From: Arthrobacter sp. B3I9
Lineage (GTDB): Bacteria > Actinomycetota > Actinomycetes > Actinomycetales > Micrococcaceae
Assembly (NCBI RefSeq): GCF_030816935.1
Contig: NZ_JAUSYO010000001.1
Span: forward strand, 4,030,001-4,094,000
Direction of reading: 5' to 3'
Length of the DNA: 64,000 bases
This document shows positions 1-64,000 of this stretch, piece by piece (within the stretch, counting starts at the first letter, position 1; the number at the start of each line of letters is the position of its first letter). The position numbers and the translations under genes were made by a program. The notes below the pieces were generated by a model. It worked only from the letters and a program-made list of their open reading frames with translations. It was not told the origin of the DNA and made no database searches.

Positions 1-986
1 CTGCCAGCGCGGAGTGCGGTCCTTGTCCACCACCTGGGCGCGGATGCCTTCGCGGAAGTCGGGGCCGGCGAGGCAGCGCAGGCCCACCCGGTACTCCTGT
101 TCCAGGGCCTCCTCGAGGCTCAGCCCGCGGACGCGGCGCAGGGATTCCAGGGTGACCTTCACGGCCGTCGGTGACTTGGCCTCTATCGTGTCCGCGGCTT
201 CCGCGGCTTCGGGCCCTGCTTCGCCGTCAAAGCTGCGCAGCCGGCGCAGGATCTCCTCGGCGTCATCACTGGCGTAGCAGGAGTCAATCCAGCCACGCTG
301 TGCCGCCAGCGCCGCGGGCGGAGCCTGTTCGCTGAAGCGCCCGACGGCGGCGTCCGCGGGCCCGGCCTCGAGCGCGGCCGCCAGTTCGGACAGTCGCGCG
401 GAGGGCACGTAGTGGTCCGCCAGTCCGAGGAACAAAGCGTCGGACCCGCTCAGATGCGCGCCGGTCAGCGCCGCGTGGGTTCCCGACTCCCCCGGTGAGC
501 GGGCGAGCAGCAGGGTGCCGCCGACGTCGGGCACGAACCCGATGGTGGTCTCCGGCATGCCCGTCCGGGTGCGCTCCGTGACGATCCGGACAGAGCCGTG
601 CGCGGAGATTCCCACCCCTCCGCCGAGGACCAGCCCGTCCATGAAGGCCACATACGGCTTCGGGAAGGCGGAGATGAGCGCGTTGAGACGGTACTCCGAT
701 GCCCAGAAGTCCGCTGTGGCCGAGCCTCCGTCGAGCATGTCACGGTAGATGGCCACGATGTCGCCGCCCGCGCACAGTCCGCGGTCACCGGCGCCATGGA
801 CCAGCACCGTGGCCACGGCGTCGTCCTCGGCCCACATTGTGAGCTGGTCCAGCATGGCCGCGGCCATGCCGGCGGTGAGCGCGTTGACGGACTTGGGCCG
901 GTTCAAGGTGACGACGCCGAGGCGCCCGCGGCGCTCGAACAGAACCTCGGCCGCGGAGTCCGGGGCGTCCTGGACGGGCGCCGCCA

Positions 987-987
<1 letters not shown>
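1..987 (-). CDS. 3-hydroxyisobutyryl-CoA hydrolase (crotonase fold), C-terminus off the left edge
   Basis: Releases 3-hydroxyisobutyrate and CoA from 3-hydroxyisobutyryl-CoA in valine catabolism. The 329 visible residues cover nearly the whole family length of about 350. They show the crotonase oxyanion segment GDRGLCAGGD (about 68-76), and the MPET...GFVPDVGG block, whose Glu146 and Asp154 match the catalytic pair of this hydrolase and separate it from plain enoyl-CoA hydratases. The C-terminal part reads DFREGIRAQVVDKD, also typical of the hydrolase. The ATG overlaps the stop of mmsA by four bases (ATGA), so the two are translationally coupled and act in the same pathway. The ORF is open to the window edge. 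A general enoyl-CoA hydratase is the less likely alternative. Confidence 0.88.
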
Positions 988-2486
<1,499 letters not shown>

Positions 2487-2507
2487 GGTCGAATGCTCCT
2501 TTGCATG

Positions 2508-2537
2508 TGATCCAGATCATCTCTGCTGCTGAATATA
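2508..2537 (-). promoter_or_regulatory. putative mmsA promoter element and palindrome
   Basis: TGATCCAGATCA at 2508-2519 is an inverted repeat of TGATC with a two-base centre. A TATATT hexamer, read on the minus strand, lies upstream at 2532-2537 and could be the -10 box; no strong -35 is seen. The palindrome would then sit near the transcription start, where a repressor would act. This is inference from sequence alone. Confidence 0.35.
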
Positions 2538-2619
2538 CTCGGACTTCCTACTAATTTCCAGAGAACCGGCCCGCCCACCGCTGCCTCGCCCGGCATCCAA
2601 ATTCGGTAAGTTAGGGACT

Positions 2620-3426
2620 GTGAAGATTGCTACCTGGAATGTGAACTCCCTCCGTGCCCGAGCCGACCGCGTTGAGGCCTGGCTTCAACGCACAGACTGC
2701 GACGTCCTGGCCATTCAGGAAACCAAGTGCAAGGACGACAACTTCCCGTGGGAGCTGTTCGAGAACATGGGCTACGAGGTGGCGCACTTCGGCGTGAACC
2801 AGTGGAACGGCGTTGCGATCGCCTCCCGGGTGGGTCTTGCCGACGTCGAACGCACGTTCATGGACCAGCCCGTCTTCGGCAAAAGCGGCAAGGACGCCGT
2901 CCAGGAAGCCCGGGCGATCGGTGCCACCTGCGGCGGGATCCGGGTCTGGAGCCTCTACGTACCCAATGGCCGCGCGCTCGATGACGAGCACATGCCGTAC
3001 AAGCTGGACTGGCTGGACAAGCTGAGGACGCATGCCGAGGGGCTGGTTCAGAGCGACCCCGAAGCGCAGATTGCCCTGATGGGCGACTGGAACATTGCAC
3101 CGCAGGACGACGACGTCTGGGACATCGACCTTTTCCGTACCGGGGGCTTCACACACGTCAGCCCGCCGGAACGCGCCGCGTTCCACGCCTTCGAACAGGC
3201 CGGTTTCCGCGACGTCGTCCGCCCGCACACCCCCGGCCCCGGCGTCTACACCTACTGGGACTACACCCAGCTGCGCTTCCCCAAGAAGGAAGGCATGCGG
3301 ATCGACTTCATCCTCGCGTCCCCCGCCCTGGCCTCCCGCGTCACCGGCGCGGCCATCGACCGCGAGGAGCGCAAAGGCAAAGGCGCATCGGACCACGCAC
3401 CGGTCATTGCGGAGCTGAGCGACTGA
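2620..3426 (+). CDS. xth: exodeoxyribonuclease III (AP endonuclease family)
   Basis: DNA repair nuclease that cuts at abasic sites and trims 3' ends. The 268 residues are full length. Visible family signatures are the N-terminal WNVNSLRAR, IQETKCKDD with metal-binding Glu34, GDWNIAP in the middle, and the C-terminal SDHAPV catalytic motif. The start is GTG at 2620, immediately giving the conserved MKIATWNVNS N-terminus; no in-frame upstream start would fit the family. It is a stand-alone housekeeping gene, followed after 31 bases by an unrelated hypothetical gene. Confidence 0.95.
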   Translation: MKIATWNVNSLRARADRVEAWLQRTDCDVLAIQETKCKDDNFPWELFENMGYEVAHFGVNQWNGVAIASRVGLADVERTFMDQPVFGKSGKDAVQEARAIGATCGGIRVWSLYVPNGRALDDEHMPYKLDWLDKLRTHAEGLVQSDPEAQIALMGDWNIAPQDDDVWDIDLFRTGGFTHVSPPERAAFHAFEQAGFRDVVRPHTPGPGVYTYWDYTQLRFPKKEGMRIDFILASPALASRVTGAAIDREERKGKGASDHAPVIAELSD

Positions 3427-3457
3427 TGACCGCGACTGACGGGAGGTCTGCGCGCCG

Positions 3458-4390
3458 ATGACGGGGAACCTTTACCGGGGACAGGTCGGATTGCCCTTCA
3501 CGTCCGCCCTGCGGGTCTACGAGCCGCTGGAAGCCTTCCCGGCCGAACAGCAGGACGCCCTGCGGAAGTCCGGAGCCCGCAAGGATTCACGCGCGGCGGT
3601 GGAAAACGCCGAGCTGCTCGCGTCCCTCGGACGGATCACCCGGCCCGGCGGGGACCCCTTCCCCACGGGACGGACAGATCTCGTGCGCGTTGTCCCGGCA
3701 CCGGCAAAGGATGCGCCGACTCAGGGGACGCCACCGGCCGCGGACCTGAAGGACCCCGAGGGCGCCGCAAAACCCGCCGGCCCGGGCACTCCGGAGAGGC
3801 TGCTGTATTGCCCCAGCCAGCTGGTGCTCCGCGCCGGCCTCGCGGCAAACGCCCTGATGGAAGGGATCCACGGGCCCCTGGCGCAGCTCCTCATCCCTGA
3901 AGAGCAGCGCGACAAGCACCAGGAACGCATCGACGAGGCCCGCTCGCATGCCGGGCTGGGCCGCGTGCACACCCGGGCCTCCACCTGGGGCATTCCTTTC
4001 AGCTGGTTCTGCCTGTTCCAGGAATCGGACCCCACGGACGTGGTGGAATCGGACGGGCACATCGTCACCGTGCGCATCCGGGCCAGCATCGCCCAGACGC
4101 TCGCACGGGTCCGTAACGCCGTGGCCCACCTGGCTATTGCCGCACCGGAGCTGGACATGCTCGAGGACCTGACCCAGCTCACCGAGTGGCTTGAACTTTT
4201 CCATCCGGATTCAGCGGTGGAACTTGATTACGGTGCGGTGGCGGACAAGGTCTACCCGGATGACTCGCCGCTGGACGTGAGGCTGGGCATCGAGTGCCTC
4301 GCCGAGGGAGATATGACCGGCGCTGCCGCGGCGTACCGCCGGCTGGCGTCCCGCTGGATCCCGATCCGGCAGCTGGCCCGCGCGTCCTGA
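3458..4390 (+). CDS. conserved hypothetical protein, possibly actinobacterial-specific
   Basis: I do not recognise a functional family. The 310 residues are soluble, with no signal peptide or membrane segment. The N-terminal third ends in a proline/alanine-rich linker (about 78-112). A conserved-looking core follows, with YCPSQLVLRAGLAANAL (about 117-133) and WGIPFSWFCLF (about 177-187). The C-terminus is acidic and helical. ATG at 3458 is preceded by GGGAGG. It follows the exonuclease III gene by 31 bases in the same direction and may share its transcript. The amino-acid pattern and frame are consistent with a real gene, and the other strand holds only shadow frames. Confidence 0.7.
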   Translation: MTGNLYRGQVGLPFTSALRVYEPLEAFPAEQQDALRKSGARKDSRAAVENAELLASLGRITRPGGDPFPTGRTDLVRVVPAPAKDAPTQGTPPAADLKDPEGAAKPAGPGTPERLLYCPSQLVLRAGLAANALMEGIHGPLAQLLIPEEQRDKHQERIDEARSHAGLGRVHTRASTWGIPFSWFCLFQESDPTDVVESDGHIVTVRIRASIAQTLARVRNAVAHLAIAAPELDMLEDLTQLTEWLELFHPDSAVELDYGAVADKVYPDDSPLDVRLGIECLAEGDMTGAAAAYRRLASRWIPIRQLARAS

Positions 4391-4406
4391 CCGGTAATCA
4401 GCAGGC

Positions 4407-5492
4407 CTAGGCGAGCGGGCCTCCGGAGGGTGGCGGCGCCGTCGTCCGCCGGACAATCAGCCGGTGGGGCGCAACGGTGGAGCGGACCGCGCCGGGAGCT
4501 CCGTCAAGCTCGTCCAGCAGCATTTTCGTTCCCAACTCGGCCTGTTCGTCGGGGCGCTGCCCCACTGTGGTGAGGCCCATGGCGTCGGAGAAGTCATGGT
4601 CATCGATCCCGATCACCGACAGGTCTTCCGGAACCCGGACCCCAAGGCGGCTGGCCTCGAAGATCACGCCCATGGCCATCTCGTCTGAAGCGCAGAAGAT
4701 CGCGGTCGGCTTCGGGCCGGGGCGGTTCCAGAGCCTGTTGAACGCGTCCTGGCCGCTGCGGACGGTGAAATCGCCCAGCTCGTCCCACTCAGGCCGGACC
4801 ACCAGACGGGCTTCCGCCATCATTTCGTGGAACGCCCTGATCCGGACCCGGGGGACGTCGAAGTTCAGGTCGGTTTCGTCGTCGCCGTGCAGCAGGGCGA
4901 TGTCCTTGTGCCCCAAGTCGATGAGGTGGCGCACGGCGGTCGCGGCGGCCGCGTAGTCGTCAATGCCGATGTAGGGGCATTCCTCCACGTGTCCACCCAC
5001 CACGACGAGGGGGATGTCGATCTTCTGGAGGTGCTCGATCTCCTCGTGCGTCAACGCCATACAGAGGACCAGGAGCGCATCGATCTGCTTGTACACCATC
5101 GTCTTGCTGAAGAGCCGCTCACGGTTGGATCCGTGGCCGCCAAGGTTGAACAAGGAAAGGTTGTACTGCCGGGCGTGCAGCTCGCGGTCCGCGCCCTCGA
5201 TGGCTTTGGAGAAGAACCAGCGGGAGACGAACGGGGCCAACACCCCGATGGTGCGGGTGCGGCCGGTGGCCAGCCCTGACGCGGACGACGACGCCACGTA
5301 GCCCAGGTTTTCCGCGACGGCCAGGATTTTCTCCCGGGTGGCCGGGGACACCTTGGGCAGGCCGCGGACGGCCCGGGACACGGTGGCGGTGGAGACCCCG
5401 GCTGCGGCTGCGACGTCCTCAATGCTGACGCCGGCATGGCCGCCCCGTTGCGCCCTGTCTGTTGTCCGTGCCACAGTGTCCCCTGCTCCCAT
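4407..5492 (-). CDS. LacI family transcriptional regulator
   Basis: DNA-binding sugar-responsive repressor of 361 residues. The N-terminal helix-turn-helix VSIEDVAAAAGVSTATVSRA (about 22-41) is followed by the hinge helix and a periplasmic-binding-protein-like effector domain (about 80-345, with TAIFCASDEMAMGV and SVIGIDDHDFS). An open frame continues upstream to 5897, but it overlaps the next gene and looks non-coding, so I start at the ATG at 5492; GTG at 5474 is an alternative with a closer AGGGGA. It is last in the sugar ABC operon. A canonical LacI-type operator sits on that operon's promoter at 9202-9215, so it probably represses the operon, including itself. Confidence 0.9.
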   Translation of the reverse strand: MGAGDTVARTTDRAQRGGHAGVSIEDVAAAAGVSTATVSRAVRGLPKVSPATREKILAVAENLGYVASSSASGLATGRTRTIGVLAPFVSRWFFSKAIEGADRELHARQYNLSLFNLGGHGSNRERLFSKTMVYKQIDALLVLCMALTHEEIEHLQKIDIPLVVVGGHVEECPYIGIDDYAAAATAVRHLIDLGHKDIALLHGDDETDLNFDVPRVRIRAFHEMMAEARLVVRPEWDELGDFTVRSGQDAFNRLWNRPGPKPTAIFCASDEMAMGVIFEASRLGVRVPEDLSVIGIDDHDFSDAMGLTTVGQRPDEQAELGTKMLLDELDGAPGAVRSTVAPHRLIVRRTTAPPPSGGPLA

Positions 5493-5620
5493 CTCTGCGC
5501 TAGCGTCCCCCAAAAGGACGGCCCCTCGCGGCGCGCGCCGGCGCGCCATTGCTCGGCCCCCTCGCTGCAGGCGCCCGCGCCATAGCGCGCGGCGTCCCGC
5601 GGCGGCCGTCAAACCGCGCC

Positions 5621-5887
5621 TCAGCTGCGCCGCGTCGCCGTCCTTAGGGGCAGCCGGCGGCGCAGCCGGATCATTCCGTACAGCGCCAGTACGCTCACCA
5701 GCAGGCCGAGGGCCCAGCCGAGGGCGGGCTGGGCCGTCACCTCCATCCAGACGGTCACCGCCAGCAGCACCAGCGCCCAGAAACCGAGGAATCCGATGAT
5801 GATGTCGAAATCCTCGCCGGACCTGATGAGCCGGCGGCCGTTTCCCGCCCCCTTGGACTGAGCAGGGCGGGAAACGTTCTCCGTCAC
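5621..5887 (-). CDS. small two-helix membrane protein in sugar ABC operon
   Basis: An 88-residue protein with no recognised family. About 30 polar residues lead into two hydrophobic helices, roughly IIIGFLGFWALVLLAVTVWM (about 29-48) and ALGWALGLLVSVLALYGMI (about 55-73), followed by a strongly basic tail (RLRRRLPLRTATRRS). Its ATG overlaps the stop of the upstream permease gene by four bases, which argues that it is a real, coupled gene. It could be an accessory subunit of the importer or a small membrane regulator; nothing in the sequence decides this. Confidence 0.7.
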   Translation of the reverse strand: MTENVSRPAQSKGAGNGRRLIRSGEDFDIIIGFLGFWALVLLAVTVWMEVTAQPALGWALGLLVSVLALYGMIRLRRRLPLRTATRRS

Positions 5888-6780
5888 TTGACTGCACCTG
5901 CCGTCAGGCCGGCCACAATCTTGCGCTGGAATACAAGCACCACGATCACCAAGGGAATGGTGACGATGGTACCGGCGGCCATGATGGCCGTGTAGGGAAT
6001 CTGGTTGGGCTGTGCGCCGGCAAAGTTTGCAATGGCCACCGTGACGGGCTGGGTGGCATCGCTGGACAGCTGGCTGGCAATCAGGAACTCATTCCATGAG
6101 GAGATGAATGCCAGGATTGCGGTGGTGAAGATCGCCGGGGCTGCCAAAGGCATGATGACCTTCCGGAACGCCTGGCCCTGCGTGCAGCCGTCGACCCTCG
6201 CGGATTCCTCGAGCTCCCACGGCATTTCCCGGAAAAAGGAGGTCATGGTGTAGACGGTCAAGGGCAGCACGAACGAAATGTTCGGGATGATCAGTGCCTG
6301 GTAGGTGCCCATCCAGCCGATGTTCGTGAACAGCTGGAACAGCGGCGTGATGAGGGCGACCCCGGGGAACATGGATGCCCCCAGGATGAAGCCCAGCACC
6401 AGGTATTTGAACCGGAAATTCAGGCGGGCCAAGGCGTAGGCGGCAAACACGCCGATCAGCAAGGAAACGATCGTGACGACGAGGCCGATGAACACCGAGT
6501 TGAGCAGGGCCTGCCCGAACCGGTTACCGAAGGAAGTGTCGAACGCCGTGTTGAAGTTGTCCATGGTGACGTGCGTGGGCAACAGTGACGTGTCGTAGGT
6601 GAAGCCGACTTCGCGGAAGGCGGTGACCACCATCCAGTAGGCCGGCGCCAAGCACCAGACCAGGATGACGGCTGCGCTGATGTAGGTCCGCGCCTGCCCC
6701 CACTTTTCCCGGTTCTGCGCCGTCTTACGGCCTTTGTCCTGCCGTGCACGCAGCTCGGTGGCTGCCGTTGCGGTGGTCAT
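5884..6780 (-). CDS. carbohydrate ABC transporter permease, MalG type
   Basis: Inner subunit of the membrane channel of a CUT1-type sugar importer. The 298 residues show six hydrophobic segments after a basic N-terminus, and the EAA loop that contacts the ATPase (EESARVDGCTQGQAFRKVIMP, about 198-217). It overlaps the MalF-type gene upstream (ATG at 6780, stop at 6777) and the small membrane protein downstream. No ATPase gene is in the operon, which is common in actinobacteria where one shared MsmK/MsiK-type ATPase serves several importers. Confidence 0.92.
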   Translation of the reverse strand: MTTATAATELRARQDKGRKTAQNREKWGQARTYISAAVILVWCLAPAYWMVVTAFREVGFTYDTSLLPTHVTMDNFNTAFDTSFGNRFGQALLNSVFIGLVVTIVSLLIGVFAAYALARLNFRFKYLVLGFILGASMFPGVALITPLFQLFTNIGWMGTYQALIIPNISFVLPLTVYTMTSFFREMPWELEESARVDGCTQGQAFRKVIMPLAAPAIFTTAILAFISSWNEFLIASQLSSDATQPVTVAIANFAGAQPNQIPYTAIMAAGTIVTIPLVIVVLVFQRKIVAGLTAGAVK

Positions 6781-7814
6781 TTCTTCCCCTTACCCGTGGC
6801 GCCGCTTTGTTCGACCACATTGGCGCCGAGGAAGCGGACGAAGATGAAGGCGACGATGAAGATGATGATGAAGGTGATGGTGGACAGGGCCGCGGCCGCG
6901 TTGAAGCCTTGCCTGATCTGGTTGATGACCAGGATGGACAAGGTGGTGGTGTTGTTCGCCCCGCCGGTCAGGATGTAGGGCAGGTCGAACATGCGCAGCG
7001 CGTCCAGGGTGCGGAACAGAATGGCCACCATCAGGGCCGGCTTGACCAGCGGCAGGGTGATCATCCGGAACCGCTGCCATGCGGAAGCACCGTCGACCTT
7101 CGCGGCTTCGTACACTTCAGCGGGAATCATTTGCAGGCCGGCCAGGATCAGGAGCGCCATGAACGGAGTGGTCTTCCAGACATCCGCGATGATCACCGCC
7201 CATTTGGCCGGCCACTCGCTGCCTGTCCACAGGATGGACGCGTTGAACAGCTTGTTGGCAATTCCCTCAAAAGCGAAAATGAAGAACCACAGCTTCGCGG
7301 TGACGGCGGTGGGGATGGCCCACGGCACCAGGACAGCCGCGCGGACCAAGCCGCGGCCCCGGAAGGTGCGCGCCATGATCATGGCCATCCAGAAACCGAG
7401 GACGGTTTCCAGTGTCACCGTGACAATGGTGAAGAAGAACGTGGTGGCGGTGGCGGACCAGAATTGACCGCCGAGGGTGCCCGGCGGGCAGGCGACGGTT
7501 CCGCCGCCCGGGGCGGAACACTGCTGGGCCAGCCAGTTCACATAGTTCTGGACCCCTGCGGGGCCGCCCGCCGTGAAAAGCCCGGTGGCCGGATCAAGGC
7601 CGGCATCCTTCTGAAAGGACATCACGATCGCGCTGATGATCGGGTAGACGATCACGATGCCCAGCGCGATGACGGTTGGCGCGAGCAGCCACGATGCCCA
7701 GCGGCCCTGGCTCGCGATGCGGTTGTCCTCACCGACGCCCTTCGGCGCGTGGTGGACCGGGGTCCCGCCCGACGCCGGTGTCTGTACCGGCGTCGGGCCT
7801 AATTCGGTTGCCAT
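6777..7814 (-). CDS. carbohydrate ABC transporter permease, MalF type
   Basis: Second channel subunit of the sugar importer, 345 residues. Several membrane spans follow a roughly 45-residue cytoplasmic N-terminus, and an extracytoplasmic insert with paired cysteines (QQCSAPGGGTVACPPG, about 99-114) lies after the first span. The EAA loop is YEAAKVDGASAWQRFRMITL (about 235-254). The gene starts seven bases after the binding-protein gene and overlaps the MalG-type gene by four bases, so the three are one operon. Confidence 0.92.
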   Translation of the reverse strand: MATELGPTPVQTPASGGTPVHHAPKGVGEDNRIASQGRWASWLLAPTVIALGIVIVYPIISAIVMSFQKDAGLDPATGLFTAGGPAGVQNYVNWLAQQCSAPGGGTVACPPGTLGGQFWSATATTFFFTIVTVTLETVLGFWMAMIMARTFRGRGLVRAAVLVPWAIPTAVTAKLWFFIFAFEGIANKLFNASILWTGSEWPAKWAVIIADVWKTTPFMALLILAGLQMIPAEVYEAAKVDGASAWQRFRMITLPLVKPALMVAILFRTLDALRMFDLPYILTGGANNTTTLSILVINQIRQGFNAAAALSTITFIIIFIVAFIFVRFLGANVVEQSGATGKGKK

Positions 7815-7821
7815 GATGAAG

Positions 7822-9117
7822 CTACTGTCCCGCGCTAGCGGACTCGATGGACTTCTGCATGTCAGAAAGTGCGCTTTCCACTGTCTTTTCTCCCTTGATG
7901 GCGGAGTAGGCGTTATCCTGGATGGCCTTTGTAACAGCCGGGTAGAACGGCGTCACGGGACGCGGAACCGCGTTCTCGATGGACGTCTTCAGGACCGGCA
8001 GATAGGGCAGCTTGGCGACCAGTTCCGGGTCGTCATACAGCGAACCAAGGACCGGGGCCAGCGAGCCCTGGGTGGCGTAGAACTTCTCGGTCTCCTCCGA
8101 AGTCAGGAACTTCAGGAAATCCAGGGCGGTGGCCTTGTTCTTGGAGTAAACGCTGACCGCCGCGTTGTGCCCGCCCAGTGAGGACGCGCCGGGACCATCC
8201 TTACCGGGAAGCGGAGCCAGGCCCAGCTTGTCCTTCACCTGGGAGGACCCTTCGGTGGTGATCAGGTTGTAGGCGTAGGGCCAGTTGCGGAGGAACATGA
8301 GCTTGCCGTCCTGGAAGGCCTGGCGGCTCTCTTCCTCCTTGTAGGTGATGGCTTCCTTCGGAATGTTGCCGTCGGCGTAGGCCTTCGCGAGATTCTCCAG
8401 GCCCGCCTTGGCATCCGCGGTGTTCAGGCTGGGCTTGCTGTCCTTGTCCAGGACCGAGCCGCCGGCGGAGTTGATGGCCTCCGAAGCGTTGACCGTGAGG
8501 CCTTCATACTTGCTGAACTGGCCCGAATAGCAGCCGATGTTGTTGGCCTTGGCGATGGAGCACATCTCCATCATCTCGGCCCAGGTCTTGGGCGCGTTGG
8601 GGACCAGGTCCTTCCGGTAGTACAGGAAACCGCCGTCGGAGGTCTGCGGAGCTGCATACAGCGTGCCCTTGTAGGAGGCACTCTCAACCGTCGGCTTCAA
8701 CATCTTTGACGTGTCGAGCGCCATCTTGTCCTTCAGGGGCTGCAGCCAGCCCTTGGCGGCGAATTCCGCCGTCCACACGACGTCCACATCGACGACGTCG
8801 TAATCGGACTGCTTCGCCTGGAAGTGCTGGACAATGTCGTCGTGCTGCTGGTCCGCCTGGTCGGTCTGTTCCTTGAACGTGACCTTCTCGTTCGGGTGCG
8901 CGGCGTTCCACTTGTCGACCAGCGGCCGGACAACGTTGCTGTTGTCCTTGCCCTGGACGTAGGTGATGGGGCCGCGGCCGTCGAGGCCCTGCGCTGCGTC
9001 GCCGCCGCCGCTTCCAGCGCTCGTGCCGCCGCCACCACCTCCCCCGCCGCAGGCTGAAAGGGCCAGGGCCAAGACGCCTGCTGTGGCTACGGGAAGTAGG
9101 AACTTAGGGGTTTTCAT
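7822..9117 (-). CDS. sugar-binding lipoprotein of ABC transporter, ThuE/LpqY-like
   Basis: Extracytoplasmic solute-binding protein, 431 residues. The N-terminal signal ends in a lipobox with Cys23 (LALSAC) and a glycine-rich linker. The mature part has the family-1 sugar-binding fold; the segment around DVVWTAEFAAKGWLQPL (about 113-129) resembles trehalose/alpha-glucoside binding proteins such as ThuE and LpqY. The substrate is therefore inferred to be trehalose or a related alpha-glucoside, not proven. It is first in the operon, and its promoter carries a LacI-type operator. Confidence 0.88.
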   Translation of the reverse strand: MKTPKFLLPVATAGVLALALSACGGGGGGGGTSAGSGGGDAAQGLDGRGPITYVQGKDNSNVVRPLVDKWNAAHPNEKVTFKEQTDQADQQHDDIVQHFQAKQSDYDVVDVDVVWTAEFAAKGWLQPLKDKMALDTSKMLKPTVESASYKGTLYAAPQTSDGGFLYYRKDLVPNAPKTWAEMMEMCSIAKANNIGCYSGQFSKYEGLTVNASEAINSAGGSVLDKDSKPSLNTADAKAGLENLAKAYADGNIPKEAITYKEEESRQAFQDGKLMFLRNWPYAYNLITTEGSSQVKDKLGLAPLPGKDGPGASSLGGHNAAVSVYSKNKATALDFLKFLTSEETEKFYATQGSLAPVLGSLYDDPELVAKLPYLPVLKTSIENAVPRPVTPFYPAVTKAIQDNAYSAIKGEKTVESALSDMQKSIESASAGQ

Positions 9118-9176
9118 ACGTAGGGTCTCCTCGCTGAGTACCGATAAAAAGGCGGTGCAATGGTGTGGTGCCCATC

Positions 9177-9215
9177 ACAGTAGTAAACGCACAGTCGCAA
9201 GTGCAAGCGTTTACA
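9177..9215 (-). promoter_or_regulatory. promoter of sugar ABC operon with LacI-family operator
   Basis: Read on the minus strand, TTGCAC (9201-9206) and TACTGT (9177-9182), 18 bases apart, form a good -35/-10 pair. TGCAAGCGTTTACA at 9202-9215 matches the LacI/GalR-family operator pattern TGNAANCGNTNNCA and covers the -35 box, so a bound repressor would block polymerase. A second half-like GTAAACGC lies at 9183-9190. The binding-protein ATG is about 60 bases downstream. The operon-encoded LacI protein is the obvious candidate regulator. Confidence 0.75.
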
Positions 9216-9335
9216 TCGGACTTTATCAAAAGGAAACGCTGGCCGGGCGGAACGCCATCCCCGAGAATCCGCCGTTTCGCGACCCCGAAGGACTCCCGGG
9301 CGGTGAGGAATGTTACCGGAACGTAACCTTGGGGG

Positions 9336-9947
9336 TCAGCGCACCCGCTCAGCCCGCCCAAACCGGGAGCGCGCCCCTGAGCTTATATGGATAAGCACCG
9401 GCGTGCGCTTGCCGACGACGGCGTCGAGCGCTTCGACGAGGGCCGACACATCCGCGGCAAGCAGGTGCGGGGCAACCCCCTGGCGTGGCTGGACGCGGAC
9501 TCGAAGCGCGGGCTGGCCGCGGCGTTCATACGTCGCGACGGTGGCTCCTGCGACGTCCGCGCGGTCGGCCAGGGCGGCCCGGAGGACCTGCTCGGCAACT
9601 CCGCCGCCAATCAAGACGTTGCCGGGGATCTCCCCGGGGTCCTCGCCGGCCGCCAGCAGGTTGGCTCGGCCTTTGCCCTGCTGCGCGATCCACGCCACCA
9701 TGGCGCCGATCACGGCCGCCAACAGCACGGTCAGCACCAGCCACAGCCAGCTTTCCGGCTGTCCCGGAAAGCGCGTGCGGGCGAGGGCGTCCTGCCAGTT
9801 GCTCCAGGCGCCGGCGGACCAGCCCCGCCACCAGCGCCCGACAGCCGGGACGGTGGCAAGCAGAAGCAGCAGGGTGCCGGCGGCCACCATCAGGATGCCC
9901 AGAATTCCGATCAGGACGCGGTTAAGGAGCCGGGGGGTGCTGTTCAT
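9336..9947 (-). CDS. AmaP-like membrane protein of Asp23 operon
   Basis: A 203-residue protein with two membrane helices (about 11-33 and 68-91) followed by a cytoplasmic alpha/beta domain. This matches the layout of AmaP, the membrane anchor of Asp23/Gls24 envelope-stress proteins. It is the last gene of the five-gene operon; its ATG at 9947 overlaps the stop of the preceding gene (9944) by four bases. The family role is to tether Asp23-type proteins at the membrane; the partner relationship here is inferred from gene order. Confidence 0.75.
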   Translation of the reverse strand: MNSTPRLLNRVLIGILGILMVAAGTLLLLLATVPAVGRWWRGWSAGAWSNWQDALARTRFPGQPESWLWLVLTVLLAAVIGAMVAWIAQQGKGRANLLAAGEDPGEIPGNVLIGGGVAEQVLRAALADRADVAGATVATYERRGQPALRVRVQPRQGVAPHLLAADVSALVEALDAVVGKRTPVLIHISSGARSRFGRAERVR

Positions 9948-10582
9948 GCGCCGATGACCCCCGCGGTGGCCAGGTTGATCCGGACATCCAGCGTGGGGAC
10001 TGGCGCCATTTCGCCCAGTTCCTCCTGCACCGCCGCCAGGACAGTCTCCGCTTGAAGTGGAATTCCTGAGGTCGGGCGGACATTGACCACCACATGGTTC
10101 TTAGAGACGGTCACCATCACCTGTTCCTGCGTCACGTTGGCAGCCAGCCTGGCCCGGCGCGCCAAAGCCGATGCAATCACCTCGTCATCCACGACGACGG
10201 CGGCGCGGCGGTCCTTCAGGAGGTGGCGGGCCCTCCGGCCCGGCAGCACGCCATTGAGGAAGAAGAACAGTCCGACCATCACCAGCACGGCACCGAGGGC
10301 GCCGAGTAAGAGTGGAGGGACGCCGCTGGGGAGTGCCACGACCTGCTCAGCCGCGGTTTCCGGATCCACCAGCCAGGCGGGCTGTCCTGTCGCCCGCACG
10401 GCTGTTTCCAGAAGGGCGTAACCGCACAGCACGATCACGAGAACGGCGGCGATAATCGCGGCCATCGCCCGCGAGGGGTGGGTCTCGCGCGCGAGAATAC
10501 GTTCCATCCCCGCGGCGCCGTCACCCAAGCCCGCGGGAGCGGCACTCTTTCCGCGGAGCTTGCTTTCCGTCACGTGGCTCAC
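9944..10582 (-). CDS. DUF6286-type membrane protein of Asp23 operon
   Basis: About 212 residues with two hydrophobic helices (IIAAVLVIVLCGYALLETAV and LLLGALGAVLVMVGLFFFL) and a soluble C-terminal domain resembling the one in the next gene. I start at GTG 10582, which overlaps the upstream stop (GTGA) and has AAGGAAGGA about 11 bases before it; GTG 10573 is possible. The open frame continues to 10822 but that part overlaps the previous gene. It is a conserved component of actinobacterial Asp23 operons, of unknown exact role. Confidence 0.75.
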   Translation of the reverse strand: MSHVTESKLRGKSAAPAGLGDGAAGMERILARETHPSRAMAAIIAAVLVIVLCGYALLETAVRATGQPAWLVDPETAAEQVVALPSGVPPLLLGALGAVLVMVGLFFFLNGVLPGRRARHLLKDRRAAVVVDDEVIASALARRARLAANVTQEQVMVTVSKNHVVVNVRPTSGIPLQAETVLAAVQEELGEMAPVPTLDVRINLATAGVIGA

Positions 10583-10962
10583 CGGACCCGTCGTCCTTCC
10601 TTGACGCTTGCCCCGCTGATCCGGATGTCCACGCGGCTCAGCCCTGCCCCGCTCAGCTCCGTGACGCGACGCAGGATTGCCGCCTTGGCTGCGACAGCGC
10701 GGTCCCAGATGGAGCCGCCGAAGCCGGCCACCCGGCCGGGGTCGCGCAGGATGGCCGACAGCGGGGGCACAGCGATCGGGGTGACCAGGGACAAGGCAAG
10801 GAGGCCGTCGTCGTCGGACCAATCCGCCCGGACGTCCTGCGCTTCGACCCCGAGGGCCTCTGCTGCCGCGGCGCGTGCCAGGCTGGTCAGGGCCTGGGTG
10901 CTGATGCGGTTATGGCCTGCCAGCGTCCGGCCGCGGAGTGCCCCTTGGGCCGTGTTGGTCAT
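10579..10962 (-). CDS. Asp23/Gls24-like protein (second copy)
   Basis: A 127-residue soluble protein. Its pattern of an N-terminal strand and helix (NRISTQALTSLARAAAAEAL), a central valine/leucine-rich strand pair and a C-terminal RVDIRISG strand resembles the Asp23/Gls24 domain, but it is more divergent than the copy at 11150-11608. ATG at 10962 overlaps the stop of the DUF2273-type gene by four bases; the longer open frame to 11082 would overlap that gene and is not used. Confidence 0.7.
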   Translation of the reverse strand: MTNTAQGALRGRTLAGHNRISTQALTSLARAAAAEALGVEAQDVRADWSDDDGLLALSLVTPIAVPPLSAILRDPGRVAGFGGSIWDRAVAAKAAILRRVTELSGAGLSRVDIRISGASVKEGRRVR

Positions 10963-11150
10963 GAGGAGGAACGCCGGCCGTTCAGGGCGTCCAGCATGCC
11001 GCGCAGGTCCAGTTTCCCTTCCGCCGCACGCCCCAGCAGGGCTCCGATGCCCACGAACAGGAGCGAACCCAGGAAGCCCCACGCGCCAAACTGGAAGGAC
11101 ATGAAGGCCACGAAGGCGCCGACGGCCATCCCTACAACGGTCAGACTCAC
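10959..11150 (-). CDS. DUF2273-type small membrane protein
   Basis: A 63-residue protein with two closely spaced hydrophobic helices (VVGMAVGAFVAFMSFQFG and FLGSLLFVGIGALLG) and a polar tail. Its size and position fit the DUF2273 protein regularly found beside Asp23 genes. It starts with GTG sharing one base with the TAG stop of the Asp23 gene, so translation is tightly coupled. Confidence 0.75.
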   Translation of the reverse strand: MSLTVVGMAVGAFVAFMSFQFGAWGFLGSLLFVGIGALLGRAAEGKLDLRGMLDALNGRRSSS

Positions 11151-11608
11151 TAGATTACCTCCCTTGTGGGCCGTGCCTCACCGGCGACGGGCGGCTTCAC
11201 CGGGCCCGGCACGTACACGTCATGAATTTCGATGTTGACCTCGATGACCTGCAGACCGACAAGTTCCTCGACCGCGGCGTAGACGGCAGCGCGGATCTGG
11301 TTTGCCAGAGGATGAAGGGGTGTGCCGTAGACCGCTACGAGGTCTATGTCGACCGCCACCTGGGTCTCGCCGACTTCCGCCCGCACACCGGCGGCGTGAT
11401 CAGCCCCGCCGACCGCATCGCGGATGGCCCCCAGGGCTCGGGAGGGTCCTGAGCCCAGGGAATAGACGCCGGGAACCGAGCGTGCGGCGATGCCGGCGAC
11501 CTTCGCGACAGCGGCCTCGGTGATGACGGTCCGGCCGCCACCGAATGGTGCTGCCACGGGCAGTTTGGGCACGGGGCCCGCAACGGGCTGGGAATTCTGG
11601 TATTCCAT
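11150..11608 (-). CDS. Asp23/Gls24 family envelope stress protein
   Basis: A 152-residue soluble protein with the Asp23 domain: GRTVITEAAVAKVAGIAARS (about 25-44), then VGETQVAVDIDLVAVYG and a C-terminal VNIEIHDVYVPG. In Gram-positives this family is abundant, membrane-associated through AmaP and linked to envelope or alkaline stress. It is first in the operon, with AAGGGGGA upstream of the ATG. The following four genes all overlap or abut it. Confidence 0.88.
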   Translation of the reverse strand: MEYQNSQPVAGPVPKLPVAAPFGGGRTVITEAAVAKVAGIAARSVPGVYSLGSGPSRALGAIRDAVGGADHAAGVRAEVGETQVAVDIDLVAVYGTPLHPLANQIRAAVYAAVEELVGLQVIEVNIEIHDVYVPGPVKPPVAGEARPTREVI

Positions 11609-11763
11609 GAGCCACTCCCCCTTCTCTTTGACACCACCCTAGACCCTGGCGGCGGCAAGGGGGATGCATGCCGCAGATGGAAAAACCCGGGGAAATTCTG
11701 AAGGCGGGGTTGGGTCACGGGCTCGGTCTCCGAACTTCTCCGAACGTAGGGGACCACGGATGC

Positions 11764-13008
11764 TCACTTTGGTGCTTCGCCTACGACGTCGGCCTGGTGC
11801 CGTCTCCTGCGGGAGTTCTTTGCGCCGCGTGGGCGTCGCGACGGTTTGCCTTGGTGCTGACGAAGTGCGAGCAACGGAAACAGGAGCACCGACAGCATTC
11901 CTGCTCCTATGAGCGCGGACGACGTTCCGCTTGTGATGAGCCCCTCGTCTCTGCCGATCGCTGCCACGGCCACGATAATCGGCAGTCCCGTTGCACCAAA
12001 CAGTATGATGGCCCGTTTCTCGGCAGGAGTGGACCCGGGAGGAGCGGCGAGCAGCGACGGCAGACCGCGGATGATGAGCAGGAGGAGCAGGAACAGGGGG
12101 ACCAACGCGAGGGCGGTCGGACTGGCGGTCAGCGCGCGTAGATCGAAGTCGATGCCGGTGTCGATAAAGAAGATCGGCACCAGGAAACCGAACGCGATGG
12201 CGTCGATTTTTGTCTCGATGACCTTCCGGTCTTGTTCAGGAGCCCGCGCGATGGCAACCTTCCAGAGGACGCCGGCGGCGAATGCACCCAGCAGCATGTC
12301 CAGTCCCAGCACCATGCTGAGCACCACGAGCACGGTGAGGATGAACATGATGGACCGGACGGCGAACTGGCCGCTGGTGTGCAGGGTCCTGGTGACCTGG
12401 GAGTGGAACAGGGAGTGCCGTGCGCGGGAGGCGAAGTAAATCGCCAGGCCCGTCAGGAGAACGAATCCGAGAAGTACTGCTGTTGCCGGTCCCAACTGCC
12501 GGCCGCTGAAGAACAGCGAGATGGCCAGCAGGGGTCCGAACTCCCCGGCAGCACCCAGTGCGGTGACCGCGATACCGATCGGCGACTTTGATTCGCCGGC
12601 GTCGCGAAGGATTGGCAGCAGCGCGCCCAGAGCCGTGGAGCACAAGGCGACACCGACGATCACAGCAGCTTCGGGTGTGGGAGCGAGGACAAAGCCAGCG
12701 CCGATGCCTGCCGCCAATGAGAGGATCCAGCCAGCGGACGCACGGTTGGCGGGCCGGCCGCGGATGAGGGCGAAATCGATCTCGTTGCCGGCAACGAAGA
12801 AGAGCATGGCCAGCCCGAAGTCGGCCAGCGTATCCGTGAACTGGGTGGACTGGATCCACCCCAACAGGCTGGGGCCGAGCAGGATTCCGAGGACAATCTC
12901 GAACACTACGATGGGCACCTTGACCACCCGATCGAGGAAGCGGGCCGCAAGGGGAGCTGCCACAGCCAGCATGGCGATCAAAAGCAACGACGTGGACAAG
13001 CCAAGCAT
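11764..13008 (-). CDS. cation:proton antiporter, CPA2/KefB-like
   Basis: A monovalent cation/H+ antiporter of 414 residues with about 12 hydrophobic spans and no C-terminal TrkA-N domain. VPIVVFEIVLGILLGPSLLG near the N-terminus is typical of the CPA2 family. I start at ATG 13008, preceded by GGAGG at eight bases, and not at the end of the open frame (13116), whose extra residues look non-coding. The C-terminus is a short basic tail. The transported ion cannot be read from the sequence. Confidence 0.85.
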   Translation of the reverse strand: MLGLSTSLLLIAMLAVAAPLAARFLDRVVKVPIVVFEIVLGILLGPSLLGWIQSTQFTDTLADFGLAMLFFVAGNEIDFALIRGRPANRASAGWILSLAAGIGAGFVLAPTPEAAVIVGVALCSTALGALLPILRDAGESKSPIGIAVTALGAAGEFGPLLAISLFFSGRQLGPATAVLLGFVLLTGLAIYFASRARHSLFHSQVTRTLHTSGQFAVRSIMFILTVLVVLSMVLGLDMLLGAFAAGVLWKVAIARAPEQDRKVIETKIDAIAFGFLVPIFFIDTGIDFDLRALTASPTALALVPLFLLLLLIIRGLPSLLAAPPGSTPAEKRAIILFGATGLPIIVAVAAIGRDEGLITSGTSSALIGAGMLSVLLFPLLALRQHQGKPSRRPRGAKNSRRRRHQADVVGEAPK

Positions 13009-13225
13009 CAGCGGTACCTCCGGTACCTCAGCTTTCCCGACAAAGAGTATGCCAAAGCTACCGCCGCCGTTGGTGACGGCGCCACAACAACCAATTCCCG
13101 GGTTCCGCTTGAGCAAATGTTGAGCTTCCGTGTGCGCCGGTCTTGATGCTCGTCCGGAAGACTGGGCCCAAGGCCGTGCAGCAGCGTCGCGGCCTGTAAA
13201 CCTTCGGCTTTGGGCGGTGCCTTAC

Positions 13226-13618
13226 ATGAACTATCCACAGATTCCGGAGCCACTCCCAGCCCGTCCTGTACTTATGCCTGAAGGACTGCGGCTCCTTACC
13301 GAGGACGTGGGCTACGAATCTGCCCACGACTTCCTCAACGCTTACCTGCGGCTGCTACCTTCGCGCTCCGACGCAATTGTGGAGATGCTCGCCGGCGGCG
13401 ATGTCCAGGGCGCCCGCAAGGCCATCTCAAGCCTGCACGTCACGTCCTCGATGGTCGGTGCCGCCAGGCTCGAGGACTACTGCCGCGCCCTGCTTCGGCA
13501 GCTCGCCCTCGGCTCCCTCCCGGACGCGAATGCCGTGAGGGCGGTACTCCGCAGGAATGTCTCTTTGCTGAGCCAGGAGATCCAACAACTGCTCGGCGGG
13601 CAGGATGGAGCCCGATAA
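13226..13618 (+). CDS. Hpt domain phosphotransfer protein
   Basis: A 130-residue all-helical protein. After about 30 residues comes a four-helix Hpt-like domain, with SSLHVTSSMVGAARL (about 69-83) corresponding to the phospho-accepting His motif of Hpt proteins (H followed by a small-residue stretch and GA). No histidine kinase or response regulator lies next to it, so it is an orphan that may take phosphate from a distant kinase. I chose ATG 13226; the open frame starts at 13130. It diverges from the antiporter gene. Confidence 0.65.
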   Translation: MNYPQIPEPLPARPVLMPEGLRLLTEDVGYESAHDFLNAYLRLLPSRSDAIVEMLAGGDVQGARKAISSLHVTSSMVGAARLEDYCRALLRQLALGSLPDANAVRAVLRRNVSLLSQEIQQLLGGQDGAR

Positions 13619-13668
13619 AGTCCTGCGGAACAGCGGTCAGGTTGCCAGACGCCGGGGCTAGGCGGCCG

Positions 13669-14016
13669 TTATGCCGCCGACTGCTCACTGATCGCGGCTT
13701 GGACTTCCGTGAGGTTCACGGTGTTTTTTCCGTCCTTCGCAGCGTGGTCCACCAACCGGGCAACGGCGTCGAGTTTCGCGGCCTGCTCCCTCGCCAGTGC
13801 AAGGAGGTAGGCCCGGTCCTGCACGAACTCAGCGGGGATGCCGGTGGCGAAGTCTTGGCGGTCCCCCGCGAGCCGGGCTTCGATCTCGGCGAGCTCCTTG
13901 GGCGTCGTGGCCGGTGCTTCAACGATGCCGTCCGCCAAGTCCAGGCGGGAATACTGCGGCCACGGGTCATCGGCGATCAGGTGCCGGCTGACAAACGTTC
14001 GCAATTTCGCGATCAT
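13669..14016 (-). CDS. conserved hypothetical protein
   Basis: A 115-residue soluble, helical protein with no family I recognise. It has FVSRHLIADDPWPQYSRLD near the N-terminus and a charged helical middle (KELAEIEARLAGDRQDF). ATG at 14016 is preceded by CGAGGAGTACC, a good ribosome site, which supports the frame. It is transcribed away from the tRNA genes and converges with the Hpt gene. Confidence 0.65.
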   Translation of the reverse strand: MIAKLRTFVSRHLIADDPWPQYSRLDLADGIVEAPATTPKELAEIEARLAGDRQDFATGIPAEFVQDRAYLLALAREQAAKLDAVARLVDHAAKDGKNTVNLTEVQAAISEQSAA

Positions 14017-14148
14017 CGGTACTCCTCGATGTGAACCGTAGCAACAGCGTACTGCTCGCCGGGGCCGACGAACCGTGTCTAAATCTGCACACCGCCGCCG
14101 CCCATCTGCATCCTTGCACGTTGGTGTGCACCAGTGGCATGCGGCGAC

Positions 14149-14190
14149 AAAAAACCCCGCAGTTTCCGTGTGAACGGAAACTGCGGGGTT
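14149..14190 (-). terminator. rho-independent terminator of tRNA operon
   Basis: A perfect 17-bp stem (14153-14169 with 14174-14190) closes a four-base loop. On the minus strand it is followed by six T residues. It lies directly downstream of tRNA-Phe, the last gene of the tRNA cluster. Confidence 0.9.
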
Positions 14191-14195
14191 CTAGC

Positions 14196-14271
14196 TGGTG
14201 GCTCCGACCGGCGTCGATCCGGTGACCTTTCGATTTTCAGTCGAACGCTCTACCAACTGAGCTACAGAGCC
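14196..14271 (-). tRNA. tRNA-Phe (GAA)
   Basis: A 76-nt cloverleaf on the minus strand beginning GGCTCTGTAGCTCAG, with GAA anticodon in CTGAAAA, T arm and an encoded CCA end. Last of three tRNAs on one transcript and followed at once by a strong terminator. Confidence 0.95.
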
Positions 14272-14319
14272 TAGGTGACGTGTCACCATGAGAGCCGGAA
14301 TTTCTTCTGGCAATCAGAG

Positions 14320-14393
14320 CGACCCTGACGGGACTTGAACCCGCGACCTCCGCCGTGACAGGGCGGCGCGCTAACCAACTGCGCTACAGGGCC
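14320..14393 (-). tRNA. tRNA-Asp (GTC)
   Basis: A 74-nt cloverleaf beginning GGCCCTGTAGCGCAG with anticodon GTC in the loop CTGTCAC, a GCGGGTTCAAGTCCCGT T arm and a pairing acceptor stem. The CCA end is not encoded. Confidence 0.95.
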
Positions 14394-14488
14394 TTGCTGT
14401 TTCTTGCTTCTCTACAGTATCGCTACTGCAATTTTTCAAGGCCTTTAGCCTACCAGACTTTCACATCCGGTTTGACCAGTTCCTTGCG

Positions 14489-14561
14489 TACCCCCAACGG
14501 GATTCGAACCCGTGCCGCCGCCGTGAAAGGGCGGTGTCCTAGGCCGCTAGACGATGGGGGC
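14489..14561 (-). tRNA. tRNA-Glu (TTC)
   Basis: A 73-nt cloverleaf beginning GCCCCCATCGTCTAG, anticodon TTC in the loop CTTTCAC, with the ACGGGTTCGAATCCCGT T arm. CCA is not encoded. First gene of the Glu-Asp-Phe cluster. Confidence 0.95.
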
Positions 14562-14662
14562 CAGGACGCCGTCCGACTGAACACGCTAAAAACAAGGGCA
14601 AAAACTAAGGGCCGAAGCCTTCTGTTCTTGTCCTTCCGGGTTCCTCCGAACTGGACTATAAA

Positions 14663-14692
14663 ACTATAAGGGCACACCCCCGGATAATCCAA
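14663..14692 (-). promoter_or_regulatory. putative promoter of tRNA cluster
   Basis: On the minus strand TTGGAT (14687-14692) and TATAGT (14663-14668) are 18 bases apart; a second TATAGT lies at 14655-14660. The tRNA-Glu 5' end is about 95 bases downstream. The AT-rich hexamers stand out in this GC-rich sequence. Confidence 0.55.
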
Positions 14693-14745
14693 AATCGGCT
14701 GTCCGGCGGGTGCAGCGAGGGGCTAAGGGCGGGCCGACGTGACGC

Positions 14746-15357
14746 TCAGGCAACCAGGAGGACGGCGAGTGTGATCATGACCAGGGCGATCCCTGCGTCC
14801 AGCACCCGCCACGCGTTCCGGCGCTGGAACAGCGGCGCAAGATACCGGGCACCCGCCCCGAGCGCGGCGAACCAGGCGATGCTCCCCAGTCCTGCGCCGG
14901 CCGCGAACCACCACCGCCCTTCGGGGCCATGCGTGCCCGCCAAGGAGCCCAGCAGCAAGACCGTGTCCAGATAGACATGCGGGTTGAGCCACGTCAGGGA
15001 CAGACAGGTGCCCAGCGCCGCGAGCCACGTGCCGCATTGCCGGACGCCGGGCTGGGAAACCGCTCCGCCCCGGACCGCCCGCATGGCCGCGAGGCCTCCA
15101 TACGCCAGCAGGAAGGCGGCGCCTGCCCACCGCACCACGTCGAGGACGGCGGGCGCCCGCTCGATCAGGACGCCGATACCGGCCACGCCAAGCCCGATCA
15201 GCACGAGGTCTGAAACAGCGCACACCACCACAACCAGGAGGATATGCGAGCGCAGGATGCCTTGGCGGAGCACGAAGGCGTTCTGGGCACCGATGGCGAC
15301 AATGAGGGAAAGGCCGCTGGCGAGGCCCGAAAAGGCGGAGAGGATCACTGTCTCCAC
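14746..15357 (-). CDS. lysE: LysE/ArgO family basic amino acid exporter
   Basis: Exporter of lysine and/or arginine, 203 residues with about six hydrophobic segments. The N-terminus (SLIVAIGAQNAFVLRQGI, about 17-34) and the WLNPHVYLDTVLLLGS block (about 123-138) are typical of LysE/ArgO. It is divergent from a LysG/ArgP-type regulator with only about 60 bases between, the usual arrangement for amino-acid-induced export. Whether lysine or arginine is preferred cannot be read from the sequence. Confidence 0.92.
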   Translation of the reverse strand: METVILSAFSGLASGLSLIVAIGAQNAFVLRQGILRSHILLVVVVCAVSDLVLIGLGVAGIGVLIERAPAVLDVVRWAGAAFLLAYGGLAAMRAVRGGAVSQPGVRQCGTWLAALGTCLSLTWLNPHVYLDTVLLLGSLAGTHGPEGRWWFAAGAGLGSIAWFAALGAGARYLAPLFQRRNAWRVLDAGIALVMITLAVLLVA

Positions 15358-15417
15358 GTTAGGTGCCCGCGCATCATGATGCCAGCTAAAGATTCTTAGG
15401 CATCGTAAGCTGTGCTA

Positions 15418-16311
15418 ATGATGGACATCCAGTCCGACCATGCCCGGACCCTTGCCGCCATCGTCGCCCACGGAAGCTTCGAAGCAGCAGCCAGCCATTT
15501 GTCCGTCACCGCCTCCGCCGTCAGTCAGCGCGTCCGCGCCCTGGAAGTGGCAATTGGCCGCCCGGTACTCCGGCGGACCCGTCCGCTGGAGCTCACGTCC
15601 TCGGGACAGGCCGTGGTGCGTTACGCCCGGCAACTGGACATGCTCTCCGCTGATCTGGCCGAGGAACTGGAGCCTGGGGCGGCTGGGTCCCTGCCCCGGC
15701 TCACCCTCGTTATCAACAGCGATTCGCTGCACACCTGGGCGCTAGCAGGCCTGGCCGCGGTGGCCGGCACCGTGCAGCTCGAAATCCTGCGTGAGGACCA
15801 GGATTACTCGCTCGAGCTGCTGCGCAGCGGGGCCGCGGCGGCGGCGGTCACCACCACCGCCAAGCCCTCCCCCGGCTGCTCCTCCCGCCGCCTCGGAGTC
15901 ATGCGGTACCTGCCGGTCTGCAGCCCCGGCTTCGCCGGCCGCTGGTTCGGCACCGGCGCCGGCACAGGCGCGGACGCCGCAACGCTCGCCGCAGCACCCG
16001 TGATTGTCTTTGACCGCAAGGACGATCTCCAGGACCGCTACCTCCGCAGGATCAGCCGCGGACCACTGGATCCGCCGCGCCACTACGTCCCCGCAGCCCA
16101 GGAATTCGGCGAAGCCATCCGCCTCGGGATGGGCTGGGGCCTGATGCCTGAAATCGAAGCAGCAGCGGATGTGCAGCACCGGCGGCTTGTTACCCTGACC
16201 CCTTCCAGCCACCTCGACGTGCCGCTGCACTGGCAGCAGTGGCGCCATGGATCAGTGGCGCTGGACAGGGTTGCCTCGGCCATCGAGGAGGCGGCGCGCG
16301 TGCTCCGGTGA
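15418..16311 (+). CDS. lysG: LysR family regulator, LysG/ArgP type
   Basis: Activator of the divergent exporter gene. About 297 residues: N-terminal winged helix-turn-helix (LAAIVAHGSFEAAASHLSVT, ASAVSQRVRALE, about 12-43) and a C-terminal effector domain. The N-terminal segment closely matches LysG/ArgP proteins that sense basic amino acids. GTG 15412 and ATG 15421 are alternative starts, all within three codons; no strong ribosome site is seen. Confidence 0.9.
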   Translation: MMDIQSDHARTLAAIVAHGSFEAAASHLSVTASAVSQRVRALEVAIGRPVLRRTRPLELTSSGQAVVRYARQLDMLSADLAEELEPGAAGSLPRLTLVINSDSLHTWALAGLAAVAGTVQLEILREDQDYSLELLRSGAAAAAVTTTAKPSPGCSSRRLGVMRYLPVCSPGFAGRWFGTGAGTGADAATLAAAPVIVFDRKDDLQDRYLRRISRGPLDPPRHYVPAAQEFGEAIRLGMGWGLMPEIEAAADVQHRRLVTLTPSSHLDVPLHWQQWRHGSVALDRVASAIEEAARVLR

Positions 16312-16396
16312 GGTCGCTGCCCCTTTGGCAGGAACTCGACTAGACGTGGCCGATTTCCGCCAGCCGCGCGGGTGCCGCACGCACTACATTGGCAAC

Positions 16397-17404
16397 ATGG
16401 CAACAACCGCCCACGCAGGCTCCCCACACCCGGAAAGCAACCACCGCGAAACCCCGCAGCCGGACAGCACCTACGAAGTGCCGCCAGAGGCTGCTGCCGC
16501 GGCATCCCCCAAACCGCCGCCCCGCCCCGGCCAGATCAGCAGACTCGGCATCGCCGCCGTCGTGGTCACCGTGGTGCTCTGGGCATCGGCGTTCGTGGGC
16601 ATCCGGGCCGTCGGTCCCAGCTTCTCCCCCGGGTCCCTAACCCTTGGCCGTCTGGCGATAGCCGCCGTCGTGCTGGGCCTCGTGGTACTCCCGAAACTCG
16701 GGAAAACCAGCCCCCTGCCCGCGGGCCGGGAATGGTTGCCCATCCTGGCGTACGGCATCATGTGGTTCGGCGGGTACAACGTCGCCTTGAACGCCGCGGA
16801 ACACCTGCTTGACGCCGGGACAGCCGCCCTGCTCATCAACGTCAATCCCATCCTCGTCGCGGTCATGGCCGGCATCATCCTGAAGGAAGGGTTCCCCCGC
16901 TGGCTGATTATCGGCAGCCTGGTGGCCTTTGCGGGGGTGGCGGTGATTGCGCTCGGTTCCGGGCAGCGGTCGACGGCGGATGTAGGCGGCGTGTTCCTGT
17001 GCCTCCTCGCCGCTGCCCTCGCCGCCGTGAGCGTGATCGTCCAGAAGCCCGTGCTGCGGAAATTCCCCGCAGCCCAGGCAACGTGGTTCGGCATTCTGGT
17101 GGGTGCCGCCTGCTGCCTGCCCTTCAGCGGGCAGCTGGTGACTGAACTGCAGGCCGCACCGTTGCCGGCCACACTCGGGCTGGTCTACCTCGGCATCTTT
17201 CCGACGGCGATCGCCTTCACCACCTGGGCCTACGCCCTCTCCCTGATCGACGCCGGACGGCTTGCCGCCACCACCTATCTGGTGCCCGGCACCACCATCC
17301 TGATTTCCTGGCTCGTCCTGGGCGAGATTCCCACCGTCTGGGGCCTGATCGGCGGCTGCATCTGCCTGGTGGGCGTTGCGCTGACCCGCCGGAGGTCCCG
17401 CTAG
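16397..17404 (+). CDS. EamA/DMT family transporter
   Basis: A ten-helix membrane transporter of 335 residues with two EamA repeats (about 50-185 and 200-330) after a roughly 45-residue polar, proline-rich N-terminal tail. Members export amino acids or metabolites; the substrate is unknown. ATG 16397 follows an in-frame open stretch reaching 16247 that overlaps lysG and is not used. It is downstream of lysG in the same direction, but 85 bases separate them. Confidence 0.88.
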   Translation: MATTAHAGSPHPESNHRETPQPDSTYEVPPEAAAAASPKPPPRPGQISRLGIAAVVVTVVLWASAFVGIRAVGPSFSPGSLTLGRLAIAAVVLGLVVLPKLGKTSPLPAGREWLPILAYGIMWFGGYNVALNAAEHLLDAGTAALLINVNPILVAVMAGIILKEGFPRWLIIGSLVAFAGVAVIALGSGQRSTADVGGVFLCLLAAALAAVSVIVQKPVLRKFPAAQATWFGILVGAACCLPFSGQLVTELQAAPLPATLGLVYLGIFPTAIAFTTWAYALSLIDAGRLAATTYLVPGTTILISWLVLGEIPTVWGLIGGCICLVGVALTRRRSR

Positions 17405-17434
17405 GGTCCACCGGTTCGGCGCTAGAGTTCAACT

Positions 17435-17866
17435 GTGCCCGCTTCGCTGCCGCCAGGCCTCCCGATCGTTCCTTCCGGTCCCGACGAGGACCCAGAGCCG
17501 TTCCCGATGTCGGAATCCGACTTCGAGGCTGCGGTGAGCGATGCGCTCGACCGGATCCCGCCGGAGCTGGCGAAGACCATGAACAATGTGGCGGTTTTCA
17601 TCGAGGACGACTACACCCCGCAGCCGGGCGAGGACCCCGACACGGTGCTGCTGGGCCTCTACGAGGGCGTGCCCCTGACCGAACGGGACTCCTGGTGGGA
17701 TGCCGGCTCGCTGCCGGACCGCATCACCATCTACCGCCAGCCGATCCTCGACATCTGCGCCTCCCGGGAGGACGTGATCGAGGAAGTCACGGTCACGGTG
17801 GTGCACGAGATTGCGCACCACTTCGGCATCAGCGACGAGCGCCTGCACGAGCTGGGCTGGGGATAG
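17435..17866 (+). CDS. metallopeptidase family protein (DUF1025 zincin)
   Basis: A 143-residue minimal zincin. The C-terminal VTVVHEIAHHFGISDERLHELGW carries the HExxH zinc site (His-Glu at about 127-128, His131) and a downstream Asp/Glu-rich end, as in the small actinobacterial DUF1025 family of unknown substrate. GTG start at 17435. It ends 10 bases before the CDF exporter gene and may be cotranscribed with it. Confidence 0.85.
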   Translation: MPASLPPGLPIVPSGPDEDPEPFPMSESDFEAAVSDALDRIPPELAKTMNNVAVFIEDDYTPQPGEDPDTVLLGLYEGVPLTERDSWWDAGSLPDRITIYRQPILDICASREDVIEEVTVTVVHEIAHHFGISDERLHELGWG

Positions 17867-17876
17867 CCTTATATCC

Positions 17877-18803
17877 ATGGGACACGACCACAGCCACTCG
17901 CACGGCATCGCGGCCACTGGCACCGGGAAACATCGGAAGCGGTTGGTGGGCGTCCTGTGCATCACCCTTGCGGTGGTCCTGGTCCAGGTCATCGGCGCCG
18001 TGCTGTCCGGTTCGCTGGCACTGCTCGCCGACGCCGGGCACATGCTCTCGGACGCCGCCGGGGTCTCCATCGCCCTGTTGGCCGCCTGGATCGCCGCCCG
18101 CCCCGCGAGCAATCAGCGCACTTACGGGTACCAGCGCGCCGAAGTCCTGGCGGCGCTGGCCAATGCCCTGGTCCTGATCGTCATCGCGGTGGTCATTGTC
18201 ACCGAAGCGATCGCCCGGCTCGGCACGACTCCTGCGGTGCGCACCGACGTCATGCTGACCGCCGCCGCCCTCGGCGCCGTCGCTAATCTCGTCTCGCTGC
18301 TGATCCTGCGCGGCGCCCAGAAGGAAAGCCTTAACGTCAGGGGCGCCTACCTCGAAGTGCTGGGAGACCTGCTTGGCTCCATCGCCGTCATTGCCGCCGG
18401 GATTATCATCCTGGCCACCGGCTACCAGGCGGCGGACACCATTGCGTCCATCCTCATTGCGTTCATGATCGTGCCGCGGGCCTGGCACCTGCTGCGTGAC
18501 GTCGTGGACGTTCTCCTCGAAGCATCCCCCAAAGGCGTGGATGTAAAGCTGATCCGGGAACACATCCTCGCCGTGGACGGGGTGGTGTCGGTCCACGACA
18601 TCCACATCTGGACCATCACGTCCGGAGTGCCGGTTTTTTCGGCACATGTTGTGGTGGAAGATGACGCCCTGAGCGCCAGCGGAGCCGACCGGGTGCTGGA
18701 CAAGCTGGTCACCTGCTTGGGATCCCATTTCGACACCGAGCACTGCACCTTCCAGCTTGAACCGGTGAGCCACGCGGAACATGAGGCCCACCAGCACGCC
18801 TGA
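17877..18803 (+). CDS. cation diffusion facilitator metal exporter, CzcD-like
   Basis: Zn2+/Co2+-type efflux protein, 308 residues. It has a His-rich N-terminus (MGHDHSHSHG), six membrane helices, the metal-site motif ADAGHMLSDA in helix 2, and a cytoplasmic C-terminal domain with VHDIHIWTITSG. ATG 17877 gives the conventional N-terminus; the longer frame from 17811 overlaps the zincin gene. Confidence 0.92.
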   Translation: MGHDHSHSHGIAATGTGKHRKRLVGVLCITLAVVLVQVIGAVLSGSLALLADAGHMLSDAAGVSIALLAAWIAARPASNQRTYGYQRAEVLAALANALVLIVIAVVIVTEAIARLGTTPAVRTDVMLTAAALGAVANLVSLLILRGAQKESLNVRGAYLEVLGDLLGSIAVIAAGIIILATGYQAADTIASILIAFMIVPRAWHLLRDVVDVLLEASPKGVDVKLIREHILAVDGVVSVHDIHIWTITSGVPVFSAHVVVEDDALSASGADRVLDKLVTCLGSHFDTEHCTFQLEPVSHAEHEAHQHA

Positions 18804-18863
18804 GGCGCGGCGCGGGCGGCGCCTGAGACCTGCAGCGTGCCTGGGTGTAGCTCGGCAGTACAA

Positions 18864-19751
18864 CTAGGACAGCACGTCCTTGGTAATGAACCTGCTGTAG
18901 GCGAGCGCGCCGAAAAGCGCGACGTAACCGCCCTGCAGCAGGACGTTCGTGGCGAAGGAATCCCAGGCCACGGGCTGGCGGAGCAGGTCGCCGAAGTCCA
19001 GCCAGTAGTGGCTGAACAGCCAGGGGTGGAGCCATTCCAGCTGCGGCAGGGCGTCGAGCACCTGCGAGACAACCGAGAGCACCACCGTGGCGGCCATCGC
19101 TCCTACCGGCACGTCCGTGAGGGTGGACACGAACAGGCCGATCGCGGAAAGCCCCAGCAACGAGACGGCAAGGTACGCGGCAACGAGCAGCAGCCGCACG
19201 AAGGCCTCGCCCGCACCGATCGAGTCACCCGAGAGCAGCGGCACCGGCCCGACAGGGAAAAGCAGGGCACCCATCCCTGCCCCCACCAGCGCCACCACCA
19301 GCGGGGCCACGACGGAGAACACCACGGCACCGGCATACTTCACCAGCAGCAACCGGACCCGGCCGGCCGGGGCAGCGAGCAGGTAGCGGAGGGTTCCCAG
19401 CCCGGCCTCTCCGGCCACGGTGTCTCCCGCAACCACGCCTATGGTCAGCGGGAGGAACAACGGAACCGAGACGAGCATGGCGGTGAGCCCGACGAACAAC
19501 CCGTTCTGCGAGACCCTGTCGAGAAAGGCCGGTCCGCGGCCCGCCGGAACAGGGGACGAGACCCGCACGGCCACAGCGATCAGGATCGGAATGGCGGCCA
19601 GGGCGCAGAGCATTGCCCAGGTCCGGCGGCGCCGGAACATCACGCCGAGCTCGGATCCCAGCAGAGCGCCGGTCCGGGGATGGCGCCGGACCGGAACCTG
19701 CGTGGAGGACCCGCCGGCAGGGCCCTCGGCGTCGCGGGATTCACTGGACAA
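18864..19751 (-). CDS. ABC transporter permease (ABC-2 type)
   Basis: Membrane subunit, 295 residues, with about six hydrophobic segments after a polar N-terminus of some 45 residues. The pattern (GLGTLRYLLAAPAGRVRLLLVKY) is common in ABC-2 permeases. The ATG lies inside the end of the ATPase gene, an 11-base overlap, so the two are coupled and form one transporter. Substrate unknown. Confidence 0.88.
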   Translation of the reverse strand: MSSESRDAEGPAGGSSTQVPVRRHPRTGALLGSELGVMFRRRRTWAMLCALAAIPILIAVAVRVSSPVPAGRGPAFLDRVSQNGLFVGLTAMLVSVPLFLPLTIGVVAGDTVAGEAGLGTLRYLLAAPAGRVRLLLVKYAGAVVFSVVAPLVVALVGAGMGALLFPVGPVPLLSGDSIGAGEAFVRLLLVAAYLAVSLLGLSAIGLFVSTLTDVPVGAMAATVVLSVVSQVLDALPQLEWLHPWLFSHYWLDFGDLLRQPVAWDSFATNVLLQGGYVALFGALAYSRFITKDVLS

Positions 19752-20781
19752 CGTCGAAGCCCTCCCCTGTCAAGGCCACAAACCGTTCTTCAAGGCTGGC
19801 CTGTTCGGTCGCGAAACCGCGGACCCGGACACCTGCTGCCACCAGCGCGGCCACCACGGCCTCGGGTTGCACGCCGGCGTCGGATCCAGCAGCCGGCAGG
19901 GGCGCGAAGAGAACGGCGCCCTCCGGTGTGGAGCCGTTCCCGGTGCTTCCCGGGCCCACGCCGGACACGGATGCCACCCGGGCGTGGCGGCCGCCGTCGC
20001 CGTTGACGGTGAAGCCGAGACCCGCCAGGACCTGTACCGCCGTCCCAGCATCGGGGGTCAGCACCCGGATCCGCGCCTGCCCGGCCTGGCGGAGTTCCGG
20101 AAGTGTCCCCTGGGCAACCAGCCGGCCAGCACTCATGATGGCCGCGTGCGTGCAGATCTGTTCCACTTCCGCGAGCAGATGACTCGAGACGAACACCGTG
20201 GCGCCGTCCGCCGCCAGCGAGCGCACCAGGTTCCGGACCTCCCGGGTACCTTGCGGGTCGAGGCCGTTGGTGGGCTCGTCCAGGACCAGCAGCTCGCGCG
20301 GCGCCAGCAGTGCGTTGGCGATGCCGAGCCGCTGCTTCATGCCGAGGGAGTACGCCCGGACCTTCTTGTCCGCCGCATGGCCCAGGCCCACCCGCTCCAG
20401 CGCTGACCGCACCCGGGCGTTCCGTGTGGCTGCGGCCCCGTACGGGTCCGCGGCGTCGAAGCGTTGCAGATTGGCCGTGCCGGACAGGAACGGATAGAAC
20501 GCCGGCCCTTCAACGAGGGCACCCACGCGCGGCAGCACCTCGTGCAGGTGTTGGGGCATCTCCTCTCCCAGCAGGCGCACAGAGCCGCCGGTGGCTGCGG
20601 CGAGGCCCAGCATCATCCGGATTGTGGTGGTTTTGCCCGAACCGTTGGGTCCCAGGAAACCAAAGACCGAGCCTTTCGGGACGGAAAGGTCGACGCCGTC
20701 CACGGCCAACTGGTGACCGAAGCGCTTGCTCAGACCGCGGGTCTCGATACTCAGTTCAGCATCAGGCGCGACGGCAGTCAC
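19741..20781 (-). CDS. ABC transporter ATP-binding protein
   Basis: ATPase of the export-type system, 346 residues. Walker A GPNGSGKTT (about 44-52), signature YSLGMKQRLGIA (about 143-154), and Walker B LLVLDEPTNGLDP (about 164-176). A C-terminal extension of roughly 110 residues follows the ATPase domain, as in CcmA/NatA-like families. It sits between the LolA-like gene (43 bases upstream) and the permease gene (overlapping). Confidence 0.92.
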   Translation of the reverse strand: MTAVAPDAELSIETRGLSKRFGHQLAVDGVDLSVPKGSVFGFLGPNGSGKTTTIRMMLGLAAATGGSVRLLGEEMPQHLHEVLPRVGALVEGPAFYPFLSGTANLQRFDAADPYGAAATRNARVRSALERVGLGHAADKKVRAYSLGMKQRLGIANALLAPRELLVLDEPTNGLDPQGTREVRNLVRSLAADGATVFVSSHLLAEVEQICTHAAIMSAGRLVAQGTLPELRQAGQARIRVLTPDAGTAVQVLAGLGFTVNGDGGRHARVASVSGVGPGSTGNGSTPEGAVLFAPLPAAGSDAGVQPEAVVAALVAAGVRVRGFATEQASLEERFVALTGEGFDVVQ

Positions 20782-20823
20782 AGGGAACCCACTCTGCTGT
20801 CACCGCTCGCCCCCACCGAGCGG

Positions 20824-21996
20824 TCAGCCCTTTGCGGCGGCGGACTGAAGCCGTTCCAGAGGCACGGAACCGGCGAAAATGCGTCCGTCGTCGAGAATCA
20901 GGACGTTCACGAGCGCAGTGGACAGGAGCTTGCCGCCCGGAACGGCGACGGCCGCCTGCTCAAGCAGGGCACCCGCACCAGATCCTGATTCGAGTCCGTT
21001 GTCCTCCGACGGCGGGCCGGCCGACGTCGAGCCCGGCTGCCAGGCACTGGCGGGTAGCTCGACCACGGACTCCCAGCCCGTGCCGGTAACGGAGTGGCGC
21101 TCGCTCTTCGGCCCAAGGTCTTTCGACGGGTCTTCCGACGCCGGCGGCAGGGAGCCTTCGGCGCGGTGCTCCGGAAGGGGGATCTCCCTGACCGTAGCGC
21201 CGGGCGGCGGGCTGAACTCGAAGACGGAGGGGTCCGGGGCATCAAGCGAAAGGCTAGTGAACGCAACGCGGAAGGCGGGTTCGGCGTGACCCCGCGCCTT
21301 CAGCTCGACGCCGAGCGGCAGCCCGCTTTCGCCGTCAACCGAGATCGCCAAAGACCCCATCAGCGTCACCGCGGACTTGGGCGCGAGCACGAGGTTGTAC
21401 GCTGCCCGCCCCGCGACCTTAACATCGGCACCCACCGACACGTCCGACGTTTCACCGACTTTCGCCAGCAGGGTGTCGGCCAGTTCCTCCGGGGTCCGCA
21501 TCATGCCGGGCCTGTTATGCTGGTGCTCGGCGGCACGGGCAGGCAGCTGGGCATGGGCGGCCGAGTTGTCCTTGGAGTTGTAGAACCAGAGGTCACTTCC
21601 GCGCTTGATGGCATTGCGCTCAGCCAGCCGGTCCATCACTTGGATGCGGGCCTTCTCCGGCCCGTCGAGGTACACCCGCGCCGTGTGGGGTCCGGACAGC
21701 AGCTCCAAGAACGCGGTGTCCGGGGAACCAGCCTCCGGGCCGGCCTTCGGCGGCTGCGGCAAACCGAGCTCCGACGTCTGCTCCAGCGTCCCGGAGAGGG
21801 ACTTCTCCTGGTGCTGGGCGATCATCGCCAGCACCTGCTGCGGCGTCTTGGCCGGCAAAGGATCACCGGCGCTCGCGGGCAGCGAGCCCACCAGGACACC
21901 GCCCGCTACTACGGCGGGGACAGCCACGGCGGGAATCCAGCGTAGCCAGTTGCGCGTCACAGGGACCGCGCTCCAACGTTGCAGCTCATAGTCCAA
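20824..21996 (-). CDS. LolA/RseB-like exported lipoprotein-carrier-fold protein
   Basis: A 390-residue protein with an N-terminal membrane/signal segment (IPAVAVPAVVAGGVLVGSLPASA, about 21-43). It has a LolA-like half-barrel domain (about 50-260: LSGTLEQTSELGLP, RIQVMDRLAERNAIKRGSDLWFYN, GRAAYNLVLAP), a proline/serine-rich linker, and a C-terminal segment ending RIFAGSVPLERLQSA. Such proteins in actinobacteria often accompany ABC-2 exporters. It is first in a three-gene operon (LolA-like, ATPase, permease) and probably handles a lipid or hydrophobic cargo outside the membrane; that is inference. Confidence 0.75.
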   Translation of the reverse strand: MDYELQRWSAVPVTRNWLRWIPAVAVPAVVAGGVLVGSLPASAGDPLPAKTPQQVLAMIAQHQEKSLSGTLEQTSELGLPQPPKAGPEAGSPDTAFLELLSGPHTARVYLDGPEKARIQVMDRLAERNAIKRGSDLWFYNSKDNSAAHAQLPARAAEHQHNRPGMMRTPEELADTLLAKVGETSDVSVGADVKVAGRAAYNLVLAPKSAVTLMGSLAISVDGESGLPLGVELKARGHAEPAFRVAFTSLSLDAPDPSVFEFSPPPGATVREIPLPEHRAEGSLPPASEDPSKDLGPKSERHSVTGTGWESVVELPASAWQPGSTSAGPPSEDNGLESGSGAGALLEQAAVAVPGGKLLSTALVNVLILDDGRIFAGSVPLERLQSAAAKG

Positions 21997-22118
21997 CAGT
22001 ACGCCCGGATATGCCGGGCATCACCCCCGGAGCGGGACACTGCCGTAGCGGCCCGCGAGCTGCCGCACGGAGATAATGCAGTACTGAGTGCAGCCGGCGT
22101 TAGTGCAGCCCGCGGTTA

Positions 22119-22880
22119 CTACTCCAACACGGAGAGCGTCAGCTCGACCGCGCCCAACAGGAGCGCCAGGACCGAAGTTCCGAGCCCGGCGACGAGCAAC
22201 AGTCCGGGGTGGGCGAGCCCGAGCACCACCCGCCGCAGCCGCGGCCGCGTGCGCAGGAACTTTTTCGGCACGCGGGCCCCGGCCGGATCCTGCGCCCAGC
22301 CACGCAGCCGGCGGAGGAACCACGCACACCGGATGATGAAAGCCAGCCACAGCACGGACACCACGAGGGGGGTGGAGGCCAGGAGCAGATTGAAGCCCAA
22401 CGAGGTGACCTCCCGCTCCGAGGCGCCGACGAGCGACTGGATGGTTGTGGAGATCGAGGCACTCATTACCACCGAGAGGCCCCAGACGAGGAACGCCGCC
22501 GTCAGGGCCAGGAAGCGGACAAAGAAGTGCGCCAGCACAGATTCCCTGCGGGACTTCAGGAAGCGCCTTGGCGTGGCATGCAGCAGGGCCAGGCTTGCCA
22601 GCAGGGTGGGAAGCGCGGCCATTCCCACCAGGACATACCAGGACCAGCCGGCAAGGTCGAGGAATTCGTCGGCGATGATCAGCGCACTCCAGAATGCGGT
22701 CCAGATCCAGCCTGCCGTCAGCGGACGCCGCACAAGCCAGCCCGGGAGCCAGGGGTCGTCGACCACCGGCGGAGCGTGCGGAGCGGGCGCGGGCGGAACC
22801 TGCCATGCGTCGGCCGGCGCGGGCGGAACCTGCCGGGCGCCGGCCGGGTTCCCGGCGCCCGGGTCCTGCTCTTCACTCAT
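22119..22880 (-). CDS. hypothetical membrane protein
   Basis: A 253-residue protein. The N-terminal 45 residues are proline/alanine-rich with an imperfect repeat (QVPPAPADAWQVPPAPAP). At least four hydrophobic helices follow, separated by arginine-rich loops (RRLRGWAQDPAGARVPKKFLR). I do not recognise a family. ATG 22880 is used; the open frame extends to 23003 without a convincing start. It may be upstream in the same transcript as the LolA-like gene, with a 122-base gap. Confidence 0.6.
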   Translation of the reverse strand: MSEEQDPGAGNPAGARQVPPAPADAWQVPPAPAPHAPPVVDDPWLPGWLVRRPLTAGWIWTAFWSALIIADEFLDLAGWSWYVLVGMAALPTLLASLALLHATPRRFLKSRRESVLAHFFVRFLALTAAFLVWGLSVVMSASISTTIQSLVGASEREVTSLGFNLLLASTPLVVSVLWLAFIIRCAWFLRRLRGWAQDPAGARVPKKFLRTRPRLRRVVLGLAHPGLLLVAGLGTSVLALLLGAVELTLSVLE

Positions 22881-23015
22881 GGCCCAACTGTAGCGACCAG
22901 GACGCCTGGGGAGCCGCCCGGGTGCCCTGTAACCACGAACGCTGCCTGGGTGCACGGATGAGCAATGGCCATCGGCATGGGGGCGGTCGCAATGACGTAG
23001 CACATTGCTGTTCTA

Positions 23016-23045
23016 TTGACACTCCTCGACAGCGCCCGACATATT
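23016..23045 (+). promoter_or_regulatory. putative promoter upstream of mscR
   Basis: TTGACA at 23016-23021 and CATATT at 23040-23045 are 18 bases apart. The intergenic stretch 22881-23222 is otherwise without a gene; it also holds a 15-bp direct repeat at 23126-23155. The resulting leader to the mscR ATG would be about 170 nt. Confidence 0.45.
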
Positions 23046-23125
23046 TCGAGTACGCGCTATGTGCACCATGTTGTGTAATACGCAATAAACGCGGCATTAC
23101 TATCGGCCGGCTCAGGGCATCGATC

Positions 23126-23155
23126 GACGCATGAGAACTAGACGCATGAAAACTA
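23126..23155. repeat. 15-bp tandem direct repeat upstream of mscR
   Basis: GACGCATGAGAACTA and GACGCATGAAAACTA stand head to tail, differing at one base, about 70 bases before the mscR start. They could be an activator site or simple duplication. Confidence 0.7.
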
Positions 23156-23222
23156 GGGACTCTGGCCGTTGTCGGCCCATGCCCCGACCCACATTCCCGT
23201 ACTTAGGAAGGAACACCAGCTG

Positions 23223-24308
23223 ATGGTTCACAAGGTCAAGGCAGTGATTGCCAAGGAAAAGAACGCCCCGGTGTCAGTGGAGACCATTCTGGTCCCGGAC
23301 CCCGGTCCAGGCGAGGCCCTGGTGGACATCCTTACTTGCGGGGTCTGCCACACGGACCTGCATTACAAGCAGGGCGGCATCACCGACGAATTCCCCATCC
23401 TTCTGGGCCACGAGGCCACCGGTGTTGTCAGCGCCGTCGGCCCCGGCGTCACGGAAGTCGCCCCAGGCGACCGGGTCATCCTCAACTGGCGGGCCGTCTG
23501 TGGCCAGTGCCGTGCCTGCGCCAAGGGCCAGCCGCAGTACTGCTTCAACACTGCCAACGCTACCCAGAAGATGACCCTCGAGGACGGCACCGAACTCTCG
23601 CCTGCCCTGGGCATCGGCGCCTTCGCGGAGAAGACGCTGGTGGCGGCCGGCCAGTGCACCAAGGTGGACCCCGAGGCTGACGCTGCCGCGGTCGGCCTGC
23701 TCGGTTGCGGTGTGATGGCCGGCATCGGCGCCGCCATCAACACCGGCGGGATCCAGCGCGGCGAGTCCGTGGCGGTCATCGGCTGCGGCGGCGTTGGCAT
23801 CGCAGCCGTCACGGGCGCGAAGCTGGCCGGCGCAACCACCATCATCGCCGTCGACATCGACGCCAACAAGGTGGAGATGGCCAAGTCCCTCGGCGCCACC
23901 CACGGCGTGGACTCCAGCAAGGAAGACCCCATCGAGGCCATCCGCGCCCTCACCAACGGCAACGGCGCTGACGTGGTGATCGACGCCGTCGGCCGTCCCG
24001 AAACGTACAAGCAGGCCTTCTATGCCCGCGACCTGGCCGGCCGCGTGGTCCTGGTGGGCGTCCCGGCACCGGACATGAAGCTTGAGCTTCCCCTGCTGGA
24101 CGTCTTCGGCCGGGGCGGTTCCCTGAAGTCCTCCTGGTACGGCGACTGCCTGCCCTCCCGCGATTTCCCCATGCTCGTGGAGCACTACAAACAGGGCAAC
24201 CTGGACCTGGACGCCTTCGTGACCGAACGCATCACCATCGACCAGGTGGAGGAAGCCTTCGCCAAGATGCACGAGGGCAAGGTCCTCCGTTCGGTGGTGG
24301 AGCTCTGA
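23223..24308 (+). CDS. mscR: S-(hydroxymethyl)mycothiol dehydrogenase
   Basis: Zinc-dependent class III-type alcohol dehydrogenase, 361 residues, that oxidises the formaldehyde-mycothiol adduct to S-formylmycothiol. Visible motifs: catalytic zinc CGVCHTD (about 37-43) and GHEATG (about 60-65), structural zinc [15 protein letters not shown] (about 89-103), and NAD-binding GCGGVG (about 184-189). The sequence follows the mycothiol-dependent branch (NAD/mycothiol-dependent formaldehyde dehydrogenase) and not glutathione enzymes. ATG 23223 has AGGAAGGA before it. It is coupled to a metallo-hydrolase gene and close to the demethylation genes that release formaldehyde. Confidence 0.92.
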
Positions 24309-24928
24309 TGGCGGTACGGATCGAGAACCTGGTCACCTCGGGCACGTTTTCGCTCGACGGCGGCACCTGGGCCGTGGACAACAACGTCTGGATCGTGGGC
24401 GATGACGATGAGTGCGTCATCATCGATTCCCCGCATGACGCCGACGCCATCATCGCCCAGGTGCAGGGCCGCAAGGTCCTGGCCATCCTGCTCACGCACG
24501 CGCACAACGACCACATCGGCGCAGCACGTGAAGTCGCTGCCGCGGTGGGTGCCCCGATCTTCCTGAACCCCGAGGACCTGGTTCTCTGGAAGCAGGTGTA
24601 CCCGGATACGGAACCGGACCGGCAGCACGCCGACGGCGACGTTTTCCAGGTGGGCGGAGCAACCCTCCGTGCCATCCACACGCCCGGCCACTCCCCCGGC
24701 TCGACGTGCTTTTACCTGGAAGGCGAAGGAACGGTCTTCACCGGGGACACCCTGTTTAACGGCGGTCCGGGTGCCACCGGGCGCTCTTACAGCGACTACC
24801 CCACCATCCTGGCCTCCATCCGGGAACGGCTGCTCACGCTGCCACCGGAAACCGTGGTCCGCACCGGCCACGGCGACAACACCACCATTGCCGCGGAGCG
24901 GGAAACGCTGGCGCAGGTTCCGCAGTAG
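24308..24928 (+). CDS. MBL-fold hydrolase, likely formaldehyde pathway partner
   Basis: A 206-residue glyoxalase II-like metallo-beta-lactamase. Metal ligands are seen in LLTHAHNDHIGA (HxHxDH, about 61-72), HTPGHSPGS, FTGDTLF and TGHGDNTT. The ATG shares one base with the TGA stop of mscR. Genes in this position in mycothiol-producing actinobacteria are thought to hydrolyse S-formylmycothiol or a related thioester; that role is inferred from context. Confidence 0.85.
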   Translation: MAVRIENLVTSGTFSLDGGTWAVDNNVWIVGDDDECVIIDSPHDADAIIAQVQGRKVLAILLTHAHNDHIGAAREVAAAVGAPIFLNPEDLVLWKQVYPDTEPDRQHADGDVFQVGGATLRAIHTPGHSPGSTCFYLEGEGTVFTGDTLFNGGPGATGRSYSDYPTILASIRERLLTLPPETVVRTGHGDNTTIAAERETLAQVPQ

Positions 24929-24957
24929 CCACGCCAGTAACAGAAGCGTCCAGCAAG

Positions 24958-24986
24958 GGCGCACCAGGATCCCTGGTGCGCCTTTT
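24958..24986 (+). terminator. rho-independent terminator after mscR operon
   Basis: An 11-bp perfect stem GGCGCACCAGG/CCTGGTGCGCC (24958-24968 with 24972-24982) with a three-base loop, followed by TTTT, 30 bases after the MBL gene. Confidence 0.88.
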
Positions 24987-25023
24987 CTCGCGTCAGGACG
25001 GTCGCGGTGAGCTGGTTTCCGCG

Positions 25024-25080
25024 CGAGTTGGCACTTAACGGCAATCCCCGACGCCGGGACTGCCGGTAAGTGCCATCTCG
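25024..25080. repeat. 57-bp imperfect palindrome between convergent operons
   Basis: Two 27-base arms (25024-25050 and 25054-25080) pair at 23 of 27 positions around a three-base centre. There is no T run on either side, so it is not a standard terminator. It lies 11 bases after the stop of the dimethylglycine oxidase gene. It may stop transcription or protect the mRNA 3' end, or be one copy of a dispersed palindromic element. Confidence 0.8.
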
Positions 25081-25090
25081 GTGAAGAAGG

Positions 25091-27634
<2,544 letters not shown>

Positions 27635-28609
27635 TTAGCGGAATACGACAGTGCGGGTGTTGTTGAGCAGGACTCGGTGCTGGCAGTGCCATCTCACGGC
27701 CCGGGCAAGTGCCTGGGTTTCGGCGTCCCGGCCCACGGTCACCAGGGCCTCCGGGTCCAGGCTGTGGTCCACACGGAACACCTCCTGCTCGATGATGGGC
27801 CCCTCGTCGAGGTCCGGCGTCACGTAGTGCGCGGTGGCCCCGACGAGCTTCACGCCGCGGTCGTAGGCCTGGTGGTACGGCTTGGCGCCCTTGAAGCCGG
27901 GCAGGAAGGAGTGGTGGATGTTGATGGCCCGCCCGCGGAGGCTGGTGCAGAGGTCGTTGGACAGCACCTGCATGTAGCGGGCCAGGACCACCAGGTCCGC
28001 GTTGTACTCGGCCACCAGTTCCAGCAGGCGGGCCTCGGCCTCGGGCTTGGTGGCGGCCGTCACGGGAACATGGATGAAGGGCAGTCCGGCGGCCTCGGCC
28101 ATAGGCCGCAGGTCCTGATGGTTGGAAACCACGACGGCGATCTCCGCACCGAGGCTTCCTGCCTGCGACCGGAATATGAGGTCGTTGAGGCAGTGCCCGA
28201 ACTTCGAGACCATCACCAGCAGCCGTTGCGGCCTGCCGTCGTTGATGGTGAAGTCCATGCCGAACTCGCCGGCGACGGGGGCAAAGGCTGCCGTAAGACT
28301 TTCCGCGTCCTGCTGGTCGAGTTCGCCCTCCCGGGGGTTGAGCCCCTCGGAGCCGCCTCCGGTGAAGGCGGTGCGCAGGAAGAGCTTCCCGCTGACGTGG
28401 TCGTCGAACTGCTGGTGCTCCACGATGTCGAAGCCGCGGTCTGCGAGGAAAGCCGTCACCGCACGGACGATGCCGGGTTGCTCGGGGCAGGACAGGGTGA
28501 GGACGAATCCGGCCCGGCGGGTGGTGGATTCTGCCGACGCGGCACCGGTTGCTGCGGTGGCACTGGCCTCGGTGCTCCCGGGGGGGAGGCTGTCAATAAG
28601 GATGGTCAA
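27635..28609 (-). CDS. purU: formyltetrahydrofolate deformylase
   Basis: Hydrolyses 10-formyl-THF to formate and THF. The 324 residues include an unusually long N-terminus of about 30 Ser/Thr/Ala-rich residues before the ACT domain (FVLTLSCPEQPGIVRAVTAF). The formyltransferase-fold domain follows, with the active-site NIHHSFLPGFKGAKPYHQAY and GATAHYVT blocks. Placed between the betaine transporter and dimethylglycine oxidase genes, it recycles folate loaded by demethylation, not purine synthesis. The true start may be internal (the next ATG or GTG). Confidence 0.92.
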   Translation of the reverse strand: MTILIDSLPPGSTEASATAATGAASAESTTRRAGFVLTLSCPEQPGIVRAVTAFLADRGFDIVEHQQFDDHVSGKLFLRTAFTGGGSEGLNPREGELDQQDAESLTAAFAPVAGEFGMDFTINDGRPQRLLVMVSKFGHCLNDLIFRSQAGSLGAEIAVVVSNHQDLRPMAEAAGLPFIHVPVTAATKPEAEARLLELVAEYNADLVVLARYMQVLSNDLCTSLRGRAINIHHSFLPGFKGAKPYHQAYDRGVKLVGATAHYVTPDLDEGPIIEQEVFRVDHSLDPEALVTVGRDAETQALARAVRWHCQHRVLLNNTRTVVFR

Positions 28610-28618
28610 GGGTTGCTC

Positions 28619-30559
28619 CTAAAGTGTGGGCGTCGGCTTGAGGACGTCGGTGCCGCTGAGATCAGTGCTGCTGGACGCATCTTTGCTGCCGGGGTTGTCG
28701 ACGCCGGGGCAGCGGACGCCGTCCTGGCAGCGTTCTCCGCATTCATGCTTGGTCACGAGGTCGAACTGGGCTCCACCGTGCTGGTCTACACCGTCGCGGA
28801 TGGCACGTTCCACCACTGAGTCCGCCAACCGCCGCCGCAGGGACAGCGGGTCCCGCCGAAGGTCCTTGACGAGGGCGAAGCACAGCAGCAGCATGACCAG
28901 CACGAACGGCAGGGCCGCCACAATGGTGATGCGCTGGAGCCCGGACAGTGCTTCCGACGGCTCGTCGCCGCCGGCGAGCAGCATCACCGCCGCCACCGCG
29001 CCGGTGAGGACTCCCCAGAAGATCACCAGGCCGCGTTTCGGGTCGGAGGACCCGTTGGAACTCAGGGAGGCCATGATGATCGACGCCGAATCTGCGCCGG
29101 TGATGAAGAAGATGGCCACCAGGACCATGGCCAGGACGATGACCGCCGTGGTGAGCCAGCCAGGCATGGACATGTTCTTCACGAGGTCGAACAGAGCGCC
29201 ATCGAAGTCGATGGACGGCGTCCCGTTGGCCATGGACACCAGCCCGGGAGCGTTCGACTTGTCCGCTTCCTGCTGGATGTGGAAGGCGGTGCCGCCAAAG
29301 ATTCCGAACCAGATGACGCTGACAATGCTGGGGACCAGCAGGACGCCGGTGACGAACTGGCGGATGGTCCGGCCGCGGCTGATCCGGGCAATGAACATGC
29401 CGACGAAGGGCGTCCAGGATACCCACCACGCCCAGTAGAAGATGGTCCAGCCGGACATCCAGGTGCGCAATGCCTCGTCGCCGACGGCTTCGGTGCGGGA
29501 GGACATTTCGGCAAGGTCCCTGGCGTAGTCTCCCACTGCAGCGGGGATGAGGTTGAGAATGAACAGGGTTGGCCCGGCGATGAAGACGATGAGTGCAAGC
29601 ACCACGGCCAGGACCATGTTGATGTTGGACAGCCACTGGATGCCGCGGCTGATGCCTGACACCGCCGATGCAACGAAACAGGCCGTCAGGATGGCGACGA
29701 TCGCAACGAGGACGGGTGTGCCGACTTCATCGATCCAGCCGTTCGACGTCAGTCCGCTGCCGATTTGGAGGGCGCCCAGTCCCAGTGATGCTGCGGTGCC
29801 GAAAAGCGTGGCGAAGATTGCCAGTATGTTGATGAACTTCCCCACGGGTCCTTCCACGGTCCGGAGTCCGAACAGTGAGGTGAAGGCGGCGGAGATCAGT
29901 TGCCGGCGGCCCAGGCGGTACGTTCCATAGGCCATTGCAATACCGACGACGGCGTACATGGCCCAAGGGTGCAGGGTCCAGTGAAAGATGGAGGTGGCCA
30001 TGGCAGTTTGAATGGCAGCGGGCGTCCTTCCGTCCACCGTTCCGGGCGGAGGGGAGATGTAGTGGTAAAGCGGCTCGGCCACGCCGTAGAACATCAAGCC
30101 GATGCCCATGCCGGCGGCAAACATCATGGCGATCCATGAGACCGTCTTGTACTCGGGCTTTTCACCGTCCTTGCCGAGCGGGATATTTCCCCACTTGCCA
30201 AGGGCCAGCCACAGGATGAAAACAACAAACAACGAGGCCAGGACCATAAAGAGCCAGCCGGTGTACTCCATGACCCAGCCGAGGGCGAGGGTGGACGTGG
30301 TGGCCAGGCTGTCCCGCCCGAGGAAGCCCCATGCCACGAACGCCAGGGCAACAGCGCCGGTAATGCCGAAGGTGGCCTTATCGAGGGTGAGCTTACGGTT
30401 CCGCCGCTCGGCCACGGCCTGCTCGGCCCGGGTCTGGCGGAGCTCCTGCATGATCTGTTCGGTGTCTGCTGCCTCCGCCTCGGGGCCGGTGGACGCGGGA
30501 AGGAGGTCGTCTTCCACCAGGAGGTCATCGTCCGCACGGGTTTCACTGTTTAAAGCCAT
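28619..30559 (-). CDS. BCCT family betaine/choline-type transporter
   Basis: Sodium-coupled uptake of a quaternary amine such as glycine betaine, 646 residues. A roughly 85-residue charged N-terminus precedes twelve membrane spans. AAGMGIGLMFYGVAEPLYHY carries the family glycine motif, and WAWWVSWTPFVGMFIARISRGR the tryptophan-rich box. The C-terminal tail after the last helix is about 90 residues. ATG 30559 follows AAAGGA; the open frame beyond is not used. It heads the operon with purU and dimethylglycine oxidase, so it supplies their substrate pathway. Confidence 0.9.
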   Translation of the reverse strand: MALNSETRADDDLLVEDDLLPASTGPEAEAADTEQIMQELRQTRAEQAVAERRNRKLTLDKATFGITGAVALAFVAWGFLGRDSLATTSTLALGWVMEYTGWLFMVLASLFVVFILWLALGKWGNIPLGKDGEKPEYKTVSWIAMMFAAGMGIGLMFYGVAEPLYHYISPPPGTVDGRTPAAIQTAMATSIFHWTLHPWAMYAVVGIAMAYGTYRLGRRQLISAAFTSLFGLRTVEGPVGKFINILAIFATLFGTAASLGLGALQIGSGLTSNGWIDEVGTPVLVAIVAILTACFVASAVSGISRGIQWLSNINMVLAVVLALIVFIAGPTLFILNLIPAAVGDYARDLAEMSSRTEAVGDEALRTWMSGWTIFYWAWWVSWTPFVGMFIARISRGRTIRQFVTGVLLVPSIVSVIWFGIFGGTAFHIQQEADKSNAPGLVSMANGTPSIDFDGALFDLVKNMSMPGWLTTAVIVLAMVLVAIFFITGADSASIIMASLSSNGSSDPKRGLVIFWGVLTGAVAAVMLLAGGDEPSEALSGLQRITIVAALPFVLVMLLLCFALVKDLRRDPLSLRRRLADSVVERAIRDGVDQHGGAQFDLVTKHECGERCQDGVRCPGVDNPGSKDASSSTDLSGTDVLKPTPTL

Positions 30560-30625
30560 GAGCAAGTCCTTTGGTCTGGGGGCAGCGAGCCGACGTTCCG
30601 TCCTGAACAACTGCACTCGCGATAA

Positions 30626-30760
30626 GCAACAGAGTGCGGTAGCTCACAATCCTTGTCAAGGCTTTTCTCTTCTATAACGCGGCCTCTGCCTCCTGTTGCG
30701 ACGGCCTTTGACAGCGGGGGTGGGGTCGGTCACGCTGTTGCACATAGCGCTAGTTGTTGC
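30626..30760 (-). promoter_or_regulatory. putative BCCT operon promoter with repeated TGTTGC motif
   Basis: On the minus strand TTGACA (30654-30659) and CACTCT (30631-30636) are 17 bases apart, about 70 bases before the BCCT ATG. TGTTGC occurs at 30694-30699, 30736-30741 and 30755-30760, and inverted at 30626-30631. The intergenic stretch 30560-30950 carries no gene; the part beyond 30761 shows nothing else I can name. Confidence 0.5.
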
Positions 30761-30950
30761 GAAGTAAGCAGTTGAAAGAAGGCGTCGGATGCAGACGCTA
30801 GCTACTGCGGGAATCGAGGACGGCCAGGACCGCCGTTACGACGCACTCACCATCAACCCAGGAGAGGGTTGGCGACGTGCCGCGGCCAGGAGAGGTGCGG
30901 CTGGGCCTCGCCGCCGGCACTCCGCCGTCGGTGGAGGGGGCAGGAACGTG

Positions 30951-31760
30951 TCAGCGCCGGGTGTAGCCCATCTTGGCGCTGATCTGAAGTCCCGCCTCTT
31001 TGAGGCCCTCCACGAGCCCCGGCTCCTTCTCGGGGTCAAAGCGGAAAGCCGGACCGGAAATACTCACTGCCCCGATCACCGCTCCAAGATGGCTGTAGAC
31101 CGGCACAGACATGGAATTGATCCCGATTTCAAATTCCTCGAGCGTGACGCCATAGCCGTCCCGTGCGACGTCCAGCAGCTCGTTCTCCAGCTTCCCCCGG
31201 CTGGTAATGGTCCGGGGGGTCCTCGCCGGCAGCCCGGTCTCTTTCAGGATCCTGTCCCGATCGTCCGCTGACAGCGCCGCCAACAGGACCTTTCCGCTGG
31301 ACGTGGCGTGAAGCGGTGTGAGGCTGCCTACCCAGTCGTAGGTGGCCAGTGTCGATGGGCCCATCGCCTGGTCCACGTTGACGGCGAAGTTGGAGCGCAG
31401 GACGGCGAGGTTCACCGTTTCCTTGAATTCCTCCGCGAGGGCCTCCAGAACGGGCCGGGCCTCCCGGACCAGGCTGAGCCGCCCGGGGATGGAACTGGCC
31501 AGGCGCAGGATGCCAAAGCCCAGCTGGTACTTTCCGCGCTCGCTGTTCTGGTGGACCATTTCGCGGCTCACCAACGAACCCAGCAGCCGGGAAACCGTGG
31601 ACTTATGGATGCCCATCTCCTCGGCGATGTCACTTACGCCGGCGTGGCCGTCCCGGGCCAGGATCTCTAGGACCGCGAGGGCCCGGTCTACGGACTGGAC
31701 GCCGCCGTGCTGGCCCGCCTCGGCATCGGCATCGGGTTCGCGGTCGTTGTTCAAAGCCAT
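30951..31760 (-). CDS. IclR family transcriptional regulator
   Basis: A 269-residue regulator: winged helix-turn-helix (VSDIAEEMGIHKSTVSRLLGSL, about 48-69) and C-terminal effector domain (SLTPLHATSSGKVLLAALSA, SVPVYSHLGAVIGAVSISGP). ATG 31760 follows GAGAG; the open frame starts at 31775. It lies directly upstream of the betaine/dimethylglycine operon in the same direction, so it is the obvious candidate to control that operon; the signal is unknown. Confidence 0.9.
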   Translation of the reverse strand: MALNNDREPDADAEAGQHGGVQSVDRALAVLEILARDGHAGVSDIAEEMGIHKSTVSRLLGSLVSREMVHQNSERGKYQLGFGILRLASSIPGRLSLVREARPVLEALAEEFKETVNLAVLRSNFAVNVDQAMGPSTLATYDWVGSLTPLHATSSGKVLLAALSADDRDRILKETGLPARTPRTITSRGKLENELLDVARDGYGVTLEEFEIGINSMSVPVYSHLGAVIGAVSISGPAFRFDPEKEPGLVEGLKEAGLQISAKMGYTRR

Positions 31761-31801
31761 GACTAATACTCTCAAGTAGCTTCCGCCTGGAGAAATCAGT
31801 A

Positions 31802-34588
31802 CTACGGAGCGTGCGTGCCCGGCTCGACGGTGCCCGCGGCGCCGTCGACGGTGATGCTCTGCCCGGTGTGGATCCGGGAGGTGGCGTCCGGGACGCCCAC
31901 CACCGCGGGGATTCCGTACTCGCGGGCAACAACTGCCCCGTGCGAGTTCGGCCCGCCCATCTCCATCACCAGGCCACCGGCAGTGAGGAACAGCGGCGTC
32001 CAGCCCGGGTCGGTGGACGGCGCCACGAGGATTTCGCCCGGGTCCAGGCGCGCCCCCTCGGGGTCCAGGATCACCCTGGCCCGGGCGGTGACGGTGCCCG
32101 CCGATGCCGGAGCCCCTGTTAGAACGCCCGGGCTGGCCTCCGCCCAGGTGCCTGCGCCGCCGCGGGCCGGCAGCGCCTCGGGCTCGGTGCCGTCCGACAA
32201 CAGCACCCGGGGAATGTGCCGCCGGCCCAGCTCCTCCTGGTAGGCATTCCGGCGCTGCTCCACGGCGGCGTGCAAATCCTGCCCGCCGAGCCCTGCCCGG
32301 GCCTCGGCGAGATCCAGGAAGAAGACGTCATCCGCTGTCCGGATGCGGCCCAGCGCCGCCAGCTCCGCCCCGACCAGGGCGAGCTGCGCGCGCACCGCCG
32401 CCAGCGCCTCCACAATGCGGTACTTCGGCAGCTCGCGAAGCCCGGCGAACAGGCGGGTCCGTTTGAGGGCGGCGCGGACCAGTGCCCCGCGCAGCCGGCT
32501 CTGTTCCGCGGCGGCGGCCGCGAGCCTCTCCGCCTGCTCTTCCGCCTCGAGCGCGGCCTTGCTGAACTGCCGGTCCGGGGCCAGCGCGGGATCGTCCAGC
32601 CGGAGATAGTTCGCCAGGACGCCAAGGATGTGGGAGGGGTCATCGGACCAGCGGGGCATCCCGAGGTCGATTTCGGCCACGGCCCGGTGCCCGTACTGTT
32701 CCAGGAACCCGGCCAGCCCGGACTGCACGACGGCGGGAAGCTCCCGTCCGCGGTAGCGGCGGGCCAGTTCGGGGACGGCAGTGTCCGAGAAGACGGCGGC
32801 GGAACCGGCATCGGCCCGGATTGTGGCGGCAAGGTGCCAAAGAGCCAGGTCCATCTCTGTGGTCACGTTGTTGGGCAGCCCCCGCAGGACGGCCTGGAGC
32901 TGACCCGGTTCGGCGCGGGTGCCGAGCAGTTTGCCGGCGGCGGCCAGCAGGGCGAAGCCGAGCGCGGGCAGGGGAAGGATGTTCGGGACCACCGGGAACA
33001 GTTCCCGGCCCAGGATGCGCTCGGCATGGTCCAGGCGCTGCAGGGGCGTGGCGTCCGCCGGCACCTGGAGGGCTGCCCTGAACCGTTCGCCGAACCGTTC
33101 GACGTGGCGCAACGCCGCCTCCGGAGAGACCAAAGCACGGAGCAGGGATTCCGGGACCCGGCCGCGCGCGGCGACCGGAAGGATGTGCTTCAGGACCGGC
33201 CAGGGCGACTTGAGGGTGACGGAGAACCTGGGATCCTCGAAGAGCCGGCGCAGCACCGCCGCGGAACGCGCCTCCATCACGTCGAAAACCCGCGGGACTA
33301 TCGCACGGCCCGTGGAGCTGCGGGCCACGGCCGTCAGGTCGAAGAAGATCCGCTGCCCGGCCTGGGCGTAGGGGGAAGGGCCGGCGGACGGTTCCGGAAC
33401 CTCAAACCGTGCCGCCTGCGCCACGGAGGAGGCAATCCGCCGGAAGCCCGCCAGCCCCATCGGCGTCAAGGGGCGGGTGAGGCCTTGCGCCAGGCTGAAA
33501 CACAGGTAGACGCGGGGGCCGTCCGCATGCAGGCGCTTGTCAGGGAGCGGGTAGAGCGTGGTGATGGGACGGGACTGGGTCAGCCAGGCAACACCGTCCT
33601 GGTCGATGGCCCATTCGAGGTCCTGAGGTGAGCCGAAGTGGACTTCCGCGCGGCGGCCGAGCATTTCCAGTGCGCCGAGCTGGCTGTCCGTCAGGCAGGG
33701 TGCGGACACGGCCTCCGCCTGCTCGATCCGGGTGGTCCCCCCGCCGCGCAATGGCCGGATCGCGACCGTCTTGCTCCCGATTCTGCGCTCGAGGACTTCG
33801 CGGGTAGCGCCGTCGACGACGAAGTGGTCCGGGTTGACGGCCCCGGACACGACGGCCTCACCGAGGCCGGGGCTGGCATCGATGACCGCTTCGTGGCGCC
33901 TCCCGGTCACAGGGTTCGCGGTGAAAAGCACTCCGGCGACGGCGGCGTCAACCATCTGCTGGATGACGACGGCCAACGTCACTGTTGCCGGGCTGATTTC
34001 ATGGGTGGCGCGGTAGCTCACCGCCCGGTCCGTCCACAGCGAGGCCCAGCACCGGCGGACCGCGTCGAGCACGGCTTCGGCGCCGACCACGTTGAGGAAC
34101 GTGTCCTGCTGTCCGGCGAAGCTGGCGAACGGCAGGTCCTCCGCCGTCGCGGAGGACCTTACTGCCACCGGGACATCCGGTCCGAGGGCGGCGTAGGAAT
34201 CCGTGACGGCCTCGGCGATCTCCGCGGGGACAGGAGCGCCGATGGCCAGGCCACGGGCGGTGGCGGCCAGTTTGGCCAGTTCCGGGAGGTCTTCGGGGGA
34301 GGCCGCAGAGAGTCCGCGGTGGACCTGCTCGAGGCCCGCCGGAGCCATCGCTGCCCGGTAGGCGTCCATTGTCACGCAGAACCCGGCCGGCACCGGCAGT
34401 CCGGCGCGGAACAATTCCCCGAGGTTGGCTGCCTTTCCGCCGACGTCGGCCAGCATGTCCTCGCTGACCAGCTCCAGCCCGAGGACGAACCACTGTTGCG
34501 GCGACGGCTGCCGCTCGGGCTCGGGTTCGGGCTTGGGCTCGTGCGGAGGCTCGCGGCCGGGCGAATCCACGCTTCGCAGCTCCTCCAC
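31802..34588 (-). CDS. PEP-synthase-like / rifampin phosphotransferase-like protein
   Basis: A 928-residue two-domain enzyme. After a roughly 35-residue charged tail comes a PPDK/PEP-synthase ATP-grasp domain (about 35-350; GGKAANLGELFRAGLPVP, VAVRSSATAEDLPFASFAGQQ). A large linker region without an obvious family follows. The C-terminal phosphohistidine swivel has GGLVMEMGGPNSHGAVVARE with catalytic His at about 883. The PEP/pyruvate-binding barrel of true PEP synthase is absent. This is the layout of rifampin phosphotransferase and related ATP-dependent phosphotransferases; the acceptor is unknown. GTG start at 34588. It is 35 bases after a universal stress gene on the same strand. Confidence 0.8.
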   Translation of the reverse strand: MEELRSVDSPGREPPHEPKPEPEPERQPSPQQWFVLGLELVSEDMLADVGGKAANLGELFRAGLPVPAGFCVTMDAYRAAMAPAGLEQVHRGLSAASPEDLPELAKLAATARGLAIGAPVPAEIAEAVTDSYAALGPDVPVAVRSSATAEDLPFASFAGQQDTFLNVVGAEAVLDAVRRCWASLWTDRAVSYRATHEISPATVTLAVVIQQMVDAAVAGVLFTANPVTGRRHEAVIDASPGLGEAVVSGAVNPDHFVVDGATREVLERRIGSKTVAIRPLRGGGTTRIEQAEAVSAPCLTDSQLGALEMLGRRAEVHFGSPQDLEWAIDQDGVAWLTQSRPITTLYPLPDKRLHADGPRVYLCFSLAQGLTRPLTPMGLAGFRRIASSVAQAARFEVPEPSAGPSPYAQAGQRIFFDLTAVARSSTGRAIVPRVFDVMEARSAAVLRRLFEDPRFSVTLKSPWPVLKHILPVAARGRVPESLLRALVSPEAALRHVERFGERFRAALQVPADATPLQRLDHAERILGRELFPVVPNILPLPALGFALLAAAGKLLGTRAEPGQLQAVLRGLPNNVTTEMDLALWHLAATIRADAGSAAVFSDTAVPELARRYRGRELPAVVQSGLAGFLEQYGHRAVAEIDLGMPRWSDDPSHILGVLANYLRLDDPALAPDRQFSKAALEAEEQAERLAAAAAEQSRLRGALVRAALKRTRLFAGLRELPKYRIVEALAAVRAQLALVGAELAALGRIRTADDVFFLDLAEARAGLGGQDLHAAVEQRRNAYQEELGRRHIPRVLLSDGTEPEALPARGGAGTWAEASPGVLTGAPASAGTVTARARVILDPEGARLDPGEILVAPSTDPGWTPLFLTAGGLVMEMGGPNSHGAVVAREYGIPAVVGVPDATSRIHTGQSITVDGAAGTVEPGTHAP

Positions 34589-34623
34589 TGGCCTGCCCCC
34601 TTCGGTACGAGGATTAGGGATGG

Positions 34624-35655
34624 TCAGTCACCGAGGAGGGGGCCGAAGGCTGCCCGGTCCGCGAGCCGCGGATCATCCCGGTCCGGGACCACCATGACCG
34701 GGCCTTTGGCGTGGTGCAGGATGCCGTCCGACGTCGAGCCGAGCAGCATCCCTGTGAAGCCGCCGCGGCCTCGGGTTCCGACCACCACGAGTTCGACGTG
34801 CCGGCTGGCGTCCACGAGGATGTCGACCGGGGAGCCGTCGACGAGCTGTGTCTCCACCGTCAGGCGGGGGAAATGGCTCTTAAGCCAGGCCACGCCGGCG
34901 TCGAGCTGTACCTTGATGTCGGCGAAGAGGGCATCCCGGTCCATCGGGGCGGGCACCCAGGCGAGCGATCCGTTGTACTGCGGGACCGCGCAGACCAGCC
35001 GGAGCGGTGCCGAGAACCGCTCGGCCTGGGCCGCCGCCTCCAGCACAGCCACCCGGGCCTGATCCGAGCCGTCGACCCCCACGACCACGACGTTCTCGAC
35101 CGGCACGTGCCCGGACTTCGCCCGTTCAGCCAGGACATGCCTGTCGTCCGTCGTTTCCCCCAGGCGGTCGGCGCAGATCAGCGGGATGGTGACCGTTGGG
35201 CACTTCGCGTGTGCCGGCAGAGCGCTGCTGACGGAACCGAGCAGCCGGCCGACGAAGCCACCGCGGCCGCGCGTGCCAAAGACCAGCAGCTCGGCTGTCT
35301 CGCTCATGTCCAGGAGCACCCCTGACGCATCACCGTTCTCCACGGAGGCATCGACGTCGATGTTGTAGCCGGCCACCTTGTCCATCGCTTGCTTCAGGAT
35401 GGCCTCGGCACCCTCCCGGATCACCGAGTCGTCCACCGTGGCGTAACCGCCGTCCAGTCCTGAGGCCGCGAAGATCGGGACGGAGTAAGCAGTCACGATG
35501 TGCAGCGGCCGCTGGCGGCGTTCGGCCTCACGGGCAGCCCACACCAAGGCGCACTGGCTGTGGTCCGAACCGTCCACGCCGACCACGATTCCCTGGGGAG
35601 CCGGGCTGTTCCGCGCTTCCCCTGCCGGATCCGGATGAACCTGTTCTCGGCCCAT
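34624..35655 (-). CDS. tandem universal stress protein (two UspA domains)
   Basis: Two UspA domains in 343 residues (about 20-165 and 185-330). Each begins with a VVVGVDGS-like strand (GIVVGVDGSDHSQCALVW; NVVVVGVDGSDQARVAVL) and ends with a nucleotide-binding G-rich turn (LVFGTRGRGGFVGRLLGSVS; VVVGTRGRGGFTGMLLGSTS). It is an ATP-binding type, common in dormancy or stress programmes. ATG 35655 is used; the longer frame to 35847 does not look coding. It is likely cotranscribed with the downstream PEP-synthase-like gene. 35656-36158 holds no gene I can support, only a TTCTCG/CGAGAA inverted repeat at 35792-35809. Confidence 0.9.
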   Translation of the reverse strand: MGREQVHPDPAGEARNSPAPQGIVVGVDGSDHSQCALVWAAREAERRQRPLHIVTAYSVPIFAASGLDGGYATVDDSVIREGAEAILKQAMDKVAGYNIDVDASVENGDASGVLLDMSETAELLVFGTRGRGGFVGRLLGSVSSALPAHAKCPTVTIPLICADRLGETTDDRHVLAERAKSGHVPVENVVVVGVDGSDQARVAVLEAAAQAERFSAPLRLVCAVPQYNGSLAWVPAPMDRDALFADIKVQLDAGVAWLKSHFPRLTVETQLVDGSPVDILVDASRHVELVVVGTRGRGGFTGMLLGSTSDGILHHAKGPVMVVPDRDDPRLADRAAFGPLLGD

Positions 35656-36158
35656 GGGGTCCGCCTCCTCGCGATTCTTGCCTGATGTTGCCGCTATTCT
35701 GCCAGAGGTATGACCGAGCACCGTCCGCGGCAGCCGTTCACCGGCGTCGCGGTCCAGATGCTGCAGGCAACAGCCCTGTTTTTCCCAACTATTCTCGGTT
35801 AAGCGAGAACTGGCAAGCATGCCCCAAGGTGCTTCCAAGGACGCCAACGGCCAAGGTTTTACACAGAGTTAACGCCCCTCGGGGAAGGGCGCCGGACGGC
35901 CGTTTCCAGGGCCACCGCCGCCGTCGGAAAGCGGCCAGGACGGGGTTGGCGCAGGGTCAGCGCGGGGCCGTCGCTAGCCCCGGAGGATTGTTCGTCGGGC
36001 TCTATCCACGGCAGGGAATCTTGGGTAGTCTACGAGGCATCGCTGAACCGAGACTCGAGTTTCAGAACGCAGCTCCCCCGGGGAGCCGGCGCCCGGACCG
36101 GTCAACGGACAGCGATATGTATTGCCGCCCCGGGCACCATTCGAGAAAGGACCCTGCA

Positions 36159-36797
36159 GTGTCGGACGCGCCTGTAGACGGGGCTGTCGAGCAGACCACC
36201 GCGGTCATCATCGGCACCGGCCTTTCGGGACTGGCGGTTGCCAGCGAGCTGCGGCGCCGCGGGGTCAGCTGCATCGTCGTGGACGGCCTGGACCTGCTGG
36301 GCGCGGGCCATCCCGCTAACAGGTCCTCGCTCCAGCGCTGCGACGCCGCCGATGCAGCAACGCTCAGGGAACGCAACGAAATCCTGCGGCACCTGAGGAA
36401 TTACGCCACCAACCACAAACTGGATATCCGCAGCAACCTCCGGGCCCTGCAGCTGGACCACCTTGATGCCGGCGACGCCGGCTCCCCCGCCCAACATTGG
36501 GCCGTCCGCACGCCGGGTGGCGTGCTTCTGGCGGACCATCTGGTGTTGACCCGGTGTGCCCACAGCCAGCTGCGGCGCATGCTGTCAGAGCTCGGCGTCG
36601 CGGCCGGGCAGAACCTGATGGCCGCCATGCACGCACTCGGCATGTATCTGGTGGGTGTGGGCGAGCTCATCACTCCCACGCCGAAGGAAGTCCTGCGCCA
36701 GGCCAAGGTGGTCGGCAACGCGATTTCCGCCAAAGTACATCCCGGCGGCTTCCCGGCCGCACTGTCCGGCGGCTTCGCCCTCGCGGCCCACGCCTGA
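36159..36797 (+). CDS. short FAD/NAD(P)-binding Rossmann protein
   Basis: A 212-residue protein with an N-terminal dinucleotide-binding fold (AVIIGTGLSGLAVASELRRR, about 13-32, followed by VVDG). It has no recognised substrate domain. The remainder has helical stretches (LRERNEILRHLRNYATNHKL) and a C-terminus rich in glycine and alanine. Full flavin monooxygenases are about twice as long, so it is either a small dedicated protein or a remnant. GTG 36159 has AAAGGA seven bases before it; the open frame reaches 35685 but that part looks non-coding. Its stop lies in a tandem repeat shared with the convergent gene. Confidence 0.6.
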   Translation: MSDAPVDGAVEQTTAVIIGTGLSGLAVASELRRRGVSCIVVDGLDLLGAGHPANRSSLQRCDAADAATLRERNEILRHLRNYATNHKLDIRSNLRALQLDHLDAGDAGSPAQHWAVRTPGGVLLADHLVLTRCAHSQLRRMLSELGVAAGQNLMAAMHALGMYLVGVGELITPTPKEVLRQAKVVGNAISAKVHPGGFPAALSGGFALAAHA

Positions 36798-36832
36798 TCA
36801 GGCCCACGCCTGATCAGGCCTACACCTGATCA
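36785..36832. repeat. three 16-bp tandem repeats over convergent stop codons
   Basis: Units start at 36785, 36801 and 36817: GGCCCACGCCTGATCA twice, then GGCCTACACCTGATCA. Each contains TGATCA, which reads as TGA on both strands; the first gives the stop of the flavoprotein gene and the third that of the CopC-like gene. Confidence 0.9.
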
Positions 36833-37453
36833 CACCGGCGGCGAATCCTCACTGCTTTGGGCGGCCGGGCCGTCCTCCACGGTGAGCCGCCGCTTGGCCA
36901 TCAACGCCAAGGCGACCAGGATCCCCACCGCCGTTCCGACGAAGATCACCAAGCTCCACGGGAAAGGCTCGGCGGCGTTCGGCACGGGCGCCGGCGTCGC
37001 CGTGACGCCCGGCTCCGGGGTGGTGAGCGTAGGAACCGCGGGGGCCGCGGAGGCCGCCGTCGAACCCGGCGCTCCTGCCGTAGCGGTGAAGGTGAAGGTG
37101 CCCTCGATGGGATGGGAATCCGAGCTGACTATGCGCCACGACACGGTGAAAACCCCGGCGGGGGCGCCCTGCCGGAGCCTCTGCGAGGCGACGTTGTCCA
37201 CAATCTCCACGTTGCCGTCGGCCCAGCTGTTTCCCGCGGCATCGCTGACCAGGATTTGCGACCCCAGGCTCAGGGGGTTCCGGTTGAACGTGATCGACAC
37301 CTTCTCCGGCGGTGTCGCCACTGTGGCCCCTGAGGCGGGGCTGGTCGATTCCGCGACGTCGTGGGCCGACGCCGGAACCGCGGCCCCGAACAGGACCGAA
37401 ACGAGGGTCATGGCCGCGAGCACGCCGGTCAGAAGCTGTCGGATCAGGCGCAT
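36830..37453 (-). CDS. CopC-domain copper resistance-like protein, exported and membrane-anchored
   Basis: A 207-residue secreted protein. The signal peptide (about 1-30) ends ASAHDVAES, so the mature protein starts with the N-terminal histidine used for copper binding in CopC. The CopC/YcnJ-type beta domain covers about 31-125 (STSPASGATVATPPEKVSITF, SSDSHPIEGTFTF). A Pro/Ala/Thr linker and a C-terminal membrane helix (SLVIFVGTAVGILVALALMA) with a basic tail follow. AGGAGG lies eight bases before ATG 37453. No CopD partner is adjacent. Confidence 0.88.
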   Translation of the reverse strand: MRLIRQLLTGVLAAMTLVSVLFGAAVPASAHDVAESTSPASGATVATPPEKVSITFNRNPLSLGSQILVSDAAGNSWADGNVEIVDNVASQRLRQGAPAGVFTVSWRIVSSDSHPIEGTFTFTATAGAPGSTAASAAPAVPTLTTPEPGVTATPAPVPNAAEPFPWSLVIFVGTAVGILVALALMAKRRLTVEDGPAAQSSEDSPPV

Positions 37454-37564
37454 GGGCTGATTCCTCCTAGTGTTGGCTTGCTTACAGACTAGGTGAAATC
37501 GCCGGGTGGGCAGGTCGGCGCCGAATAGGATGCAAGTAACCACCCTTATCTTCCCGGAGGACCA

Positions 37565-39007
37565 ATGCTCAAGCAGGGCTCTGCACTCGACCGGTATTTC
37601 AAGATTTCCGAGCGGGGGTCGAACTTCTCGCGGGAGATCCGTGGAGGTTTCGCTACGTTCTTCGCCATGAGCTACATCGTCGTGCTCAACCCGCTCATCC
37701 TCTCCGGCCCCGATTCCTCCGGGGCAAGCCTTGGTTTCCCCGCGGTCGCCGCCGTCACCGCCCTGGTCGCCGGCATCCTCACCATCCTCATGGGGGCCTG
37801 GGCCAAGCACCCCTTCGCAATGGCCACCGGATTGGGCGTCAACGCCTTCGTTGCCGTCACGGTGGCCACGAACCCCGGCCTGACCTGGCCGGACATGATG
37901 GGCCTGGTGATGCTTTCCGGCGTCACCATGCTGATCCTCGTCCTCACCGGATTCCGGACCGCCGTGTTCAAGGCCGTTCCGGAAGGGCTGAAGACCGCGA
38001 TCGTGGTGGGCATCGGCCTCTTCATCGCCCTGATCGGACTCGTCAACGCGGGCTTCGTGCGCCGTATCCCCGACGTCGCCGGCACCACCGTTCCCGTGGG
38101 CCTGGGCTTCGACGGCAAGCTCTTGGGCTGGCCGACCTTCGTGTTTGTCTTCGGGCTGATCCTGACCATCGCGCTCGTGGTCCGCAAGGTCAAGGGTGCC
38201 ATCCTTATCGGCATCGTCACCTCAACCGTCCTGTCCGTGCTCCTGGAATTCACCCTGCACATCGGCCCGAGCTTTGACGGCAAGAACTTCAACCCGCAGG
38301 GCTGGTCCCTGGTGGCCCCGAAGTTCTCGGAATGGGCTGCCCCGGATTTGTCCCTGATCGGCAAGGCCAACCCCTTCGGCGCGTTTGAGCACCTGGGCTT
38401 TGTCGCGGCGACGCTGCTGGCCTTTGTGATCCTGCTGAGCATCTTCTTTGACGCCATGGGCACCATGGTGGGCCTGGCCACCGAGGCAGGCACCATCGAC
38501 AAGGACGGCAACATCCCGAACGTTGACCGCGTGCTGCAGGTGGATGCGCTGGGCGCCATCCTGGGCGGCGGATCGTCCGTGTCCTCCAACCAGATCTACG
38601 TCGAATCGGGCGCGGGCATCGGCGAAGGCGCCCGCACCGGGCTGGCCTCGATCGTCACCGGCCTGCTGTTCCTCGTGGCCATGTTCTTCACACCGCTGAT
38701 CAACCTTGTGCCGTTCGAGGCCGTCGCCCCGGCCCTCGTCGTCGTCGGCTTCATGATGGTCGCCCAGGTCGGCAAGATCGACTGGCAGGACTGGGGCATC
38801 GCGATTCCGGCGTTCCTGACCTTCACCCTGATGCCGTTCACGTACTCGATCGCCAACGGCCTGGGCGCCGGCTTCATCGCCTTCGTCCTGATCCGCACCT
38901 TCCAGGGCCGCGCCCGCGAGGTGCACCCGCTGATGTGGGCCGTGGCGGCGGCGTTCCTGCTGTTCTTCTCCATCGGCACGATCGAAACGGCGCTCGGAAT
39001 CCACTAG
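37565..39007 (+). CDS. NCS2 family purine permease, AzgA/PbuG type
   Basis: Uptake of adenine, guanine or hypoxanthine, 480 residues with about 13 membrane helices. The N-terminal REIRGGFATFFAMSYIVVLNP, the FFDAMGTMVGLATEAG block and GGGSSVSSNQIYVESGAGIGEG are hallmarks of the AzgA-like branch. ATG 37565 is preceded by GGAGGACC. It is an isolated gene; nothing in the 111-base leader resembles a purine riboswitch that I can recognise. Confidence 0.9.
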   Translation: MLKQGSALDRYFKISERGSNFSREIRGGFATFFAMSYIVVLNPLILSGPDSSGASLGFPAVAAVTALVAGILTILMGAWAKHPFAMATGLGVNAFVAVTVATNPGLTWPDMMGLVMLSGVTMLILVLTGFRTAVFKAVPEGLKTAIVVGIGLFIALIGLVNAGFVRRIPDVAGTTVPVGLGFDGKLLGWPTFVFVFGLILTIALVVRKVKGAILIGIVTSTVLSVLLEFTLHIGPSFDGKNFNPQGWSLVAPKFSEWAAPDLSLIGKANPFGAFEHLGFVAATLLAFVILLSIFFDAMGTMVGLATEAGTIDKDGNIPNVDRVLQVDALGAILGGGSSVSSNQIYVESGAGIGEGARTGLASIVTGLLFLVAMFFTPLINLVPFEAVAPALVVVGFMMVAQVGKIDWQDWGIAIPAFLTFTLMPFTYSIANGLGAGFIAFVLIRTFQGRAREVHPLMWAVAAAFLLFFSIGTIETALGIH

Positions 39008-39052
39008 GCGCCTACCGCGTCCCTCCCCCGCCCTTTCCCGTCCGCTCGAGCG

Positions 39053-39070
39053 TTTCCGGGATTCCGGACG
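39053..39070. promoter_or_regulatory. HutR-type operator upstream of hutG
   Basis: CGTCCGGAATCCCGGAAA when read on the minus strand. It matches the three other hut-linked sites at the GTCYG-WWATCCCRG core, 53-71 bases before the hutG start. It is the weakest of the four. Confidence 0.5.
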
Positions 39071-39123
39071 GCCCGGCGGCGGCGCTGCTGGTTTTCCCGC
39101 CCTGGCTGCGATGAGCTAGGGGC

Positions 39124-40137
39124 ATGGTTTCTCCGACACTTCCCGTGGACGTCCCGCCGCAGCCCTGGACCGGTCGGTTCGACGGCGACGGCGCCGAGCA
39201 CCGCCGCTGGTGGCAGGCCGTCGGCGCGTATCCCGCTTCCGCGCTCCCGAACCCCACGGCCCCGCTCGCTGCGCGTCCGTCCGCTGGAAACCCGGCCCCT
39301 GACGGGCGCCCCGCTACCGGGCGCCCCGCCGTCGTCCTCGGTTTCTGCAGCGATGCCGGGGTGCGCCGCAACAGCGGGCGCACCGGTGCCGCTGCCGGGC
39401 CCGCCGCCATCCGCGCCGCCCTCGGCCCGCTCGCCTTCCACCTGACGCGGTCGGTGCACGACGCCGGGAACGTCACCGTGGCGGGGGACGCGCTGGAAGC
39501 CGGACAGGCGCGGGCGGGACTGGCCATCGCCGGGCTCCTCGACGCCGGCGCGCTTCCCGTGGTGCTGGGCGGCGGGCACGAGACGGCGTTCGCCAGCTAC
39601 CTCGGCGTGGCCGGGTCGGCCGCGGTCCGGGACGGCCTGCGGGTGGGGGTGCTGAACCTGGATGCCCACTTCGACCTCCGCGACGCTCCTGCTCCCAGTT
39701 CGGGCACCCCGTTCCTGCAGATGGCCCGCGCCGAAGCCGCCGCGGGCCGCGGACTACGGTACGCCGTCGTCGGGATCTCCGAACCGAACAACACCCGGGC
39801 GCTGTTCCGTACCGCGGACGAGCTGGGGGTGGACTATCTGCTGGACGAGGACTGTTCGGCGGAGGCGACCAGTAGCTTCGTGGCCTCTTTCCTGGCGTCG
39901 GTGGACGCGCTGTACCTGACCATCGACCTGGACGTGCTGCCGGCGTCGGTCGCTCCGGGCGTCAGCGCACCGGCCGCCTTCGGTGTTCCGCTGGCGGTGA
40001 TCAGTGCGGTCTGCCGGCAGGTCGCCGCGAGCGGAAAGCTCCTGCATCTGGATGTGGCAGAGCTGAATCCGGAATTCGATATCGACGGCCGCACGGCCAA
40101 GGTCGCGGCGCGGCTGATCGACACCCTGCTGCGGTAG
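39124..40137 (+). CDS. hutG: formimidoylglutamase (arginase family)
   Basis: Last step of histidine degradation, giving glutamate and formamide. 337 residues with the ureohydrolase manganese ligands: GGGHETAF (about 142-149), NLDAHFDLR (about 178-186) and TIDLDVLPASVAPGVSAPAA (about 262-281). ATG 39124 is used. It is separated from hutH/hutU by about 2 kb and an antiporter, but an upstream site matches the hut operators, so it probably belongs to the same regulon. Agmatinase or arginase are less likely given the hut genes nearby. Confidence 0.88.
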   Translation: MVSPTLPVDVPPQPWTGRFDGDGAEHRRWWQAVGAYPASALPNPTAPLAARPSAGNPAPDGRPATGRPAVVLGFCSDAGVRRNSGRTGAAAGPAAIRAALGPLAFHLTRSVHDAGNVTVAGDALEAGQARAGLAIAGLLDAGALPVVLGGGHETAFASYLGVAGSAAVRDGLRVGVLNLDAHFDLRDAPAPSSGTPFLQMARAEAAAGRGLRYAVVGISEPNNTRALFRTADELGVDYLLDEDCSAEATSSFVASFLASVDALYLTIDLDVLPASVAPGVSAPAAFGVPLAVISAVCRQVAASGKLLHLDVAELNPEFDIDGRTAKVAARLIDTLLR

Positions 40138-40178
40138 GCCTGCCATGGAGGGGCCGGTAGGCCTGCCCTGGAGGGGGC
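40133..40178. repeat. two 23-bp tandem repeats after hutG
   Basis: GGTAGGCCTGCC followed by ATGGAGGGGCC and then GGTAGGCCTGCC followed by CTGGAGGGGGC, in two adjacent units starting at 40133 and 40156. The first overlaps the hutG stop. Confidence 0.8.
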
Positions 40179-40206
40179 GGTGGGCCCGTCAGAACGAGGG
40201 AACCCG

Positions 40207-41541
40207 TCAGATCGGCGTCGTGGGTGCCTGGCCTACGTCACCGTGCTGCTCCTCGGCCCGCCGCTCGCGGATCCGGTCCAGCCTGTTCATGACGGGAGCC
40301 GTCGTCGCCCCGTGCACCACGATGGACAACGCCACGACCAGGCCCACGAAGGCCCACAGCTGCGTGGCCTGGGCGCTGAAATTGCCCTTGCTGAGCGCAT
40401 ACGCGAGGTAATACAGGGAGCCGATCCCGCGAATACCGAAGAAGGAAATCGCGGTCCGTTCCCGCGGTCCGGTCTTCCCCCGCATGAGGGCCAGCCACCC
40501 CGCCAGCGGCCGGACCAATACCAGGAACACGAGCGCCACCAGGAGCTCCGGCCAGCCGATGCCCGCCAGCAGGCCACGCGCGATGGCCCCGCCCAGCAGC
40601 ACCAGGATTACTACAGTCATGAGCCGTTCGAGCTGCTCGACGTAGGAGTGCATGACGCGGTGGAAGCCGTGAGTCCGTTCCGCGGCCCGGATGGTCACGG
40701 CGCACACGAAGACGGCGATGAACCCGTAGCCTTCAACCATCTCCGTCGCACCGTAGGTCAGGAAGGTAGCCGCCAGTGCCACGAAGCCTTCGGAGTGAGC
40801 GGACAGCCGGATCGTTTCATGGCGGGCGGCGAAGAAGAGCCGGCCCAGCGCCTTGCCGGCGAGCCAGCCGAGGAGCACGCCCGCCCCGATCCGCCAGAGA
40901 AGGTCCATGGTGAACCACGGAACGAACCATTCCCTCGGTGATGTCCCGACGAGGCTGATGGCGATGGCCAGATAGACAAAGGGAAAAGCGAGTCCATCGT
41001 TGAGGCCGGCCTCGGACGTGAGGCCGAACCGGATCTCGTCTTCGCCGCGCGCGCTTTCGTCCTCGTCATCTGCCGGCTCCCCCACCTGGACTTCGGAGGC
41101 GAGCACCGGGTCGGTGGGCGCGAGGGCGGCGCCCAGGAGCAGGGCGGCGCCCAGGCCAAGGCCCAGCACCCCAAGCCCCAGCAAGGTCAGCGCGATGATG
41201 CAGAGCGGCATGGCAAGGCCCAGCATCCGCCAGGTGGTCGACCACCGGCGCAAGCCGAGGGGACGATCGAGCGCAAGGCCCGCACCCATCAACGAGATGA
41301 GGACGCACACCTCGGTCAGGTGCATCGTGAACTCGGTGTATTGCAGGGGGTCCGGGTCGGGCAGGCTCGGAATGAAGGTGAACGCCAGCATTCCCGCCCC
41401 GAGGAACACCATCGGCATGGACAGCGGCGCATTGCGCAGCAGCTTGGGCAGAAGGGCAGCGGCCAGGACTGCCAGCCCTGCCGCCGCAAAGACAATGCTG
41501 GGTGCCTCGAACAATTTGCTTCCCTTCGGCCGCCGCCACAT
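40207..41541 (-). CDS. cation:proton antiporter, CPA1/NhaP-like
   Basis: Sodium or potassium/proton antiporter of 444 residues with about 12 membrane helices. PTDPVLASEVQVGEP (about 142-156) and LTSEAGLNDGLAFPFV (about 174-189), with the Asn-Asp pair of the CPA1 ion site, are clear. An acidic loop (DDEDESARGED) lies between them. It converges with hutG and has no visible regulatory link to it. Confidence 0.9.
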   Translation of the reverse strand: MWRRPKGSKLFEAPSIVFAAAGLAVLAAALLPKLLRNAPLSMPMVFLGAGMLAFTFIPSLPDPDPLQYTEFTMHLTEVCVLISLMGAGLALDRPLGLRRWSTTWRMLGLAMPLCIIALTLLGLGVLGLGLGAALLLGAALAPTDPVLASEVQVGEPADDEDESARGEDEIRFGLTSEAGLNDGLAFPFVYLAIAISLVGTSPREWFVPWFTMDLLWRIGAGVLLGWLAGKALGRLFFAARHETIRLSAHSEGFVALAATFLTYGATEMVEGYGFIAVFVCAVTIRAAERTHGFHRVMHSYVEQLERLMTVVILVLLGGAIARGLLAGIGWPELLVALVFLVLVRPLAGWLALMRGKTGPRERTAISFFGIRGIGSLYYLAYALSKGNFSAQATQLWAFVGLVVALSIVVHGATTAPVMNRLDRIRERRAEEQHGDVGQAPTTPI

Positions 41542-41627
41542 CGCAAAAATGAGTCGGGGCGCCGTCCCTGCGGAACGGCGCCCCTCCTGTCACGATACCC
41601 GCGTGCGGCGCGGAAACCTGTTAACTG

Positions 41628-41864
41628 CTAGCTCCGCCGCACCTCCACGCCGTCGGACTTCAGGAATAGCTGGGTCTCGGACGGGTCCGCCGGGACCAGC
41701 CAGAGGACGTTGCCGCTCGCTGACACTTCTTCAACCTCCCCGGCAGCCAGAACCCGTGCGTGCTTGAGGATTTCGACCCGGTCGCCCGTCTTAAGGCTTC
41801 TCCAGTCGGAAACCGTGGCGGCGGATGCCTGGCGCTTGGACAGAACCGTCCCGCGTGCTTTCAT
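41628..41864 (-). CDS. small hypothetical protein
   Basis: A 78-residue soluble protein with a possible SH3/KOW-like all-beta pattern (WRSLKTGDRVEILKHARVLAAGEVEEV, then NVLWLVPA). I recognise no family. ATG 41864 has AGGGGTAG seven bases upstream, which supports it. It lies alone between the antiporter and hutH; 41865-42014 shows nothing else. Confidence 0.6.
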   Translation of the reverse strand: MKARGTVLSKRQASAATVSDWRSLKTGDRVEILKHARVLAAGEVEEVSASGNVLWLVPADPSETQLFLKSDGVEVRRS

Positions 41865-42014
41865 GAACCTCTACCCCTTTGTATATGTTCTTCATCACAA
41901 CTTCATCGGTGTGACTCTCCATTAGTACTACAGTTCCGGGCCCCCGTCCGGGCGTGTTGCAGACTATTTCGGGGAAACCGCGCATTGTGCGCCTGAACTG
42001 CACTTTCTTCTCGC

Positions 42015-43607
42015 TCAGGCGAGATTTCCGACGGCGGATTCGGCCGCCGCCCGCACCTTGCCGGAGGCGACCAGCCGATCCGCCGCCTCCAGCTCAGGCG
42101 CCAGGAACCGGTCGGTTCCCGGGCCGTCGACGACGTCCCGCAGTGCCGCGATCACGGCGGTGCCCGCAGGCCCAGGCGTCAGCTCGCCGCCGGAAAGCTG
42201 GGTGCGGATGTCCAGCGCCCGGGCCGAGGTGACAAGTTCGATCGCGAGCACGCGGCGCAGGTTCTCAACGGCCCTGCGGAGCTTGCGCGCCGCATGCCAG
42301 CCCATCGAGACGTGGTCCTCCTGCATCGCGGAACTCGGGATCGAATCCACCGACGCCGGGACCGCCAGCCGCTTGTTGTCCGAGACCAGCCCGGCCTGGG
42401 TGTACTGCGCGATCATGAGCCCGGAGTCGACGCCGGGATCCGCGGCGAGGAAGGCCGGCAGCCCGTGGGACCGCGCTGGATCCAGCATCCGGTCGGTCCG
42501 GCGCTCGGCGATGGAGCTCAGGTCCGCGACGGCGATCGCCAGGAAATCCAGCACGTACGCGACCGGCGCGCCATGGAAGTTGCCGTTGGAACTGACCCTG
42601 CCGTCAGGCAGCACCACGGGGTTGTCGATCGCGGCAGCCAGCTCGCGCGAAGCGACCAGCGCGGCGTGGTCCACGGTGTCCCGGACCGCGCCGGCAACCT
42701 GGGGCGCGCACCTCAGCGAGTAGGCGTCCTGGACCTTGGTGTCGTTGATCCGGTGCGAGGCGACGATGGGCGAGCCGGAGAGCACCCGCAGCATGTTGTC
42801 CGCGGCCGCAGCCTGGCCCGGATGCGGCCGAAGCGCGGCGTGCAGCTCGGGCAGGAAGACCTGGTCCGTGCCGAGCAGCGCCTCAACGCTGAGCGCTGCC
42901 GTGATGTCCGCCGTCGTAAGCAGCTGGCGGAGGTCCGCGATGGCCATCAGCAGCATGCCCAGCATGCCTTCGGTGCCGTTGACCAGCGCCAGCCCTTCCT
43001 TCTCGGCGAGGGTGACGGGTTCGATCCCGTGCTCGGCGAGGAGCTCGGCGACCGGGCGGCCGCCCTTGGTGCCGTAAGTCTCCCCGTCGGGGCCGGTGGC
43101 TTCGCCTTCGCCCATCAGCACCAGCGCGCAGTGGGAAAGAGGCGCGAGATCGCCGGAGCAGCCGAGGGAACCGAATTCGCGGACCACCGGGGTGATGCCG
43201 GCGTTGAGCACGTCCACCATGGTTTGCAGCACCACCGGCCGGACCCCGGTGCGGCCGGAGGCGAGGGTCTTGGCGCGCAGGAACATGATGCCGCGGACCA
43301 CCTCCCGCTCCACGGCCGGTCCCATCCCGGCGGCGTGGCTGCGGATCAGCGACTTCTGCAGCTGCGTGCGCAGTTCGCCCGGGATGTGCCGGTTGGCGAG
43401 CGCGCCGAAGCCTGTCGAAATGCCGTAGGCAGGGACGTCGCTGTGGGCGAGGCCATCAATGTGGGCGCGGACCTTAGCGACGGCGTCGAGGGCATCCGGG
43501 GAAATGGCCACCTTCGCGCCGTGGCGGGCGACGGCGAGGACGTCCTCCGGCGTGACGCCGCTGGAGCCAAGGGTGACGGTGAGCGGTTCGTGGGTGATCG
43601 TGGTCAT
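42015..43607 (-). CDS. hutH: histidine ammonia-lyase
   Basis: Converts histidine to urocanate and ammonia. 530 residues, full length, with the lyase signature around residue 150: GSLGCSGDLAPLSH. The MIO cofactor is normally formed from Ala-Ser-Gly; here Cys replaces the Ala, with the essential Ser and Gly kept. Further motifs are VNGTEGMLGML and QEDHVSMGWHAARKLR. It is the second gene after hutU; the 113 bases between them contain an 8-bp inverted repeat. Confidence 0.95.
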   Translation of the reverse strand: MTTITHEPLTVTLGSSGVTPEDVLAVARHGAKVAISPDALDAVAKVRAHIDGLAHSDVPAYGISTGFGALANRHIPGELRTQLQKSLIRSHAAGMGPAVEREVVRGIMFLRAKTLASGRTGVRPVVLQTMVDVLNAGITPVVREFGSLGCSGDLAPLSHCALVLMGEGEATGPDGETYGTKGGRPVAELLAEHGIEPVTLAEKEGLALVNGTEGMLGMLLMAIADLRQLLTTADITAALSVEALLGTDQVFLPELHAALRPHPGQAAAADNMLRVLSGSPIVASHRINDTKVQDAYSLRCAPQVAGAVRDTVDHAALVASRELAAAIDNPVVLPDGRVSSNGNFHGAPVAYVLDFLAIAVADLSSIAERRTDRMLDPARSHGLPAFLAADPGVDSGLMIAQYTQAGLVSDNKRLAVPASVDSIPSSAMQEDHVSMGWHAARKLRRAVENLRRVLAIELVTSARALDIRTQLSGGELTPGPAGTAVIAALRDVVDGPGTDRFLAPELEAADRLVASGKVRAAAESAVGNLA

Positions 43608-43634
43608 GGTGTGTTCCTACTTCAGTTCTCGTCC

Positions 43635-43686
43635 ATTGCTCCGCAGGTGCCCTTTTGGGAGCTCATAACGGCAGTTGTGGAGCAAT
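43635..43686. repeat. inverted repeat in hutU-hutH spacer
   Basis: ATTGCTCC (43635-43642) and GGAGCAAT (43679-43686) are separated by 36 bases, so centres are about four helical turns apart. No T run follows. It may be a protein site or an mRNA stem. Confidence 0.45.
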
Positions 43687-43720
43687 CGATGCTGGGCGGG
43701 GCGTGGTCAGCGGCTTTCGG

Positions 43721-45475
43721 TCATGGGGTTTCTCTGGCCACGCGGACAGGGTTCCCTGGCCGAGCTTGCGAGGTTAGGGAGTCCGTGGGGAGCATGGGGA
43801 TGCGGACGCCGCGTTCCTGGGCGACCTCGACGGCGCGTTCGTAGCCGGCGTCGGCGTGGCGGATGACGCCCATGCCGGGGTCGTTGGTGAGCAGGCGTTC
43901 GAGTTTCTGCGCGGCGAGGTCCGTGCCGTCCGCGACGGAGACCTGGCCGGCGTGGATGGAGCGGCCGATGCCGACGCCGCCGCCGTGGTGGAGGGAGACC
44001 CAGGTGGCGCCGGATGCGGTGTTGAGCAGGGCGTTGAGCATCGGCCAGTCGGCGATGGCGTCGGAGCCGTCCGCCATCGCCTCGGTCTCGCGGTACGGGG
44101 AGGCGACGGAGCCGGAGTCGAGGTGGTCGCGGCCGATCACGATGGGCGCCTTGACCTTGCCCTCCTTGACGAGCTGGTTGAACAGCAGCCCGGCCTTGGC
44201 CCGCTCGCCGTAGCCCAGCCAGCAGATGCGGGCGGGAAGGCCTTCGAACTCCACGCGTTCACCGGCGGCGTCGATCCAGCGGTGCAGGTGCTTGTTGTCC
44301 GGGAAGAGCTCCTTGATGGCCCTGTCCGTGACGGCAATGTCCTCAGGATCGCCCGAGAGCGCCACCCAGCGGAACGGGCCCATCCCCTCGCAGAACAGCG
44401 GGCGGATGTAGGCCGGAACGAAGCCGGGGAATTCGAAGGCGCGGGTGTAGCCGCCCTTGCGGGCCTCGTCACGGATGGAGTTGCCGTAATCGAAGACCTC
44501 GGCGCCGGCGTCCTGGAATTCCACCATCGCCTGGACATGCTTTGCCATCGAGGCCTGGGCCTTCTTGGTGAAGCCCTCCGGGTCGGCGTCGGCCTCGCAG
44601 TGCCACTCTTCTACCGAGATGCCCTCGGGGAGGTAGCTCAGGGGGTCGTGTGCGGAGGTCTGGTCCGTGACGATGTCCACGGTGAGCTCGCCGGCGTTGT
44701 GGCGGCGCAGGATCTCCGGGAAGACCTCGGCGGCGTTGCCGACGTAGCCCACCGACCAGCCGCGGCGCTCCTCCTTGGCCTTGAGCACCTTGGCGATGGC
44801 GGCGTCGAGGTCGGTCTCCACCTCGTCGAGGTAGCGCTTGCCGGCGCGGCGGCGCAGGCGGGTCTCGTCGACGTCGACAATCAGGCAGGCGCCGTCGTTC
44901 AGGGTGACGGCGAGCGGCTGCGCGCCGCCCATGCCGCCGCAGCCGCCGGTGAGCGTGAGCGTGCCGGCGAGGGTCCCGTTCTCGTCCCCGGTGAGCTTGC
45001 GGGCGATCGCGGTGAAGGTCTCGAAGGTGCCCTGCAGAATGCCCTGGGTGCCGATGTAGATCCACGACCCGGCCGTCATCTGGCCGTACATCATCAGGCC
45101 CTCGGCTTCGAGCCGGCGGAACTCGGGCCAGTTGGCCCAGTCCCCGACCAGGTTGGAGTTGGCCAGGAGCACCCGGGGCGCCCATTCATTGGTACGGAAA
45201 ACCCCGACGGGCTTGCCGGACTGGACCAGGAGCGTTTCGTCCTTTTCCATGGTTTGCAGGGTGCGGGTGATGGCGTCGAACGCAGCCCAGGACCGGACCG
45301 CGCGGCCGGTTCCGCCGTAGACCACGAGGTCATCGGGGCGTTCGGCCACCTCGGGGTCGAGGTTGTTCATCAGCATGCGCAGCGGGGCTTCGGTCTGCCA
45401 GGACTTGGCGGTGAGTTCCGTGCCGCGGGCGGCTTTGACCGGGCGGGCACCGGTGGTGAAATCGGCGGGTGCCAT
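43721..45475 (-). CDS. hutU: urocanate hydratase
   Basis: Hydrates urocanate to imidazolonepropionate using bound NAD. 584 residues. Clear signatures: [13 protein letters not shown] near the start, [14 protein letters not shown] in the Rossmann part (about 176-189), and [21 protein letters not shown] (about 420-440). The C-terminus runs about 15 residues past the usual end. ATG 45475 has AAAGGAG before it; the open frame to 45526 is not used. It is first in the hutUH transcript, with a HutR-type site about 100 bases upstream. Confidence 0.95.
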
Positions 45476-45572
45476 GAGGGCTCCTTTGTTGGCTGGTGCG
45501 GTTCCTGGGAGAAGGTTCTGTATCAACTAAAGCGTGCGGGCGGCCCCGCAGACAGGTGCCCAGGACGGGTGC

Positions 45573-45590
45573 TGTCCGGTATCCCAGACC
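45573..45590. promoter_or_regulatory. HutR-type operator upstream of hutU
   Basis: TGTCCGGTATCCCAGACC, an imperfect palindrome 98-115 bases before the hutU start. It shares its core with the sites at 46512, 46578 and 39053. Confidence 0.7.
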
Positions 45591-45635
45591 GCACTGACTG
45601 GCACTACATGTCGTTTTGGACGCCCTAAACGACGC

Positions 45636-46487
45636 CTACTGCGAGCCAGTTGGGTTGCGGCGGCCGTGGATGCGGACCGAAAGCTCGTCCGCGACCTTCT
45701 GCACACGGGCGGCCAGGGCCGGCCATTGGTCCGCCGGCAGTTTGTCCTCGAGGAACGTCACGGCGACTGCCGCCGTCGGCCAGCCCACGTGGTCCGTCAC
45801 GGCGGCGGCGATGGAGCCAAAGCCGGGCGTCACTTCGCCGTGTTCAGTGGCATAGCCGCGCTGCCGGACCTGGTCCAGATGCGAGGACAGCGCCGAGTAC
45901 TTTGTGATCGGCGATTCGGTCTCGTGCCGGGCAGTGAACGCCGCCGCGTTCGGGTACAGCGCACGGACCTGGGACTTCGGCAGCGCGGCCAGGATCGCCC
46001 GGCCGCTGGCGGTGAGGTGGCTGGGCAGCCGGACGCCGACGTCGGTCACGAGCGAGGGCCGGTTCTTGGCCCGCTCTTCCACGATGTAGAGCACGTCACG
46101 GCCATGCAGCACGGCAAGGTGGGCGCTTTCGCCGATCACGTCCACCAACGAGGCCAACAGCGGCCGGCCCAGCCGGGAGAGCGGCTCCTGGCGGGAATAG
46201 GCCGAGCTCAGCTCGAAGGCGCTGATGCCCAGGCCGTAGCGCTGCTCCTCATGCAGGTGCAGCACAAACCCGTTCTCTTCCATCACGCCGAGCAGGTGGT
46301 AAACACTCGAACGCGGCAGGCCCAGGGAGGTCGCAATGTTCGACGCCGCCATCGGGCCCCGCTTGGAGGCCAGCAGTTTGAGGATGCGCAGCGTGTTTTC
46401 CGCCGCCGGTACTTTGGACGCCGCCCGGGCAGCCGGCCTCGGCACGGCATTAACGGGCGGCGCAGTCTGGTTGGTCAGGGCAGTCAT
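45636..46487 (-). CDS. hutR: IclR family regulator of histidine utilisation
   Basis: A 283-residue regulator: winged helix-turn-helix (ASNIATSLGLPRSSVYHLLGVM, about 48-69) and IclR effector domain (LPSHLTASGRAILAALP, GFGSIAAAVTDH). ATG 46487 follows GAAGAGGAA; the longer frame lies partly in the next gene's promoter. Position next to hutUH and palindromic sites before hutU, its own gene and hutG match corynebacterial HutR, an IclR regulator of hut genes. That name is assigned by analogy. Confidence 0.88.
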   Translation of the reverse strand: MTALTNQTAPPVNAVPRPAARAASKVPAAENTLRILKLLASKRGPMAASNIATSLGLPRSSVYHLLGVMEENGFVLHLHEEQRYGLGISAFELSSAYSRQEPLSRLGRPLLASLVDVIGESAHLAVLHGRDVLYIVEERAKNRPSLVTDVGVRLPSHLTASGRAILAALPKSQVRALYPNAAAFTARHETESPITKYSALSSHLDQVRQRGYATEHGEVTPGFGSIAAAVTDHVGWPTAAVAVTFLEDKLPADQWPALAARVQKVADELSVRIHGRRNPTGSQ

Positions 46488-46511
46488 GTGTTCCTCTTCG
46501 ACGTCGGGGGG

Positions 46512-46529
46512 TGTCCGGTATCCCGTACT
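46512..46529. promoter_or_regulatory. HutR-type operator upstream of hutR
   Basis: TGTCCGGTATCCCGTACT, 25-42 bases before the hutR start and identical to the hutU site in its first 13 bases, suggesting autoregulation. Confidence 0.65.
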
Positions 46530-46577
46530 TAAGCATGCACCCGGCCGGCTCCGGCCTATTGTCATGCCGGTGCAGCG

Positions 46578-46595
46578 TGTCTGAAATCCCAGACA
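46578..46595. promoter_or_regulatory. HutR-type operator between hutR and RhtB-type exporter
   Basis: TGTCTGAAATCCCAGACA, the most symmetric copy (TGTCTG with CAGACA). It agrees, apart from one base, with the TCTGwwATwCCAGA motif that I recall for corynebacterial HutR. It lies 71-88 bases before the exporter start. Confidence 0.75.
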
Positions 46596-46665
46596 ACGCC
46601 CACCGGCTGACTCCACGGGCGACGGCGCCCTGCCGTCCGCCGCCCGTGGAGGCTTAAGATCGGGC

Positions 46666-47319
46666 ATGGTCCCGCTGAGCAACGTGCTGGCCTTCGCGCT
46701 GGCGTCCGCAGTCCTGATCGCCGTCCCCGGGCCCAGGGTGTTGTTTGTGGTCGGCCGCTCGCTTGCGTTGGGCCGCAGGGGCGGGCTGCTGAGCGTGCTG
46801 GGAAATGCCTTGGGTGAGCTGCTGCAGGTCGCCGCGGTGGCGCTGGGGCTGGGCGTCGTCCTGGCCCAGTCGACGGTGCTGTTCACCGTGGTCAAGTTTG
46901 CCGGCGCCGCCTACCTCGTATATCTCGGCGTCCAGGCGATCCGGCATCGCGGCGGCAGGGCGGCGGCCTCTGGTCCCGCACGTTCCTCGTCGGTCCGGCG
47001 CGTGCTGCAGGAGGCGTTCATCGTTGGTGCCACGAACCCTAAGTCGGTCGTGTTCTTCGTGGCGGTGCTGCCGCAGTTTGTCGACTATCCAGCCGGCGCG
47101 ATTCCCCTCCAGCTTGCCACGCTCGGTGCGGTCTTCCTGCTGATCGCGCTGGTTTCCGACAGCGCCTGGGCCCTTGCCGCGGGGACCGCCCGGCACTGGT
47201 TCGCCCGGTCGCCGCGGCGGATCGCGGCGCTGGGCACCACCGGCGGGATCATGATGGTCGCCCTCGGCGGCACCCTGGCCCTCGCCGGCCAGGCCGGCGA
47301 GCTGCCGGCGGGCAAGTAG
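46666..47319 (+). CDS. LysE/RhtB family translocator
   Basis: A 217-residue exporter with about six membrane segments. AVLIAVPGPRVLFVVGRSLALG (about 15-36) and GATNPKSVVFFVAVLPQFVD (about 119-138) are typical of RhtB proteins, which export amino acids or homoserine-like compounds. It is divergent from hutR with the most symmetric HutR-type site between them, so it may be a histidine-related exporter; this is inference. Confidence 0.88.
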   Translation: MVPLSNVLAFALASAVLIAVPGPRVLFVVGRSLALGRRGGLLSVLGNALGELLQVAAVALGLGVVLAQSTVLFTVVKFAGAAYLVYLGVQAIRHRGGRAAASGPARSSSVRRVLQEAFIVGATNPKSVVFFVAVLPQFVDYPAGAIPLQLATLGAVFLLIALVSDSAWALAAGTARHWFARSPRRIAALGTTGGIMMVALGGTLALAGQAGELPAGK

Positions 47320-47365
47320 CGCTGGGCGGGCGGAGAGTCGTTGCAGGGGCCGGGCGACCGGAAGC

Positions 47366-48283
47366 TCAGGCCGCGCTGGGGAAGGCCCCCGCGCCGGCGA
47401 GCCCGGAGCGCGGAGCCGTCTCCACTTTGGCGCAGATCCAGCGGCCCAGCTCGGTGGCGCGCACCGGATCGATGGAGGTATCGAACCCTGCGCGCCCCAG
47501 CATCCACGCCAGGTCCTCGGTGGAGACGTTTCCGGCGGCTCCGGGGGCGAAGGGGCAACCGCCCAGGCCTCCCACCGCGCTGTCGAAGACCCTGACGCCG
47601 GCGGCCATCGCCGCATACGTATTGGCGAGGGCGGTGTGGCGGGTCTCGTGCAGATGCGCCCGCAGCTGGACGTCCGTTTCGGAGCGCAGCGCTGTGAACA
47701 ACTCGCCCACCTGCCACGGGACGGCGCAACCGATGGTGTCGGCGAGCGCCAACTCTGCCAGGCTCCCGCGCCGCAGGGCACTCCGGGCCACCGACAGAAC
47801 CTGCTCCTGCGGAACATCGCCCTGGTACGGGCAGCCAAATGCGACGGCGGCCGTCACGGTGAGTGGAATCGCAGCCGCCGCCGCGATTGAGGACACCTCC
47901 TCCAGGGAGTCCAGGGCCGCCGCGACAGTGGTGTTCTGGTTTGCCGTTGCGAAGGCATCCGTCACGGGCAGTACGTAGTTCATCTCGTCCACGCCCGCAT
48001 CCACGGCCCGGAGGGCGCCCCTGGTGTTCAGGACCAACCCGATGAAGCTCGCACCCCTGTCGCGGGGCACACCTGCCATGACGGCATCGGCATCGGCCAT
48101 CTGCGGGACTTTCCGGGGGTTCACGAAGCTGACCGCTTCAATCCGCCTGGCCCCGAGTGAGATGAGCTCGTCGATGAGCCTCAGCTTGTCCTCAGTACTG
48201 ACCGGCACCTTCTCGTTCTGGAGTCCGTCCCGGGGGCTGACGTCCACGATGGAAACGGACCGTGCTGCTTGTACATCAGTCAT
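47366..48283 (-). CDS. hydroxymethylglutaryl-CoA lyase family protein
   Basis: An aldolase-type lyase of 305 residues that splits HMG-CoA or a similar 3-hydroxyacyl-CoA. Visible: VDVSPRDGLQNEKVPV (about 14-29, with the catalytic Arg and Asp), metal-binding HLHETRHTALANTY (about 200-213) and the GGLGGCPFAPGAAGNVSTED block with the active-site Cys. The ATG overlaps the stop of the class III CoA-transferase gene, so the two work together: the transferase makes a CoA ester that this enzyme cleaves. Confidence 0.88.
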   Translation of the reverse strand: MTDVQAARSVSIVDVSPRDGLQNEKVPVSTEDKLRLIDELISLGARRIEAVSFVNPRKVPQMADADAVMAGVPRDRGASFIGLVLNTRGALRAVDAGVDEMNYVLPVTDAFATANQNTTVAAALDSLEEVSSIAAAAAIPLTVTAAVAFGCPYQGDVPQEQVLSVARSALRRGSLAELALADTIGCAVPWQVGELFTALRSETDVQLRAHLHETRHTALANTYAAMAAGVRVFDSAVGGLGGCPFAPGAAGNVSTEDLAWMLGRAGFDTSIDPVRATELGRWICAKVETAPRSGLAGAGAFPSAA

Positions 48284-49554
48284 CAGATCGCACCTTCGTC
48301 TTTGGCGTCCTGCAGTTCCTCGTCGGAGAGCCCGAGCAGCCCTCCGTATATTGCCCCGTTGTGCGAGCCCGGAGTCAACGGCCCGCTCCAGGCGATGCCC
48401 CCCGCGCTCCGCGTCAGCCGGGGAACGATCCCGGGCTGGACCACGGTGCCCAGCTCCTCATCCTGCACTTCCACCAGCATCTCCCTGGCGCGCAGCTGCG
48501 GGTCGGCAAAAATTTCCTCGATGCTGCTGACCGGGCTGTTCGGCACGGAGTGCCGGTCCAGGAGCGAGGTCAGCTCGGGCTCGCTGTAACCGGCGGCCCA
48601 CCCGGCAATCAGGGATTCCAGCTCCTCCTGGTGCACGCCCCGCGCCGCGTGGTTGCTATAGCGCGGATCCGACGGCAGTTCCGGGCGTCCCATGGCGGCC
48701 GCAAGCCGCACAAACACCGAATCCTGGTTCGCGGCGATCACGACCCACTTGCCGTCGCTGGAACGGAAGATGTTCGACGGCGCGATCCCCTTGAGCCCTG
48801 ATTCGCTGGGACCCGGAATCACGCCCGCGGCGGCGTAGTCCGGGACGGCGCTCTCCAGAAGGGAAAAGCAGGCTTCCACCAGCGACACGTCCACTACTTG
48901 GCCGGTGCCGCCGCGCGCGTCCCGCCAGTACAGGGCCAGCAGAATGCCCTGCAGCGCGTAGAGCGAGGCAAGGCTGTCCCCGAGCGAAATGCCGGTGCGT
49001 GGAGGTGCCTGGTCCGGGTAGCCGTTGAGGTACCGCAGCCCTCCCCTGGCCTCGGCCACGGAGGCGTAGCCCGGCTTCTGGGCGTCGGGGCCGGTCTGTC
49101 CGTAGCCGGATACCCGGGCGATGATGAGCCCGGGAGTCACCTTCCAGAGTTCCTCAGGTGCAAGGCCCAGGTGTTCCAGCGTTCCGGGACGGAAGTTTTC
49201 CAGGAGCACGTCGGCTTCCCGGCAGAGCTCAAGGAAGATTTCACGTCCGCGCGGCGCCTTCAGATCGAGGGTCACGCACTTCTTCCCGCGGGATTGCACC
49301 GACCACCACAACGTGTGCCCGTGCACCCGCGCCCTGCCCCACTCCCGCATCGGGTCCGGCCGGCTGGGCGATTCGATCTTGATGACCTCAGCACCGAAGT
49401 CGGCCATCTGGCGGCCGGCGAAGGGCCCCGCAATCAGCGATCCGAGTTCCAGGACACGTACACCGGCCAGAGGCGCGGCGGTGTGCGGAATCCCGGTTCC
49501 GGCCGCGGCACCGGGCTCGCCGCCTCGTGAGGCGGTTTCGAAAACCTTCACCAT
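48283..49554 (-). CDS. class III (CaiB/BaiF) CoA-transferase
   Basis: Moves CoA from one acyl-CoA to an organic acid. 423 residues with the family N-terminus LAGVRVLELGSLIAGPFAGRQ, KCVTLDLKAPRGREIF, and the catalytic-Asp region GISLGDSLASLYALQGIL. ATG 49554 follows AAGGAG; 11 more codons in the open frame are not used. It starts the two-gene operon with the lyase, and a palindromic site shared with the ABC promoter lies about 105 bases upstream. Confidence 0.9.
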   Translation of the reverse strand: MVKVFETASRGGEPGAAAGTGIPHTAAPLAGVRVLELGSLIAGPFAGRQMADFGAEVIKIESPSRPDPMREWGRARVHGHTLWWSVQSRGKKCVTLDLKAPRGREIFLELCREADVLLENFRPGTLEHLGLAPEELWKVTPGLIIARVSGYGQTGPDAQKPGYASVAEARGGLRYLNGYPDQAPPRTGISLGDSLASLYALQGILLALYWRDARGGTGQVVDVSLVEACFSLLESAVPDYAAAGVIPGPSESGLKGIAPSNIFRSSDGKWVVIAANQDSVFVRLAAAMGRPELPSDPRYSNHAARGVHQEELESLIAGWAAGYSEPELTSLLDRHSVPNSPVSSIEEIFADPQLRAREMLVEVQDEELGTVVQPGIVPRLTRSAGGIAWSGPLTPGSHNGAIYGGLLGLSDEELQDAKDEGAI

Positions 49555-49658
49555 GTCTCGGACTCCTTGTTCTGCCGGCGCCGGCACTCCGTGGCGGACG
49601 TGGCGGGTCTGTTTAGCGGGGAGCCTAGTGAGCCGCTCCTCGCCGCCGCCAGACTATT

Positions 49659-49689
49659 TCACATTGTGGACCTAAATCCACGATGTGGA
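49659..49689. promoter_or_regulatory. putative IclR operator (site A) before CoA-transferase gene
   Basis: TCACATTGTGGA, six bases, then TCCACGATGTGGA form an imperfect inverted repeat. It lies 105-135 bases before the CoA-transferase start and overlaps the last codons of the IclR gene. The half-site CCACGATGTGG recurs at 50596-50606. Confidence 0.6.
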
Positions 49690-50469
49690 TAGAGGGGTGG
49701 TCGGGATCGTTCCCCCGATGACTCGTGTCGATTCTTCAGCGGCCGCAAGGACGGGCTCGACCCATGAGGCACAGACGTCGTACGGCATCCGCAGGGCCGG
49801 GCCCATGACGGTGAGCGCCCCGTACAGTTCGGCCTGCGGTCCGAAGATCGGCGCGGAGATCCCGCTCGCACCCGAGACGCGCTCGCCCGTGGTGATGGCG
49901 AAACCGTCCGCCCGGGTCTTGGCGACGGCGGTCTCCAGGCTTGCGGCGTCCGTGATCGTCCGGGCGGTCAACGAGTGGAGCCCGGAGCGGTAGATCTGCT
50001 CCGCCACGTCAGGGTTCCAGGCGAGGAGGACACGTCCGGCCGCCCCCACGTGGAGCGGCATGATCTCACCCACCTGCACCACCCTGCGGAGCATGCGCCG
50101 GGTTTCCGCCAGCGCTATGCACACCCGGCTCCCCTGCGATTGGCGGAAGATGCACGCCGTCTCACCCAGCTCATCACGAAGGTGCCGCAGCACGGGGGTG
50201 AGCAGTTCGAGGTAGTCGAGACCCTGGCTGGCCGGGGCCGCCCAATGGGCCATCCGGACGCCGACCCGAAACTTGTCCCCCTGGCGGTCCAGAATGCCCT
50301 CCTGCACCATGTTCGCCACGAGGCGCTGCACGGTCGAGTGGGGAATGCCGGTAGCGCCACGAAGTTCGGCCAGGGAAAGCTCCGGCTGGGCAAGCGAAAA
50401 AGCGTCCAGGATGGAGGTGATTTTTCGAAGAACCAGCAACGGCGTGGCCGGGGATTCGGTGGGCGTCAT
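49672..50469 (-). CDS. IclR family regulator of the CoA-transferase/ABC module
   Basis: A 265-residue regulator. The helix-turn-helix (LAELRGATGIPHSTVQRLVANM, about 33-54) and the effector domain (PLHVGAAGRVLLAWNPDVAEQ, GFAITTGERVSGASGISAPIFG) are clear. It lies between the CoA-transferase operon and the divergent ABC importer. A repeated CCACATCRTGG palindrome lies before both, so it is the likely regulator of the whole module. Confidence 0.9.
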   Translation of the reverse strand: MTPTESPATPLLVLRKITSILDAFSLAQPELSLAELRGATGIPHSTVQRLVANMVQEGILDRQGDKFRVGVRMAHWAAPASQGLDYLELLTPVLRHLRDELGETACIFRQSQGSRVCIALAETRRMLRRVVQVGEIMPLHVGAAGRVLLAWNPDVAEQIYRSGLHSLTARTITDAASLETAVAKTRADGFAITTGERVSGASGISAPIFGPQAELYGALTVMGPALRMPYDVCASWVEPVLAAAEESTRVIGGTIPTTPLSTSWI

Positions 50470-50576
50470 GGAGAAAGTGTAAGAGCCTGCGGACGGGGCG
50501 CAGGCGCCGCTGGTGCGGCGCCGTCATGCTACCGCCCGGACGTTGAGTGTGACCCGGGTTACTGTTACCATCGGGT

Positions 50577-50606
50577 CCACATCATGGTGGCGAACCCACG
50601 ATGTGG
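50577..50606. promoter_or_regulatory. putative IclR operator (site B) before ABC importer
   Basis: CCACATCATGG (50577-50587) and CCACGATGTGG (50596-50606) form an inverted repeat with an eight-base centre, in the divergent promoter region between the IclR gene and the importer. Confidence 0.65.
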
Positions 50607-50661
50607 CAGGTAGGACCCGATGCGTCAGAGCCGACGCAATGGGCGTGGAGACGACAGACCC

Positions 50662-51567
50662 ATGTCGACCCCCGTAAGGATCAGCAGCGAAAACAAGCGG
50701 CCAGCGACGGCCGGGAAGAGTGCAATGATGCCAGCTGCAAAGGCAGAAACGTCAACGTACGCGGTGGAGCTCACCGGGTGCACCAAACAGTTCCCGACGC
50801 CCGGCGGTGAGACCTACTTCGCCGTCCGCGACATCAACCTCAAAGTTGAGCCTGGCCGGTTTGTTTCAATTGTTGGCCCCACGGGATCAGGCAAATCCAC
50901 CATCCTCAACATGGCCGCGGGACTGCTGAACCCGAGCGCCGGCGAAGTCAAGAGCTTTGGCGAGCCGGTGATCGGAGTGAACCGGCGGGCCTCCTACATG
51001 TTCCAGCAGGACCCCCTGCTGCCGTGGAAGACAGTGATCGACAACGTCAGCCTCGGCTTGACGATGGCCGGTGTGTCAAAGGCTGAAGCCCACTCGGAAG
51101 CGCGCCGGTGGTTAGAGAAGGTGGGACTCAAGAACTTTGCGGACCGCTACCCGCACCAACTCAGCGGCGGGATGCGGAAACGCACGGCCATCGCGCAGGC
51201 CTGGATTGTCAACCCGGACGTGCTGCTCATGGACGAACCGTTTTCCGCACTCGATGTCCAGACCCGTCAGATCATGGAAAACGAGCTCCTTCAGCTGTGG
51301 CAGGAATCCGGCAAGGCCGTCGTCTTCATCACCCATGACCTGGACGAGGCCATCGCCCTTTCCGACGAGGTAGTGATCCTCGGGGCCGGCCCCGGAAGCA
51401 CGGTCGTGGGAAGCTACGAAATCGACATCCCGCGCCCCCGGGACCTGCTGGACATCCGCGATGACCCGCAGTTCGTCACCCTGCACCGCGAGATCTGGGG
51501 CCGCTTGAAGCTCGAAGTGTCGAAGACCTACGAAACCGCCATGGCGGAAGAAGGTGAAGTCGCATGA
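50662..51567 (+). CDS. ABC transporter ATP-binding protein, nitrate/sulfonate/taurine family
   Basis: ATPase of a NitT/TauT-type importer. Walker A GPTGSGKST, Q-loop FQQDPLLPWKT, signature LSGGMRKRTAIA, Walker B VLLMDEPFSALD and H-loop ITHD are all present. About 300 residues from ATG 50662; ATG 50620 and ATG 50725 are alternatives, since the first 35 residues look poorly conserved and a GGAAGAG precedes 50725. The stop overlaps the permease start. Confidence 0.9.
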   Translation: MSTPVRISSENKRPATAGKSAMMPAAKAETSTYAVELTGCTKQFPTPGGETYFAVRDINLKVEPGRFVSIVGPTGSGKSTILNMAAGLLNPSAGEVKSFGEPVIGVNRRASYMFQQDPLLPWKTVIDNVSLGLTMAGVSKAEAHSEARRWLEKVGLKNFADRYPHQLSGGMRKRTAIAQAWIVNPDVLLMDEPFSALDVQTRQIMENELLQLWQESGKAVVFITHDLDEAIALSDEVVILGAGPGSTVVGSYEIDIPRPRDLLDIRDDPQFVTLHREIWGRLKLEVSKTYETAMAEEGEVA

Positions 51568-52409
51568 CTCTGCTGGAATCGAACAAGAACGGCCTCTCGG
51601 CGGCGTTGAACGGCGGCTCGCGCCGACGGACGCGCAGAACGGAGATGTCCCCGCTGGCGATGCGGAGCACGCAGCTGTTGCTCACCCTCGCCGTCCTCGG
51701 CGCCTGGGAGCTTTCCGTCCGCGCCGGAATAGTGGATGAATTTTTCTTCCCGCTTCCGTCGGACATCTTCCAGACCGTCTGGCTGTGGGTCTCGACCGGG
51801 TTCGTCTTTCCACATCTGTGGATCACTATGCAGGAAGCCATCCTCGCCTTCCTCGTCGGCGCCGCCGCGGGCCTGCTCCTGGGCTTCGTCCTCGCCCGGG
51901 TGCGTTTCCTCGAGCGCCTGCTGGACCCGTTCCTGCAGATGTTCAACGCCCTCCCCCGCGTGGTGCTGGCACCGATCTTCCTGCTGTGGTTCGGCCTCGG
52001 GATCTGGTCCAAGGTCGCCTTCGGCTTCACGCTCGTGTTCTTCATCGTCTTCTTCAACACCCTCGAAGGCGTCAAGAGCGTTGACCGCGTCCTCGTGGAC
52101 AACGCACGGATGCTGGGGGCATCCGAGAAGCAGCTCCTCCGCCATGTCTTCATCCCCAGCGCCCTGACGTGGATCTTCTCCAGCCTGCACATCAGCGTGG
52201 GCTTCGCCATCACGGGCGCCGTGGTGGGTGAATACCTCGGAGCCTCCGCCGGTGTCGGTTATGCCATCGCCCAGGCACAGGGAGTCTTCGACACAAAGGG
52301 TGTCTTCGCCGGGATGTTCATCCTGATGATCGTGGTCCTCATTATCGACCTCCTCGTCAACCGCCTGGAACGGCACCTGCTCCGCTGGCGGCCTGTCCAG
52401 TCGTCCTAG
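51564..52409 (+). CDS. ABC transporter permease, nitrate/sulfonate/taurine family
   Basis: Membrane subunit, 281 residues, six helices. The EAA loop reads VDNARMLGASEKQLLRHVFI (about 177-196). Its ATG overlaps the ATPase stop by four bases. Sulfonates, nitrate, aliphatic amides or pyrimidine precursors are transported by relatives; here the substrate is more likely the organic acid handled by the adjacent CoA-transferase. Confidence 0.9.
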   Translation: MTLLESNKNGLSAALNGGSRRRTRRTEMSPLAMRSTQLLLTLAVLGAWELSVRAGIVDEFFFPLPSDIFQTVWLWVSTGFVFPHLWITMQEAILAFLVGAAAGLLLGFVLARVRFLERLLDPFLQMFNALPRVVLAPIFLLWFGLGIWSKVAFGFTLVFFIVFFNTLEGVKSVDRVLVDNARMLGASEKQLLRHVFIPSALTWIFSSLHISVGFAITGAVVGEYLGASAGVGYAIAQAQGVFDTKGVFAGMFILMIVVLIIDLLVNRLERHLLRWRPVQSS

Positions 52410-52511
52410 CCAAGCCTCTTTGTACCGGCCGTCCGGCCTGCCTTATCCATCCACGCGTCCGGCGTTTCCGGGCCCGAACGAATCCACTACTACCGCTTAG
52501 AAGGGCCACCG

Positions 52512-53591
52512 ATGACACAGAACGAATCCCGGCCAAGGCGCAGGAGCATCCTCCGGCCGGTCACCCTTGTTGCCTCCATTGCGCTGGCCCTTTCCGCCTG
52601 CGGCACTCCGGCGGCGGCGCCTCCCGGCCAGTCCGGCAGCGCCGCGGCCGGCGGTGGCAGCAGTTCCAAGGTGACCATCGGCGTCGGCGGCCAGACCCTG
52701 CTGACCTACCTCCCGACTACGCTTGCCCAGCAACTGGGCTATTACCAGGAGGAGGGCGTGACCGTCGAGCTCCAGGACCTGCAGGGCGGCTCGAAGGCAC
52801 TGACGGCCATGATCGGCGGCAGCACCAATGTGACCAGCGGGTACTACGAGCACACCATCCAGATGCAGGCCAAGAACCAGAAAATCAAGGCCTTTGTGGA
52901 TATGGGAAGGTCCTCCGGCCTGGTGCTGCTGGTCGCCCCCAAGAATGAGGGCACGATCAAGACCCTCGCGGACCTCAAGGGCAAAAACGTGGGCGTGACG
53001 GCCCCTGGCTCCTCCACGGACATGTTCATCAAGTACCTCCTCGCAAAGAGCGGCATGCAGAAGACCGACGCCGCAGTCTCGGCCATCGGCGCCGGCTCCT
53101 CGGCGGTTGCGGCCATGGAACAGGGCCAGGTTGATGCCGCCGTCATGCTCGAACCGGACGTGTCCGTACTGAGCAAGCGCATCGGACATGATCCGGTGAT
53201 CCTCGAGGACGTCCGTTCCGCCGACGGACTCAAGGAAGTTTTCGAGACAGACGCGTGGCCGTCCTCCAGCCTCTACGCCAAGACCGAGTGGCTGGACGCG
53301 AACAAGGAAACGGCCGGCAAGCTCGCCAAGGCCATAAAGCGGACCCTGGAATTCATCGACGGACACTCCGGCGAGGAGATCGCCGCCAAGATGCCCGAGA
53401 ATTACGCCGGCGGGGACAAGGCCCTTTACGCCAAGGTGATCGAGGACCTGAAGAAGACCCTCAGCAAGGACGGAACCTTCACGGAGAACGGCGTGCAGGC
53501 GGTGCTGAAGACCCAGCAGGTGGCCAACCCGGAGGTCGGAGACAAGGAGATCCAGCTGGCCGATACGTACACAAATGAGTTTGTGAAGTAG
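52512..53591 (+). CDS. ABC substrate-binding lipoprotein, NitT/TauT (NMT1-like) family
   Basis: A 359-residue binding protein. The signal peptide has a lipobox ending ALSAC (Cys30), then a short Ala/Gly-rich linker. The SsuA/NMT1-like fold follows (about 50-345: TYLPTTLAQQLGYYQEEGV, DLKGKNVGVTAPGSSTDMF, QGQVDAAVMLEPD). It is the third gene of the importer operon, 102 bases after the permease gene, and a terminator follows. Confidence 0.9.
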   Translation: MTQNESRPRRRSILRPVTLVASIALALSACGTPAAAPPGQSGSAAAGGGSSSKVTIGVGGQTLLTYLPTTLAQQLGYYQEEGVTVELQDLQGGSKALTAMIGGSTNVTSGYYEHTIQMQAKNQKIKAFVDMGRSSGLVLLVAPKNEGTIKTLADLKGKNVGVTAPGSSTDMFIKYLLAKSGMQKTDAAVSAIGAGSSAVAAMEQGQVDAAVMLEPDVSVLSKRIGHDPVILEDVRSADGLKEVFETDAWPSSSLYAKTEWLDANKETAGKLAKAIKRTLEFIDGHSGEEIAAKMPENYAGGDKALYAKVIEDLKKTLSKDGTFTENGVQAVLKTQQVANPEVGDKEIQLADTYTNEFVK

Positions 53592-53613
53592 AACCGAGCC
53601 CGGCAGTTCCAGA

Positions 53614-53652
53614 GGCCCGCCATCCGGAGACGGGTGGCGGGCCCTTGCTGTT
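53614..53652 (+). terminator. terminator after ABC importer operon
   Basis: A 13-bp stem (GGCCCGCCATCCG with CGGGTGGCGGGCC, one G-T pair) with loop GAGA, then CTTGCTGTTT. The T stretch is weak but the position 22 bases after the stop fits. Confidence 0.7.
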
Positions 53653-53756
53653 TCTGGCGCTGGCGGCTCCTTCACACGGCGGTGTAATTGCCGTTGAGGC
53701 AGTGCAGGAGCTCCATACTGGTGGGGATGTATACAACAGCCAGTTCAAGACGATGA

Positions 53757-54941
53757 ATGATTGACCAACTCGGCCGCCGATCGACGATCGCCCTCCTGAT
53801 CCATTCCGCGCTGATCCAGGCAGTCACATTCCTGGTCCGGCCGGCCGCCACCTACCGTGCGCTGGAGCTCGACGTTCCGGATTTCGCCCTCGGCCTGCTT
53901 GCGGCCAGTTACGCCGTCTTTCCCCTGCTCCTGGCGATTCCCACCGGCGGCCTTGTGGACCGCCTGGGCGAGCGCCGGCTCATGGCCGCCGGGTCCGCCG
54001 TCGTCCTTTGCAGTTCCTCTTTCCTCCTGCTTTGGGGAACGTCCGTTACATCCCTCGTCATCGGCACGGCGCTGCTGGGTGCCGGACAGTTGGCGTGCGT
54101 GGTGGGTCAGCAGGCAGTGGTGGCCAACAACGCCTCGGCGTCCCGCCTGGATTCGGCCTTCGGTTATCTGACGTTTGCCGCATCCCTGGGGCAGGCACTG
54201 GGGCCGCTGGCAATTTCCGTCGTCGCCGGCACTTCCGTCCGCCCCGATACCCAGGCGATCTTCGGGCTGGCCGCCGGCATGAGCGCGGCGCTCTTCGCCG
54301 GCACCTTCGCCGTATCCGCGAAGCCGGGCGGCAGGACGCGAACGGTCAAGGCGTCCGGGCGAAGCGGGGGCACCGTGTCGCTGCTGCGGACGCCGGGCGT
54401 GGTGCGGGCCCTGGCAACGAGTGCGACAGTCCTGGCCGTCGTCGACCTCACCGTGGTGTATCTCCCCGCGCTCGGCACTGAGCGCGGCCTCACTGCAGCC
54501 ACTGTGGGCTTGATGCTCGCGGTCCGGGCCGTCTTCTCCATGGCCTCGCGGCTGGGGCTGGGCAGAATGTCCCGGAAGCTGGGGCGGACGCGCCTGCTGG
54601 TAACCAGCCTTGCCATCTCCACCTTCGCTCTGGCGGTGGCCGCAATTCCCATGCCGGTCTGGCTGCTGTTCGTCGTGATGGCAGCGCTGGGGCTCGGCCT
54701 GGGCATCGGCCAGCCGCTGACTATGTCGTGGCTTTCCGCGCAAGCACCCGATGGGCAGCGGGGGCGGGCCCTGGCCCTCCGGCTCGCCGGCAACCGGGCG
54801 GGGCAGGTGGTCCTTCCCAGCGCCATCGGAGGCGTGGCCGCGGGCCTGGGAGCGGCCGGCGTGTTCCTGGCTTCGGCCCTGGCTGTAGGCGGAACGCTCC
54901 TGCTGGTGCGCGGCGTACGCCTGGACGACCAGGACTCCTAG
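53757..54941 (+). CDS. MFS transporter
   Basis: A 394-residue major facilitator with twelve hydrophobic spans. The loop 2-3 motif (GGLVDRLGERRLMAAGSA, about 62-79) is present; the substrate cannot be told. It sits between the ABC importer and the aromatic cluster, in the same direction as both, and could belong to either. ATG 53757 is used; an ATG four bases earlier is out of frame. Confidence 0.88.
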   Translation: MIDQLGRRSTIALLIHSALIQAVTFLVRPAATYRALELDVPDFALGLLAASYAVFPLLLAIPTGGLVDRLGERRLMAAGSAVVLCSSSFLLLWGTSVTSLVIGTALLGAGQLACVVGQQAVVANNASASRLDSAFGYLTFAASLGQALGPLAISVVAGTSVRPDTQAIFGLAAGMSAALFAGTFAVSAKPGGRTRTVKASGRSGGTVSLLRTPGVVRALATSATVLAVVDLTVVYLPALGTERGLTAATVGLMLAVRAVFSMASRLGLGRMSRKLGRTRLLVTSLAISTFALAVAAIPMPVWLLFVVMAALGLGLGIGQPLTMSWLSAQAPDGQRGRALALRLAGNRAGQVVLPSAIGGVAAGLGAAGVFLASALAVGGTLLLVRGVRLDDQDS

Positions 54942-55130
54942 CGGTCTCCCTATGAAGGATCCGGGCGACGGGACCGAACCCGCCCACTGGCAAGCTTCCG
55001 TGGACCTGCCGAGGAGGTGTCACTGCAGCGCAATCCACTGTCGTATCCGTGCACTTCCTACCTCCGTGACGTTCGGACGACTACGGCGCTGTTACCATCA
55101 CATTCAGGCAGCTCAAGGAGGATGTTTGCC

Positions 55131-56117
55131 ATGGTTCACGCGACGCCGGGGGAACATGCCTCTCTTGCGTTCCCCGCTGTCGCCTCAAAGGCCCCGGAGG
55201 CTACCTGGAGCGAGACAGTCGAACGCTCACTACTCAGCTTCGATTTTGACTTCGATAAGCACCGTACGTTTCACGGGTCCGTGCAGAGCAAACCCTTCGC
55301 TGACATCGAATTCATCGACTTGAGCAGCGGCCGTCACGCCGCTTATCGCGACGAGTCCAAGATCCGCGCGGAAGACCGACCGGACTACTTGATGACTCTG
55401 CAACTCTCGGGGGAATTCCGTCTGACGCAGGACGGCAGAACTGCTGTGCTCAGGCCCGGGGAGTTCGCCTTCTACGATTCGACCAAACCAGCCACGGCGA
55501 TTAGCAGCGACGACTACCGTTCGCTCTGCGTCAAGTTTCCGAAGAAGCTTCTCCGGTCGCTAGGCGACACACTCGCTGAACGGACCGCCACGCGACTTGA
55601 CGCGGACGCCGGCCTGTCACCCTCGGTATGGGCGCTCCTGAGCACCCTCAATGCGACGGCGGACTCAGTTACAAATGTCAACCGCCATTCGACGGTCCGA
55701 GGCATCATGGGGCTGGTCGGCTCCATGTTGACCAGCCAGTCCGGCACCACCAACCCCCGCCGGCAAATCGAAACCCGCGACTCCCTGCTGGAACAGATCG
55801 GCAACTACATCGACGACAACCTGGGCAACCCGGAACTGGACCCGCAGGAAATCGCCCGTGCGCACTTCATCTCCGTCCGGCACCTGCACAGCTTGTTCCA
55901 CGACGCTGGCCTCAGCGTTTCGGCTTGCATCAGGGACCGGCGGGTGGAGCGGTGCAGCAGTGATCTCGCCGACCCGCTACTCCTCAACGTGCCCGTTGCG
56001 TCAATCGCACGTCGGTGGGGCTTCAAAGGCGCTTCGCATTTTGGTCAGATATTCAAGGCTGCGACCGGATTTACCCCTGCGGATTTCCGCCAGATGGCGC
56101 TGAAGGAAACCAGCTAG
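55131..56117 (+). CDS. AraC family regulator of aromatic cluster
   Basis: A 328-residue activator-type protein. The N-terminal AraC_binding_2-like sensor domain (about 45-190; DYLMTLQLSGEFRLTQDGR) is followed by a C-terminal double helix-turn-helix (ELDPQEIARAHFISVRHLHSLF and VPVASIARRWGFKGASHFGQIF). Relatives such as ThcR, NphR and FeaR control monooxygenase and amine-degrading operons. ATG 55131 has AAGGAGG nine bases before it. It precedes the catabolic genes by about 210 bases in the same direction. Confidence 0.88.
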   Translation: MVHATPGEHASLAFPAVASKAPEATWSETVERSLLSFDFDFDKHRTFHGSVQSKPFADIEFIDLSSGRHAAYRDESKIRAEDRPDYLMTLQLSGEFRLTQDGRTAVLRPGEFAFYDSTKPATAISSDDYRSLCVKFPKKLLRSLGDTLAERTATRLDADAGLSPSVWALLSTLNATADSVTNVNRHSTVRGIMGLVGSMLTSQSGTTNPRRQIETRDSLLEQIGNYIDDNLGNPELDPQEIARAHFISVRHLHSLFHDAGLSVSACIRDRRVERCSSDLADPLLLNVPVASIARRWGFKGASHFGQIFKAATGFTPADFRQMALKETS

Positions 56118-56242
56118 GCCCTGCCTGAGCGTGCGCCGGCTGCGGCCCGAAACGGATTCGCATGCCGGGGAAATGGTCCATATCCAGCTGCCGTCACGTC
56201 TCCTATGCCAAGGTTGCGCGCATTCGACAGTCACCGGCACTC

Positions 56243-56278
56243 TCACGCTATTTAAGTGACGTGAAACACACGTACGGT
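56243..56278 (+). promoter_or_regulatory. weak promoter/activator-site candidate before catabolic operon
   Basis: TCAC and GTGA half-sites (56243-56246, 56256-56259) flank an AT-rich centre, followed by a TANNNT-type box TACGGT (56273-56278) without a good -35. That fits an activator-dependent promoter. The leader 56118-56328 shows no gene. Confidence 0.3.
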
Positions 56279-56328
56279 AAAGCCAGCCCCAGAAATTCGG
56301 GTTACACGAGATGTCAAAGGAGACACCC

Positions 56329-57282
56329 ATGGCCTACATTGAAGGCTCGCACCACGTGACGCTGTCAGTCGGCAACGCCCAGGAAGACGTGGACTTCCAC
56401 GTTAAAACCTTGGGAATGCGCTTCATCAAGCGCACGGTACTTTTCGACGGCAGCACGCCGATCTACCACCTGTACTACTCCAACGCCAACGGCGACCCCT
56501 CCTCCGTTGTCACCACCTTTCCTTGGGCGCAGGCCGGGCTCTACGGCAAGCGCGGCACCAACCAGGCCCGCGAAGTCCTGCTGTCAGTTCCCTCCACCTC
56601 GTTGGACTTCTGGCACCAGCGCCTCAACGAGCACAAGGTCGACGTCCAGAACATCGAGGTGTTCGACCAGCGCCGGCTGGCGTTCCGCCACCCCTCTGGA
56701 ATCGAATACGTCTTCGTGGGCAACGACGGCGACGAGCGCGAAGGCTTCGCGGGCAACGGTGTACCGGAAGAGCACGCCATCCACGGGATCCACGGCGTCG
56801 GCATCCATGTCACCACTCCGGAACGGATGGTCGACTTCGCCAACGACACGTTTTTCTCCCAGGGCAACCTCGCCGAGGAGGGAGACCGGGCCGTTTTCCA
56901 GATCGGCAATGCCAAGCACGGGAACCACGTCGAGTTGACCGCCAACATCTCCGAGGATCAGGGCACGTGGCACTACGGTTCGGGCACTTACCACCACTTC
57001 GCCTGGAACCTGGACACGTTGAAGAACCAGGACGAGGCCAAGTTCGGAATCGAAGGCGCCGGCTACACGGACATCTCCGAGCTCAAGGACCGCAAGTACT
57101 TCAAGAGCGTCTACGTCCGCAGCCCCGGCGGCGCGCTGTTCGAACTCGCCGTCACCCACGACGACGGCGGCTGGGACTGCGATGAATCCCCGCAGGAACT
57201 CGGCACCCGCTTTCAGCTCCCCGAGCAGTTCGAACACCAGCGCACCCAGATCTTTGAGCAGCTCGAGCACATCGACATCTAA
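56329..57282 (+). CDS. VOC-family ring-cleaving dioxygenase, MhqO/LinE-like
   Basis: A 317-residue non-heme iron enzyme with two vicinal-oxygen-chelate modules (about 4-130 and 150-280). SHHVTLSVGNAQEDVDFHVKTLGM and HLYYSN open the first; HHFAWNLD and SPGGALFELAV in the second carry the usual His and Glu metal ligands. The overall pattern resembles hydroquinone-specific dioxygenases (MhqO, LinE-type) more than catechol 2,3-dioxygenase. ATG 56329 follows AAAGGAG; the six codons before it are not used. It is the first catabolic gene of the cluster. Confidence 0.78.
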   Translation: MAYIEGSHHVTLSVGNAQEDVDFHVKTLGMRFIKRTVLFDGSTPIYHLYYSNANGDPSSVVTTFPWAQAGLYGKRGTNQAREVLLSVPSTSLDFWHQRLNEHKVDVQNIEVFDQRRLAFRHPSGIEYVFVGNDGDEREGFAGNGVPEEHAIHGIHGVGIHVTTPERMVDFANDTFFSQGNLAEEGDRAVFQIGNAKHGNHVELTANISEDQGTWHYGSGTYHHFAWNLDTLKNQDEAKFGIEGAGYTDISELKDRKYFKSVYVRSPGGALFELAVTHDDGGWDCDESPQELGTRFQLPEQFEHQRTQIFEQLEHIDI

Positions 57283-57312
57283 CGGCTCATTACGCAAAAG
57301 GAAACCAGTCCC

Positions 57313-58503
57313 GTGAGTGAACAGACGATCACAGCATCATCCCGCCTCCATGTCAGCAATGAATTTGACGCCCTCCTGGAGCGCCTGGACGCGATCACCC
57401 CCTTGCTGAAAGCCAACGCCGACGCGAATGAAGCCGGCGGAAGGCTCACCCCCGAAGTCGAAGCGGCGCTGCTCGACTCCGGCGCTTACCGCGTCGGAAT
57501 CCCGGAAAACCTGGGCGGCTACGAGTTTTCGCCGCGCCAGGTTATAGAAACCATCGAAAAGATCTCCTACGCCGACGCCTCCGCTGGCTGGGTCTTCATG
57601 GCACTGCAGATGATCACCGGAACCACTGCCGCATGGCTCCCCGAAGAAGCCACCCAGGAGCTGTTCGCCGGGGACAACCACGCCTTGATCGCCGGACAAG
57701 GGACGCGGTTGGGAACAGCAGCGAAGGTCGACGGCGGCTATCGCCTCTCCGGCTCCTGGTCCTTCGCCTCCGGCATGCACCAGGCCACCCACATCCACAC
57801 CGCTGCCTTTTGCCCGGATACGAACCAGGCCCTGGTCTTTACGCTCCCCAAGGAACAGGCAACGCTGATCGACAACTGGGACGTCATGGGCCTGAAGGCC
57901 ACGGGCAGCATCGACTACGTGATCGAGGACGTCTTTGTCCCGGACAGCTTCACCTACGAGGTCTCGATCATGGATGCCCTCAACGGCGGCGCCATCTACC
58001 ATCTGGGGCTCGCCAACATGTCGGGTATCTGCCACACCGGGTGGGCCCTGGGCGTGGCGCGCAGGCTGCTGGACGAGATGAAGGAACTGGCCGGCAAGAA
58101 GACGGGAGCTCCCGGGGCCACCGTCGATACGGACCAGTTCCATGCGGCGTACGCGAAGGCGGAAGCAACGCTGCGTTCGGCCCGCGCCTGGACCATGGAG
58201 GTCTGGGCGGACAACGAGGCGACCCTGGACAGGGGCGAGCTGCTTTCCACCGAACAGGAGACGCTCACCCGTCTCGCCCTGAACAACGTCACATGGTCAG
58301 CCCATGAGGTCACCATGGCGGTCTACAAGTGGGCCGCCACCGCGGCCCTTCGCTCGGGAGACATCCAGCGGTTCTTCCGCGACATGCACGCCGGCACGCA
58401 GCACGTTACCTCCGGCCCGGTGGTCCTGCAGAACTGCGGACGGCAGCTCGCCGGACTCGCGCCGAACGCGCGCTGGGTCTTCCTGGATCTCCAGGACCAG
58501 TAG
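57313..58503 (+). CDS. flavin-dependent monooxygenase, acyl-CoA dehydrogenase fold (group D)
   Basis: A 396-residue protein of the HsaA/HpaB-like branch, which hydroxylates phenols using reduced flavin from a separate reductase. Typical parts: YRVGIPENLGGYEFSPRQV, GWVFMALQMITG, DGGYRLSGSWSFASG and WDVMGLKATGSIDYVIEDVFVPD. The partner reductase is the next gene, 76 bases on. GTG start at 57313 is preceded by AAAAGGAA. The natural substrate is unknown; indole or other hydroxylations are possible in this family. Confidence 0.85.
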   Translation: MSEQTITASSRLHVSNEFDALLERLDAITPLLKANADANEAGGRLTPEVEAALLDSGAYRVGIPENLGGYEFSPRQVIETIEKISYADASAGWVFMALQMITGTTAAWLPEEATQELFAGDNHALIAGQGTRLGTAAKVDGGYRLSGSWSFASGMHQATHIHTAAFCPDTNQALVFTLPKEQATLIDNWDVMGLKATGSIDYVIEDVFVPDSFTYEVSIMDALNGGAIYHLGLANMSGICHTGWALGVARRLLDEMKELAGKKTGAPGATVDTDQFHAAYAKAEATLRSARAWTMEVWADNEATLDRGELLSTEQETLTRLALNNVTWSAHEVTMAVYKWAATAALRSGDIQRFFRDMHAGTQHVTSGPVVLQNCGRQLAGLAPNARWVFLDLQDQ

Positions 58504-58579
58504 GACCACACCTCGTCACACCGTCCGCGCGTGCCGGCTGCAGCGGCTGCCGGCACACGCGCAACAACCAGGAGCAATC

Positions 58580-59164
58580 GTGTCCACCACGTCACCCACT
58601 TCCCATTCCGCACGCCTCAGCGAGGAAATTACCGAAGGTCATTTCGAACAGACGCTGACCGCAGATGACTTCAAAGAGGCTTTCCGAAACCACCCGGCCG
58701 GCGTTTCCGTCGTGACCGCGGACCCCGGAGACGGGCCCGTCGGGCTGACGGCCACGTCCGTCTTCTCCGTCTCGACCACCCCGCCGCTGCTGGTCTTTTC
58801 CCTGTCGGGCCGCTCGTCTTCAGCTCCCGCGCTACGCCGGGCTGACACCGTCGTCGTCCATCTCCTCGGCGCTGACCAGATCGGCCTGGCCAAAACGTTC
58901 TCCACCTCCGGCATCGACCGCTTCGCTGACAGCAGCATATGGACCCGGCTGGTCACAGGAGAGCCTGTGCTTCCCACCGCCAATGCATGGCTCCGGGGCA
59001 GAATCGTCAACCAGATGGAGGCCGGGGACTCGACGGTCGTCGCCGTCCAGGTCCTGCAGGTCAAAATCCCCGACGCCGAGTCCCGCCCGGCCGGCCAGTC
59101 CCATCCGCTGGTTTACCACAACCGCACGTGGCACCAGCTCAGCGACAGCTCAGTGATGCCCTGA
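58580..59164 (+). CDS. flavin reductase, partner of group D monooxygenase
   Basis: Supplies reduced FAD or FMN to the monooxygenase. 194 residues with the flavin-reductase fold: FKEAFRNHPAGVSVVTA and GLTATSVFSVSTTPPLLVFS carry the FMN-binding signature. GTG 58580 has AGGAG eight bases before it; the open frame before it overlaps the monooxygenase and is not used. Order and spacing match HpaB/HpaC or HsaA/HsaB pairs. Confidence 0.88.
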   Translation: MSTTSPTSHSARLSEEITEGHFEQTLTADDFKEAFRNHPAGVSVVTADPGDGPVGLTATSVFSVSTTPPLLVFSLSGRSSSAPALRRADTVVVHLLGADQIGLAKTFSTSGIDRFADSSIWTRLVTGEPVLPTANAWLRGRIVNQMEAGDSTVVAVQVLQVKIPDAESRPAGQSHPLVYHNRTWHQLSDSSVMP

Positions 59165-59192
59165 TGTCGATTCCGACTCCGAAGGAATAGCG

Positions 59193-59843
59193 ATGCCGCC
59201 CAATCCCCATCTTGCCCAGGAACCGATGCTCCAGGGGGCGCCCCCCGAAGCCGCGAACCTCACCGTCTACGCCGTTCACGGCCGTGGCCAATCCCCCGCA
59301 TTCATGGCGGAACTGGCGGACCGCATTGGTCTTCCCGACATCGCTTATCTGCTTCCCGCCGCCCATGATTCGAGCTGGTATCCAGCCGGTTTCATGGAAC
59401 CGCTCGATCAGAACCAGCCCAATCTTGACCACGCCCTGGAGGCCGTCGGGCACCACCTTGAGCGGCTCGCCGGGCAAGGTGCCCCGAAAGAGTCGGTTGT
59501 GCTGCTGGGCTTCTCCCAAGGAGCCTGCCTGCTTTCGGAATTCCTCCTGCGCAACCAGCACCAATACGCGGCCGTCGTGCTTCACACTGGCGGCTACCTT
59601 GGCCCCGTCGAACACGGCTGGCCGGAAAACGGCGGGCTGGACGGCGTCCCCGTGTTGATGGCCTCCTCGGCCAAAGATACGTGGGTTCCTCTGCCCCGCA
59701 TCGAAGCGACGGCCACAGCCCTGGCCAAGGCGGGCGCCGCCGTCGAGCTTCACACCTACGACGACGCCGAGCACCACATCAACGATGATTCGGTTGCCCG
59801 GATCCGCAAACTGCTCACCAGCCTTATGACAAAGGAGTCCTGA
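59193..59843 (+). CDS. carboxylesterase/phospholipase-type alpha/beta hydrolase
   Basis: A 216-residue serine hydrolase. The nucleophile elbow is GFSQGACLL (about 108-116); the acid lies in SSAKDTWVP and the base in DDAEHHIND, giving a full triad. The family includes MhqD, which is associated with quinone or hydroquinone metabolism in Bacillus, next to MhqO-type dioxygenase. It may split an ester or a ring-cleavage product. The start follows GAAGGA. Confidence 0.82.
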   Translation: MPPNPHLAQEPMLQGAPPEAANLTVYAVHGRGQSPAFMAELADRIGLPDIAYLLPAAHDSSWYPAGFMEPLDQNQPNLDHALEAVGHHLERLAGQGAPKESVVLLGFSQGACLLSEFLLRNQHQYAAVVLHTGGYLGPVEHGWPENGGLDGVPVLMASSAKDTWVPLPRIEATATALAKAGAAVELHTYDDAEHHINDDSVARIRKLLTSLMTKES

Positions 59844-59844
59844 C

Positions 59845-60852
59845 ATGCCTTCCACCGCCCCTCATCTCATTGACAGCCCACTCGTCACGTCCCGACGCGG
59901 TCATTTCTGGATTCCCGGGGAGCGGGTCGCGACGCCGGGGGGTACGGTTCAGCGTGCTCCCATGTTCGTGGCCTGGGAAGCGCCGGAGAACATCACCCAG
60001 CCCCATCCGCTGGTGCTGGTGCACGGCGGCGGCGGGCAAGGAACCGATTGGACGGGCACACCCGACGGCCGGCCGGGGTGGGCGCAACGTTTCCTCGAAG
60101 CCGGCTTCGCCGTCTACATCGTCGACCGGCCCGCCCACGGCCGCTCCCCCTACCACCCGGATGTCGTGGGGCCCATGGGCGGCGCCTTCCCCTATGAAGC
60201 CGCCGCAGGCTTGTTCCTGCCGGAAGAAGCGGCCGGCTCACAGACGCAATGGGGTTATGACCGGGAAATCGGTTCGGCGGACATTGACCAGCTGGTCGCC
60301 GCCATGGGCCCGCTACCGGCGGACCTGGCCGAATCGCAGGCGATGGACGGTGATCGGCTTGCAAGGCTGCTCGACCGGATCGGTCCGGCGATCATCGTGA
60401 CACACTCCGCGGGCGGTCCGGCAGGCTGGCTCGTGGCCGATGCGCGTCCCGAACTTGTTGTGGGCATCGTGGCAGTGGAACCAATCGGCCCTGCATTCGC
60501 CGATTTCCCGGGCCTGGGCAGCCTCTCCTGGGGACTCACGGCAACCCCCATGAGCTATGTGCCGTCACAGGCAACCCCGGAAGAGCTGCAGAGTGCCGAC
60601 CCCGGATCCCTGCGGCTGCCGGCGCTGAAGGGCAAGCCGATCGCCGTCATTACCGGCAGCGCCTCGGGATTCGCCGGGTTCGCGCCAGACGTCGTCGATT
60701 TCTTGACCACGGCAGGCGCCGATGCAGAATGGCTCCACCTGAAGGAATTCGGTATCGAGGGCAACGGCCACGGCCTCATCTTCGAATCCAATTCCGATGA
60801 CACCATCAAGCCCGTCATCGCATGGATCGAAGCACACTGGCCGCGGTCATGA
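59845..60852 (+). CDS. alpha/beta fold hydrolase
   Basis: A 335-residue hydrolase. It has the oxyanion region HGGGGQGTDW (about 55-64), VDRPAHGRSP (about 93-102) and the nucleophile elbow VTHSAGGPA (about 188-196). A histidine near the C-terminus (GNGHGLIFESN) likely completes the triad. A roughly 70-residue insert with PMGGAFPYEAAAGLF separates strand and elbow. Start overlaps by one base spacing with the preceding stop (AAAGGAG upstream), and its own stop overlaps the next gene by four bases, so it is part of the operon. Confidence 0.8.
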   Translation: MPSTAPHLIDSPLVTSRRGHFWIPGERVATPGGTVQRAPMFVAWEAPENITQPHPLVLVHGGGGQGTDWTGTPDGRPGWAQRFLEAGFAVYIVDRPAHGRSPYHPDVVGPMGGAFPYEAAAGLFLPEEAAGSQTQWGYDREIGSADIDQLVAAMGPLPADLAESQAMDGDRLARLLDRIGPAIIVTHSAGGPAGWLVADARPELVVGIVAVEPIGPAFADFPGLGSLSWGLTATPMSYVPSQATPEELQSADPGSLRLPALKGKPIAVITGSASGFAGFAPDVVDFLTTAGADAEWLHLKEFGIEGNGHGLIFESNSDDTIKPVIAWIEAHWPRS

Positions 60853-62615
60853 GCGATTCCGACGTCGTTGAAACCGATGTGCTGATTGTCGGTTCCGGAC
60901 CTGCAGGCGCATCAGCCGCGTTGTTTCTCTCCTCGCTGGGTGTGCAGAACATGATGGTCACGAAGTACCGGTGGACGGCCAACACCCCGCGCGCCCACAT
61001 CACGAACCAGCGGACCATGGAGATCTTCCGGGACGTGGGCATCGAGGAACAGGTGCTCGCCGAGGCAACACCGCACGCGATGATCGGCGACACGGTCTTC
61101 TGCACCTCCATCGCCGGCGAAGAGATTGGCCGCATTCTGACGTGGGGAAACCATCCAGCCCGCCACGCCGACTACGAGCTTGCTTCGCCCTCGTTGAACT
61201 GTGACATCCCCCAGACTTACCTGGAGCCGATCCTTGTCCGGAACGCCACCGTACGCGGAACGCAGACGCAGTTCTCCACCGAGTATCTCCTCCATACCCA
61301 GGACCCGGACGGAGTCACCGTCCGGGTCCTGGACCGGGTCACCGGCAACGAATACAGCATCCGTGCCAAGTACCTGATTGGCGCGGACGGCGCCCGGTCC
61401 AAGGTCGCGGCGGACATCCAATTGCCCTACGAGGGCCGGATGGACATTGCCGGGTCGATGAACATCACGTTCAAGGCGGACATCACGGAACTGGTGGGGC
61501 ACCGCCCCTCGGTCCTGTACTGGGTGATCCAGCCGGGGTCGAACATCGGAGGCATCGGCGCCGGCCTGGTACGCATGGTCCGGCCCTGGAACGAATGGTT
61601 GATCGTCTGGGGTTACGACATCACCAAAGAACCCCCGGAAGTGACCGACGACGCTGCCACGGAGATAGTCCGCAACCTGATCGGGCTCCCGGATCTCGAG
61701 GTGGAAATCACGGGCACGTCGCTCTGGGGAAACAACGAACAGTATGCCACCGAACTGCGGTCCGGGCGGGTGTTCTGCGCAGGGGACGCCGTGCACAAGC
61801 ACCCGCCCAGCAACGGGCTGGGTTCCAACTCTTCCATCCAGGACTCATACAATCTGGCATGGAAACTGGCCGCTGTCCTCAGCGGACAAGCGGGCGAGGA
61901 GCTTCTGGACAGCTACAGTGCGGAACGGGCACCGGTGGCCAGGCAGATAGTGCTGCGCGCCAACCAGTCCGGCCGCGAGTTCGGCCAGCTGTTCCAAGCG
62001 CTCGGAATCGACGGGGCGGAATCAGCCGAGGAAATGCGCGCCCTGATCGAGTCGCGCAAGGACAACAGCCCCGCAGGCGCAGCCAAGCGCGCGGCCGTCC
62101 AGGAAGCGATGGAACTCAAGAACTACGAGTTCAACGCCCACGGCGTGGAACTTGGCCAGCACTACGTCTCAACGGCCGTGGTCGGGGACGGCAGCACCAA
62201 GCCGGCACCGTCCCGCGACCCCGAGCTGTACTACGAGCCCTCCACCTACCCCGGAGTGCGGCTACCCCACGCGTGGGTTGGCGACAATAACAAAAAGCAC
62301 TCCACCCACGACCTGGCGGCCTACGACCAGTTCACGCTCTTCACCGGCATTACCGGCGAGGACTGGGCCACCGCTGCCCGGAAGGTCAGCGATCAGCTTG
62401 GCGTGAAGGTAAAGGCAGTGGTGATCGGACCTGGCCGTGACGTCACCGACCTCTATTTCGACTGGGCGAAACTGCGCGGCGTCGAAGAAGACGGGGCGGT
62501 CCTGGTGCGGCCGGACAAACACGTCGGCTGGCGTGCCGCCCGCTTGCCTGAAAATCCTGAAACCGCCCTCCGGGACGCCATGTCCGCCATCCTGAATCGA
62601 GGCACGCCAGCGTGA
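60849..62615 (+). CDS. FAD-dependent monooxygenase, TfdB/resorcinol hydroxylase-like
   Basis: A 588-residue class A phenol hydroxylase. It has FAD-binding GSGPAGASAALFLSSLG (about 17-33), the second FAD motif GRVFCAGDAVHKHPPSNGLGSN (about 309-330), and a C-terminal thioredoxin-like domain. It resembles 2,4-dichlorophenol hydroxylase (TfdB) and the Corynebacterium glutamicum resorcinol hydroxylase. Followed directly by maleylacetate reductase and hydroxyquinol dioxygenase, it most likely turns a resorcinol-type compound into hydroxyquinol. Confidence 0.85.
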   Translation: MSDSDVVETDVLIVGSGPAGASAALFLSSLGVQNMMVTKYRWTANTPRAHITNQRTMEIFRDVGIEEQVLAEATPHAMIGDTVFCTSIAGEEIGRILTWGNHPARHADYELASPSLNCDIPQTYLEPILVRNATVRGTQTQFSTEYLLHTQDPDGVTVRVLDRVTGNEYSIRAKYLIGADGARSKVAADIQLPYEGRMDIAGSMNITFKADITELVGHRPSVLYWVIQPGSNIGGIGAGLVRMVRPWNEWLIVWGYDITKEPPEVTDDAATEIVRNLIGLPDLEVEITGTSLWGNNEQYATELRSGRVFCAGDAVHKHPPSNGLGSNSSIQDSYNLAWKLAAVLSGQAGEELLDSYSAERAPVARQIVLRANQSGREFGQLFQALGIDGAESAEEMRALIESRKDNSPAGAAKRAAVQEAMELKNYEFNAHGVELGQHYVSTAVVGDGSTKPAPSRDPELYYEPSTYPGVRLPHAWVGDNNKKHSTHDLAAYDQFTLFTGITGEDWATAARKVSDQLGVKVKAVVIGPGRDVTDLYFDWAKLRGVEEDGAVLVRPDKHVGWRAARLPENPETALRDAMSAILNRGTPA

Positions 62616-63676
62616 GCCTGAACTTTAACCACGTCACCCTGGGCCAGCGGGTCCTTTTTGGCTCCGGGAAGGCTGCCGAGAACCTCGCGGCCGAGGTCGA
62701 GCGCTTGGGTGCCAGGACTGTGATGGTCATCGCCTCTGCGTCCGAGGAACAGGCCGCCCGGGGCGTCACTGCGGGTATAACCGTGGCATTACAGTACGAC
62801 GACGTCGCCCCGCACGTGCCGCTCGAGAAGGCCGAAAAGGCCCGCGCGGCCGCCGCCGGGCATCACGTCGACCTGATCGTATGCGTCGGCGGGGGTTCGA
62901 CGACGGGCCTGGCCAAAGCCATTGCATTGACCTCCGGCCTGCCAATCATTGCTGTCCCCACCACCTATGCCGGGTCCGAGGCCACCAATGTGTGGGGCAT
63001 GACGGAATCATCCCGCAAAACCACCGGCGTGGACGACGTGGTCCTTCCCGTCACGGTGATTTATGACGCCGAACTCACGCTCTCGCTGCCTGCGGAACTC
63101 TCCGTGGCCTCCGGCTTGAACGCCCTGGCCCACTGCGTGGACTCCATGTGGGCTCCACGGGCAGACCCGATCAACAGTGCCCTCGCTGCGGAAGGCATCC
63201 GTGCACTCTGCGAGGGCCTGCCGGCAGTCAAGGCAGACCCTGCCGGGTTGGAGGCACGGGAACAGGCCCTGTACGGGGCCTACCTCGCCGCGGTCGCCTT
63301 CTCGTCGGCCGGATCCGGGATGCACCACAAGATCTGCCACGTCCTGGGCGGGGCCTACAACCTGCCGCATGCCCAGACGCATGCCACCGTACTTCCCTAC
63401 GTGCTTGCGTTCAACGCACCCCGCGCGCCCGAAGCCGCAACACGCATAGCGGCTGCCTTCGGCGCGGCGGACGCCGTCACCGGGCTGAACCGGCTGCGGG
63501 GCGTGCTTGACGCGCCGAAAGCCCTGAAAGGCTTCGGCATGGCCGAACATGCCATCGGCGAAGCCGTGGAGCTCATCCTCCCCGTCATTCCCGACTCCAA
63601 CCCCAGGCAGGTCACGGCCGAGAACCTCACCGAGCTGATCACTGCCGCCTACTTCGGCACCACGCCGGGCCTCTAG
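62612..63676 (+). CDS. maleylacetate reductase
   Basis: Reduces maleylacetate to 3-oxoadipate with NAD(P)H, after hydroxyquinol ring cleavage. 354 residues of the iron-alcohol-dehydrogenase superfamily, with [17 protein letters not shown] (about 90-106), [17 protein letters not shown] (about 172-188) and [20 protein letters not shown] (about 233-252), the maleylacetate reductase signature. GTG start overlaps the previous stop (GTGA). Order as in the C. glutamicum resorcinol cluster. Confidence 0.92.
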
Positions 63677-63689
63677 AAAGACAACACAC

Positions 63690-64000
63690 ATGACCAGTAC
63701 TATCCCCTCCGCAGTTTCCGCCGAGCAGGAAGCAGTTGAACAGCAGCTCGTCGACGCCGTCGTAGCTTCATTCGACAACACCGAAGATCCGAGGCTGCGC
63801 CAGCTTATGCAGGCCCTCACCAAGCACCTCCACGCCTTCATCCGCGAAGTACGCCTCACCGACGACGAGTGGAACAGTGCGATCCGGTTCCTCGCCGAAG
63901 CCGGGCACATCACTGACGACCAGCGCCAGGAATTCATTCTCCTCTCGGATGTCCTCGGGGCATCCATGCAGACCATCGCCGTGAACAACCAGGCCTACCG
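63690..64000 (+). CDS. hydroxyquinol 1,2-dioxygenase, N-terminal part (runs off the right edge)
   Basis: About 103 residues visible, without a stop before the window end. They match the N-terminal helical domain of intradiol dioxygenases ([43 protein letters not shown]). The iron-binding Tyr/His domain lies outside the window. Following maleylacetate reductase by 13 bases, it is the ortho-cleavage enzyme for hydroxyquinol; catechol 1,2-dioxygenase is the alternative. Confidence 0.88.

Follow-up and report, generated by a model that had tools for sequence, protein, structure and literature searches.

An eight-gene co-directional run in the soil bacterium Arthrobacter sp. B3I9 (VOC, GrpD, FlvR, AbhA, AbhB, HbpA, MAR and HQD), with the gene for an AraC-family regulator ahead of it, may form one AraC-controlled operon that converts meta-oxygenated phenols to maleylacetate and thence to 3-oxoadipate, using two ring-opening outlets and one common maleylacetate reductase (MAR); we put the chances of this reading at about even. 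The input would be resorcinol and its O-substituted relatives. In one outlet, HbpA (perhaps also GrpD/FlvR) would hydroxylate a resorcinol-type phenol to hydroxyquinol, which the dioxygenase HQD would open between its two adjacent C-OH carbons to give maleylacetate. In the other, the starting phenol would bear a substituent X that is not OH, and GrpD/FlvR would para-hydroxylate it to an X-hydroquinone resistant to opening by HQD; the dioxygenase VOC would cleave this between C-OH and C-X to yield an acyl-X, which for alkoxy X is an ester, and AbhA would hydrolyse the acyl-X to maleylacetate. MAR would serve the maleylacetate from both outlets. From the genes and their linkage we infer the substrates, the sequence of the steps, the meeting of both outlets at maleylacetate and the identity of X as alkoxy; as we read it the scheme needs no second aromatic ring.

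Gene content and layout

In the window (the whole stretch of 64,000 nucleotides that was analysed), open reading frames and Pfam models agree in placing all of the aromatic genes named in an initial annotation in a single co-directional run on the forward strand, at or near the places it gave:

55017..56117, + strand: AraC-family regulator (AraC_binding_2 and HTH_18 by Pfam; start codon uncertain)
56329..57282, + strand: VOC, PcpA/LinE/MhqO-type p-hydroquinone ring-cleaving dioxygenase (PDB matches 4huz, 3oaj)
57313..58503, + strand: GrpD, oxygenase of a two-component group D flavin monooxygenase (Acyl-CoA_dh_2 fold; relatives Rv3094c, HsaA and C2-HPAH)
about 58580..59164, + strand: FlvR, flavin reductase (PF01613, 1.4e-34; GTG start behind AGGAG read from the sequence)
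59193..59843, + strand: AbhA, carboxylesterase/phospholipase-type serine hydrolase (PF02230, Abhydrolase_2; 4h0c, 3.4e-34)
59845..60852, + strand: AbhB, serine esterase of the esterase-713/SulE group (4q34, 1qlw and SulE entries)
60849..62615, + strand: HbpA/TfdB-type single-component FAD phenol hydroxylase (PF01494, PF21274; 4cy6, 6u0p)
62612..63676, + strand: MAR, Fe-ADH type (3iv7, 3e-141; also the maleylacetate reductases 3w5s and 3hl0)
63690..64000, + strand: HQD, hydroxyquinol 1,2-dioxygenase, N-terminal 103 residues in the window (PF04444)
past the end of the window: SDR gene (- strand) and LysR gene (+ strand)

The flavin reductase had been given no separate entry. The HQD gene runs past the end of the window, and in the surrounding genome the complete protein has 301 residues (L003:15691-16596). 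The junctions are operon-like, with one base between AbhA and AbhB, an ATGA common to AbhB and HbpA and a GTGA common to HbpA and MAR, so that what had been described as the first and second halves of the cluster join at an overlapping start and stop.

The AraC-family protein is a probable activator of the operon. In L003-L008 and L049 its gene precedes VOC in the same orientation, and in L009, L011, L014, L056, L057 and L073 it stands before the run in divergent orientation. Genes further upstream, at 49.7-54.9 kb (an IclR gene, an ABC transporter and an MFS gene), were considered as parts of the operon and set aside, since in L004, the closest relative, they do not precede VOC.

The last three genes had been taken for a resorcinol-type module, and this stands: the best match of MAR is 3iv7, the best solved relative of complete HQD is hydroxyquinol 1,2-dioxygenase 1tmx (8e-141), and hydroxylase, MAR and HQD are contiguous, as in a rol-type module (the rol operon of C. 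glutamicum also holds a hydroxylase). The regulator is of the AraC family and not a TetR-type RolR. HbpA, whose relatives in the PDB are 2-hydroxybiphenyl 3-monooxygenase (4cy6, 7e-189) and 2,4-dichlorophenol 6-monooxygenase (6u0p, 3e-146), is probably a resorcinol-type hydroxylase; in L069, L070 and L092 it occurs with neither MAR nor HQD detected.

The VOC dioxygenase, the hydrolases and GrpD

In a PDB search VOC matches 2,6-dichloro-p-hydroquinone 1,2-dioxygenase (4huz, 9.5e-61, residues 9-318 of 323) and MhqO (3oaj, 9e-44), and it stands nearer to PcpA than to MhqO. Its relationship to the PcpA/LinE-type (type I) hydroquinone dioxygenases extends over the whole length, and the positions aligned with PcpA H10, H11, T13, H226, H227, R259, Y266 and E276 show no variation across all 34 distinct sequences compared, among them LinE of UT26, to which VOC is 38% identical; we take these positions to be the Fe(II) ligands His, His and Glu and the second-shell Thr, His, Arg and Tyr. 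Judged on this alignment VOC is a member of the PcpA/LinE class, which has known single-ring substrates. An 85% identical relative in A. nitrophenolicus SJCon, in one run with AbhA and MAR (L009), is a candidate for the chlorohydroquinone dioxygenase that, according to a review, forms maleylacetate from chlorohydroquinone in that strain (PMC3975901).

Precedents exist for cleavage beside a substituent: LinE-like enzymes are described as splitting chlorohydroquinone between C1 and C2, while MnpC (42% identical to LinE) is proposed to convert aminohydroquinone to an amide and is clustered with genes for a putative amidase and MAR (both PMC5604080), and MhdA of A. niger opens methoxyhydroquinone beside OMe, the esterase OmeA acting later (PMC8336404). 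With an esterase in the slot for acyl-X hydrolysis, an alkoxyhydroquinone would be the predicted substrate of VOC. Cleavage beside alkoxy is nevertheless not a given, since a hydroquinone dioxygenase purified from a different strain is reported to open methylhydroquinone at C-H and not at C-CH3 (PMC3222310).

Were plain hydroquinone the substrate, ring opening would have to be followed by an aldehyde dehydrogenase step. A search with one such query detected no gene of this kind up to 6 kb from VOC in 40 loci (26 with the whole VOC gene), as far as the loci reach, which was counted in favour of a substituted hydroquinone; plain hydroquinone was accordingly dropped as the substrate, though it may yet be one if the dehydrogenase is encoded elsewhere in the genome. 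Annotated aldehyde dehydrogenases do occur at distances from VOC of about 4.5 kb (L074) and about 7 kb (L058). Matches to PF00171 are plentiful in the genome, among the matches listed.

The initial annotation had a hydrolase splitting a two-ring carbon skeleton, a role that the two hydrolases do not fit: AbhA is an Abhydrolase_2 carboxylesterase, AbhB belongs to the esterase 713/SulE group (the SulE identity of the matched PDB entries being taken from PMC10356948), and no BphD/MhpC/HsaD-like C-C (MCP) hydrolase is found among the five AbhA and nine AbhB matches in the PDB at E<=0.001. The presumed triads are invariant, Ser, Asp and His in 29 of 29 distinct AbhA sequences and Ser, Glu and His in 15 of 15 for AbhB. 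Where VOC identity is at least 60%, AbhA lies no more than 3 kb from VOC in 25 of 26 distinct loci; it was not found near VOC in L063, nor in L081-L083 (VOC identity 39-44%), where an annotated amidase (L081) or alpha/beta hydrolase (L082 and L083) lies within about 4 kb of VOC. L081 resembles an mnp-type locus. We propose from this association that AbhA hydrolyses the VOC product. An AbhA-like esterase (28%) also adjoins LinE of UT26, whose product is an acid chloride expected to hydrolyse unaided, so a hydrolase beside this class of dioxygenase is no proof of an ester intermediate; the notion that the hydrolase accompanies only enzymes with non-halogenated substrates is ruled out by the same neighbour. 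AbhB is probably a further esterase, acting in a step before or after GrpD.

GrpD scores below the curated NCBIfam cut-offs for HsaA (136.9 of 450 bits) and HPAH-C2 (106.2 of 650 bits); on these scores it belongs to their superfamily, yet is neither enzyme, and FlvR is its presumed partner. Among 24 GrpD rows, hydrolases of three families occur within 16 kb of GrpD (AbhB in 11, an HSL type in 4, a 260-aa type in 5, none of these in 4); for the 260-aa hydrolase of Martelella no PDB relative was found at E<=1e-15. These neighbours made a Baeyer-Villiger role attractive, with GrpD and an esterase turning aryl ketones into phenols, but it was dropped, as we know of no group D enzyme with that activity. 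GrpD lies beside MAR-HQD without HbpA in L086 (17 kb) and in the metagenome-assembled genome L006, in which no HbpA is found at E<=1e-60. GraD/GraA is a two-component resorcinol hydroxylase. The GrpD tree has long branches, which may have joined the alphaproteobacterial rows falsely with L089.

Linkage in other genomes and competing readings

Gene orders were taken from tblastn or record annotation (our own open reading frame calls include some antisense frames), and wide neighbourhoods cover a part of the VOC and HbpA genomes, chosen by the authors. Two blocks prove separable, VOC-AbhA (often with MAR only) and HbpA-MAR-HQD (often alone), while GrpD, FlvR and an esterase join either. In five 20-kb loci (L059, L060, L064-L066) MAR adjoins VOC-AbhA and HbpA, GrpD and HQD are all absent, so the product of VOC-AbhA should be a substrate of MAR; HbpA-MAR-HQD stands alone in L050-L052, L054, L061 and L062, from which the HbpA-HQD outlet would likewise feed MAR. 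Both outlets occur with one common MAR and no GrpD in L012 and L053, and both occur without HbpA in an overlapping operon in L074 (HQD-VOC-AbhA-MAR-hydrolase-GrpD-FlvR). Plasmid pACHL02 carries FAD monooxygenase-VOC(85%)-phospholipase-YceI-MAR-thiolase-CoA transferase A/B. The same set recurs on Rhizobium and Martelella plasmids at 29-56% identity, in other orders and with AbhB replaced by another hydrolase family, which argues that it is a coherent unit; MAR was not found in L056 and L087.

That the set belongs together, as first suggested, is thus upheld by its recurrence in Alphaproteobacteria and by the presence of an HbpA-type hydroxylase in all 10 of the 295 family genomes that have GrpD. 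In many genomes the halves are nevertheless independent, a pattern that the initial annotation had itself named as refuting its reading and that tells partly against it: of 20 family genomes with VOC, 12 have neither HbpA nor GrpD; of 26 with HbpA, 14 have neither VOC nor GrpD; and the halves lie on separate large contigs in the draft genomes G085 and G136. These counts omit 19 of 39 VOC genomes (32-35% identity) and 6 of 32 HbpA genomes (44-49%), and the Fisher tests on co-occurrence ignore kinship.

The unlinked halves in G085 and G136, and the many genomes with VOC but neither HbpA nor GrpD, are what one would expect had two unrelated operons merely become neighbours in this lineage with only MAR in common, but such a chance fusion is improbable given the start/stop overlap where the halves join and the varied arrangements in which the blocks occur together in Micrococcaceae, on Rhizobium, Martelella and Shinella plasmids and in a second actinobacterial family (L056, where MAR was not found nearby). 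Also unlikely is a route in which a stilbenoid, chalcone, flavonoid or comparable compound has one of its rings opened by GrpD and VOC, after which a hydrolase frees a resorcinol-type fragment for HbpA-MAR-HQD to finish. Such a two-ring substrate would suit the constant company of HbpA and GrpD in the family, the linkage of GrpD and some alpha/beta hydrolase with HbpA and HQD even without VOC (L045-L048, L087), and the recurrence of the set, accompanied by Liv-type ABC importers, in Alphaproteobacteria that in some cases come from plants. Against it, neither hydrolase resembles C-C hydrolases, the VOC class takes single-ring p-hydroquinones, Pfam finds no CoA ligase or hydratase-aldolase for the other fragment in the run, and VOC-AbhA-MAR and HbpA-MAR-HQD are each found alone, as expected of two funnels and not of two steps on one molecule.

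A catabolic HbpA-MAR-HQD set might instead be combined with quinone detoxification, VOC-AbhA (MhqE/MhqD-like) and GrpD clearing toxic quinones that arise from hydroxyquinol or hydroquinones. VOC does match MhqO, and mhqRED of S. aureus, induced by methylhydroquinone, likewise has a dioxygenase adjoining a phospholipase/carboxylesterase; that system is described as a stress operon under a MarR-type repressor, with no MAR or hydroxylase noted in the account of it (PMC6798810). Here VOC is closer to PcpA, the regulator is AraC and not MarR, and the MAR adjoining VOC-AbhA and the thiolase and CoA transferase on pACHL02 point to carbon use, which leaves detoxification a doubtful explanation.

Known systems and significance

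The Arthrobacter operon shares its pairing of MAR with hydroxyquinol dioxygenase with the rol operon of C. glutamicum, where resorcinol is described as passing through 1,2,4-trihydroxybenzene (PMC7764795), but adds VOC, a group D monooxygenase and two esterases, and has an AraC regulator in place of the TetR repressor RolR. The mnp cluster of Cupriavidus likewise combines a single-subunit LinE-like dioxygenase (MnpC) with an acyl hydrolase (the putative amidase MnpE) and a putative MAR (MnpF; PMC5604080); family-model searches find neither amidase nor nitroreductase among the genes of the present operon, which has a carboxylesterase and a second outlet (HbpA, HQD). In A. niger, too, the methyl ester formed by opening beside OMe is proposed to be removed by an esterase, with a MAR homologue suggested for reduction, but this is a fungal system in which MhdA had been annotated as a homogentisate dioxygenase, not a VOC protein, and the esterase is placed after reduction (PMC8336404). 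The lin/pcp hydroquinone branch (LinE, PcpA) has the same class of dioxygenase, with chlorinated substrates and a reductive dechlorinase, and in UT26 LinE too has hydrolase neighbours.

It is possible, if only tentatively so, that the operon encodes a route by which bacteria degrade alkoxyhydroquinones, among them methoxyhydroquinone from lignin: PcpA-type opening between C-OH and C-OR would give a maleylacetate ester, a dedicated carboxylesterase would free the alcohol from it with no demethylase, and the same reductase, and perhaps the same hydroxylases, would serve resorcinol as well; the combination would apparently have been assembled more than once (Actinomycetota, Alphaproteobacteria). 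Papers found on methoxyhydroquinone, some of which deal with bacterial lignin use, name no bacterial ring-opening route for it in their titles or the openings of their abstracts. The additional esterase hints at a way of handling ether-substituted phenols for which no bacterial description was found among them. If true, the two-outlet reading would explain why two unrelated ring-opening dioxygenases occur in one operon, would give a chemical role to the esterase that accompanies PcpA/LinE/MhqE-type dioxygenases, and would provide for aryl ether removal without a demethylase, which is of interest for lignin conversion.

Operon layout and enzyme identities

The co-directional gene run of the initial annotation is confirmed as an AraC regulator plus eight genes. 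The window (positions 4,030,001-4,094,000 of a single-contig genome of 4.12 Mb) contains the regulator at 55,017 and, after 211 bases, the genes listed below, which reach past the window end; HQD is truncated by that edge and complete in the surrounding region, L003.

Genes following the AraC regulator, in order
VOC: PcpA/LinE-type dioxygenase, closest to PcpA (PDB 4huz, 9.5e-61), MhqO next
GrpD: group D oxygenase, related to Rv3094c, HsaA and C2-HPAH; below every curated NCBIfam cut-off
FlvR: flavin reductase
AbhA (Abhydrolase_2): carboxylesterase-type protein; Ser, Asp and His invariant in 29/29
AbhB (alpha/beta hydrolase): groups with 4q34, 1qlw (esterase 713) and SulE; Ser, Glu and His invariant in 15/15
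HbpA: FAD phenol hydroxylase, matching 2-hydroxybiphenyl 3-monooxygenase and 2,4-dichlorophenol 6-monooxygenase
MAR: maleylacetate reductase, matching 3iv7 and known maleylacetate reductases
HQD: hydroxyquinol dioxygenase, matching 1tmx

AbhA and AbhB are 1 base apart, and overlaps join AbhB to HbpA (ATGA) and HbpA to MAR (GTGA). The VOC positions that align with the ligand and second-shell residues of PcpA are invariant in all 34 distinct sequences, including LinE of UT26. PDB entries matching AbhB were identified as SulE through an excerpt of PMC10356948.

Upstream, at 49672-54941, an IclR regulator on the minus strand is followed by an ABC transporter of the NitT/TauT type and an MFS gene. 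Since several relatives have an ATPase from the same cluster (c0) near HbpA, an uptake link between this transporter and the resorcinol half (HbpA-MAR-HQD) is possible.

Distribution and recurrence of the blocks

Among 295 Micrococcaceae genomes VOC has a match in 39 (at least 61% identity in 20 of these), GrpD (E<=1e-60) in 10 and HbpA (E<=1e-150) in 32, of which 26 reach 66%. When co-occurrence is counted over these 20, 10 and 26 genomes, ignoring kinship, all 10 GrpD genomes have HbpA and six have VOC, 12 of the 20 VOC genomes have neither GrpD nor HbpA, and 14 of the 26 HbpA genomes have neither VOC nor GrpD. Since only three of 394 Actinomycetes genomes contain VOC (E<=1e-60) and four GrpD (E<=1e-110), both counts including the window's own, the set is both rare and patchily distributed.

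In 25 of 26 distinct loci with VOC of at least 60% identity (29 rows less three repeats of loci already counted), VOC has AbhA no more than 3 kb away, the exception being L063. Most Arthrobacter-type loci have GrpD and FlvR in between, and elsewhere VOC adjoins AbhA.

Block arrangements by locus
All eight genes together: L003, L004, L005
VOC-AbhA with MAR, none of the other genes: L059, L060, L064-L066
HbpA-MAR-HQD without VOC or GrpD: L050-L052, L054, L061, L062
VOC-AbhA beside HbpA-MAR-HQD, convergent, without GrpD: L012, L053; looser in L013
GrpD-FlvR-HSL-type hydrolase, then HbpA-MAR-HQD, without VOC (no VOC match in these genomes in the 295-genome search): contiguous in L045, L046; about 4 kb apart in L047, about 10 kb in L048
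Two blocks about 10 kb apart: L055 (Kocuria)
Two blocks on separate contigs: G136 (L072, L051); G085 (L049, L050)
HbpA without detected MAR or HQD: L069, L070, L092

The set also recurs in Alphaproteobacteria. Martelella and Rhizobium plasmids carry the whole set bar AbhB in new orders (GrpD 37%, FlvR 42-44%, AbhA 29-34%, HbpA 54-56%, MAR 40-42%, HQD 37-45% and VOC 42-44% identity), with a 260-aa hydrolase of a different family in the AbhB slot. The Shinella region examined holds HbpA, HQD, VOC, AbhA, a partial MAR and, at the record end, a partial GrpD. Agrobacterium plasmid pLN1-233332 (L074) has HQD-VOC-AbhA-MAR-hydrolase-GrpD-FlvR, with 4-base overlaps among the first four and no HbpA within the 29 kb examined; Roseicitreum has hydrolase-GrpD-FlvR, HQD and HbpA, with neither VOC nor MAR within 21 kb; and Rhodococcus sp. 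USK10 has GrpD-MAR-HQD, with FlvR, VOC and HbpA undetected within 17 kb. Because GrpD occurs with HQD without HbpA, and HbpA with HQD without GrpD, it seems that either hydroxylase can precede HQD alone, and on gene content the two look like alternative entrances.

In four alphaproteobacterial loci (L075, L076, L085, L087) a zinc-type alcohol dehydrogenase immediately precedes the hydrolase-GrpD-FlvR trio; this hints that an alcohol may be the natural entry substrate. Plasmid CP070278, listed under Dysgonomonadaceae bacterium zrk40, encodes a GrpD that shares 99.8% identity with the Martelella protein, and its length is almost that of the Martelella lutilitoris plasmid (246,192 vs 246,197); its organism label looks doubtful. 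Plasmid pACHL02 of Pseudarthrobacter chlorophenolicus A6, typed conjugative, carries a self-contained run (L073:10285-18361: FAD monooxygenase, VOC, phospholipase, YceI, MAR, thiolase, CoA transferase A/B) resembling the SJCon locus L009.

A possible ester route from VOC to MAR

That MAR stands beside VOC-AbhA alone suggests that the product of this pair is a MAR substrate. LinE-like enzymes split the chlorohydroquinone ring at C1-C2, and the same cleavage of aminohydroquinone, leaving an amide, is proposed for LinE-like MnpC, the cluster of which also encodes a putative amidase and MAR (PMC5604080, excerpt). Aspergillus niger MhdA converts methoxyhydroquinone to the methyl ester; when omeA, the esterase gene next to it, is deleted, growth on vanillic acid weakens and 4-oxo-monomethyl adipate builds up (PMC8336404, excerpt). 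By analogy, VOC would open a hydroquinone bearing a substituent X, and AbhA would fill the slot of the MnpC-cluster amidase or of OmeA; with a carboxylesterase in this acyl-hydrolase slot, the simplest reading is that X would be alkoxy. Two outlets would be needed because HQD suits the ortho-diol hydroxyquinol but not an alkoxyhydroquinone. A purified hydroquinone dioxygenase also turns over 2-methoxyhydroquinone, at 59% of its rate with hydroquinone, although it cut methylhydroquinone beside C-H (PMC3222310, excerpt).

Several results tell against this reading. In pCHQ1 of Sphingobium indicum UT26S the stretch between linE and linD (L080:5980-7493) encodes an AbhA-like esterase of 28% identity as well as an alpha/beta hydrolase, so that an esterase partner of VOC is no proof of an ester. 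Genome G583 and the MAG L006 carry GrpD, with no HbpA at E<=1e-60. No AbhA was found near VOC in L081-L083 (VOC 39-44% identity), where an amidase (L081) or an alpha/beta hydrolase (L082, L083) is annotated. A single aldehyde dehydrogenase query against 40 loci, of which 26 include a complete VOC gene, matched only in L058, at about 7 kb from VOC, and at the far end of L068; the annotation of L074, outside these 40, places an aldehyde dehydrogenase about 4.5 kb from VOC.

Relation to known systems

The likeness of the right half to the Corynebacterium glutamicum resorcinol route holds, with matches for HbpA, MAR (3iv7) and HQD (1tmx); this half would work in the manner of the rol operon (PMC7764795, excerpt) and is very probably related to it, but the regulator differs. 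The left half would work in the manner of mnp, yet is not mnp, and its VOC-AbhA pair is reminiscent of mhqRED (PMC6798810, in part). In the bxd benzoxazinoid cluster BxdA belongs to the lactonase family and BxdG to the VOC family (PMC11297187, in part). The initial annotation had a hydrolase releasing a resorcinol-type fragment from a two-ring plant phenolic; that interpretation is supported in part, since the unit itself is real and recurrent, but a two-ring substrate is unnecessary to explain it. The operon as a whole is assembled from known kinds of module.
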